Below, piece after piece: positions 1 through 41,710 of a stretch of DNA of 41,710 nt. Made by a program: the position numbers and the translations under genes. Within the stretch, counting starts at the first letter, position 1. The number at the start of each line of letters is the position of its first letter. The notes beneath the pieces are model-generated. The model was not told where the DNA came from. It saw nothing but the letters and a program-made list of their open reading frames with translations, and ran no database searches. The DNA is from Pseudomonadota bacterium (GTDB lineage: Bacteria; Pseudomonadota; Gammaproteobacteria; Xanthomonadales; Rhodanobacteraceae), in the NCBI GenBank assembly GCA_021818335.1, contig JAKAEJ010000012.1, positions 1 through 41,710 on the forward strand. The letters are read 5' to 3'.

Positions 1-1
1 C

Positions 2-1288
2 CTGTTGCGCGCGTTCTTTGCCTTCATCCAGCAGTCAAATGCGCAAGGCCTCCTGCTTGCCTATCATGATCGAAGCGACGGAGGCCTGATCGTCACGTTG
101 CTGGAAATGGCCTTCGCAGGGCACTGTGGCTTTGTCCTGCAACTGGACGGATGGGGCGAGGCAACGCTGCGGGCTCTGTTCAACGAAGAACTTGGCGCGG
201 TGCTTCAGGTCCGCCAAGTCGACGCCGAGCGGTTCCGTGCTCTGGCCGCGAGCCACGGCCTTGACGGGCTTCTGCACCGGATTGGACAGCCACGGGAGAA
301 GCTGGGCATCAAGCTGTTCCTGGCCGGAGAGACCCTGGCACGCGGCAACTGGACCCAATGGCTTACCGCGTGGCAGGAAACAAGCCACGCGATGCAGCGG
401 CTCCGGGACAACCCGGCGAACGCAGATGCGGAACGCGCGTGGCGAACCGACGATGCAGACCCCGGCATCCGCCCACGAACCACCTATGAGCCATCCGAAG
501 ACATCGCCGTACCTTATATCGCGAGCGGCGTACGGCCGCGCGTGGCCATCCTGCGCGAGCAGGGGGTCAATGGCCAAGTCGAAATGGCGGCCGCGTTCAG
601 CCGCGCAGGATTCGAGGCGGTGGACGTCCACATGAGTGATCTCCAGACTCGACGCCGCTCACTGGATCAGTTCACCGGATTTGTCGCCTGCGGCGGCTTT
701 TCGTACGGCGACGTGCTTGGCGCAGGCCGCGGTTGGGCTGCCGCAATCCGGTACAACGACCGGTTACGGGACCAGTTCCAGGCATTCCTCGCAGCGCCCG
801 CACACTTCGCGCTGGGCGTGTGCAATGGCTGCCAGATGCTTGCGGAGCTTCGTGACCTGATTCCGGGCGCCGAAGGCTGGCCACGCTTCAGGCGCAATAC
901 GTCCGAGCAGTATGAAGCCCGGCTCGTCACGGTGGAGGTCCTCGATTCGCCATCGGTGTTTCTGCGCGGAATGGCCGGTTCGCGCATTCCGGTCGTGGTG
1001 GCGCATGGCGAAGGCCGGGCCGAATGGCCCGAAGGGGGAAAACCCCGCGGCGCCTGCCTTCGCTACGTCGACAATCGCGGCAAGGCGACGGACGCCTATC
1101 CACTCAATCCCAATGGCTCACCGGGTGGACTGACCGGCTTTCAGGCCGCGGATGGACGTGTGCTCGCGCTCATGCCCCACCCGGAGCGCGTTTTCAGGAC
1201 GGTGCAGATGAGCTGGCACCCCGAGACCTGGGGCGAGGATTCACCCTGGATGAGGATCTTCCGCAACGCGCGCGCGTGGGTTAGCTGA
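2..1288 (+). CDS. purL: Phosphoribosylformylglycinamidine synthase, C-terminal part (5' end outside window)
   Basis: Last 428 residues of FGAM synthase, which converts FGAR to FGAM with ATP and glutamine in de novo purine synthesis. The reading frame is open at the left edge, so the gene starts outside the window. The beginning carries the end of the synthetase domain ([10 protein letters not shown], then EELGAVLQV). From about fragment residue 177 comes the class I glutamine amidotransferase domain ([28 protein letters not shown]). Its nucleophilic Cys lies in GVCNGCQM (TGC at 821-823), and the His and Glu of the triad lie in MPHPERVF (codons 1178-1180 and 1184-1186). The fused single-chain form is the proteobacterial type. 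No convincing terminator follows it. Confidence 0.97.
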
Positions 1289-1439
1289 GGGCATCTCGGG
1301 ATTTGCATTGCTGAATGCGGGACAACTGCGCCGACCCAACGACACGCTCATCCGTCGCCTGGCGCGTCAACGGTTCAGGGCCTGGCCCGTTATCTCGTCG
1401 ACACCGGCAATTGGCCCGGTTGGACTGGAGGTTACGAAC

Positions 1440-1790
1440 ATGCTTGCTTTGCGCCGCAATACCCTGCTCTTACTGGTGGGCCTGGTCGCCGCGACCGCCA
1501 CGCTCCCGGTCCTCGCCCGGGGCGCGGTTCACGACCCCCGATTCGACCATCGGCATCCACGCCGCGATCACGTCCTGGATCGCACCCAGATGCAGAATCG
1601 GCGGATCACCCGACAAGTCCATCAGGGCGAGTTGACCCACGCGCAGGCACACAGGCTGCGGCGCAACGACGCCCGGATCGCGCGCCGGGAGCAGATGCTG
1701 GCCCGCCACAATGGCGGCTACATCACGAAAAAGCAGGAGGCGCACCTCAACCGCCGCCTCAACGCGAACAGCAAGCGCATCGGCAACTAG
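1440..1790 (+). CDS. Small basic exported protein of unknown function
   Basis: A 116-residue protein. The ATG at 1440 was chosen because GGAGG lies 9 nt upstream and a clean signal peptide follows (basic MLALRR, a Leu/Val/Ala-rich core, cleavage probably near VLARG, residues 24-28). The mature part is very rich in Arg, His, Gln and Asn and looks helical. It holds two similar segments, QMQNRRITRQVHQGELTHAQ and the later REQMLARHNGGYITKKQEAH, each ending in a G-x-[LI]-T-x-x-[EQ]A-like turn. Small periplasmic proteins with this pattern are common hypotheticals in Burkholderia and xanthomonads, and their role is unknown to me. The longer in-frame extension back to 1308 has no ribosome site and no signal peptide. 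Confidence 0.7.
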   Translation: MLALRRNTLLLLVGLVAATATLPVLARGAVHDPRFDHRHPRRDHVLDRTQMQNRRITRQVHQGELTHAQAHRLRRNDARIARREQMLARHNGGYITKKQEAHLNRRLNANSKRIGN

Positions 1791-2159
1791 CGCGCACCCC
1801 TTCGCGGCAACGCCGCGAATTCCGGTAGAAACGACGGCCGACTGCATTGGCAAGTCGGCCGGTCCACCTCCGTCCGGAGCAGGGACGCCGCGAGCCAGTG
1901 GCGCACGTATGAAGTGCGCGGCTAATCAGCCAGCCATGGCACGGCGGCCGGCCATTTGTCGCGCGTGACCGCTACTGGCTACTCCGCGCTCTTGGCACCC
2001 CACACCTCGCAACGAGCAGCGGGCGTGCAAACCCAGTCACAGTTCCAGCAGCTTCGCAGAGCTTCAGCCGCAGAACGTGATTGCCGTCAGGGCGCGCTAG
2101 AACTGGGAAGAGTCGAATGTGGACCTCATCGGCAACAACCAGTTGACCGGAGGCCGGCC
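1791..2159. other. 369-nt stretch without a recognised gene
   Basis: No credible coding frame is seen here on either strand. The first 70 nt hold two tandem hairpins (listed separately). The rest, about 1861-2148, shows no repeat, promoter or homology that I recognise. The stretch ends in GGAGG (2149-2153), which serves the possible membrane protein that follows. Confidence 0.5.
1801..1860. terminator. Two tandem perfect hairpins after the small exported protein
   Basis: Hairpin 1 pairs 1801-1808 with 1812-1819 (8 bp, TTCGCGGC/GCCGCGAA, 3-nt loop). Hairpin 2 pairs 1836-1843 with 1853-1860 (8 bp, GGCCGACT/AGTCGGCC, 9-nt loop). They begin 11 nt after the stop of the upstream gene, where a terminator would be expected. 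Neither is followed by a U-rich tract, so Rho-independent termination is uncertain; they may instead protect the mRNA 3' end. Confidence 0.45.
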
Positions 2160-2474
2160 ATGGACTTGCTCCGACGCAGGTGTTCAGCGCTTATAGACCA
2201 CTACCTTGCCGCGATGCTCGCCACATTCCTTGGACTGGGCGTGCCCGCACTGTTGACCCGTTTCGTGGACAAGCACCTTGCGCTGGTACTCGGTGGGCTC
2301 ACCGTCGCGGTGATGGTTTCGGTCACACTGATCGCCCAGTTGCGCTGGCGGAGGATCACCAGCGTCTGGGCGTGCGATGAGGCCGATCGCCATCACGCGG
2401 TCGTAATCGACGCCCCAATCCACTTGCGACAGACGGATCAGCGGGGGTCGCGTCGAGAACAAGCAGCGGCGTGA
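2160..2474 (+). CDS. Possible small two-helix membrane protein
   Basis: A 104-residue frame starting at ATG 2160, 6 nt after GGAGG (2149-2153). Residues about 15-35 and 42-62 are hydrophobic and would form two membrane helices joined by a short charged loop (TRFVDKHLA). A basic QLRWRR segment follows, then a polar tail rich in Asp, His, Gln and Arg that resembles no domain I know. An overlapping minus-strand frame (2184-2552) exists, but it is rich in His, Cys and Gln and looks like an antisense shadow. The ribosome site and hydrophobic pattern favour the plus strand, but the gene is not certain. Confidence 0.35.
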   Translation: MDLLRRRCSALIDHYLAAMLATFLGLGVPALLTRFVDKHLALVLGGLTVAVMVSVTLIAQLRWRRITSVWACDEADRHHAVVIDAPIHLRQTDQRGSRREQAAA

Positions 2475-2515
2475 GTCAATTACTCGCCCCGCCGATCGCC
2501 GCCGGACAGAGGGAA

Positions 2516-2538
2516 GGCTTGGCTTCGTCAGCCAAGCC
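2516..2538 (-). terminator. Hairpin downstream of tRNA-Thr
   Basis: A perfect 9-bp stem (2516-2524 with 2530-2538; GGCTTGGCT/AGCCAAGCC) with a 5-nt loop, about 22 nt past the tRNA CCA end. On the minus strand it is followed by TTCCCTC, a weak pyrimidine tract. It could terminate the tRNA transcript or mark its 3' processing region. Confidence 0.5.
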
Positions 2539-2560
2539 CTGCGCCAGCTCACTCACAGTT

Positions 2561-2636
2561 TGGTGCCGGAAATAGGATTCGAACCTACGACCTACGCATT
2601 ACGAATGCGCCGCTCTACCAACTGAGCTATTCCGGC
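2561..2636 (-). tRNA. tRNA-Thr (anticodon CGU)
   Basis: A complete cloverleaf on the minus strand. The 5' end GCCGGAA pairs with TTCCGGC before discriminator A, and CCA is encoded (2561-2563). The D arm contains AGCTCAGTTGGTAGAGC. The anticodon stem GCGCA/TGCGT encloses loop TTCGTAA, giving anticodon CGT, which reads ACG threonine codons. The T arm contains GGTTCGAATCC. The gene is a single copy in the window, has its own promoter (2651-2680) and is followed by a hairpin. The ACG reader is useful in a high-GC genome. Confidence 0.97.
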
Positions 2637-2650
2637 ATCGAAGGGGCGCC

Positions 2651-2680
2651 ATTGTACGCAGCACATGACAGCGCCGACAA
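2651..2680 (-). promoter_or_regulatory. Sigma-70 promoter of tRNA-Thr with GC-rich discriminator
   Basis: On the minus strand, -35 TTGTCG (2675-2680) and -10 TACAAT (2651-2656) are separated by 18 nt. The 8 nt after the -10 are GGCGCCCC, a GC-rich discriminator. The predicted start, about 2644, lies just before the mature tRNA 5' end. GC-rich discriminators are typical of stable-RNA promoters shut down by ppGpp in gammaproteobacteria; that role here is inferred. Confidence 0.7.
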
Positions 2681-2792
2681 CACTCGCACGGCGGGCCGAC
2701 GCCTCTCCCGGCAGCCGGCACGGCGATCCTGCAGGCAAAGCCATCCCCGACCGCATGAGCGCGGCGCAAGCCACGGCCCTGGTGCGCCGCCA

Positions 2793-3728
2793 TCAGGTGC
2801 GCAATTCCCTCGGCAGGGCAAACGTGATGCTTTCCGTGGTGCCTGCCAATTCATGGACCGCCTCGGCGCCCGCCGCGCGCAAATGTTCAATCACGTCTCG
2901 CACCAGTTGCTCGGGTGCGGATGCCCCCGCAGTCAGGCCGACCCGCAGCTTCCCCTCAAGCCAGACCGGATCAATTGATTCCGGGCCATCGATGAGAAAG
3001 GCGGGAACGCCATGCTTTTCAGCAAGCTCCCGGAGGCGATTGGAGTTGGAACTGCTGCGCGAGCCCACGACCAGCATCAGGTCGACCCGACTGGCGAGTT
3101 CGCGCACGGCATCCTGGCGGTTCTGCGTCGCATAACAGATATCGTCCTTGCGGGGCCCGTCGATGGCAGGGTAGCGAGCCCGCAGCGCGGCGACGATAGC
3201 GCGGGTATCGTCAACCGAAAGGGTGGTCTGCGTGACGTACGCCACGTTCTCCGGCTGCGAAAGCAGAAGCCGTTCGACGTCGGCGCAGGACTCCACCAGG
3301 TGGATGCGCCCTGCATAGCCTGCCTCCCACTGCCCCATGGTGCCTTCAACCTCCGGATGGCCCGCATGCCCAACGAGCACGACGTCTTTGCCAAGGCGGC
3401 CGAGCCGGGCCACTTCCATATGCACTTTGGTGACCAACGGACACGTCGCATCGAATACCCGCAGGCCGCGCATTTCTGCCTGATGCCGAACCCCCTGGGG
3501 AACGCCATGCGCGCTGAAAATCAGCACCGCCCCGTCAGGTACTTCATCAAGGTTCTCCACGAATACCGCGCCCCTCGCTCGCAGGCCGTCGACAACGAAC
3601 CGGTTGTGCACCACCTCGTGGCGCACGTAGATCGGCGCGCCGTAGGACTCCAGCGCCCGCTCGACGATGGCAATGGCGCGATCAACGCCAGCACAGAAGC
3701 CGCGGGGATTGGCAAGGATCACTTCCAC
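2793..3728 (-). CDS. ispH: 4-hydroxy-3-methylbut-2-enyl diphosphate reductase
   Basis: 311 residues. IspH (LytB) is the cytosolic [4Fe-4S] enzyme that makes IPP and DMAPP in the last step of the MEP isoprenoid pathway. The GTG start at 3728 gives [18 protein letters not shown], the usual N-terminus, and is preceded by a GGAG about 8 nt away. The three cluster cysteines are visible: Cys12 in PRGFCAGV, one in [11 protein letters not shown] and one in [11 protein letters not shown]. Also present are [27 protein letters not shown] and [13 protein letters not shown]. The length is normal (about 310-316). It is the last gene of the murJ-ribF-ileS-lspA-ispH run, 31 nt after lspA. The fkpB/slpA gene found between them in E. 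coli is missing. Confidence 0.97.
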
Positions 3729-3759
3729 GACGAGAGACTCCGGTGGTTTGCCCGCATCA

Positions 3760-4257
3760 TCATGACTTGTCGTGCCGGTCGCCCCAGATGGCGAACCCAA
3801 CCAGCAGCACCGCACCAACCGTGATGGCCGAATCGGCCGCATTGAATGCGGGGTAATACCAATCATTGCGCCAATGCACGAGGATGAAGTCGACCACATG
3901 GCCCAGGCGAAGCCTGTCGACTAGATTGCCGAGTGCACCGCCGATGATCAGTGCAAAGGGCAACGCCGTGCGCCAGGCACCCCGCGGTACCCGCGCCAGC
4001 GCCGCTGCCAGTGCCAGGCTGATCCCGACGGCAAGCAGCCCGAATAGCCATCGCTGCCATCCGCCTGCTCCGGCCAGAAAGCTGAATGCGGCCCCTGTGT
4101 TGTAGGCCAGCGTCAGGTCCAGCAAGTGCGGAACCAACGTCAATCGCTGGCCTGGCAGGACGTGTGCCACGACCAGCGCCTTGGTGACCTGATCCAGCAC
4201 AATCACGGCCGCGGAGAGCAGCAGCCACGGGAGGGCGTTCGGCGGGGTCGATCGCAT
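3760..4257 (-). CDS. lspA: Lipoprotein signal peptidase II
   Basis: 165 residues. LspA is the inner-membrane aspartyl peptidase that removes signal peptides from diacylglyceryl-prolipoproteins. Four hydrophobic helices are visible. The catalytic aspartates sit in the conserved blocks [19 protein letters not shown] and [22 protein letters not shown] and [12 protein letters not shown] are also typical. The ATG at 4257 was chosen 11 nt after the ileS stop; an in-frame GTG at 4266 is an alternative adding three residues. It lies between ileS and ispH and is clearly co-transcribed. Confidence 0.97.
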
Positions 4258-4268
4258 CGCTCGCACGT

Positions 4269-7169
4269 TCAGAACCACTGCCGGTTCTCGCCCGGCCCCT
4301 CGATGTTCGACACGCAGCGACCACACAGTTCCGGATGCTCGGCATTCGAACCGACCTCGGCCCGGTGATGCCAGCAGCGAACGCACTTGCCCGATTGGCT
4401 CGCGTGGACGCGCACCCACACCGGGCCTTCCGCAAGGACCAGCGGCTCCCCCGCGTCGGCCGGACGATCCACTTCGTCGCCCAGTCTGCACTCCGAAGTA
4501 ATCATGAAGAAGCGCAGTTCCTCCGCCACGTCTGCGTAACGCCGGCGCAGCGCCGCCGACGCATACAGCTCGACCTCGACATCCAGCGCGGCTCCCACCT
4601 CTCCCTGCTTCCTGAGCGCCTCTATTTCCATGGCCACGCGCGCGCGAATCGCCAGCAGGTCCTGCCAGTAGGCCGCGTCGAGCGCAACGATGCCGGCGCC
4701 CTCGAGGCCCTCGTACCAGGTTTCGAACAGGACGCTGTCGCCACGCGGTCCCGGCAGGTGCTGCCATATTTCCTCGGCGGTGAACGCCAGCACCGGAGCC
4801 AGCCAGCGCACCAGTGCCTCGAGGATCCGGTACATCGCACTCTGCGCGCTGCGCCTGCCGCGGCTATCGCGTGGCATCGTGTAGAGTCGATCCTTGGTGA
4901 TGTCCAGATACAGCGCGCCCATCTCGTTCGTGCAGAAGTTCTGCACGCGTTGGACCACCTCGGCGAAGTCGTAGCGGTCGTAGGCCGCGGCAACCTGTGC
5001 CTGGACCCACGCAGCCTGCGCGATCGCCCACTGGTCCAGCAGCAAGCCATCCGACGCAGGGAGCAGGTGTGCCTGCGGATCAAAGCCGTCAAGGTTCGCC
5101 AGGAAGAACCGCGCCGTGTTCCGCAGCCGCCTGTAGGTATCGCTCACGCGCTGCAGGATCTGCTCGGAGAGCGCCATTTCATTGCTGTAGTCGGCCGATG
5201 CGATCCAGAGACGCAGGATGTCGGCACCGAGTCGCTTCATCACGTCCTGGGGCTCGATGCCGTTGCCCAACGACTTGGACATCTTGCGGCCCTGCTCATC
5301 CACCGTAAAACCATGGGTGAGCACCTGGCGATAGGGAGCATGGCCCGTCATGGCGACGCGCGTCAGCAGCGAAGACTGGAACCAGCCACGATGCTGGTCC
5401 GAGCCCTCCAGGTACATGACGCGCCAATCGGCATGGCCATCCTGCCTTAATTCGGGGCGGGCATCGACCACGCAGGCATGCGTCACGCCCGAATCGAACC
5501 AGACATCCAGGACGTCGCCCACTTTCTCGTAGCGCGCTGATTCCTCGCCAAGCAGTTCATGGGGATCCAGTGCGTACCAGGCATCGACCCCGCCCTTCTC
5601 GACCCGTTGCGCGACCTGCTCCAGCAATTCCACGCTTCGGGGATGCGGCATCCCCGTGGCCTTGTCCACGAAAAGCGCGATCGGTACACCCCACGTGCGC
5701 TGGCGCGAAATGCACCAGTCAGGACGTCCCTCCACCATGGCCGCAATCCGGGCTTCGCCCCAGCCGGGAAACCATTCGACCTCGTCGGCAATGGCGGCCA
5801 ATGCATCGCGGCGCAAGCCCGCGATGTCCATCCCGATGAACCACTGCGGCGTCGCGCGGAAGATCACGGGAGTCTTGTGGCGCCAGCAGTGCGGATAGCT
5901 GTGGCGGAGCTGCGCATGCGCCAACAGCACGCCCCGCGCGCGCAGCGCCTCGACGATATGGGCATTGGCCTTCCACACGTGCTCGCGCGCAAACAGCGGT
6001 GTGTCCGGAAGGAAAAGGCCTCTTCCATCAACCGGGTTCTCCACGGCAAGGCCGTAGAACTGGCCCACCGCAAAATCTTCCTGCCCATGGCCGGGAGCCG
6101 TATGGACCGCTCCGGTGCCATCTTCGGCCGATACGTGTCCGCCCAGGATCAATGGCACTTCGCGGTCGATCAACGGATGCCGGAGCAGGGTCAGCGCCTC
6201 GCCGGGCTGCCCCGTCAAGGCCGCACCCTTCACGGTCATCCCTCGCTTCGCATAGGCGGGCGAGCCATGAACGTCGAAAAGCTCTGGCAAACCGTAGCGA
6301 CTACCCACCATCCGGAACAACGGTTCCGCAACGACCAGCAATACGCGGCGCCCCTCTCGCGGCGGGCCCTCGAACAGCATGTAATCAATGTCCGGATGGA
6401 TTGCCACCGCCTGGTTGGCTGGCAATGTCCATGGCGTGGTCGTCCAGATCGGCATGGCAACGATCGCACCATCGGACTGCACGCCGAATCGCGCCGCCAG
6501 CGCCCGCGCATCGGACGCGTCGAAGGCCACATCGATGGCCGGTGAATCCTTGTCCTGGTACTCGATCTCCGCTTCAGCCAATGCCGAGCCGCAATCGAAG
6601 CACCAATGCACGGGCTTGAAGCCGCGGGTGATGTGGCCCCGCGCGTAGATGCGCGCGAGGGCGCGCAGCATGTCCGCCTCGTACGTGAAATCCATCGTCC
6701 GGTAGGGGTGCTCCCAGTCGCCCAGCACGCCGAGTCGCTTGAAATCCGTCCGCTGCAGGTCGATTTGCTGCGCCGCATACTCGCGGCAACGGGCACGGAA
6801 CGCGGCCGCATCAAGCTTTTCACCCGCCTTCCCGAACTTCTTCTCCACGGCGATCTCGATGGGCAGCCCATGGCAATCCCATCCCGGTACGTAAGGTGCC
6901 CGGTACCCCGCCATCAACCGGGAGCGCACCACGACGTCCTTCAGGATCTTGTTGACCGCATGACCAAGATGGATGGCGCCGTTGGCGTAGGGCGGGCCAT
7001 CATGAAGAATGAATGTCCGGGTCCGCGAGGCGGTGCACGCCTGGATCTGTTCGTAGCGCGAGGAGCGCTCCCAGTCCGCCAGCCAGCCGGGCTCGCGCTT
7101 CGGAAGGTCGCCCCGCATCGGAAAAGTCGTCTGTGGCAATTGCAAGGTTTGCTTGTAGTCCGTGCTCAC
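4269..7169 (-). CDS. ileS: Isoleucyl-tRNA synthetase
   Basis: 966 residues, class I synthetase that charges tRNA-Ile and edits valine. The start is GTG (7167-7169), 9 nt after the ribF stop. The ATP site signature [13 protein letters not shown] is at residues 58-70, and the KMSKS loop ([10 protein letters not shown]) begins at Lys629. The editing domain contains [14 protein letters not shown], and the anticodon-binding domain fills the C-terminal third. A C-terminal zinc knuckle has Cys929, Cys932, Cys949 and Cys952 (CVRC, CGRC). The length and zinc tail match the eubacterial IleS type. The placement between ribF and lspA is the classical proteobacterial arrangement. Confidence 0.98.
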
Positions 7170-7178
7170 GATCAGGGC

Positions 7179-8123
7179 TCAGGCAGGTAGGGTGTGGAGG
7201 GAAGCCAGTATGGCGCGGGCGGCGTCAGCGTCGGCGTGCATTTGCCGGGTAAGGTCGTCGAGGCTTGCAAAAGTCTCCTCGTCACGCAGCTTCGCCACGA
7301 ACTCGACGCGCAGGTGCCGACCGTAAAGGTCGCCCTCGAAATCGAACACGTGCGGTTCCAGCAACATCTCGCGGCCGCCGACGGTGGGGCGAAGGCCAAG
7401 GCTGGCGACCCCCGGCAGGGGATGCGCAACCGCACCATGGATGCGCACGGCGAAAATCCCTCGAAGCGGGCTGACGCGCCGGCCGAGCCGGATATTGGCC
7501 GTCGGGAATCCCAGACGTCGACCCAACTGCTGGCCGCGGACGACGCGTCCTTCCATCGAAAAGGGCCGGCCCAGCCGTTGTGCGGCAGTGGCGAAATCAC
7601 CCGCTGCCAAGGCGGTGCGAATCGAGCTGCTCGAGATCCGCTCCCCGCCGTGGGCCTGGGTTTCCAGCGCGTGGGCTTCGAAGTCCAGCTCGCACCCAAG
7701 CGCCTGCAAGAGACCAAGGTCGCCGCCACGCGCATGGCCGAATCGGAAATCGCCGCCGACCCACACTTCGCGCGCTCCACAGCGCGCCGCGATCACCCGG
7801 CGTACGAACTCGCCTGCGGGCATGCCGGCCAAGCTGCGGTTGAAGCGCAGCAGCAAGAGGACGGCCATGCCCATCGCCGCGACCCCCTCGATCTTCTCGC
7901 GCACCGATCCAAGTCGTGGCAGGGGCTCGGTGGCAAAGAAGCTGCGCGGCAACGGCTCGAAGCTGACCACCATGGGGGTCAGCCCCGTGATCGCCGCGCG
8001 CGCTGCAACCCGTGTCAAAAGCGATTGATGACCCAAGTGCAGCCCGTCGAGCGCACCCACGGCCACCACGCTGCCGCGAGGCGCCAGGCAGGGCCCCGCA
8101 AGATCTCGTGCCAATACCAGCAT
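7179..8123 (-). CDS. ribF: Bifunctional riboflavin kinase / FAD synthetase
   Basis: 314 residues. The enzyme phosphorylates riboflavin to FMN and adenylates FMN to FAD. The N-terminal adenylyltransferase domain has the nucleotide-binding block VVAVGALDGLHLGHQ (residues 19-33), VVSFEP, and later ERISSSSIRTALAAGD. The C-terminal flavokinase domain has GRRLGFPTANI, GIFAV and the end of an RFK fold with RVEFVAKLRDEETF. In the first motif a Leu replaces the Phe of the usual GxFDGxHxGH. ATG 8123 gives the standard N-terminus; longer frames upstream overlap murJ and lack homology. The gap to murJ is 32 nt. Confidence 0.96.
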   Translation of the reverse strand: MLVLARDLAGPCLAPRGSVVAVGALDGLHLGHQSLLTRVAARAAITGLTPMVVSFEPLPRSFFATEPLPRLGSVREKIEGVAAMGMAVLLLLRFNRSLAGMPAGEFVRRVIAARCGAREVWVGGDFRFGHARGGDLGLLQALGCELDFEAHALETQAHGGERISSSSIRTALAAGDFATAAQRLGRPFSMEGRVVRGQQLGRRLGFPTANIRLGRRVSPLRGIFAVRIHGAVAHPLPGVASLGLRPTVGGREMLLEPHVFDFEGDLYGRHLRVEFVAKLRDEETFASLDDLTRQMHADADAARAILASLHTLPA

Positions 8124-8155
8124 CGCGCGAGTATGGTGCAGTGCCACAGCGCGGC

Positions 8156-9769
8156 TCAAGCCTCCCGCAACTCGCGCAGGCGGAAACCCAGCGCGAACAG
8201 CGTGGCGAGGTAGGTGGCGCCGCCTGCTGTCAGCAGGATCAGCAGCCGCCACATGCGCAACCAGGACGACGCCGTCGTCCAGTGGGGCCACCATTCGCGC
8301 CCGAGGACCAGCACGATCCCCATCAGGGCGCAGGCAGCCATGGTCCGACCCAGGTGCCACGGCCAGCCTGGCTGCGCACGGTAGACGCCCTGCCGACGAA
8401 GCGCGAGCCAAAGTTGCGCGAGATTCAGATAACCGGCCAGGGCACTGGCCGCACCCAGCGCCATGTGCAACCCCGGCACGCGGGCAAGGCCATCGATGAG
8501 GCCGTTGCCGAGATCGGCCCTCGTGTGCCACCAGGCGAACAGAGCCAGCACGAACACCACGTTGAGCCCCATGTTCACCACCATTGCCACCACGGCTGCA
8601 CGCACCGGGGTGCGCGTGTCCTGGCGTGCATAGAAAGCCGGCGCCAGCACCTTGACCAGCGCGAACGCCGGCAATCCGCAGCTAAGGGTCGTCAGCGACA
8701 GCGTCGCCATGTCCGTGTCAAACGCGTTGTAGTGGCCATGCTGGAACAGCGTGGCGATCATCGGCTTGGCCAGCAAAACCAGCGCCAACGCCGCAGGCAG
8801 CGCGATCAGCAATGCCGTGCGCAATCCCCAGTCCAGGGCGCGCTGGAAGCCGGCGGCGTCCGTACCCTGGTGGTGGCGTGCCAGCGCCGGCAGGATGACC
8901 GTGCCGAGGGCGACGCCGAAAACGCCGAGTGGAAACTCCATCAGTCGATCGGACAGCGCCAGCCAGGTCTGCGAGCCCACGAAGAGGAACGAGGCGATCA
9001 CCGTATCCAGCAACAGGTTGATCTGGGCGACCGACGATCCGAACAGCGTGGGGCCCATCAGCCGCATGATCTTGCGGACGTCGCCATGGGCGGCGCCCCA
9101 GCGCGGCCACGACAGGACGCCCAAACGCGCCAGTGCCGGCAACTGGATGGCCAACTGGAGCATGCCGGCAACCAGGATGGCCCAGGCCAGTGCGCTGATG
9201 GGTATGGCCAGATGCGGCGCCAACCAGAGTGCGCCGGCGATCATGCACAGATTGAGGATCACCGGCGTGAACGCAGCCAGGGCGAACCGGTGATAGGCAT
9301 TCAGGACGCCGGCCGCCAATGCGGTCATCGACACGAGCAGCAGGAACGGGAACGTGATGCGCAATAGCGCCGTCGTCAACTCGAGGCGCGCCGGATCATC
9401 GTGCAGTCCGGGGGCGAACACCCGCACAAGCAACGGGGCGCCCCAGATGCCAAGCGCCGTTACCACCAGCAGCACGCCACCCAACGTGCCTGCCACCCGC
9501 GCGACGAACCGCCTGAGCGCATCCGTGTCGCCACGCGCCCGCACTTCGGCGAAAACGGGAACAAACGCCAGCGAAAAAGCACCCTCGGCAAACAGACGAC
9601 GCATGAAGTTGGGAATTCGGAAAGCAACCCAGAAAGCGTCGGTTGCCGCATTGGCGCCGAACACGCTGGCAATCACCGTCTCGCGCAGCAGGCCCAGCAC
9701 GCGCGACAGGAAGGTCATGCCGCTGAACGAGGCCAGACCCCGCAGCAGGTTGGGTCGCGAGGCCGTCAA
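8156..9769 (-). CDS. murJ: Lipid II flippase MurJ
   Basis: 537 residues, a member of the MOP exporter superfamily that flips lipid II across the inner membrane for peptidoglycan synthesis. The protein is almost wholly hydrophobic, with about 14 helices. It opens with the family signature [20 protein letters not shown] and continues with [44 protein letters not shown] read in short blocks. The start was set at TTG 9767-9769, preceded by a G-rich GGGGGG; an upstream in-frame ATG would add 20 unrelated residues. It heads the minus-strand run and is divergent from rpsT, an arrangement seen in many gammaproteobacteria outside the enterics. Confidence 0.95.
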
Positions 9770-9829
9770 GCGCGCCCCCCCTGTGCGACACGGGCAAGGC
9801 CGGCCAGGGAGAAGCATCGGTCGACGCAA

Positions 9830-9858
9830 TTGACCCGGCGCGACCCTTCCAGCATAAT
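9830..9858 (+). promoter_or_regulatory. Sigma-70 promoter of rpsT
   Basis: -35 TTGACC (9830-9835) and -10 CATAAT (9853-9858) are separated by exactly 17 nt. The expected transcription start near 9865 leaves a leader of about 33 nt before the TTG start codon of rpsT. Confidence 0.75.
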
Positions 9859-9897
9859 TCCGCCCTTTTCCAACGCATCCGCCTCCGGAGTCACCCC

Positions 9898-10161
9898 TTG
9901 GCCAACATCAAGTCCGCCAAAAAGCGCGCGCGCCAGTCCGAACAGCGGCGCATGCGCAACGCCAGCACCCGATCCATGGTGCGTTCGGCCATCAAGAAGG
10001 TCGTCAAGGCCATTGAGGCGAAGGACAAGCCTGCAGCGCTGGCCGCCTACCAGGCCGCCGAGCCGCTGATGGACCGCCACGCCTCGCGCGGCCTGATCCA
10101 CAAGAACAAGGCGTCGCGCCACAAGAGTCGCCTGACCGCGCATATCAAGGCCCTGGGTTAA
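9898..10161 (+). CDS. rpsT: 30S ribosomal protein S20
   Basis: 87 residues, a primary 16S rRNA-binding protein of the small subunit. The sequence [15 protein letters not shown] opens a lysine- and arginine-rich helical bundle typical of S20. The start codon is TTG (9898-9900) with GGAG at 9887-9890, 7 nt away. No ATG or GTG is available at the conserved N-terminus. E. coli rpsT also begins with UUG, a weak start tied to translational autoregulation by S20, so the same feature here suggests conserved control. The gene is monocistronic and divergent from murJ. Confidence 0.98.
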
Positions 10162-10184
10162 TCCCCCAGCGGTCGCGCTGACCG

Positions 10185-10202
10185 GGCCGGCACCGTCCGG
10201 CC
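10185..10202 (+). terminator. Weak hairpin after rpsT
   Basis: A 6-bp GGCCGG/CCGGCC stem (10185-10190 with 10197-10202) with a 6-nt loop, followed by TTGTCC. It lies between the convergent rpsT and obgE genes. The uridine tract is poor. Confidence 0.35.
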
Positions 10203-10217
10203 TTGTCCCGGCAGCTT

Positions 10218-11643
<1,426 letters not shown>

Positions 11644-11661
11644 GACAGATGCTCCTTACGC

Positions 11662-11976
11662 TCAGCCGGCCTGGATGCCGGTGATTTCAACTTCGGTGTA
11701 GTGTTGCCGATGGCCCATCTGCTTGCGATGGTGCTTGCGGCGACGGAACTTGACGATGCGCACCTTGTCGGCCCGGCCGTGCGCGCGCACCTTGGCGCTG
11801 ACGCTGGCGCCGGCGACCGTCGGAGCGCCGACCTTGACGGTCTCGCCCTCGCCCACCATCAGCACCTGGTCGAACTGAACCGCGCTATCCACGGCAGCAT
11901 CCAGCAGCTCCACGCGCAGGACTTCTCCCTGCATCACGCGGTACTGCTTGCCGCCGGTCACGATGACTGCGTACAT
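11662..11976 (-). CDS. rplU: 50S ribosomal protein L21
   Basis: 104 residues, a 23S rRNA-binding protein of the large subunit. [14 protein letters not shown] and the C-terminal [19 protein letters not shown] are the family hallmarks. It is the first gene of rplU-rpmA-obgE and is read from the promoter at 12019-12048. Confidence 0.98.
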
Positions 11977-12018
11977 GTTGGCCTCTTCTGTCGTTCTTCT
12001 GGGAGGAAAAGAACCGGA

Positions 12019-12048
12019 AGTCTAACCGGGGCGCGGGTTTACAGTCAA
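12019..12048 (-). promoter_or_regulatory. Promoter of rplU-rpmA-obgE
   Basis: On the minus strand, -35 TTGACT (12043-12048) and -10 TAGACT (12019-12024) are spaced by 18 nt (17 nt if the -10 is read as TTAGAC). The rplU start codon lies about 40 nt downstream of the -10. Confidence 0.6.
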
Positions 12049-12069
12049 ATGGCAATCCCTCCCGTCGCA

Positions 12070-12123
12070 GGCCGGGGATCCCCGGCCACGCACGCCGAAC
12101 GATGGCTTGCCGGTCCGGACCGG
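12070..12123. repeat. Two perfect palindromes between the DUF2059 gene and the rplU promoter
   Basis: GGCCGGGGATCCCCGGCC (12070-12087, 18 bp) and CCGGTCCGGACCGG (12110-12123, 14 bp) are perfectly self-complementary. The second ends one base before the stop codon of the DUF2059 gene. As transcripts they could form a compact terminator for that gene, though no U-tract follows. As DNA they could be binding sites upstream of the rplU promoter. Confidence 0.5.
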
Positions 12124-12124
12124 T

Positions 12125-12652
12125 TCAGTGACCGCCGGCCGGTTTGGCGGCTGGCATCGCCGGACATTGGCCGTCTGCCGTGAGCTTGCCTTGGGACTCC
12201 AACTGGGCGATGCGCTGCTCGAACTGCTGGCGGCCAAACTGCTGGCCCGCCAGCATGGCCTCCCGCATCACGACCGGCTGGACTCTCAGCATTTTCTGCC
12301 CCAGCGGCGAGCGGTAGAAGGCCAGCAGGCCGCGAACATCCTGGGGCGTGAAGTTGCGCTGGTAAATCGGCACGACCAGGTCGAGCATCTGCTGCGCGGC
12401 CTCGGGGCTGGTCAGCGCAGAGGAGACCTCGCCGGGCGCCAGACACGGCGCCTTCTGTTTCACCATGGCGTCGACCTGCTGGCCCAACTGCTGCATCACC
12501 TGCTGCAACATGGCCGTGGCATGGGTCGCAGCAAGCAACTCGCGCACGCTCGCCGCACTGGCCTCCGTCTGCGTTTCGGGTGCGCTCGATGCGATGGCCG
12601 TGCCGGATCCCGTGGTGAGAATGACGATGCACGCGGCGATTCCAAGACGCAT
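12125..12652 (-). CDS. Exported DUF2059 family protein
   Basis: 175 residues. The ATG at 12652 follows AGGAG with good spacing. Residues 1-22 form a signal peptide ([15 protein letters not shown]..., cleavage near AIASSA). The mature protein is helical and matches DUF2059 features: an early [15 protein letters not shown] helix, a central [20 protein letters not shown] block, and [19 protein letters not shown]. The family is widespread in the proteobacterial periplasm and its molecular function is not established. The C-terminus adds [13 protein letters not shown]. It is a single gene between rplU and the divergent uvrA. Confidence 0.85.
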
Positions 12653-12981
12653 GGATGTCTCCTGAAAATGAGGTTGCGTGGATGACTGCCGGCCGGCAGC
12701 GTCTCGCATCTTACCGGCAAGTCGACCGGCGACACGGCAACGCGCGCCGAAAAAGGCCAGGCCGCGTACGCGACCACCCCGACGAATGGCGCCCGAGGGA
12801 CGTTGGTGCGCTGCCGGGCGTGGGCAGGTGCACGACGGCGGCAGGACGGCGCCTCATGCGCGAGAGCACCTCTCGCGCGACGCTCGAATGCATCCGCCGC
12901 GGGCGATCTCCCGGTGCCGGGGCCTGCGCCTGCATCGACCGGGCGGTTTATAGTTCCGCACTTGGCCTCCGGAACCCCGCC
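12653..12981. promoter_or_regulatory. Divergent intergenic region, DUF2059 gene / uvrA
   Basis: 329 nt without a credible gene. The clearest site is a TATAGT -10 hexamer (12949-12954) 27 nt before the uvrA ATG, but no good -35 lies 16-18 nt upstream of it. I see no LexA-like inverted repeat, so SOS control of uvrA is not evident. A TAAGAT (minus strand, 12710-12715) might serve the DUF2059 gene. Confidence 0.4.
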
Positions 12982-15840
12982 ATGGACTCGATCCGCATCC
13001 GCGGCGCGCGCACCCACAACCTCAAGAATGTCGATCTGGTCCTGCCGCGCGACCGGTTGATCGTGATCACCGGGCTGTCCGGTTCGGGCAAGAGTTCGCT
13101 GGCTTTCGATACGTTGTATGCGGAAGGCCAGCGACGCTACGTGGAATCTCTCTCGTCCTATGCGCGGCAGTTCCTGTCGATGATGGAAAAGCCCGACGTG
13201 GACGCCATCGAGGGCCTGTCGCCCTCCATCTCGATCGAGCAGAAGGCGACGTCGCATAACCCGCGATCCACGGTCGGGACCATCACCGAAATCCACGACT
13301 ACCTCCGGCTGTTGTACGCACGCGCCGGCACGCCACACTGCCCCGAGCATGGCATTCCCCTGGCCGCGCAAACCGTCAGCCAGATGGTCGACGCAGCGCT
13401 CGCGCTCGACCCGCAGAAGCGTTGGATGCTGCTCGCGCCGGTGGTGCGCGACCGCAAGGGCGAGCATGTCCAGGTCCTGGAGTCCCTGCGCGCCAACGGC
13501 TTTGTCCGCGTGCGCGTGGATGGCGCCGTCCACGACCTCGATGCCGTCCCTCCCTTGGCCTTGCGGCAAAAGCACACCATCGAAGCCGTCGTCGACCGCT
13601 TCCGACCGCGGCCCGAGCTGAAGCAGCGCCTGGCGGAGTCCTTTGAAACGGCGCTCCGGTTGGGCGAGGGACTCGCCTTGCTGGCGGAGATGGACGATGC
13701 CGAGGCCATCCAGCAGATGTTTTCGTCGCGCTACTCCTGTCCCATTTGCGACTACTCATTGCCTGAACTCGAGCCGCGGCTGTTCTCCTTCAATTCGCCT
13801 GCCGGAGCCTGCCCGCGTTGCGATGGTCTGGGCACCAACGAATTCTTCGACCCGGCGCGCGTGGTCCTGCATCCGGAACTGTCGATGGCCGGCGGCGCCA
13901 TCCGTGGATGGGATCGCCGCAACCCGCATTACTTCCAGATGATCCAGTCGCTGGCGAAGCATTACGGCTTCGAGGTCGAGGCGCCATGGCAGGATCTGCC
14001 AGATGCGGTCCGCGATGCCGTCCTGAACGGTTCGGGCGAAGAGGAAATCGCATTTCGCGAACTTGCCCAGGGAGGCCGCAGCGTGGTTCGCAAGCGTCGC
14101 TTCGAAGGCATCGTGCCCAATTTGGAGCGCCGCTACCGCGAAACGGATTCCCTCGCGACGCGCGAGGAACTCCGGAAGTACATCAGCGTGCGCGCTTGTC
14201 CTGACTGCGGCGGCACTCGCCTCAACCGGTCCGCCCGCAGCGTTTCGGTGGGCGGCCGCAGCGTGCCGGAAGTCTCCGCGCTGTCCGTGCGCGACGCACT
14301 GGCGTTCACCGAATCGCTGGCCCTGCCGGGCTGGCGAGGCGAGATCGCTGCCAAGATCCTCAAGGAGATCCACGAGCGGCTGCGGTTCCTGATGGACGTG
14401 GGCCTTGATTACCTCAGCCTTGAACGCACCGCGGACACGCTCTCTGGCGGCGAGGCGCAGCGCATCCGCCTGGCCAGCCAGATCGGCGCCGGACTCGTGG
14501 GGGTGATGTACGTCCTGGATGAGCCCTCGATCGGACTCCACCAGCGCGACAACGCCCGCCTGCTGGCGACGCTCAAGCGCCTTCGCGACCTCGGCAATAC
14601 CGTGATCGTCGTCGAGCACGACGAGGACGCCATCCGCGCTGCCGACCACATCGTCGACATGGGCCCTGGCGCCGGGACGCACGGAGGCGAGGTGGTTGCA
14701 GCGGGCCAATTGCCGGACATACTCGCCGCTCCGCGTTCGCTGACTGGCAAGTACCTGTCTGGCAAGCGTCGTATCGACGTGCCGGACAAACGGCGATCGC
14801 CGGCAGGTTGGCTTCGCCTGTACGGCGCCCGCGGCAACAACCTGCGCGAGGTGGATCTGGAGGTCCCGATCGGCCTGTTCACCTGCGTCACCGGCGTTTC
14901 GGGGTCCGGGAAATCCACCTTGATCAACGACACCCTGATGGCGCAGGCTGCGGCAACCCTCAACGGCGCCAGTACGCAGCCGGCACCGTTTGCTCGAATC
15001 GACGGCCTCGAGCACTTCGACAAGGTCGTGGACATCGACCAGTCGCCCATCGGCCGCACGCCACGGAGCAACCCCGCGACGTACACGGGCCTGTTCGCGC
15101 CGCTGCGCGAACTGTACGCGCAAGTCCCCGAAGCGCGCGCGCGCGGTTACGAGCCGGGCCGATTCAGCTTCAACGTGCGCGGAGGACGCTGCGAGGCTTG
15201 CGAAGGCGACGGCATGATCAAGGTCGAAATGCACTTCCTGCCGGACATGTATGTTCCCTGCGATGTCTGCCACGGGAAGCGCTACAACCGCGAGACGCTG
15301 GAGATTCATTACAAGGGCCACAGCATCAGCGACGTGTTGAACCTGACTGTCGAGGAGGCCCTGACGGTTTTCCAGCCGGTCCCTGCGCTGGCCCGAAAGC
15401 TGGAGACGCTGATCGCCGTGGGCCTCGGCTACCTCAAGCTTGGCCAGTCCGCCACCACCCTCTCCGGTGGCGAGGCGCAGCGCGTGAAACTGGCCAAGGA
15501 ACTCTCCCGACGCGACTCGGGCAGCACGCTTTACATCCTCGACGAGCCGACCACCGGGCTGCACTTCCACGACATCGAGCAGTTGCTGGATGTCCTGCAT
15601 CAACTCGTGGATCGCGGAAACACGGTGGTGGTGATCGAGCACAATCTCGATGTCATCAAGACCGCGGACTGGGTGGTCGATCTTGGCCCGGAAGGCGGCG
15701 CCGGCGGCGGCCGCATCATGGCCGCCGGGACCCCGGAACAGGTGGCTGCGACGCCGGAATCCCATACCGGGCGTTACCTGGCCCCATTGCTGCGCCCGGC
15801 GACCAACACGGGCACCACGACAAGGAAACGCCGCGCATGA
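12982..15840 (+). CDS. uvrA: Excinuclease ABC subunit A
   Basis: 952 residues, the damage-recognition ATPase of nucleotide excision repair, working as a dimer with UvrB. There are two ABC ATPase modules. The first Walker A is GLSGSGKSS (residues 31-39), with ABC signature [16 protein letters not shown]; the second has GVSGSGKST and [16 protein letters not shown]. Zinc modules are visible: [15 protein letters not shown] in the signature insertion, CPICDYS...CPRCDGLG, and [11 protein letters not shown]...[10 protein letters not shown]. The start [16 protein letters not shown] is standard. Its stop overlaps the ATG of the thioesterase gene (ATGA), so the two are translationally coupled. Confidence 0.98.
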
Positions 15841-16310
15841 GCCCCCGTCGCAAAACGCCTGCTTCCAATCCACCAGGCCAGCCCACCCCCCAGACGACCG
15901 ACGCCCCCGACGCGTCGCTCCTCTCCACCGCCGCCATCAGCGTGCGCTGGCGCGACCTCGATGCGTTCAACCACGTCAACAATTCCGTCTTCCTGACCTA
16001 TCTCGAGGAAGCGCGCCTGCAATGGCTCAAGGATGTACCGGGCCCCTGGTTCGACGCGCATGCCATGCCCGTGCTCGCCGCCAGTTCGCTGAACTACCGT
16101 TTGCCCATCGAATGGCCGGCCAGCCTGGTCGTTGAACTCCGGTGCACGCGCGTGGGCGGCAGTTCCGTGACGCTGGCGCATCGCATCCGCGACGCGAATG
16201 CGCCGGGCCGGCTCTATTGCGATGGCGATGTCACGCTGGTCTGGATGGACCCCGCCAGCGGCCGCAGCGTGCCCCTGCCGCAATCCATCCGAAGCGCCTG
16301 CGGCGCCTGA
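15837..16310 (+). CDS. Hotdog-fold acyl-CoA thioesterase (4HBT family)
   Basis: 157 residues. After about 30 Pro/Thr/Ser-rich residues comes a single hotdog domain with [29 protein letters not shown] read in blocks. The Asp in [11 protein letters not shown] corresponds to the catalytic acid of 4-hydroxybenzoyl-CoA thioesterase-type enzymes (YbgC/FadM group). It probably hydrolyses an acyl-CoA in the cytosol; the substrate cannot be read from sequence. The ATG overlaps the uvrA stop by 4 nt, an odd pairing with a DNA repair gene that implies shared transcription but not shared function. The DUF4139 gene follows after 51 nt. Confidence 0.85.
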
Positions 16311-16361
16311 GGCGAGCAGGCCAAGCTAAGATCGAGGCCCTGGCCACGAGGAGAGTCCGGC

Positions 16362-17807
16362 ATGCACATGATGGGGACGCGGAGGCTGCTGGCTGTGGTG
16401 ATGGCTTCCGGGACCTGCGTGGCGGCCGCGCGGCCGCAGGTGATGGTCGGCACGCAGCTCACGCTCTACCCAGGCGACGGCGAGGGTGCGCCAGCTTGGA
16501 TACAGCAGGATCGCCGCCTGACCTTGCATGCAGGCAAGCAGACGGTGTGGCTTGGCGAACTGGCGCAGCGCCTCGATGCCGGCGCGCTGATGCTGCGATT
16601 CGCGGGTGACAGCGGCGTGCATCTGGCCAGCATCGCGGTGCCGCCCGCCAAGCGCGGCGTTCAGGCGCTCATGGCGGAGGCGCTGGGCAAGCCCATCAAA
16701 GTACTGGGCAGCGGTGGCGAGGTTCTGGCCAGTGGGACGCTGGTTCAGATCCAGGACGGGCAACTCCTGGTGCGGCAAGGCAATGGCACCATCCGCCTCG
16801 TCTCCGGCGCCGTCGAACTGCCGGCAGGCGTCGGCTGGCCCGCACCGGGCGCGCGCGCGCGGGTTTCGCTGGATGCGGCACGCGCGGGCGCCTATACGGC
16901 CCAGTTGGCTTACCCGAGTGCCGGACTCGGCTGGCACGCAGGCTATAGCCTGGTCCTCGCGTCAGGCCACCAATGCCGCGCGACGCTGCAAGCGCGCGCC
17001 GTCATCGTCAACCAAAGCGGCACGGACTTCCGCGACGCGAGCGTGACGCTGCTGGCAGGCACCATCCACCAGCCCGGGCGGCTGGCGCCACCGTTCATGA
17101 TGGCGGCCGCCCTGCCTGCACCGCCGGCGCCGGGGATACCCGCCCAGGGCGACTTGGCCGGATACCGCCGCTACGCGCTGCCGCAGCGGCTCACGCTGGC
17201 CGACGGCGTCACCATCCAGGAACCGCTGTACCCAGGCGCCTCGCTGGATTGCACGCGCGAACTGGTTCTCGGGCAGCGACGGTCGCCCGCCTACCCCGAG
17301 TCAAAACCGTACTTCCTGCCTGGCCCCGAGCAGGGAGCTCTCGGGGCGCCGCGCATCGAGCTCAGTCTGCGGGCACCGCACAATCTTCCAGCCGGGAGCA
17401 TCCGCGTGTTCCAGGCCGACGCCGATGGCGCGGTCCATTTCATTGGCGGCGACACGCTGCCCGACCTGCGTCGGGATGATCGGGCACGCATCGTCCTTGG
17501 CAACACGTATGAGCTGCGCGCCCTGCGGACGCGCACCGCCTGGCACCTGGCGGGACCGGTACTGACCGAAGGCCTCCGGGTCCGCCTCAGCAACCGCGGC
17601 CCGCGGGCGGAGCACGTCATCCTCTATGTCCACCCGGACCGCTGGCGCAACTGGCATCTCGTCGAGGCCAGCTTGCGACCGCGCCAGATGGACCCGGACA
17701 CGCTGGTCTGGAACATACCCGTTGCCGCGCACGGGGAATCCACCCTCGATTACACACTGCGCTATGACGCCACACCCGTCACGGGCCCGGCCGGTCAGAA
17801 CCCATGA
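16362..17807 (+). CDS. Exported DUF4139-like protein
   Basis: 481 residues with a signal peptide (residues 1-23, MHMMGTRRLLAVVMASG..., cleavage near AAARP). GAGGAG precedes the ATG. The mature protein looks all-beta. It starts LTLYPGDGEG with a jelly-roll-like repeat, then has LAYPSAGLGWHAGYSLVL and VIVNQSGTDFRDASVTLLAG, which match the core of DUF4139 proteins (W-x-x-x-Y, then N-x-[ST]-G-x-D). A later YRRYALPQRLTLADGVTIQEPLYP block also fits. Members are exported proteins of unknown function. The stop overlaps the next ATG (ATGA), coupling it to an enoyl-CoA isomerase. Confidence 0.7.
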   Translation: MHMMGTRRLLAVVMASGTCVAAARPQVMVGTQLTLYPGDGEGAPAWIQQDRRLTLHAGKQTVWLGELAQRLDAGALMLRFAGDSGVHLASIAVPPAKRGVQALMAEALGKPIKVLGSGGEVLASGTLVQIQDGQLLVRQGNGTIRLVSGAVELPAGVGWPAPGARARVSLDAARAGAYTAQLAYPSAGLGWHAGYSLVLASGHQCRATLQARAVIVNQSGTDFRDASVTLLAGTIHQPGRLAPPFMMAAALPAPPAPGIPAQGDLAGYRRYALPQRLTLADGVTIQEPLYPGASLDCTRELVLGQRRSPAYPESKPYFLPGPEQGALGAPRIELSLRAPHNLPAGSIRVFQADADGAVHFIGGDTLPDLRRDDRARIVLGNTYELRALRTRTAWHLAGPVLTEGLRVRLSNRGPRAEHVILYVHPDRWRNWHLVEASLRPRQMDPDTLVWNIPVAAHGESTLDYTLRYDATPVTGPAGQNP

Positions 17808-18565
17808 TTGAAACCATCGACCATCCCGCCGGAATCCGCGAATTGCGGTTGGCAAGACCCCCTGTCAATGCCCTGGATGGCGCATTGATCGACGCCCTTC
17901 GGCTGGCCGTCCAGGAAGCTCCCGCCACCGGTGCCCACGCGCTGGTGGTATCGGGCCGGAGCGGGCTGTTTTCCGCCGGGCTGGACATCCCCGCCCTGTT
18001 GTCGCTGGACACCGCGGAGCTCGCCCGCTGCTTCGAGGGGTTCTTCGCGCTGATGGCTGCGCTGGCTGCGAGTCCGATCCCGATCGCGGCGGCCATCACC
18101 GGGCACAGCCCGGCGGGCGGCGCGGTCATCGCGTTGTTCTGCGACTGGCGCGTGATGGCCGAAGGACCCTACCGGATCGGCCTCAACGAGGTGCAGGTCG
18201 GCCTGACGGTTCCCGAGCTCATCCAGATGGCATTGCGGAGGGTCCTTGGCGCGCACCGCGCAGAGCGCCTCCTGGTATCCGGTCAAATGCTCGAATCCGA
18301 GGCCGCGTTGCGCATCGGCCTCGTCGACGAAACTGCGCCGGTCGATGCGGTGCCCGGTCGTGCCGTTGCCTGGCTTGAAGAGCTGCTCGCGCTGCCTCGC
18401 CAGGCGATGCTGGAAACCCGTGGACGAGCACGCGCCGACCTCATCGCGGCCACTCGCCGCGAGCAATGGCCACTGGCTGAATTCGCCGCGGTATGGCGGC
18501 GGGCGGAAACCCAGGCGACGTTGCACGCCCTGCTCGCCAAGCTGCGCGCCGGCAGCACACGCTGA
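17804..18565 (+). CDS. Crotonase-family enzyme, probable delta3,delta2-enoyl-CoA isomerase
   Basis: 253 residues. Crotonase folds bind acyl-CoA, with oxyanion-hole amides here in GLFSAGLDI (residues 54-62) and GHSPAGGAV (100-108). GLNEVQVGL places a Glu at position 129, where mitochondrial ECI1-type isomerases keep their single catalytic acid. The pattern RPPVNAL, FSAGLD, PAGGAVIALFCDWRVMA, IGLNE, HRAERLLVSG also follows ECI1 closely. It would shift cis/trans-3-enoyl-CoA to trans-2-enoyl-CoA for beta-oxidation of unsaturated fatty acids. No other beta-oxidation gene is nearby apart from the thioesterase. A hydratase role is less likely but not excluded. Confidence 0.8.
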   Translation: MIETIDHPAGIRELRLARPPVNALDGALIDALRLAVQEAPATGAHALVVSGRSGLFSAGLDIPALLSLDTAELARCFEGFFALMAALAASPIPIAAAITGHSPAGGAVIALFCDWRVMAEGPYRIGLNEVQVGLTVPELIQMALRRVLGAHRAERLLVSGQMLESEAALRIGLVDETAPVDAVPGRAVAWLEELLALPRQAMLETRGRARADLIAATRREQWPLAEFAAVWRRAETQATLHALLAKLRAGSTR

Positions 18566-18686
18566 ATCCGCCGCGGCCATGCGTCCCTGGCACGGCTCCG
18601 GCCAGCCGGCGACGGCGGCGGCGCCCTGCCGGGTAAACGGCACTACAATGCGCCGCCGCGGGCTTGCCCGCATCGCCCGAATCCCG

Positions 18687-19154
18687 ATGATCCTGTGCCC
18701 CTACCACATCGCCCCGTCGCGCATTCCCGGCGCTGGAAAGGGGTTGTACATCGACCGCCCCGCGCAAGCCGGCAGCATCCTTGTCGCCCCTGACGCCATC
18801 AACCGGACTTATGCCTTCGAGGAAATCTCGGCCGATCCGAAGCTGTCCAGTTTGCTGCACACGAGCGTGCGCTGGTTCGGGGATCATTACACGTTGTCAC
18901 CGGACTGGCCCGATGAGTGCTTCGTCAACCACAGCTTCGAACCGACCGGGCTGTGGCACCTCGGATTCATTTTTGCGAACGACGAGTTGTCCGTCGGCAC
19001 GGAGCTGACCGTGGACTACCGGCACCTGCTGGCCCCGGGCCAAGTCGAAGAGTTCCGGGATGCGCGTACGGGCGAGCCCATCGTCGGCTTCAGCTGGGAG
19101 GAGAGCATCCGCAACAGCACCTCACGATTGTCAGCCCTGTTGATTGCACCTTGA
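18687..19154 (+). CDS. SET-domain protein, probable lysine methyltransferase
   Basis: 155 residues made almost entirely of a SET domain. N-terminal SRIPGAGKGLYID corresponds to the G-x-G strand of SET proteins. CFVNHSFEPTG gives the N-H-S motif that helps form the SAM pseudoknot, and VGTELTVDYRHLL gives the G-x-E-L-x-x-D-Y motif with the conserved Tyr. It should transfer methyl groups from SAM to a lysine side chain; the target is unknown. No pre-SET or post-SET cysteine cluster is present. The ATG at 18687 gives the compact domain but has no clear ribosome site; an in-frame ATG at 18648 would add 13 Arg-rich residues. A GNAT gene follows after 17 nt. Confidence 0.75.
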   Translation: MILCPYHIAPSRIPGAGKGLYIDRPAQAGSILVAPDAINRTYAFEEISADPKLSSLLHTSVRWFGDHYTLSPDWPDECFVNHSFEPTGLWHLGFIFANDELSVGTELTVDYRHLLAPGQVEEFRDARTGEPIVGFSWEESIRNSTSRLSALLIAP

Positions 19155-19171
19155 ATCGCACCCCAGTCCCG

Positions 19172-19711
19172 ATGATGAATATTCCGCAATTGCGTACCCG
19201 ACGCCTGCGATTGACGGCGCTGCGCGAAGACCATTTCGCTGCGTATGCCCGAATGCTGGGCGATCCTTCCAGTACCCGCCACGTGGGCGACGGCAACCCT
19301 CTGGATCGGCTCAACGCGTGGCGATCGATGGCCATGCTTCTGGGCCACTGGGTGCTGCGCGGCTACGGAATGTGGGCGGTCGAATCGCTGGATGACGACC
19401 GCTTCATCGGGCGCGTGGGACTGCTCAAGCCCGAGGGATGGCCGGATCTTGAACTGGGCTGGATGATCGCTCCGGAGTCGCGGGGCCAGGGTTATGCAGC
19501 CGAGTCGGCACTGGCAGCACTGGACTGGGCCTGGCGCACCCTGCACGTGCCACGCGTGGTCAGCCTGATACGCCCCGCTGATGCCGCCTCCGAGCGGCTG
19601 GCTGCACGCCTCGGCGGCGAACGCGTGGATGCCGTCGATTTCTGCGGCGGGACGGCCCAGGTATTCGCCTACCACCCGCCGCTGGCACGTGTGCACGCCG
19701 CTCCCTTTTGA
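19172..19711 (+). CDS. GNAT acetyltransferase, RimJ/RimL-like
   Basis: 179 residues. It begins MMNIPQLRTRRLRLTALREDHF, as in RimJ/RimL-type N-acetyltransferases. The acetyl-CoA pyrophosphate loop is APESRGQGYAAES (motif A, R-x-x-G-x-G), preceded by LELGWMI. The C-terminal part has LIRPADAASERLAARLG, the usual N-x-x-S-x-x-[VL]-x-x-K/R-x-G-like helix. The substrate could be a protein N-terminus or a small amine. There are tandem ATG codons (19172 and 19175), and no strong ribosome site is visible, so translation may depend on readthrough from the SET gene 17 nt upstream. Confidence 0.85.
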   Translation: MMNIPQLRTRRLRLTALREDHFAAYARMLGDPSSTRHVGDGNPLDRLNAWRSMAMLLGHWVLRGYGMWAVESLDDDRFIGRVGLLKPEGWPDLELGWMIAPESRGQGYAAESALAALDWAWRTLHVPRVVSLIRPADAASERLAARLGGERVDAVDFCGGTAQVFAYHPPLARVHAAPF

Positions 19712-19771
19712 ATCGAACCGGCGCGCCTCACGCCGCACGCTCCGGCCATTCCCAGCGAGCGCCACCCGCCC

Positions 19772-20368
19772 ATGCTGCAACGCCTGCCCTCCCCGGAGAA
19801 GACCGACGAACCATGGCTCAACGGCGCGGGGCGCACCACCGTGCTCGCCGTGGAACGCTCGTCACAGGCATGGCGATGGCGCATCAGCATCGCGCACATC
19901 GACCGGAGCGCACCGTTTTCGGCCCTCCCGGGAGTCGCGCGCCAGATGGCTTCACTGGATGCATGCGTTGATCTCCGCTTCGCGGATGCCCGTCAGGTCC
20001 GGCTGGCACGCCTGGAGGTCGCTCGCTTCGCCGGCGATCCGCCGCCCTTCGCCGAATTGCCGGAGGGACCCACGCGGGCATTCAACCTCATGACGCGAGA
20101 CTGGCCCGCAATCCTCCTGGCGCGCACGATGGTCGATTCGCTGCTGCTTCCGGCGGCTCCGGCGTGGCTCTTGCACGGCATCGCAGGCGATATCGCCGTC
20201 TGCGACACGGCAGGCGGGCAAGGACTTCCACTTCGCACAGGTGAAAGTATCCAGGTCGAGGGTCAGGCACGCCTCGAGGGCCAGGGCGAGATCGTGCTGG
20301 TCCGCTTCGACCGATGGGAAGCACCGACGGCCACGCGCAACGACCTGACCGATCCTGGCGCACGCTGA
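19772..20368 (+). CDS. HutD-family protein
   Basis: 198 residues, a cupin-like beta fold. The family pattern is clear: PWLNGAGRTTVLAV (W-x-N-G-x-G-x-T), then WRWRISIAHIDRSAPFSALPGVAR (read in blocks), ARFAGDPPP, and GPTRAFNLMTRDW, the conserved D/AFNLM-x-R strand. HutD proteins are usually found in histidine-utilisation clusters, where they are thought to bind formylglutamate or a related ligand and limit pathway activity. Here no hut gene is in view, so the role is open. It starts 60 nt after the GNAT gene and is convergent with the SUF operon end. Confidence 0.8.
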   Translation: MLQRLPSPEKTDEPWLNGAGRTTVLAVERSSQAWRWRISIAHIDRSAPFSALPGVARQMASLDACVDLRFADARQVRLARLEVARFAGDPPPFAELPEGPTRAFNLMTRDWPAILLARTMVDSLLLPAAPAWLLHGIAGDIAVCDTAGGQGLPLRTGESIQVEGQARLEGQGEIVLVRFDRWEAPTATRNDLTDPGAR

Positions 20369-20427
20369 GCGACGCCGATCCCAACGGGCCACGGCAACCG
20401 CGTCACGGGTGCGCTCCCCGTCGACCT

Positions 20428-20760
20428 TCAACCGCGGTCGTCGCGGGTGTAGATGACGCCGTCAACCTCACGCACGGGAAAGGTGGCCGTCGGCACATAG
20501 GCCGGTGCGCACAAGGCTGCTCCCGTCCGCAGGTCGAACCGTGCCCCATGGCGAGCACACTCCAGCTCGTAGCCATGCCGTTCGCCACCAGCCAGCTCGC
20601 CATCGTCATGGGTACAACGATCCTCGATGGCATAGAGATCGCCGTCGATGTTGTACACGGCGATGGGCGTATCGCCATCCCAGACGACCTTGAACTCGCC
20701 GGGCAGGAGGTCTCCAAGGGCAGCCACGCGCACCCAGCCGATCGGCGGAGTCTCGTTCAT
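20428..20760 (-). CDS. Rieske-type [2Fe-2S] ferredoxin
   Basis: 110 residues. It is one Rieske domain with the ligand boxes CTHDDGEL (C-x-H) and CARHGARFDL (C-x-x-H), giving two Cys and two His for a [2Fe-2S] cluster. It resembles the small ferredoxin subunits of non-heme oxygenases and the NirD-like group, and has no signal peptide, so it is a cytosolic electron carrier. It is the last gene of the SUF operon and overlaps the GNAT stop (ATGA). A cluster protein made from the same mRNA as its assembly machine might be a dedicated electron donor or a client; this is inferred. Confidence 0.88.
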   Translation of the reverse strand: MNETPPIGWVRVAALGDLLPGEFKVVWDGDTPIAVYNIDGDLYAIEDRCTHDDGELAGGERHGYELECARHGARFDLRTGAALCAPAYVPTATFPVREVDGVIYTRDDRG

Positions 20761-21296
20761 CGACCAAGATCCTTGAGCAGGAGTTCGAACCGCAGGTCAC
20801 CGCGCTTCGGCAACCCGAAGCGCGAATCCCCGTAGGGGAAAGCCTTGCGCTCGCCGGTCCGGAGATAGCCGCGGCGCTCGTACCAGGCAATCAGCTCGGC
20901 ACGGATATCGATGACCGTCATCGTCATGCACGTGCAGCCCCATGCATCACGGGCCATGCGCTCGGCTTCCGCCAGGAGCGACCGCCCCAGGCCCTGTGCC
21001 TGCATGGCAGGGCGGACGGCGAACATGCCGAAATACGCGACCCCAGGGCGTTCGCGCGCCACATGGCAGCAGGCAACGGGCGCCTCGTCGCCTGGCGCGA
21101 TTGCCAGCAACACGACCGAGTCCGGCGCGAGGATGAGCGCCTTCACCGACGCGGGGTCGGTGCGCTGCCCGTCGAGCAGATCCGCCTCTGTGGTCCAGCC
21201 GGCTCGACTGGCCTCGCCACGGTAGGCACTCTCGACCAGTGAAACCACCGCTTCCGCGTCATCCACGACGGCGGCACGGAAGCGTAGCGCGGTCAT
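20757..21296 (-). CDS. GNAT acetyltransferase in the SUF operon
   Basis: 179 residues. It starts MTALRFRAAVVDDAEAVVSLV, a typical GNAT strand and helix. The acetyl-CoA loop is FAVRPAMQAQGLGRSLL (Q-x-x-G-x-G), followed by LIAWYERRGYLRTGE, the usual W-Y-x-R-x-G-[FY] segment. The ATG shares one base with the sufU stop (TGATG), and the stop overlaps the Rieske ATG. The conserved coupling places it in the iron-sulfur operon, but the substrate is unknown. A direct role in cluster assembly is not established. Confidence 0.85.
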   Translation of the reverse strand: MTALRFRAAVVDDAEAVVSLVESAYRGEASRAGWTTEADLLDGQRTDPASVKALILAPDSVVLLAIAPGDEAPVACCHVARERPGVAYFGMFAVRPAMQAQGLGRSLLAEAERMARDAWGCTCMTMTVIDIRAELIAWYERRGYLRTGERKAFPYGDSRFGLPKRGDLRFELLLKDLGR

Positions 21297-21754
21297 CACG
21301 GTTCCCGGCCGTCGATGGACGGCACGCCATCCAGTGCCTTGAGTGCCGTCGTCAGCGGCAGCCGGGCGCAAGGGCGTCGGGATGGATGCTTCGCAAGATC
21401 CGCGAAAGCGGCAAGGGGCCCCAGGGCATCCGAGGACTCATCGCGGCCCTCGAGCACGGCGTCGAACGCGCGGAGGAGGCGCGCCACCTCGTCGCGGCAG
21501 CGACCCTGCAGCCGGTCGCCCAGCATCGATGCCGCCGCCAGGGTGATCGCACAGGCATCCGCGTCGAAGGCATACCCGGTGATTCGCCCATCGCGGAGCG
21601 CCAGCATGATGCGGATGTGATCGCCACACAGCGCGTCGTGGCCATCGGCCGCAGCATCGACGGCTGGAAGCGGTGTTTGGTAGGCCGGAGCACGCGCATG
21701 CTCGAGCACGAGGGCATCGTAAGGTCCAGCCGTCAGCCCGCCTGTTCCGTTCAT
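21296..21754 (-). CDS. sufU: SufU-type iron-sulfur assembly protein
   Basis: 152 residues of the IscU/SufU fold. The ligands Cys43, Asp45 (ALCGDHI), Cys68 (DACAITLAAASM) and Cys129 (RPCARLPL) match the C-D-C-C set that binds zinc in Bacillus SufU. There it accepts persulfide sulfur from SufS. It would serve as the sulfur acceptor for the SufS next to it, in place of the SufE used by E. coli. The ATG overlaps the sufS stop by 4 nt. Confidence 0.9.
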   Translation of the reverse strand: MNGTGGLTAGPYDALVLEHARAPAYQTPLPAVDAAADGHDALCGDHIRIMLALRDGRITGYAFDADACAITLAAASMLGDRLQGRCRDEVARLLRAFDAVLEGRDESSDALGPLAAFADLAKHPSRRPCARLPLTTALKALDGVPSIDGREP

Positions 21755-22998
21755 GCCAGCAGGGCGCGTGCCTTGAGCAGCGCGGCCACTAGCAGGTCGG
21801 CCTCTTGCTCGGTGTTGTAGAACGCAAACGAGGCCCTGCACGTCGCTGGCACGCCGAAATGCCGCATTAGCGGATGCGCACAGTGGTGCCCGGAACGAAC
21901 CGCTATCCCTTCCAGATCAAGCAGGGTCGCGAGGTCATGCGCGTGCGCACCCTCGACCAGGAAGGAAATCACCGCGGCCTTGCGGGGCGCTTCGCCGATG
22001 ATGCGCAGGCCCGGTACCTCGTGAAGACGGGCAGTCGCATACTGAAGAAGGCCATGCTCGCGCTCGGCAATGTGCGCCATGCCCACCGACTCCAGGAATC
22101 GAACCGCTTCGGCCAGGCCCACGAATCCCGCGATGTTCGGCGTGCCCGCCTCGAACCGAGCCGGCGGGTCGGCAAACGTGGAGTCCTCGATGCGCACCTC
22201 GCGGATCATCTCGCCGCCGCCGAAGAAGGGAACCATCGACTGCAGGATCTCGCGCCGTGCCCAGAGTCCACCGGTTCCGGTGGGTCCGCACATCTTGTGC
22301 CCGGTGAACGCATAAAAGTCGCAGCCGATCGCGCGCACGTCCACGGGCAGGTGAGGCACGGCCTGCGACCCATCCACCAGCAGCGGAATGCCGCGGCTTC
22401 GGCATGCCGAAGCGAGCTCGGCCACCGGATTGATGGTCCCCAGCACATTGGAAACATGCGTCACGCAGGCCAGCTTGACCCGTGGGTCCAGCAGGGCGAT
22501 GAATCCCTCGACATCCAATTCGCCATTGGACCGAATGGGTGCGGCGACGACATGCGCTCCCGTGCGCTGGCAGACCAGTTGCCAGGGCACGATGTTCGCG
22601 TGGTGCTCCATCGTCGTCGTGAGTACCACATCACCCGGCTGTAGCCGCGGCAGCAAGTAGCTGTAGGCCACCATGTTGGTCGCCATGGTCGTGCCGCTCG
22701 TGAGAACCAGCTCCTGCGGTGACCCGGCGTTGATGAAGCGCGCCAGCGCACTGCGAGCCCCTTCATAGAGGTTCGTGGCTTCCTCGCTGAGGGCGTGCAC
22801 GGCCCGCGCGACGTTGGCGTTGCGCTCCCGGTAGAAGCGATCCACGGCCTCGATGACGCCCAGCGGCTTCTGCGAGGTGTTCGCGTTGTCCAGGTACACG
22901 AGCGGCTTGCCGCCGTGAACGGTTCGCGCCAGCAAGGGGAACTGGGCGCGAATCCCGGCGAAGTCGGCCGCCAAGCGCGGGGTTGCCACGACGTTCAT
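21751..22998 (-). CDS. sufS: Cysteine desulfurase SufS
   Basis: 415 residues, a PLP enzyme that takes sulfur from cysteine as a persulfide for cluster building. It is a class V aminotransferase fold, group II. PLP Schiff-base Lys235 is in FTGHKMCGPTGTGG, EHHANIVPWQ binds the cofactor, and LVDGSQAV includes the Asp that pairs with the pyridine ring. Catalytic Cys373 sits in the RSGHHCAHP loop. The usual DGAQA is DGSQA here, a mild change. The start was chosen by overlap with the sufD stop (ATGA). Confidence 0.97.
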   Translation of the reverse strand: MNVVATPRLAADFAGIRAQFPLLARTVHGGKPLVYLDNANTSQKPLGVIEAVDRFYRERNANVARAVHALSEEATNLYEGARSALARFINAGSPQELVLTSGTTMATNMVAYSYLLPRLQPGDVVLTTTMEHHANIVPWQLVCQRTGAHVVAAPIRSNGELDVEGFIALLDPRVKLACVTHVSNVLGTINPVAELASACRSRGIPLLVDGSQAVPHLPVDVRAIGCDFYAFTGHKMCGPTGTGGLWARREILQSMVPFFGGGEMIREVRIEDSTFADPPARFEAGTPNIAGFVGLAEAVRFLESVGMAHIAEREHGLLQYATARLHEVPGLRIIGEAPRKAAVISFLVEGAHAHDLATLLDLEGIAVRSGHHCAHPLMRHFGVPATCRASFAFYNTEQEADLLVAALLKARALLA

Positions 22999-24296
22999 GC
23001 CGGTTGACCGCCCGATGGCCAGTCCGCCACGACCGCGTCCAGTGCGGCCTCCGCATCCGCGCGCAGCACCGGATGGACGATGTCCTCGAGCAGCGCCCGG
23101 CAATGCGCGGCGACAAGCATCGCGCGCGCCTGCGATTGGGATAGGCCGCGCGAACGGAGATAGAACATCATCCCCGGGTCGATCTGTCCGACGCTCGCGC
23201 CGTGCGCGGCGCGAATCTCGTCGGCATGGATTTCCATCGTTGGACGCACGTCGATTTCAGCGGACTCGGACAACAGGAGGTTGCGCGTGTCGAGGCTTGC
23301 ATCACTACGATCAGCACCCGCTTCAATCGTGATTGCGCCATGCAGAACGGCCCTGGCGCGCGCGGAAGCGACGGCCCGGCAACGCAGTTCACTTCGCGTC
23401 CCGCCGACGGCATGCCGCAAATCGAGTGCCAACTCCGAGTGCTGGCGCCCGTCGGTCAGCGCTACCTGCCGCACCTCGGCGCAGGCATCTTCGCCATCCA
23501 GGCGGATCGACAGGTCCCGGCGAGACAATGCCGCACCGAGCTCCAAGGCATGCAGCCGCAGCGTGCTGCGGGCTGCCAGCCTGAATTCGTCACGCCGCAG
23601 CAAGCTCAGCGAGGCTCCGGCTTGTTGCTGCTGCACTACGTGCAGCATGGCCCCCTCCTCCAGGATCCAGCGGGTGGATACCGTGGCCAGCCCGGAACCA
23701 CCACCGACATGCCGTTCGCGCAGGGTGACGCTGGCCCCCGCGCCCATGCGCACGAGGCAACGAACGTGCGTCGCGATCGGTGTCGCGGCGTTGCCGACGT
23801 GGATGATTTCCAATGGCGCGTCGAGAACGCTTCCCGCGGACACATCCAGCACGAACCCACCCCGCGCCTGGGCCAGGTTCAGCGCGTCGAGTTCGTCCTC
23901 GGTGTCCGCCAGCTGCAGCAGCTGGGCATAGCGCGCCCACTGCCCATCATCGAGATCCGCCAGCGACAGTCCGACGGCGCCCGGAGGGAGCGCCCGAAGA
24001 TCGGACATCGATGGCGCGAAATAGCCGTCCGCAAAGACCAGACGCGGCCCCGCCACTCGGGGGACGCCCATGGGCTCAACCGCCGAGACAGGCGCCTCGC
24101 CCGCCGACAGGGACTGCGCCTCGAGCGCACGCACGGGCATGTACCGCCAACGCTCGCTGTGCGCGTGCGCCAGTCCACCACGGAGTTGCAGGCGCGCACG
24201 CGCCTGGGATCGGGCCGCTTGGACTTCCGCGTTGCCCGCGCCGGGCAGCGCCGACCCATCCTCGCGCAATGCGGCGGCCAGCAGGGCGCTGCCCAT
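22995..24296 (-). CDS. sufD: SufD, subunit of the SufBCD scaffold
   Basis: 433 residues. SufD pairs with SufB as the beta-helical part of the SufBC2D complex that builds clusters and takes up iron. The N-terminal half is variable. The core shows beta-helix repeats from about residue 170 and ends with the family block MEIHADEIRAAHGASVGQIDPGMMFYLRSRGL (read in parts), with the conserved H-G-x-[ST]-V-G-x-I-D histidine used in E. coli SufD. Its ATG shares one base with the sufC stop. Confidence 0.96.
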   Translation of the reverse strand: MGSALLAAALREDGSALPGAGNAEVQAARSQARARLQLRGGLAHAHSERWRYMPVRALEAQSLSAGEAPVSAVEPMGVPRVAGPRLVFADGYFAPSMSDLRALPPGAVGLSLADLDDGQWARYAQLLQLADTEDELDALNLAQARGGFVLDVSAGSVLDAPLEIIHVGNAATPIATHVRCLVRMGAGASVTLRERHVGGGSGLATVSTRWILEEGAMLHVVQQQQAGASLSLLRRDEFRLAARSTLRLHALELGAALSRRDLSIRLDGEDACAEVRQVALTDGRQHSELALDLRHAVGGTRSELRCRAVASARARAVLHGAITIEAGADRSDASLDTRNLLLSESAEIDVRPTMEIHADEIRAAHGASVGQIDPGMMFYLRSRGLSQSQARAMLVAAHCRALLEDIVHPVLRADAEAALDAVVADWPSGGQPA

Positions 24297-25045
24297 CAGG
24301 CAGCCTCCTGCGGAAGGCCGGCGTAACCCTCGGCCTCCAGCTTGCGCGCCAGTTCAGGTCCGCCGCTGGCGGCAATCCGACCGTTGGCGAGGACGTGCAC
24401 GACATCAGGCCGGATATGCTCCAGCAGCCGCTGGTAGTGCGTAATGACGATGAACGAACGGCCGGGAGCGCGTTGCGCATTGACGCCGGCAGCTACCTGG
24501 CGCAATGCATCGATGTCCAGACCCGAGTCGGTCTCGTCAAGGATGGCGAGCTTCGGCTCCAGGAGCGCCATCTGGAAGATTTCGTTGCGCTTCTTTTCGC
24601 CACCGGAGAAGCCCTCGTTGACGCCCCGGTGCAGCAGCGCGTCCGGAAGATCGAGGATCTTCAGCTTCTCGCGCACCAGCTTGAGGAACTGCACCGAGTC
24701 CAGCTCCGGCTCGCCGCGCGCGAGCCGTTGCGCGTTGAGCGCGGCCCGCAGGAAGTAAGTGTTGTTGACGCCGGGAATTTCCACCGGATACTGGAACGCG
24801 AGGAATACACCGGCCGCCGCACGCGCCTCGGGCTCCATGGCCAGCAGGTCCGTCCCTTCGAAGCGCACCGAACCGCCGGTGACTTCGTAGCCATCGCGCC
24901 CGGCCAGCACGTTGCCCAGCGTGGATTTTCCCGCGCCGTTGGGACCCATGATGGCGTGGACCTCGCCGGCGTTCACCTGCAACGACAATCCTTGGAGGAT
25001 GTCCTTGCCGCCCACGCGTACACAAAGGTTCTCAATGGTCAGCAT
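24296..25045 (-). CDS. sufC: SufC ATPase
   Basis: 249 residues, a cytosolic ABC-type ATPase that drives conformational change in SufBCD. Walker A GPNGAGKST is at residues 34-42, with the Q-loop in FLAFQYPVEIPGV. The signature is FSGGEKKRNEI with Phe in place of the usual Leu. Walker B and D-loop follow in LAILDETDSGLDIDAL, and the H-loop in FIVITHYQRLL. Seventeen nt separate it from the methyltransferase gene upstream, the widest gap in the operon. Confidence 0.97.
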   Translation of the reverse strand: MLTIENLCVRVGGKDILQGLSLQVNAGEVHAIMGPNGAGKSTLGNVLAGRDGYEVTGGSVRFEGTDLLAMEPEARAAAGVFLAFQYPVEIPGVNNTYFLRAALNAQRLARGEPELDSVQFLKLVREKLKILDLPDALLHRGVNEGFSGGEKKRNEIFQMALLEPKLAILDETDSGLDIDALRQVAAGVNAQRAPGRSFIVITHYQRLLEHIRPDVVHVLANGRIAASGGPELARKLEAEGYAGLPQEAA

Positions 25046-25062
25046 CGATCGATGGTCCTGTC

Positions 25063-25716
25063 TCATGGATGGCGCTGTAGCGCCACGTAGGTGAATGGCT
25101 GCGTTGCGCCGGATGGGGTGGTGTGCAATTCGCGTCCTTCGGCAACGCGCATGAACGAGTCCCCGAATTCCGCCGCCAGACCCGTTGCGTCGTAACGCTG
25201 GACCGGGAGGTTGCTGCAACGCTCGGGTCCATCCAGTGCGAACGTGGCGATGACGGCATAGCCACCGGGCGCAATGGCCGACGCCATCTGTTCGGCGTAG
25301 CGCGCCCTCGCCCGAGGCTCGGCCATGAAATGGAAGACGGCACGGTCGTGCCAGAGGAGGAACCGGGACGCGGGCAAATCCAGGCGCGTCACGTCTCCGC
25401 ACCACCACCGCACGGCGGCGGCCTTCGACCCGATGCGAGCGCGGCTTTCGGCCATCGCTTCGTCCGCGAGGTCGAGCACCGTCAAATCCGTGAACCCCCT
25501 GGCCTGCAGGTCATCCACGAGTGTCGACCGGCCGCCACCGACATCGATCACCGGCGCGGACAACGGCAGGCCCAGGGCGTCGATCAGTCGCAAGGACTCA
25601 TCCAGATGCTCGCGGAACCAGCTTGTTTCCACCTGCGCCTTCCGCTGATAGACCGAGCGCCAATGGGCTTGCAGTGGCAAAGCCGCGCCCGGCGCAGCGG
25701 ATGGCTGCGTGCTCAT
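25063..25716 (-). CDS. Class I SAM-dependent methyltransferase inserted between sufB and sufC
   Basis: 217 residues. The SAM site is [17 protein letters not shown] (motif I, G-G-G), followed by an acidic [11 protein letters not shown] (motif II) and [13 protein letters not shown] (motif III). [12 protein letters not shown] and [14 protein letters not shown] continue the Rossmann fold. The opening [20 protein letters not shown] is typical of a bacterial methyltransferase group of unknown substrate. The ATG overlaps the sufB stop by 4 nt, so it is translated with the SUF genes. Codon use looks like its neighbours, so it is not an obvious recent arrival. A role in cluster metabolism is possible but unproven. 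Confidence 0.85.
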
Positions 25717-27176
25717 CCGACGGCTCCCTCGAGGGAAACATCGAGCAGCTTCTTGGCCTCGACGGCAAATTCCATGGGAAGCTCGCGAAACACGCTTCGG
25801 CAGAAGCCGTCCACGATCATCGACACCGCGTCCTCTTCGGCGATGCCGCGACTACGGCAGTAGAAAAGCTGGTCGTCGGAGATCTTCGAGGTCGTGGCTT
25901 CGTGCTCCACGATGGCGCCGGGGTTCCGGACCTCGATGACCGGGAAGGTGTGCGCGCCGCATCGCTTGCCAATGAGCAACGAATCGCACTGGGTATGGTT
26001 GCGCGCCCCCGTAGCGGTGCGTTCGACGCGGACCAGTCCGCGGTAGCTGTTCTGACCTTTGCCGGCACTGATCCCCTTCGAAATGATCTTGCTCCGCGTA
26101 TTGCGGCCGATGTGGATCATCTTGGTGCCGGTGTCGGCTTGTTGGCAATGATGGGTCAGCGCGACGGAGTGGAACTCGCCGACGGAATCGTCGCCCCGCA
26201 AGATGCAAGACGGATATTTCCACGTGATGGCCGAGCCGGTCTCGACTTGGGTCCAGCTGATCCGGCTGCGCGCACCCCGGCATTCGCCGCGCTTGGTCAC
26301 GAAATTATAGATACCGCCGACGCCATTCTCGTCGCCTGGGTACCAGTTCTGGACCGTGCTGTACTTGATGCTGGCGTCGTCCAGGGCCACCAGCTCCACC
26401 ACCGCGGCGTGCAACTGATTCTCGTCCCGCATCGGCGCGGTACAACCCTCGAGATAGGACACCGAGGCACCCTCCTCGCAGATGATGAGCGTGCGCTCGA
26501 ACTGGCCGGTGTTCAGGGCGTTGATTCGGAAATAGGTGCTCAATTCCATGGGGCAACGCACGCCCCGTGGCACAAACACGAAGCTGCCGTCGGAGAAAAC
26601 GGCCGAATTCAGCGCCGCGAAGAAGTTGTCGCTGGTCGGCACGACGCTTCCGAGGTACTGGCGCACCAAGTCCGGATGCTCGCGCAAGGCCTCGCTCATC
26701 GAACAGAAGATGACGCCGGCCCGCTTGAGGTCCTCTCGGAACGTCGTGCCCACCGAAACGGAGTCGAACACGGCGTCGACGGCAACCCCGGCAAGGCGGG
26801 CCCGTTCATGCAGCGGCACGCCAAGCTTGTCGTAGGTCTCCAGGAGCTTGGGATCGACCTCATCAAGCGACTTGGGACGCTTCTTGGGTGCAGCGAAGTA
26901 GCTGATCGCCTGGAAATCAATCGGAGCGATCCGCAACTTGGCCCATTGCGGCATGGGCATGGTCTGCCAACGTCGGAATGCAGCCAGCCGCCACTCGGTC
27001 ATCCACGGCGGTTCCTGCTTGCGCGCGGAGATTGCGCGGACGACGCCTTCGTCGAGCCCCGGCGGCAGGCTCTCCGTCTCGATGTCGGTGACGAAGCCGG
27101 CGGCATAGCGGCGACCGAGCGCTTCGCTGACGGCGACCGGTGCGACCGGCGCAGCGGGTTCGATGCTGTCGGACAT
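25713..27176 (-). CDS. sufB: SufB, subunit of the SufBCD scaffold
   Basis: 487 residues, the cluster-bearing subunit of SufBC2D. The conserved core is plain: [49 protein letters not shown], and the C-terminal beta-helix with [20 protein letters not shown] (read in parts). The Cys in THTQC-like NHTQCDS corresponds to E. coli Cys405, the sulfur acceptor. The tail [14 protein letters not shown] fits the family. It starts 2 nt after the sufR stop, so regulator and scaffold are read together. Confidence 0.97.
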
Positions 27177-27178
27177 GA

Positions 27179-27625
27179 TCAGGCGACCTCCACCTGGATG
27201 GCGACCCGGCGCTCCGGCGACGCGGGCAATGGCCGGGCCAGATCCGCGAGGCTCATGCGCGCCAGTGTCTGCGCGACCACGGCGCTGATGCGTTGCCAAG
27301 GCGCGCTGACACCGCAGTGCGTCGAGTGCGCGCAGGCATCGCCGGCTGCGCAGTCGGTGATGCCAAACGGTCCCTCGAGCGCCTCGACCAGCTCGGCCAG
27401 GTTGATGTGCTCCGCCGGACGAGCCAGACGGTAGCCGCCGCTGGCGCCGCGGAACGACTCGACCATGCCGGCACGCACCAGCGAGCGCAGCACCTTGGCC
27501 ACGGTCGGCGCCTCGAGGTGCAGCACCGTCGCGAGTTCTGCGGCGCTCACGATGCGGTGGGGATGTTCAGCCATCCAGCCGAGGGCGGCGGTTGCATAAT
27601 CGGTGAGGCGGCTCAGACGCAACAC
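27179..27625 (-). CDS. sufR: Rrf2-family SUF operon regulator
   Basis: 148 residues. The GTG start (27623-27625) has GGAG 7 nt upstream and gives [19 protein letters not shown], the normal Rrf2 N-terminus. The winged helix spans residues about 1-65 ([10 protein letters not shown] closes the wing). Cys92, Cys98 and Cys104 ([14 protein letters not shown]) have the same spacing and the same numbers as the [2Fe-2S] ligands of IscR. It resembles the gammaproteobacterial SUF-system regulators. As first gene of the operon, behind a palindromic site that covers the -10, it probably represses its own operon when holo-protein is plentiful. Confidence 0.92.
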
Positions 27626-27636
27626 GGGGTATCTCC

Positions 27637-27678
27637 AATCAAGACCAAAATGGTACTGATTAGATGCTTCTGATGCAA
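27637..27678 (-). promoter_or_regulatory. SUF operon promoter with overlapping 25-bp inverted repeat
   Basis: On the minus strand, -35 TTGCAT (27673-27678) and -10 TACCAT (27650-27655) are 17 nt apart. An inverted repeat covers 27637-27661. The half sites AATCAGTACCA and TGGTCTTGATT match at 9 of 11 positions around a 3-nt centre. The repeat includes the whole -10 and probably the start site, a good position for a repressor. SufR, encoded 12 nt downstream, is the natural candidate; binding is inferred. Confidence 0.7.
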
Positions 27679-27782
27679 CGCTCCGGCGACCCCGTCCGAT
27701 CGCCACGGTGGCCGCGTTCAGCGTGGCGTCCGATACCCGCTTTGCCGCGCGATCTCCCGCCCGCTCCGAACTCCCGCAGGCC

Positions 27783-27835
27783 CTGCCCCTCCCGGGGATG
27801 CCGGTGCCCTTACCCCGGAGGATGGGTCAGGGCAG
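27783..27835 (-). terminator. Structured region after the triheme cytochrome gene
   Basis: The outer arms CTGCCC (27783-27788) and GGGCAG (27830-27835) enclose an inner stem CCGGGG (27792-27797)/CCCCGG (27813-27818). It lies 50 nt past the stop of the triheme cytochrome gene, separating it from the SUF promoter. No U-tract follows, so termination is only possible. Confidence 0.35.
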
Positions 27836-27884
27836 CAGCGCCGACCGCCAGCCTCGCGGGCTCGCCATCGGCGCTGCGACCGGA

Positions 27885-29234
27885 CTAATCGACGGGAACC
27901 TGGCGGAAACGGCCCACCACTGCGGGCGAAACCGCGGGGGCCTTGTTGCCCCAGGCCTGGCGGATGTAGCTCACCACCGCCGCAACGTCGTGGTCGTTCA
28001 GCAGTTGCGCAAACGGCGGCATGGAGTACGGACGCGGATTGCCCTTGGTCCCCGGCTGGAATCCGCCGAGCAGCACGATTCGGATCGCGTTGGTGCCCGG
28101 CTGCATGGCAATGGAAGGGTTGCCGGCAAGCGGTGGATACTGAAGACCGGAGCCTCGGCCATCGAGCTGGTGGCATGCGGCACAGTGGTTCACGTAGATC
28201 TGCCTGCCCTGATCCACGAGTTCGGCGGCAAGCTCGGGCGAGACTTCAACCCGCTGGCGGTCACTGGGCGAGGTCTTCTCGGACTGCGAGCGGAGGTACG
28301 TCGCGATCGCGCCGAGATCGCCATCGGACAGGTGCTGCAGGCTGTGGAAGACCACGTCCGACATCGGTCCATACGCAGCGCCACGCAGTGATACGCCGGT
28401 CTTCAGGTACTGCACCAGTTCCCCGGTGCTCCAGCTTCCGAGGCCCAGTTCACTGCCCGAATTGAGAGCCGGTGCATACCAGTTCTGGACCGGGATCAGT
28501 CCGCCGGCGAGCTTGGCATTCTGGTCCGTTGCGCCGAGGACATTGAACGCGCTGTGGCACATGCCGCAGTGTCCGAGGCCATCGACCAGGTAAGCGCCGC
28601 GATTCCACTCCGCCGAGTGCTTGGGATCGGGCTTGTACTCGCCGGGACGGAAAAACAGTGCCCGCCAGAACACGAGGGTCGAGCGCTGGTTGAACGGAAA
28701 CGGCATCTGGTTGTGGATGTCCGGCTTGGCAACCGGCGGCAGCGAACGCAGGTACGCGAAGATGGCATCCACGTCCGGGCGTGTGATCCGCGTGAAGTGC
28801 GTGAATGGAAACACCGGATAGAGCAGGCGATTGCCGGGCGCGATGCCATCGTGCATGGCTCGCCAGAAATCCGCCTCGGTCCAGCTGCCGATGCCGTCCT
28901 GCTTGTCCGGCGTGATGTTCGGCGAATACAGCGTCCCGAACGGGGTGGGCGTCGCGAGGCCACCGGCGTACGGCTGGCCGCCCCGCGCCGTATGGCAGGC
29001 CACGCAGTCACCCGCGCGGGCCAGGTATTTGCCTCGCTGGATGACGCTGGCGAACTGCGGCTCCTGCCAGGCCCCGGGCGCGGATACGGCGGCCGCGGGA
29101 GCGGCAACGCCAGCCGTCGCCGGTTGCTCCGGCACACCGTGGTGCAGGATGCCGCTCATCCACACCGCCCAAGCGACGAAGGCCAGTCCCAGCACGGCCA
29201 GGACCACGATTCCACGGAAAATCTTGCGACGCAT
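27885..29234 (-). CDS. Triheme c-type cytochrome, alcohol-dehydrogenase-subunit type
   Basis: 449 residues. The ATG at 29234 has AGGAG upstream. An N-terminal membrane helix (residues 8-27) anchors it or is a signal; the bulk is periplasmic. Three heme c motifs are seen: CVACH (77-81), CGMCH (223-227) and CAACH (351-355). Spacing and blocks such as GGLATPTPFGTLYSPNITPD resemble the three-heme subunits of membrane alcohol and gluconate dehydrogenases, which pass electrons to ubiquinone or an oxidase. No dehydrogenase partner is in the window. It follows the diheme cytochrome by 11 nt, so the two are expressed together. Confidence 0.9.
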   Translation of the reverse strand: MRRKIFRGIVVLAVLGLAFVAWAVWMSGILHHGVPEQPATAGVAAPAAAVSAPGAWQEPQFASVIQRGKYLARAGDCVACHTARGGQPYAGGLATPTPFGTLYSPNITPDKQDGIGSWTEADFWRAMHDGIAPGNRLLYPVFPFTHFTRITRPDVDAIFAYLRSLPPVAKPDIHNQMPFPFNQRSTLVFWRALFFRPGEYKPDPKHSAEWNRGAYLVDGLGHCGMCHSAFNVLGATDQNAKLAGGLIPVQNWYAPALNSGSELGLGSWSTGELVQYLKTGVSLRGAAYGPMSDVVFHSLQHLSDGDLGAIATYLRSQSEKTSPSDRQRVEVSPELAAELVDQGRQIYVNHCAACHQLDGRGSGLQYPPLAGNPSIAMQPGTNAIRIVLLGGFQPGTKGNPRPYSMPPFAQLLNDHDVAAVVSYIRQAWGNKAPAVSPAVVGRFRQVPVD

Positions 29235-29245
29235 CGGGTCTCTCC

Positions 29246-29998
29246 TCAACCATCACCGTCGATGCTGCCGCACCGCAGGGGGAACTTGACGCTGCCGGCA
29301 GCCGCGGGCTTCGCCCCCGGCGGAACCGGCTGGGACGACAACCACGCCGCGACCGCTCCGATCTCGGAGCCATCCAGGCGCGACGTGACTTCGTGCATGC
29401 AATTGGGTGCCTTGGTGCGGCGGATCTCCTGCTTGAACGCCCCGAGCTGCGCGCTGATGTAGTCGTTCGTCAATCCGACAAGCCCCGGAACATCCGGCTC
29501 GACGCCCATGAGGTTGGCGCCGTGGCAGGCCATGCATGCAGGCACTCCACGGGCGGGATCGCCCATGCTGACGAGCCGGCGCCCGAGATCGAGCGTCGCT
29601 TGCGTGACCATGGGTACCTGCGGCTGCGGCGGCGGCGGGCTCTGGCTCGCAAAGTACGCCGCGATCTCCTTCATGTAGGCGCCGGGCAAATACTGCACCA
29701 TCCAGGTCATCAGCGGATAGGCGCGGCGGCCGTCCCGGAAGTTCTGTAGCTGGTGGTACAGATAGCCGGCAGGCTTGCCGCCAATGCGCGGGGCATAGCC
29801 GCCGCTGCCGCCTCCCTGGCCATGCGGTCCATGGCAGGCGATGCAGCCGTCGATGCGTTGGCGCAAGCCGGTCGAGACCTTGGCGGGGCCCGCCCGGCCA
29901 AAGGCCAACGGCGCAGCGGCCGCAGGCGTTCCGCTTTGTGCGAGGGCCCCGCCGCTGCCGAGCAACGCGAGCAGGGCGAAGAACCGGATTCCGCGCAT
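29246..29998 (-). CDS. Diheme c-type cytochrome (c4-like)
   Basis: 250 residues. It has a signal peptide at residues 1-20 (MRGIRFFALLALLG..., cleavage near ALA-QS). Two cytochrome c domains carry CIACH (52-56) and CMACH (155-159). MTWMVQYLP and the ANLMGVEPDVPGL region may supply distal methionines. The architecture resembles cytochrome c4, a periplasmic carrier feeding terminal oxidases. ATG 29998 was chosen for the signal peptide and the AGGA upstream; longer starts add nothing typical. It is first of the two cytochrome genes, 80 nt after aroG. Confidence 0.9.
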   Translation of the reverse strand: MRGIRFFALLALLGSGGALAQSGTPAAAAPLAFGRAGPAKVSTGLRQRIDGCIACHGPHGQGGGSGGYAPRIGGKPAGYLYHQLQNFRDGRRAYPLMTWMVQYLPGAYMKEIAAYFASQSPPPPQPQVPMVTQATLDLGRRLVSMGDPARGVPACMACHGANLMGVEPDVPGLVGLTNDYISAQLGAFKQEIRRTKAPNCMHEVTSRLDGSEIGAVAAWLSSQPVPPGAKPAAAGSVKFPLRCGSIDGDG

Positions 29999-30043
29999 GT
30001 GAAGGATCCTTGCGATATCGGGGGGATTAAAAACGTGCGGCAT

Positions 30044-30061
30044 TAGAGCGCAGGCGCTCTA
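30044..30061 (-). terminator. Hairpin between aroG and the cytochrome genes
   Basis: A 7-bp stem TAGAGCG/CGCTCTA (30044-30050 with 30055-30061) with a 4-nt loop, 17 nt past the aroG stop. On the minus strand it is followed by ATGCCGCACGTTTTT; the T-run is 10 nt away, so it is a weak or leaky terminator. Confidence 0.45.
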
Positions 30062-30078
30062 CATTGTTCCGCCTGCAC

Positions 30079-31503
30079 TCAGTCCGTGGGCGCAGATGCG
30101 CTGATTTGTCGCACGCGCTGGACGACGGTCAACGCCAGTTCCAGCGATTGTTCGTAATTGAGGCGGGGGTCAACAGTCGAACGGTAATCACGAGCAAGGT
30201 CGGACTCCGCCAGCGCGCGCGCGCCACCCAGGCACTCGGTGACGTTTTCACCAGTCACTTCCAGATGCACGCCGCCCAGTCGCGTACCGCAGTCAGCATG
30301 CAGATCGAAGGCTTGTTCGATTTCGCTGCGAATGTTCGCGAATCGCCGCGTCTTAATGCCACTCGAGAGCGTTTCGCCATTGCCGTGCATCGGGTCGCAG
30401 ACCCAAAGTACGCGGCGACCCGACTCGCGCACCGCGTCCAGCAGTCGCGGCAGGGCGTCGGCAATGCGCGCCGCGCCCATCCGGTGAATCAGCGCGAGCC
30501 GGCCAGGCTCGTCATTCGGATTGAGAAGTCTGATCAGGTCCAGGAGTTCCGCCGGCTGCACGTCAGGCCCGACCTTCACAGCAATCGGATTGCGGATGCC
30601 GCGGAGATATTCCGCGTGCGCGCCACCGAGCGCCGCGGTGCGCATACCGACCCATGGCAGGTGCGTGGACAGATTGAACCAGCCCGACTGCCGGGGCACC
30701 TGCCTCGTGAGGGCCTGCTCGGCATGCAGCAACAGCGCCTCGTGGGATGTGTAGAACTCAGCACGAGAGAAACTGGCAACTGGCGCACCCGCCAGCGTCT
30801 CCATGAAACGGACGGCATCCGCGATTTCGGCCACGATCCGCCGGTACTCCGCCGCATGGGGCGAATGCTCGACCCAGGCCAGGTCCCAGTACTCGGGATG
30901 GTGAAGATCCGCGAAGCCGCCTTCGGTCAGCGCGCGAATGAAATTGAGCGTCAATGCCGAATGCATGTGGCCCTGGAGCAACCGTCGCGGATCCGGGCGC
31001 CTTGCCGCCACGCTGAACTCCACGCCGTTCACGTTGTCGCCCCGGTAGCTGGGCAACGTCGTCCCGTTCCGCGTTTCGCAATCCGCAGAGCGCGGCTTTG
31101 CGTATTGGCCGGCAAATCGCCCAACCCGCACGACAGGGATCTGTAGCCCGTGCACCAGCACGAGGCTCATTTGCAGAATGACCTTGAGTTGGTTCGAAAT
31201 GCGCGGACTGGCGCATTCGGCGAAACTCTCCGCGCAGTCGCCCGCCTGCAACAGGAAGCGCCTGCCCTCCTGCGCATCGGCCAACTGATCCTTCAACGCA
31301 AGGATCTCCCAGGAGGTGACCAGGGGAGGGAGTCGGCCCAATTCGCCCAATACACCCGCCAGCGCGGCTGCGTCTTCGTACGCAGGCTGTTGCGCTGCCG
31401 GCAGCGCTTGCCAGGAAGTTGGAGTCCACGCTTCGATCGGCGTCGCGGGTATTGCCCCTGGCGAAGGAGACCCTTCATGGACGACATTCGCGGTTTTCAT
31501 CAT
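30079..31503 (-). CDS. DAHP synthase, class II
   Basis: 474 residues. It condenses PEP and erythrose 4-phosphate to DAHP, the first step of the shikimate pathway. The class II (plant and Mycobacterium type) hallmarks are all present: LLQAGDCAESF with the metal Cys, HMHSALTLNFIR, YTSHEALLLHAEQALTR, WVCDPMHGNGE with the metal His, HLEVTGENVTECLGG with the Glu, and TVDPRLNYEQSLELA with the Asp. Start: tandem ATGs at 31503 and 31500, with GGAG just upstream. It lies 1 nt after the dsbB stop, so the two genes are coupled. Confidence 0.96.
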   Translation of the reverse strand: MMKTANVVHEGSPSPGAIPATPIEAWTPTSWQALPAAQQPAYEDAAALAGVLGELGRLPPLVTSWEILALKDQLADAQEGRRFLLQAGDCAESFAECASPRISNQLKVILQMSLVLVHGLQIPVVRVGRFAGQYAKPRSADCETRNGTTLPSYRGDNVNGVEFSVAARRPDPRRLLQGHMHSALTLNFIRALTEGGFADLHHPEYWDLAWVEHSPHAAEYRRIVAEIADAVRFMETLAGAPVASFSRAEFYTSHEALLLHAEQALTRQVPRQSGWFNLSTHLPWVGMRTAALGGAHAEYLRGIRNPIAVKVGPDVQPAELLDLIRLLNPNDEPGRLALIHRMGAARIADALPRLLDAVRESGRRVLWVCDPMHGNGETLSSGIKTRRFANIRSEIEQAFDLHADCGTRLGGVHLEVTGENVTECLGGARALAESDLARDYRSTVDPRLNYEQSLELALTVVQRVRQISASAPTD

Positions 31504-31504
31504 C

Positions 31505-32020
31505 TCAGCTCCGGGCCCGCGTCGCCCAAGCGCTCCATGCGGCCAGGACCACGAAGCACGCCAGTGTCCAGAATGACATGGGCATCCCGAGGAACCGCCA
31601 ATTCACGACTGCGCAATCACCGGACCCGATGAAGACCTTCCTTATCACCTCAGTCAAAGGCAGGTTCTCGACCATGTAATTCAGGGGTGCACCACAGGAC
31701 CCGAAGGGATTCGGTGGCTGCATCTGCAGCCAGAGCTGACGCGACGCCACCATTGCACCGGCGAGCGCGGCCATGATCTGGAGCACCGCATAAGCGAGCC
31801 GGCTGCGACCACGTTCTGGCGCGTGCAATGCGGCGACGAGGAACAAGGCGCCGAGCGCCATGAATGCAATCCGCTGCAGGATGCACAGCGGGCATGGCTG
31901 CAGGTTGAGCGCGAACTGGACGTAAAGCGCGTAGGCAAGCAACGCAACGCAGGCGATCAGGCCGGCCAAGCTGCGCAGCCGCCAGGACCAACGGGTCGGG
32001 GCGAGGACTGTGGGAATCAC
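31505..32020 (-). CDS. dsbB: Disulfide bond formation protein B
   Basis: 171 residues, the inner-membrane quinone-dependent oxidase of DsbA. Four hydrophobic helices are seen. The first periplasmic pair is Cys43-Cys46 (QPCPLCILQR) and the second Cys109 and Cys136 (FGSCGAP, SGDCAVV), equivalent to E. coli 41/44 and 104/130. The last part, NWRFLGMPMSFW, is also typical. The start is GTG (32018-32020). Its stop and the aroG ATG are separated by one base, an unusual pairing of unrelated functions. Confidence 0.96.
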   Translation of the reverse strand: MIPTVLAPTRWSWRLRSLAGLIACVALLAYALYVQFALNLQPCPLCILQRIAFMALGALFLVAALHAPERGRSRLAYAVLQIMAALAGAMVASRQLWLQMQPPNPFGSCGAPLNYMVENLPLTEVIRKVFIGSGDCAVVNWRFLGMPMSFWTLACFVVLAAWSAWATRARS

Positions 32021-32109
32021 CGTGTGCTCTTCCGGTCGACGAAGGAATTCGCTGCAAGCCAGTGGGAGTCAAAGCATAGCGCCACACCCTGCAGACCGGG
32101 GCGACAAGA

Positions 32110-32146
32110 AAAAGGCCTCGGACAGGGTGACTGCCCGAGGCCTTTT
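32110..32146 (-). terminator. Strong Rho-independent terminator of the ribosomal/rpoA operon
   Basis: A 12-bp stem, AAAAGGCCTCGG (32110-32121) with its complement (32135-32146). Inside the loop a further CAG/CTG may pair. On the minus strand it is followed by TTTTTCTTGTC if the stem's own T-run is counted. It lies 14 nt past the rplQ stop. Confidence 0.88.
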
Positions 32147-32160
32147 CGCAGGGAACGCCT

Positions 32161-32538
32161 TTACTCGGCGGCCTGGGGCTGCGGACGGCCCACCAGCTCG
32201 ACGTAAGCCATTGGCGCATTGTCGCCATCGCGATACCCGCACTTGAGGATGCGCAGATAACCACCCGGGCGCGTGCTGTACCGCGGGCCGAGTTCGACGA
32301 ACAGCTTGCCGACAGCCTGTTTGTCTCGGAGGCGTGAGAAGGCGAGGCGGCGATTGGCGACACCGTCGGTCTTGGCCATCGTGATGAGTGGCTCGGCGAC
32401 GCGACGAAGCTCCTTGGCCTTGGGAAGCGTGGTCCGGATCAGCTCATGCTTGATCAGCGAAGCCGCCATGTTGCGAAACATCGCCTCACGATGGCTGCTG
32501 GTACGGTTGAGCTTGCGGCCCGAATTGAGATGGCGCAT
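32161..32538 (-). CDS. rplQ: 50S ribosomal protein L17
   Basis: 125 residues, a large-subunit protein near the exit tunnel. [20 protein letters not shown] is the canonical start, and [21 protein letters not shown] the conserved end block (read in parts). It is the last gene of the alpha operon, after rpoA, and stops with TAA before the terminator. Confidence 0.98.
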
Positions 32539-32562
32539 GGGTCAGTTTCCTCAGCGGGCTGC

Positions 32563-33561
32563 TCAGCCCAGTTGCATGCCGTGCGAGTGACCGGGCGGCG
32601 GCCAGTTTTCCAGTTTCATGCCGAGCGCAAGTCCACGGGCGCCCAGCACGTCCTTGATTTCAGTCAGCGACTTCTTGCCGAGATTCGGCGTCTTCAACAA
32701 CTCGACCTCGGTCTTCATCACCAGGTCACCGATGTAGTAGATGCTTTCGGCCTTCAGGCAGTTCGCCGACCGGACCGTCAGCTCGAGGTCGTCAATGGGA
32801 CGCAGCAGGATGGGATCGAATCCGCTCTTATCCGCTTGGCTCTCGTCCAGGCTGCGACGCGTGAAGTCGCCGAAGATCGCCAATTGCTCGGCGATGATCT
32901 CGGCCGCACGGCGAACCGCGTCCTCGGCGTCCATCGTCCCGTTGGTTTCGATGTCGAGGATCAGTTTGTCCAGATTGGTGCGCTGCTCGACGCGCGCTGC
33001 ATCGACTTCGTACGCAACCCGGCGCACGGGACAGAAAGACGCATCCAGATGCAGGCGGCCGATCGGTCGGGCTTCCTCCTCACCGGCGTGACGCACGCTG
33101 GCGGGCTGGTAGCCCAGGCCGCGGCGTACCTTGAGCCGCATGTTCAATGCGACATCCTTGGTCAGATGGCAGATCACGTGTTCAGGGTTGAGGATCTCGA
33201 CGGAGTGATCCAGCGTGATGTCGCCCGCCTTGACGACACCCTTGCCCTTCTTGCTGAGGGTCAAGGTAGTCTCGTCGTGCCCGTGCATGCGAATGGCAAT
33301 GTCCTTGAGGTTAAGCAACACCTCGATGACATCCTCCTGCAGGCCTTCCATCGTCGTGTACTCATGCAGAACGCCATCGATTTCAACCTCGACGATGGCG
33401 CACCCCGGAATAGAGGACAACAGCACGCGGCGCAGAGCGTTGCCGAGGGTATGACCGAAGCCGCGTTCAAGCGGCTCGACCACGACCTTGGCGTGATTCG
33501 CGGTGAATCGCTCGACCTGCAGGTCGCGCGGCTTCAGCACGCTCGTGGAAGAGGCTGCCAT
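32563..33561 (-). CDS. rpoA: RNA polymerase alpha subunit
   Basis: 332 residues. The N-terminal domain assembles polymerase ([19 protein letters not shown], residues about 35-55). After a linker, the C-terminal domain contacts UP elements and activators ([40 protein letters not shown] in parts). The length is normal. It is placed between rpsD and rplQ as in other proteobacteria. Confidence 0.99.
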
Positions 33562-33579
33562 GGTTCAAGCTCCCAATAA

Positions 33580-34209
33580 TTACTTCGAATAAAGCTCGAC
33601 GATCAGACTCTCGTTGATATCCGAGGGCAGATCGGAGCGGTCAGGCAGGGTCTTGATCACGCCGGCAAGCTTCTTGCCATCGACATCGACCCAGCCTGGG
33701 CGCAGGTCCATGCTTTCGGCAAGCTGGACCGCTTCCTGCACCCGCAACTGGGCGCGGGCAGAATCCGTCAGCGCGACCGTGTCACCCGTCCGCACCGCGT
33801 AGGAGGGCACGTTGACCTTCTTGCCATTGACGGTGACCGCCTTGTGCGCGACGAGCTGGCGAGCCTGTGCACGCGTCACCGCGAAACCCATCCGGTAGAC
33901 GATGTTGTCCAGGCGCGTCTCCAGCAGGCGCAGCAGGTTTTCACCGGTGTTGCCCTTCTGATTCGAGGCCTTGGCGTAGTAGTTGCTGAACTGCCGCTCG
34001 AGCACGCCGTAGATGCGCTTCACCTTTTGCTTTTCGCGCATCTGGACGGCGAAATCACTCTGGCGCGAGCGCTTAACCGCAGCACCGTGCTGCCCAGGCT
34101 TGGTTTCGATGTTGCACTTGGAGTCCAGCGCACGCGCCGGGCTCTTCAGGCTGAGATCGGCGCCTTCGCGACGCGCGAGCTTGCAGGTAGGACCGCGATA
34201 GCGAGCCAT
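33580..34209 (-). CDS. rpsD: 30S ribosomal protein S4
   Basis: 209 residues, a primary 16S rRNA binder and, in E. coli, the translational repressor of the alpha operon. [21 protein letters not shown] opens it; the S4 RNA-binding domain has [25 protein letters not shown] (read in parts). No zinc-type Cys cluster is present, as usual in this group. It follows rpsK and stops with TAA. Confidence 0.98.
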
Positions 34210-34222
34210 GCTTGTTGTCTCC

Positions 34223-34618
34223 TCAGACCCGACGCTTCTTGGGCGGGCGGCAGCCGTTGTGGGGGATCGGCGTCACATCGATGATGTTGATCACCTTGTA
34301 ACCAAGCGCGTTGAGCGAACGCACCGCCGATTCGCGACCCGGGCCGGGGCCCTTGATGCGCACCTCAACGGACTTCACGCCGTAGTCAAGCGCGGCGCGT
34401 CCCGCCTTCTCGGCGGCAACCTGCGCTGCGAATGGCGTCGACTTGCGCGAGCCGCGGAAGCCGGACCCTCCGGCCGTCGCCCAGGACAACGCGTTGCCCT
34501 GACGATCGGTGATGGTCACGATGGTGTTGTTGAAGGAGGCCTGCACGTGCGCAACCGCATCGGTCACCACGCGCTTGGTCTTCTTCTTGGTTTTGCCTGG
34601 AGCAGGAGCATTGGCCAT
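34223..34618 (-). CDS. rpsK: 30S ribosomal protein S11
   Basis: 131 residues. S11 sits on the platform of the 30S subunit near the mRNA exit. [21 protein letters not shown]-like sequence (here [18 protein letters not shown]) and the tail [18 protein letters not shown] are diagnostic. The gap to rpsM is 15 nt. Confidence 0.98.
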
Positions 34619-34633
34619 TTTGGATTCCGTGTC

Positions 34634-34990
34634 TTACTTCTTGATCTGGCGACGCGGTCCCTTCCGGGTGCGCGCATTGGTACGGGTCCGCTGACCACGG
34701 ACCGGCAGTCCGCGGCGGTGACGGAGGCCCCGGTAGCTTCCGATGTCGATCAGGCGCTTGATCGACATGCCGACTTCGCGGCGCAGGTCGCCTTCGACAA
34801 CATGCTTGGCGACTTCGCGGCGCAATGCCTCGACTTCGGCCTCCGTCAGGGACCGGATTTGCGTCGCAGGATCGACGCCAGCCGCTTCGCACACCTTGCG
34901 TGAACGGCTGCGACCGATGCCGTAGATCCCCTGCAGTCCGACCCATACATGCTTGTGGACCGGGAGGTTGACACCTGCTATGCGCGCCAT
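34634..34990 (-). CDS. rpsM: 30S ribosomal protein S13
   Basis: 118 residues, a 30S head protein that contacts the P-site tRNA and forms the bridge to the 50[25 protein letters not shown] and [21 protein letters not shown] (read in parts) identify it. Its ATG is 34990; longer frames upstream run into the promoter. As first gene of the alpha segment it has its own promoter (35031-35059). Confidence 0.98.
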
Positions 34991-35030
34991 ATGTTTGCTC
35001 CGAATGCTTAAATCGCGCGGAAAACGCGAG

Positions 35031-35059
35031 AGTATAACCGCTAACGAACCGAATATAAA
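35031..35059 (-). promoter_or_regulatory. Internal promoter before rpsM
   Basis: On the minus strand, -35 TTTATA (35054-35059) and -10 TATACT (35031-35036) are spaced by 17 nt. The leader to the rpsM ATG would be about 34 nt, too short for the long S4-binding pseudoknot known in E. coli. A 5-bp hairpin, ACGCC/GGCGT (35067-35080), lies between the secY stop and this promoter. Confidence 0.6.
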
Positions 35060-35106
35060 GTGCGTCACGCCTGACGGCGTCACGTCACCAGAACTGCCAA
35101 GCCATC

Positions 35107-36429
35107 TCAGCTACGCCGCAGATTGGCCTTCTTGAGCAGGCTCTCGTATTGGTGGCTAGCCAGATGCGCCTGCACCTGGGCGCTGAAATCCATGACCACC
35201 ACCACCACGATCAGCAAGGACGTACCGCCGAAGTAGAACGGGACGTTCCACGCCGTCTGCAAAAAGGTTGGAACCAGGCACACCGCAACCAGGTACACGG
35301 CGCCCGCGCCTGTCAGGCGCGTCAGGACGCCGTCGATGTAATCGGAGGTCGACTTGCCGGGCCGGATGCCGGGAATCAGCGCACCCGATCGCTTGAGATT
35401 GTCGGCGGTCTCCGGGGCATTGAACACGATCGCCGTGTAGAAAAAGGCGAACAGGACAATCAGGACGCCGAACACGATCTCGTAAATGGGCTGGCCGGGC
35501 GTCAACGCCGTCGTCAGCGCCTGCAGCCAGGCGAAGTGCTGCGCACTGCTGAACCACGTGGCGGCAGTAGCCGGAAACATGATCAGGCTGGAGGCGAAGA
35601 TCGGCGGGATCACGCCCGACATGTTGATCTTCAGCGGCAGGTGCGAACTCTGATTCTGATAGGCACGCCCTCCACCCTGGCGCCGCGCATAATTGACGGG
35701 AATACGCCGCTGCGCGCTTTCCATGTACACCACGAACGCAGTCACCACGACCACGATCGCGATGACCAGTAGCACCTTCAGCACCGAGAGCTCGCCGTTC
35801 TGCGCCATGCTCAGGGTGTGCACGATCGCGCCCGGCAGTCCGGAAACGATGCCCGCGAAGATGATCAGCGAGATGCCGTTGCCGATGCCACGCTCCGTGA
35901 TCTGCTCGCCGACCCACATCAGGAACATGGTGCCCGCGGTCAGACCCACGACCGAAGCGAAGATGAAGCCAAACCCGGGCGAGTAGACCACCGGGATACC
36001 GCCGGAGATTCCCTGTTTCTGCAGCGCGAACGAAATTCCGAACGCCTGGAACGCAGCCAGGCCCACCGTGCCCCAGCGCGTGTACTTGGTCATGATGCGC
36101 TGACCGCTCTGGCCTTCCTTCCTCAACTGCTGCCAGCTGGGCAGGATCGAGCCGAGCATCTGCACGACGATGCTCGCGGAAATGTACGGCACCACGCCAA
36201 GAGCGAAGACCGAAAAGCGTGCCAGCGCGCCGCCCGAGAACATGTTGAACATGTTCAACAAGCCGCCACCCTGCTCGATCATGCGGGTCATGGCGCCGGG
36301 ATTCACCCCGGGGATCGGGATAAACGAACCCAACCGGAACACCACGAGCGCGCCGAGCGTGAACAACAGTCGCTGCTTGAGTTCGGTCAATTTGCCGAAA
36401 GCCGCCAATCCGGAGCCCTGCTTGGCCAC
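35107..36429 (-). CDS. secY: Protein translocase subunit SecY
   Basis: 440 residues, the channel subunit of SecYEG in the inner membrane. Ten hydrophobic helices are visible. [13 protein letters not shown] marks helix 1 and the plug side, [15 protein letters not shown] a cytosolic loop, and [15 protein letters not shown] the fourth cytosolic loop where SecA and ribosome bind; [16 protein letters not shown] is loop 5. The start is GTG (36427-36429), 4 nt after the rplO stop. No rpmJ follows. Confidence 0.98.
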
Positions 36430-36433
36430 GCGC

Positions 36434-36868
36434 CTACTCCACGCTGCCGCCAGCCGCCTCGATGGCCGCCTTCGCGCCAGCGGTGGCGAGCAGGCCCGTG
36501 AGCTTGACCGCGCGCGCGATCTCGCCCTTCTTCACCACCTTGACGCGCTTGGCCTTGGCATCAACCAGACCTGCCGCGCGCAGCGCCGCGAGGTCAATCA
36601 CGCCGGCCTCGATGCGAGCCAACTGGTACAGGAAGACCTCCTGCGACTCAGCCGCCATCTTGGAGCGGAACCCGACCTTGGGCAGGCGCCGCTGCAGGGG
36701 CATCTGGCCGCCTTCGAAGCCGGGCTTCACCTTGCCCTTGCCTGTGCGCGCGTGCTGGCCCTTGTGACCACGCCCTGCCGTCTTGCCCAGGCCAGAACCG
36801 ATGCCGCGACCAACGCGCACGCGATCACGGCGGGCCCCTGGGGCGGACTTGATTGTATTCAGACGCAT
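36434..36868 (-). CDS. rplO: 50S ribosomal protein L15
   Basis: 144 residues, a late-assembly large-subunit protein. [38 protein letters not shown] (in parts) is the typical glycine- and arginine-rich extension, and [15 protein letters not shown] follows. It lies between rpmD and secY and ends with TAG. Confidence 0.98.
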
Positions 36869-36889
36869 GATGTGCTCCCGATCTGCTGG

Positions 36890-37072
36890 TTACTGCTCGA
36901 CACGCACGAGGTAGTTGACGGTCTGGATCAGGCCACGCACCTGCGGGCTGTCCTTCAGCTCCCGCATGTCATTGAGCTTGTTCAGGCCGAGGGCACGGAC
37001 GCTGAGGCGATGACGGTGTTGCACGCCGCGCAGGCCCTTGACCAGACGTACCCGGATGGTTTTCTCACTCAT
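36890..37072 (-). CDS. rpmD: 50S ribosomal protein L30
   Basis: 60 residues, a small ferredoxin-like-fold protein of the 50S subunit. [25 protein letters not shown] (in parts) shows the family pattern. The ATG at 37072 overlaps the end of rpsE by 8 nt, so it is translated by coupling to rpsE. Confidence 0.97.
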
Positions 37073-37574
37073 GGCCGAGGACCTCCGCGACAGTCTTGCC
37101 ACGCTTCGCGGCAATGAGTTCCGGGGTGCTCAGCGCCTGCAGCCCCTTGATGGTGGCACGCACCAAGTTGATCGGATTCCGCGAACCGACAGCCTTGGCG
37201 AGCACGTTCTTCACGCCGACGACCTCAAGCACGGCGCGCATCGCGCCACCGGCGATCACGCCGGTACCCTCCGATGCCGGCTGCATGTAGACGCGGGCGG
37301 CCCCGTGATTCGCCTTGATGGCGTAATGCAGGGTTCCGTTATTGAGCTTGACCTTGACCATGTTGCGGCGTGCGCGCTCCATCGCCTTGGCGATGGCGGC
37401 GGGGACCTCGCGCGCCTTGCCGTAGCCAAGCCCAACACGACCGTCGCCGTCGCCGACCACGGTCAACGCCGTGAAACTCATCTGCCGACCGCCCTTGACG
37501 GTCTTCGCGACGCGGTTGACCGCGATGAGTTTTTCCAGCATGCCGTCCGAATTTTCACGTTCTGTCGTCGTCAT
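37065..37574 (-). CDS. rpsE: 30S ribosomal protein S5
   Basis: 169 residues, a 30S protein that protects decoding accuracy. The double-stranded RNA-binding-like N domain holds [25 protein letters not shown] (in parts), and the C domain contains [23 protein letters not shown]. The normal order rplR-rpsE-rpmD is kept, but the gap to rplR is 82 nt, large for this operon. Confidence 0.98.
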
Positions 37575-37590
37575 GTATCACCTGTTTCAT

Positions 37591-37604
37591 GCCCCTGGAG
37601 GGGC
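37591..37604 (-). other. Hairpin in the rplR-rpsE spacer
   Basis: GCCCC/GGGGC (5 bp, 37591-37595 with 37600-37604, loop 4 nt) lies 17 nt upstream of the rpsE start in an 82-nt spacer. The position, just before the ribosome site, could affect rpsE translation. It is a weak stem and no partner is known to me. Confidence 0.35.
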
Positions 37605-37656
37605 GTTTGCTTACGGCACGGGGCCGCTTGGAGTTGTAGGGCGCCTGAGCGCCTGG

Positions 37657-38010
37657 TCAGAACTTGAGTCCAGCCTCGCGCGCCGCGTCGGCCAGAGCCT
37701 TGACGCGTCCGTGATAGCGGAAGCCCGAGCGATCAAATGCAACGTTCAAAATACCCGCTGCCATTGCCTTTTCGGCAACGGCCTTGCCCACGGCAGCCGC
37801 CGCTGCGAGGTTCTTGGTACCCTTGAGTCCGTCCTTGACCCCGGCCTGTACCGTCGACGCGGCCGCAACGACGCGACTCCCATCAGCCGCGAACACCTGG
37901 GCGTAGATATGCTGGTTGCTTCGATGCACGCTGAGACGCGGCACCGCCAGCTCACGAATGTGGGCGCGGGTCGACTTGGCACGGCGCAGACGAGCGGTTT
38001 TCTTTTCCAC
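37657..38010 (-). CDS. rplR: 50S ribosomal protein L18
   Basis: 117 residues, a 5S rRNA-binding protein. [37 protein letters not shown] (in parts) and the end [26 protein letters not shown] are clear. The start is GTG (38008-38010). It sits 29 nt after rplF. Confidence 0.98.
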
Positions 38011-38039
38011 GATTTGGTCTCCGAAAGCGGATGGGCCGA

Positions 38040-38567
38040 TCAGGCCTTCTTGGCTTCCTTCAGGGTGATCTTCTCGCCGGCGTAACGAACACCCTTGCCC
38101 TTGTAGGGCTCGGGCGGCCGGTAGGCACGGATCTTGGCGGCAACTTCGCCCACCCGCTGCTTGTCGAGGCCCTTGACGAGGATCTCGGTCGCAGTGGGTG
38201 TTTCCAGCGTGATGCCATCGGGCGCAGCGAACACCACGGGGTGGGAAAAGCCCAGTGCGAGATTCAGCGCCTTGCCTTGCATCGAGGCCTTGTAGCCGAC
38301 ACCGACCAGCTCGAGCTTGCGCTCGAACCCATCGGCAACGCCCTTGACCATGTTGGCCAGCAGCGCACGCGTCGTGCCGACAAACTTCGTCTCCGTATCG
38401 CCCTGCCCTTCGCAGAGCACCTGACCCGATTCAATGCGCAGGCTGACACCGCGGGGCGCCTCAGCCGACAGCGCGCCCTTCGGGCCCTTGACGGTGATCC
38501 GCGCCGCCTCGAACTTGCACTCGACGCCCTTGGGCAACGCCACCGGTTTCTTTGCTACACGTGACAT
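38040..38567 (-). CDS. rplF: 50S ribosomal protein L6
   Basis: 175 residues, an L7/L12-stalk-base protein with two related domains. [15 protein letters not shown] starts it, and [17 protein letters not shown] near the end is the invariant L6 signature. It follows rpsH by 11 nt. Confidence 0.98.
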
Positions 38568-38578
38568 GGTTGCTCTCC

Positions 38579-38974
38579 TTAGGCGACGACGCCGATGACT
38601 TCGCCACCAACGCCCTTGGCGCGCGCCTGGGCATCAGTCATCAGGCCCGCAGACGTTGAAACGATCGAGATGCCGAGCCCGCCGAGAACCTTGGGCAGTG
38701 CACTCTTGCCCCGATACACGCGCAGGCCCGAGCGACTGACGCGCTCAATGCGCTCGATCGCTGGGCGGCCCTCAAAGTACTTCAGGCGGATTTCCAGGTT
38801 GGCCTTCGCGCCATCCCGGGCCAATTGGGCATCAAGGATGTAGCCTTCCGATTTCAGCAAGTCGGCAATGGCCGTCTTCACTTTGGATGCCGGCATGCTC
38901 ACCACCGCCTTGCCCATGGCCTGGGCGTTGCGGATGCGCGTGAACATATCGGCGATGGGATCAGTCATGCTCAT
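38579..38974 (-). CDS. rpsH: 30S ribosomal protein S8
   Basis: 131 residues, a primary 16S rRNA-binding protein and, in E. coli, the autorepressor of the spc operon. [18 protein letters not shown] is the start (38974; an ATG at 38968 would drop two residues), and [20 protein letters not shown]-like block (here [20 protein letters not shown]) with [17 protein letters not shown] ends it. Confidence 0.98.
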
Positions 38975-39017
38975 GGGAAATTCCTGTTGAAATGTGCACC
39001 GATATCCGGCGGAGCCA

Positions 39018-39323
39018 TCACCAGCTGGCCTTGCGCAAGCCCGGAACATCGCCACGCATGGTGGCCTCGCGCAGCTTGTTGCGACCCAGGCCGAACTTCC
39101 GATAGACACCGTGCGACCGCCCAGACAACGCGCAACGCGTGGTCTGACGGCTCGCGCTCGAATCCCGCGGCAGCTTCTGCAATGCCGCAACGGCGACCTG
39201 TTTCTCTTCGTACGAAACCTTGGGGCTAGCGATGGTCTTCTTCAGCTCGGCACGCCTTGCGGCGTGTTTCCTGACCAGCTTGGCCCGCTTGACTTCGCGA
39301 TTGATCATGCACTGCTTCGCCAT
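39018..39323 (-). CDS. rpsN: 30S ribosomal protein S14
   Basis: 101 residues, a 30S head protein of the long, zinc-free (C-minus) form. It starts [17 protein letters not shown] and has no paired CxxC knuckles; [27 protein letters not shown] (in parts) is the conserved end. It lies between rplE and rpsH. Confidence 0.98.
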
Positions 39324-39335
39324 ATGGGTACCGGC

Positions 39336-39875
39336 TCAGTTGCGGAACGGAAAGTTGAACGCTTCCAGCAACGCCTTGGCTTCGGCATCACTGCGCGCAG
39401 TGGTGGCAATGGAAATATCCATGCCGCGGAGGGCATCAACCTGGTCGAAATCGATTTCCGGGAAGATGATCTGTTCCTTGATGCCCATGTTGAAGTTTCC
39501 CCGTCCATCGAAGGAGCGGCCGGAAACCCCGCGGAAATCGCGCACGCGAGGCAGCGCCACACTGATCAACCGGTCGAGGAACTCATACATGCCGGCGCGC
39601 CGGAGCGTCACCTTGCAACCGATCGGCCATCCATCGCGGATCTTAAATGACGCTACCGAGACGCGCGCCTTCGTCGCGATCGGCTTCTGACCGGCGATCC
39701 GGGCCATGTCGGCGATGGCGTTCTCCAGAACCTTCTTGTTGGCTGCAGCCTCGCCTACGCCCATATTCAGCGTGATCTTGGTCAGGCGGGGTACCTGCAT
39801 CACATTGGCGTAGCCGAAGCGTTCGATCAACTTCGGCACGACCTGTTCCTTGTAGATTTGCTCGAGGCGGGTCAT
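39336..39875 (-). CDS. rplE: 50S ribosomal protein L5
   Basis: 179 residues, a 5S rRNA-binding protein that contacts the 30S head. [41 protein letters not shown] (in parts) and [28 protein letters not shown] (in parts) are typical. The gap to rplX is 9 nt. Confidence 0.98.
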
Positions 39876-39884
39876 GACGGCTCC

Positions 39885-40199
39885 TTATGCGTCGACCACT
39901 TCGCCGGTGCCGCGATAGACGCGCACCTTGCGGCCGTCCTCAAGCGTCTTGTAGCCGACGCGCGAGCCCGTTCCGCTGGCGGGGTTGAACAGCATGACAT
40001 TGGACTGGTGGATCGGGGCCTCACGTTCGATGATGCCGCCGGGCTGGTTGATCTGAGGATTGGGCTTCGTATGGCGTTTGACCATGTTGATATTGGTGAC
40101 GTAAACGCGATCACCGACGACGCGCGCCACTTCGCCACGCTTGCCCTTGTCCTTGCCTGCGATCACGACGACTTGGTCGCCCTTGCGAATTCGGTTCAT
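39885..40199 (-). CDS. rplX: 50S ribosomal protein L24
   Basis: 104 residues, an assembly initiator for the 50S subunit. The KOW motif [17 protein letters not shown] is at residues about 7-23; [19 protein letters not shown] is the second family block. The ATG at 40199 was preferred because it gives the usual MNRIRKGD start. Confidence 0.98.
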
Positions 40200-40212
40200 G
40201 GCTTCTCTCCGC

Positions 40213-40581
40213 TCAGAGCACTTCGGGTGCAAGCGAAACGATTTTCATGAAGCGCTCGCTGCGTAGCTCGCGCGTGACTGGTCCGAAAATTCGGGTGCCG
40301 ATCGGCTCGAGCTTGTTGTTAAGGAGCACGGCGGCATTGCCGTCGAACCGGATCAGGGATCCGTCGGGGCGCCGCACGCCCTTGGCGGTACGGACCACCA
40401 CGGCGTCATAGACCTCGCCCTTCTTGACCTTGCCGCGCGGAATCGCGTCCTTGACGGTGACCTTGATGACATCGCCGATGCCGGCATAACGGCGCTTGGA
40501 GCCGCCCAGCACCTTGATGCACATGAGCTCACGGGCACCGCTATTGTCCGCCGCGGCCAGCCTGGATTGCATCTGGATCAT
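40213..40581 (-). CDS. rplN: 50S ribosomal protein L14
   Basis: 122 residues, a large-subunit protein forming the bridge with 16S helix 44. [27 protein letters not shown] (in parts) and [24 protein letters not shown] (in parts) are diagnostic. Usual position at the head of the spc segment, 10 nt after rpsQ, with no separate promoter obvious. Confidence 0.98.
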
Positions 40582-40591
40582 GACTGTGTCC

Positions 40592-40855
40592 TCACTCCGC
40601 GCCGCGTTGAAGCACTTCGACGACGCGATGGTGCTTCGTCTTCGATATGGGGCGGCACTCGACGATCCGGACCAAGTCGCCTTCGCGGCAAGCGCCCGAT
40701 TCGTCGTGCGCATGCAGCTTGGTGGACCGCCGCAGGATCTTGCCATACACACCGTGCTGGACCTGTCGCTCGATTAGCACGGTGACCGTATGGTTCATCT
40801 TGCTGCTGAGTACGCGACCCTGAAGGCTGCGCGCTGTCGATGTCTGTTCGCTCAT
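40592..40855 (-). CDS. rpsQ: 30S ribosomal protein S17
   Basis: 87 residues, an OB-fold 16S rRNA-binding protein. [20 protein letters not shown] and the later [21 protein letters not shown] (in parts) identify it. The ATG at 40855 follows the rpmC stop by 8 nt; an in-frame ATG 12 nt earlier is less likely. Confidence 0.97.
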
Positions 40856-40863
40856 GGCCGCTC

Positions 40864-41049
40864 TCACTTCTTCTCGCCCAGGACCGTCTTGACGCGCGCG
40901 ATTTCGCGGCGCACACGGCTGAACTGATGCGTCTGCTTGAACTCGCCCGCGCTGCGCTGCATGCGGAGGTTGAACTGCTCCTTGCGCAGGTCGAGCACGT
41001 GTTTGGCCAGGTCAGCGGCCGACTGTTCGCGCAGTTCCTTGGTCTTCAT
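40864..41049 (-). CDS. rpmC: 50S ribosomal protein L29
   Basis: 61 residues, a two-helix protein at the exit tunnel and a docking point for trigger factor and [31 protein letters not shown] (in parts) and [15 protein letters not shown] are typical. The ATG overlaps the rplP stop by 4 nt. Confidence 0.97.
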
Positions 41050-41462
41050 GACAGCACCGCCCGGGTGACAAAGGTGGTTTGGACCGACAACTTGGCCGCG
41101 GCGAGGCGGAACGCCTCCCGTGCAGTCGCCTCATCGACGCCCTCGATCTCGTAAAGCATGCGTCCCGGCTGGATCGGCGCGACCCAGAACTCGACGCCAC
41201 CCTTGCCGGCGCCCATGCGGACTTCGATCGGCTTGCGCGTGATCGGCTTGTCCGGAAACACGCGGATCCAGAGCTTCCCGCCACGCTTGACGTAACGTGA
41301 AATACTCCGGCGCGCGGCTTCGATCTGTCGCGCCGTGAGGTGCCCATGGGTGGTCGCCTTCAGGCCGTACTCGCCAAAGCTGACGACGTTGGCGCTATAG
41401 CTCAGGCCTTCGTTGCGGCCCTTGAACATCTTGCGGTATTTGGTGCGCTTGGGTTGCAGCAT
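41046..41462 (-). CDS. rplP: 50S ribosomal protein L16
   Basis: 138 residues, a protein near the A site that helps organise tRNA binding. [19 protein letters not shown] is the exact family start; [20 protein letters not shown] (in parts) and [17 protein letters not shown] follow. It is 11 nt after rpsC. Confidence 0.98.
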
Positions 41463-41473
41463 GGCTCCACTCC

Positions 41474-41710
41474 TTACTTCGCCGCCGGCTGGCGCTCGGC
41501 GCGCTCGCCGCGCTCGGCACCACCGCCACGACGCGGCTCTCGCTGGCCTTCCTTCTCTTCCTGCTGCTGGGCGGCAGCGAGGTCGAAAATCTCGCCCTTG
41601 TAGATCCAGACCTTGACGCCGATGACGCCATAGGTGGTCTTGGCCTCGGCGAAGCCGTAATCGACGTCGGCGCGCAGGGTATGCAGCGGGACGCGGCCTT
41701 CCCGATACCA
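41474..41710 (-). CDS. rpsC: 30S ribosomal protein S3, C-terminal part (5' end outside window)
   Basis: The last 78 residues; the gene begins beyond the right edge. [20 protein letters not shown] and [20 protein letters not shown] are the conserved end of the S3 C-terminal domain at the mRNA entrance. They are followed by an extra charged tail rich in Gln, Glu, Arg and Gly ([14 protein letters not shown]...), common in Xanthomonadales-like bacteria. It stops with TAA just before rplP. Confidence 0.97.

Follow-up and report, generated by a model that had tools for sequence, protein, structure and literature searches.

In a 41,710-nt stretch of contig JAKAEJ010000012.1 (the window) from a Pseudomonadota bacterium of the Rhodanobacteraceae, we found a 25-bp dyad over the promoter of a nine-gene SUF operon. 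Sequence comparison suggests that this dyad is the operator through which SufR, encoded by the first gene, represses its own operon: occupancy would block RNA polymerase, and the repressor is probably loaded with an iron-sulfur cluster. We assign this reading a probability of about 0.88. As in an Rrf2-type autorepression operator, the dyad overlaps the promoter of the regulator's own operon and is conserved with the regulator; the arms in the window fall short of perfect pairing (9 of 11 positions), and the -35 hexamer is a weak match.

The dyad and the SUF operon

We read the dyad as AATCAGTACCA-TTT-TGGTCTTGATT from 27661 to 27637 on the minus strand: the left arm spans 27661-27651, the TTT centre 27650-27648 and the right arm 27647-27637. 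This direct reading bore out the first-pass annotation in its inverted repeat (9 of 11 arm matches about a 3-nt centre) and in its minus-strand promoter, TTGCAT and TACCAT separated by a 17-nt spacer with the -10 inside the dyad. The gap from the repeat to the sufR GTG (27625-27623) had been given as 12 nt and counts 11 nt. A simple sigma-70 scan of the window did not call a promoter at the dyad, because both hexamers are weak (3/6 and 4/6 matches by our own count). The elements are as follows.

27673-27678, minus: -35 hexamer TTGCAT (direct reading; spacing conserved, see below)
27650-27655, minus: -10 hexamer TACCAT, within the left arm and centre of the dyad (conserved among same-type sites, see below)
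27637-27661, minus: putative operator, 25-bp dyad AATCAGTACCATTTTGGTCTTGATT, core GTAC-N7-GTCT (class-wide conservation before sufR, arm covariation, top-ranked site of the window)
27633-27636, minus: GGAG ribosome-binding site, directly 3' of the dyad and abutting it (sequence reading)
27179-27625, minus: sufR (gene 1), Rrf2-family regulator, TIGR02944 suf_reg_Xantho (131 bits, cut-off 110.65), with Cys92/98/104 and Asp9
25713-27176, minus: sufB (gene 2), NF008773 (899 bits, above cut-off), starting 2 nt past the sufR stop
25063-25716, minus: class I methyltransferase-like gene (gene 3), overlapping the sufB end; lineage-specific insertion
24296-25045, minus: sufC (gene 4), TIGR01978 above cut-off
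22995-24296, minus: sufD (gene 5), TIGR01981 (207 bits, slightly below the cut-off of 222)
21751-22999, minus: sufS (gene 6), TIGR01979 above cut-off
21296-21754, minus: sufU-like scaffold gene (gene 7), TIGR01994 (79.6 bits, below the cut-off of 92.5), Pfam NifU_N
20757-21296, minus: GNAT acetyltransferase gene (gene 8)
20428-20760, minus: Rieske-type ferredoxin gene (gene 9), last before the convergent hutD

From sufR to the Rieske gene, all junctions are overlaps or gaps of at most 17 nt. It is thus likely that one promoter serves nine genes, and the operon of nine genes proposed earlier is supported by these overlapping or near-touching reading frames. We found no terminator between the upstream cytochrome c gene and the SUF operon, into which transcription from that gene could read through. 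The GNAT acetyltransferase and Rieske-type ferredoxin genes (20428-21296, minus strand), whose start and stop codons overlap, close the operon. The methyltransferase-like gene between sufB and sufC occurs in this species and in the near-identical locus L033, and was not found in any other Lysobacterales locus extending to sufC, L034 and L035 of the same genus among them; it was probably inserted recently, the operon being conserved in other respects.

Conservation with sufR and link to the regulator

Of 370 genomes sampled from the class (Gammaproteobacteria), 106 have a TIGR02944 regulator above cut-off; we collected most of the corresponding loci and compared 160 distinct ones. In 155 of these, a dyad with the core G[GT]AC-N7-GT[AC]C lies no more than 150 nt upstream of sufR; the core has no mismatch in 118, one in 34 and two in 3 (the three two-mismatch loci were accepted by eye, and L005 has a nearer site than the one picked by the script). 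Perfect cores were found in 0.19% of shuffled upstream regions and in 1 of 160 coding stretches. The same block precedes sufR in named genomes of Lysobacter, Luteimonas, Thermomonas, Arenimonas and Pseudoxanthomonas. The sites typically resemble AAWCNGTACMATTYYGGTMCNGATT within the order and AATAGGACTAAAATAGTCCTATT outside it. The first-pass annotation had held that a repeat missing from relatives of equal gene order would speak against its proposal; we found the dyad conserved with sufR-sufB across Gammaproteobacteria. Our search of viral contigs returned no relative.

One of the five loci that lack the dyad lies at the edge of a contig, and in two others, the sole such cases, sufB does not follow downstream. 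The remaining loci, L059 and L154, are sufR-sufB loci with a regulator above cut-off and no recognisable dyad within 150 nt upstream; they have either an altered motif or a different promoter. Two tandem dyad copies precede sufR in L078, and two similar blocks are found in L083, so that some relatives may have a double operator.

A genome has about one such site, located before sufR-sufB. Of 41 relatives, 38 had a match to the core pattern, in most cases a single one lying upstream of sufR, and matches elsewhere in the 41 were about as frequent as those of reversed-pattern controls. All 152 dyad-bearing loci with enough sequence have sufB next to sufR. In the host genome the dyad appears to be the only such site, although a second could be missing from an assembly that is 77% complete. 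A larger regulon was considered and rejected: the only other one-mismatch match in the host genome (contig C34, 587-607) has poor AT flanks, and one-mismatch matches stay at control level both in relatives and in genomes that lack the regulator, as the order-specific pattern with one mismatch did in 20 such genomes.

These distributions bear on the question of which protein uses the dyad. The suf promoter of E. coli is controlled by regulators encoded elsewhere, and several relatives carry further, weaker Rrf2 matches, so that the dyad might be used by another Rrf2 protein, or by Fur, OxyR or NsrR, and not by SufR. We consider this very unlikely. The class-type pattern was found in exactly one place, at the sufR coordinates, in 19 of 20 class genomes with a TIGR02944 regulator and in 0 of 20 class genomes without one above cut-off. 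The site adjoins sufR, and no relative has a canonical IscR above cut-off (TIGR02010, 0 of 41). Furthermore, sufB follows the regulator in 155 of 157 loci, and both exceptions, family members located away from sufB, lack the dyad.

Position of the dyad relative to the promoter

We grouped the sites by their bases within the dyad. In 64 sites (T at position 7, A or C at 10, T at 12), positions 7-12 read TACAAT or TACCAT in 58 cases, and a TTG lies exactly 17 nt upstream of this hexamer in 47, against a background of 2%. Another 70 sites have T at position 10; here TAAAAT, TAGAAT, TATATT or TATAAT is frequent at positions 10-15, and a TTG at 17 nt is likewise enriched (19 of 69; background 2%). 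The -10 element thus lies within the dyad in both forms, shifted by 3 bp between them. The conserved 17-nt spacing supports the -35 and -10 called in the first pass and would place the start site near dyad position 19 (about 27643), within the right arm. Polymerase occlusion is the natural reading of a -10 element inside the dyad.

As a rule, activators bind upstream of the -35 element, whereas the dyad covers the -10 hexamer and the probable start site, an arrangement that suits occlusion. It therefore seems very unlikely that SufR acts from the dyad as an activator, in general or as apoprotein, even though apo-IscR activates suf in E. coli (PMC5411485; PMC9973013).

A leader RNA hairpin, acting as an attenuator or in translation control, is suggested by arms that pair and lie close to the ribosome-binding site. 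It would require transcription of both arms; with the predicted start site inside the right arm, the left arm stays untranscribed and a hairpin is unlikely. The fixed 17-nt spacing to the -35 TTG is a constraint at the DNA level, and the distance from dyad to start codon varies between 10 and 60 nt, which together make this explanation highly improbable.

Symmetry, covariation and chance

Symmetry by itself was dropped as evidence. Repeats of the 11+3+11 shape with at least 9 of 11 pairs occur 17 times in about 41,700 window positions, all 17 being equal to the dyad or better, and about 0.1 would be expected in the 259-nt gap. We accept the dyad as real because of its conservation. Position weights for a scan of the window were learned twice, once without the genus of the host and once without most of its order. 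With the motif from other genera of the order, the dyad was the best of about 83,000 window positions on both strands (32.9 bits), the next unrelated place scoring -5.6 bits, about 38 bits lower. With the motif learned only outside the order, it again ranked first at 25.7 bits, and the next unrelated place scored -3.6 (about 29 below). The core motif was refined after the class data had been seen, a bias of which these leave-out scans are free.

We analyzed arm covariation in one locus per 70%-identity cluster (n = 90). Positions 7 and 19 are G-C in 31 clusters and T-A in 30, and are complementary in 61 of 90 against 42 expected, a value reached in none of 2000 shuffles; the shuffle ignores deeper kinship, so this figure is indicative. 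Positions 8-9 and 17-18 are practically invariant. Arm symmetry thus appears to be maintained by selection, which fits a symmetric dimer. Although some 0.1 repeats could arise in the gap by accident, class-wide conservation and arm covariation make a chance repeat in an AT-rich promoter hardly tenable.

The SufR protein

SufR scores 114.5 bits against Pfam PF02082 (Rrf2) and 64.6 bits against canonical IscR (TIGR02010), below the cut-off of 207.55. Neither canonical IscR nor IscU was found above cut-off among the relatives, and SUF therefore seems to be the sole Fe-S system of the lineage. The three cluster cysteines are retained in 154 of 155 homologues, the wing Arg59 in 150 of 155, and position 9 is Asp in 152 and Glu in 3. 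Position 107 is Ser in SufR and His in none of the 155 relatives, and the position of IscR Glu43 is Ala in SufR and Glu in none. E. coli IscR has both Glu43 and His107, and all 155 TIGR02944 relatives lack both. The recognition helix reads Pro-Thr-Val-Ser/Ala-Lys, where IscR has Ser40-Tyr-Leu-Glu43-Gln44. As the IscR specificity residues Ser40, Glu43 and Gln44 are not conserved, the mode of recognition is not transferable from IscR. When we compared base 7 (G or T) with single recognition-helix residues, no alignment column stood out.

In a profile comparison with solved structures, Asp9 falls on residue 8 of S. coelicolor NsrR, as judged by matched ranges. In that protein, a [4Fe-4S] cluster takes its fourth ligand, Asp8, from the partner subunit (PMC5411485), and we predict an NsrR-like cluster in SufR. 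Ala44 and Lys45 of NsrR likewise match Ala43 and Lys44 of SufR; NsrR differs from SufR in being a nitric oxide sensor with a different operator and not a SUF regulator. Glu43 is known to hold apo-IscR off type 1 sites (PMC5411485, PMC3899308); as it is missing here, holo/apo discrimination by SufR may or may not follow that of IscR. We lean, if narrowly, towards the view that the TIGR02944 regulators are a branch of SUF autorepressors of their own, spread across the class: each genome would have one operator (G[GT]AC-N7-GT[AC]C) in either of two positions relative to the -10, read by the Pro-Thr-Val-Ser/Ala-Lys helix, and the cluster would be NsrR-like (three Cys and the partner-subunit Asp9, likely [4Fe-4S]) and not the [2Fe-2S] cluster of IscR with its His107.

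Comparison with known systems

We compared the dyad to the type 1 IscR consensus ATASYYGACTRWWWYAGTCRRSTAT (PMC3899308). The window dyad matches the E. coli consensus at 14 of 25 positions, a value reached by 1.1% of window positions; the E. coli iscR sites match at 24 and 22, and the whole dyad set averages 15.3, the sites of class relatives being somewhat more type-1-like than that of the window. The earlier view that the motif is unlike IscR types 1 and 2 holds for the low number of type 1 matches and for the differing flanking bases, and fails for the geometry and the AC-N7-GT core, which are the same. We therefore read the dyad as a lineage variant of a class-wide motif and not as an unrelated one. 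SufR and E. coli IscR with its type 1 sites share the Rrf2 family, the place as first gene of the operon, a 25-bp dyad with an AC-N7-GT core, promoter overlap and three Cys ligands. They differ at dyad positions 6/20 (mostly G/C here, Y/R there) and in reach, as E. coli IscR controls more than 40 genes and SufR apparently has one target per genome.

Xanthomonas campestris belongs to the order of our host. Its IscR and the corresponding binding site were reportedly described by Fuangthong et al. 2015 (Microbiol Res 170:139). According to two further sources, SUF is the only Fe-S system of this species, and the characterized type 1 sites include that of its IscR (PMC6599224, PMC8593673). By this description, that site is likely the same operator in a relative. 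In Pseudomonas aeruginosa, promoter-overlapping IscR sites have been reported to mediate repression (PMC3899308). Myxococcus RisR represses suf and footprints at GAC-N7-GTC over its -10 (PMC9973013). In spacing and half-site, the M. xanthus RisR palindrome, TGGAC-N7-GTCC, equals the class-form dyad, and RisR is an Rrf2 Fe-S repressor over the suf -10; it belongs to Rrf2 group IS6, distant from IscR, and controls isc as well as suf. The cyanobacterial and actinobacterial SufR is an autoregulated suf repressor but belongs to the DeoR family and binds CAAC-N6-GTTG, so that only the name is common; direct reading did not find this sequence in the 25-bp dyad.

In the open literature on TIGR02944 or a Xanthomonas Rrf2 operator we found no description of the dyad, and none of a motif shared across the class, of its occurrence about once per genome, of the two -10 positions or of the predicted cluster ligands. 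The SUF dyad is a well-supported case of a known kind of feedback control, not a new kind of system.

A model for SUF autoregulation

In our model, a SufR dimer, probably carrying an iron-sulfur cluster, would cover about -18 to +6 of the SUF promoter, hide the -10 hexamer and exclude RNA polymerase. When clusters become scarce, under low iron or oxidative stress, SufR would lose its cluster and leave the dyad, and the SUF operon, including sufR, would be on until clusters are replenished. We infer all three central elements of this model: SufR as the binder, binding as repressive, and the cluster-loaded form as the repressor. The loop would provide dedicated local feedback in a lineage without canonical IscR or IscU.

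The dyad offers a testable operator for what is apparently the only Fe-S assembly operon of the lineage, and from the rule G[GT]AC-N7-GT[AC]C before sufR-sufB one can predict SUF control in those class genomes that carry the regulator (106 of the 370 sampled). Our analysis further suggests that a regulator possibly named IscR in these bacteria binds its cluster in a manner unlike E. coli IscR, which would affect the signals that it senses.
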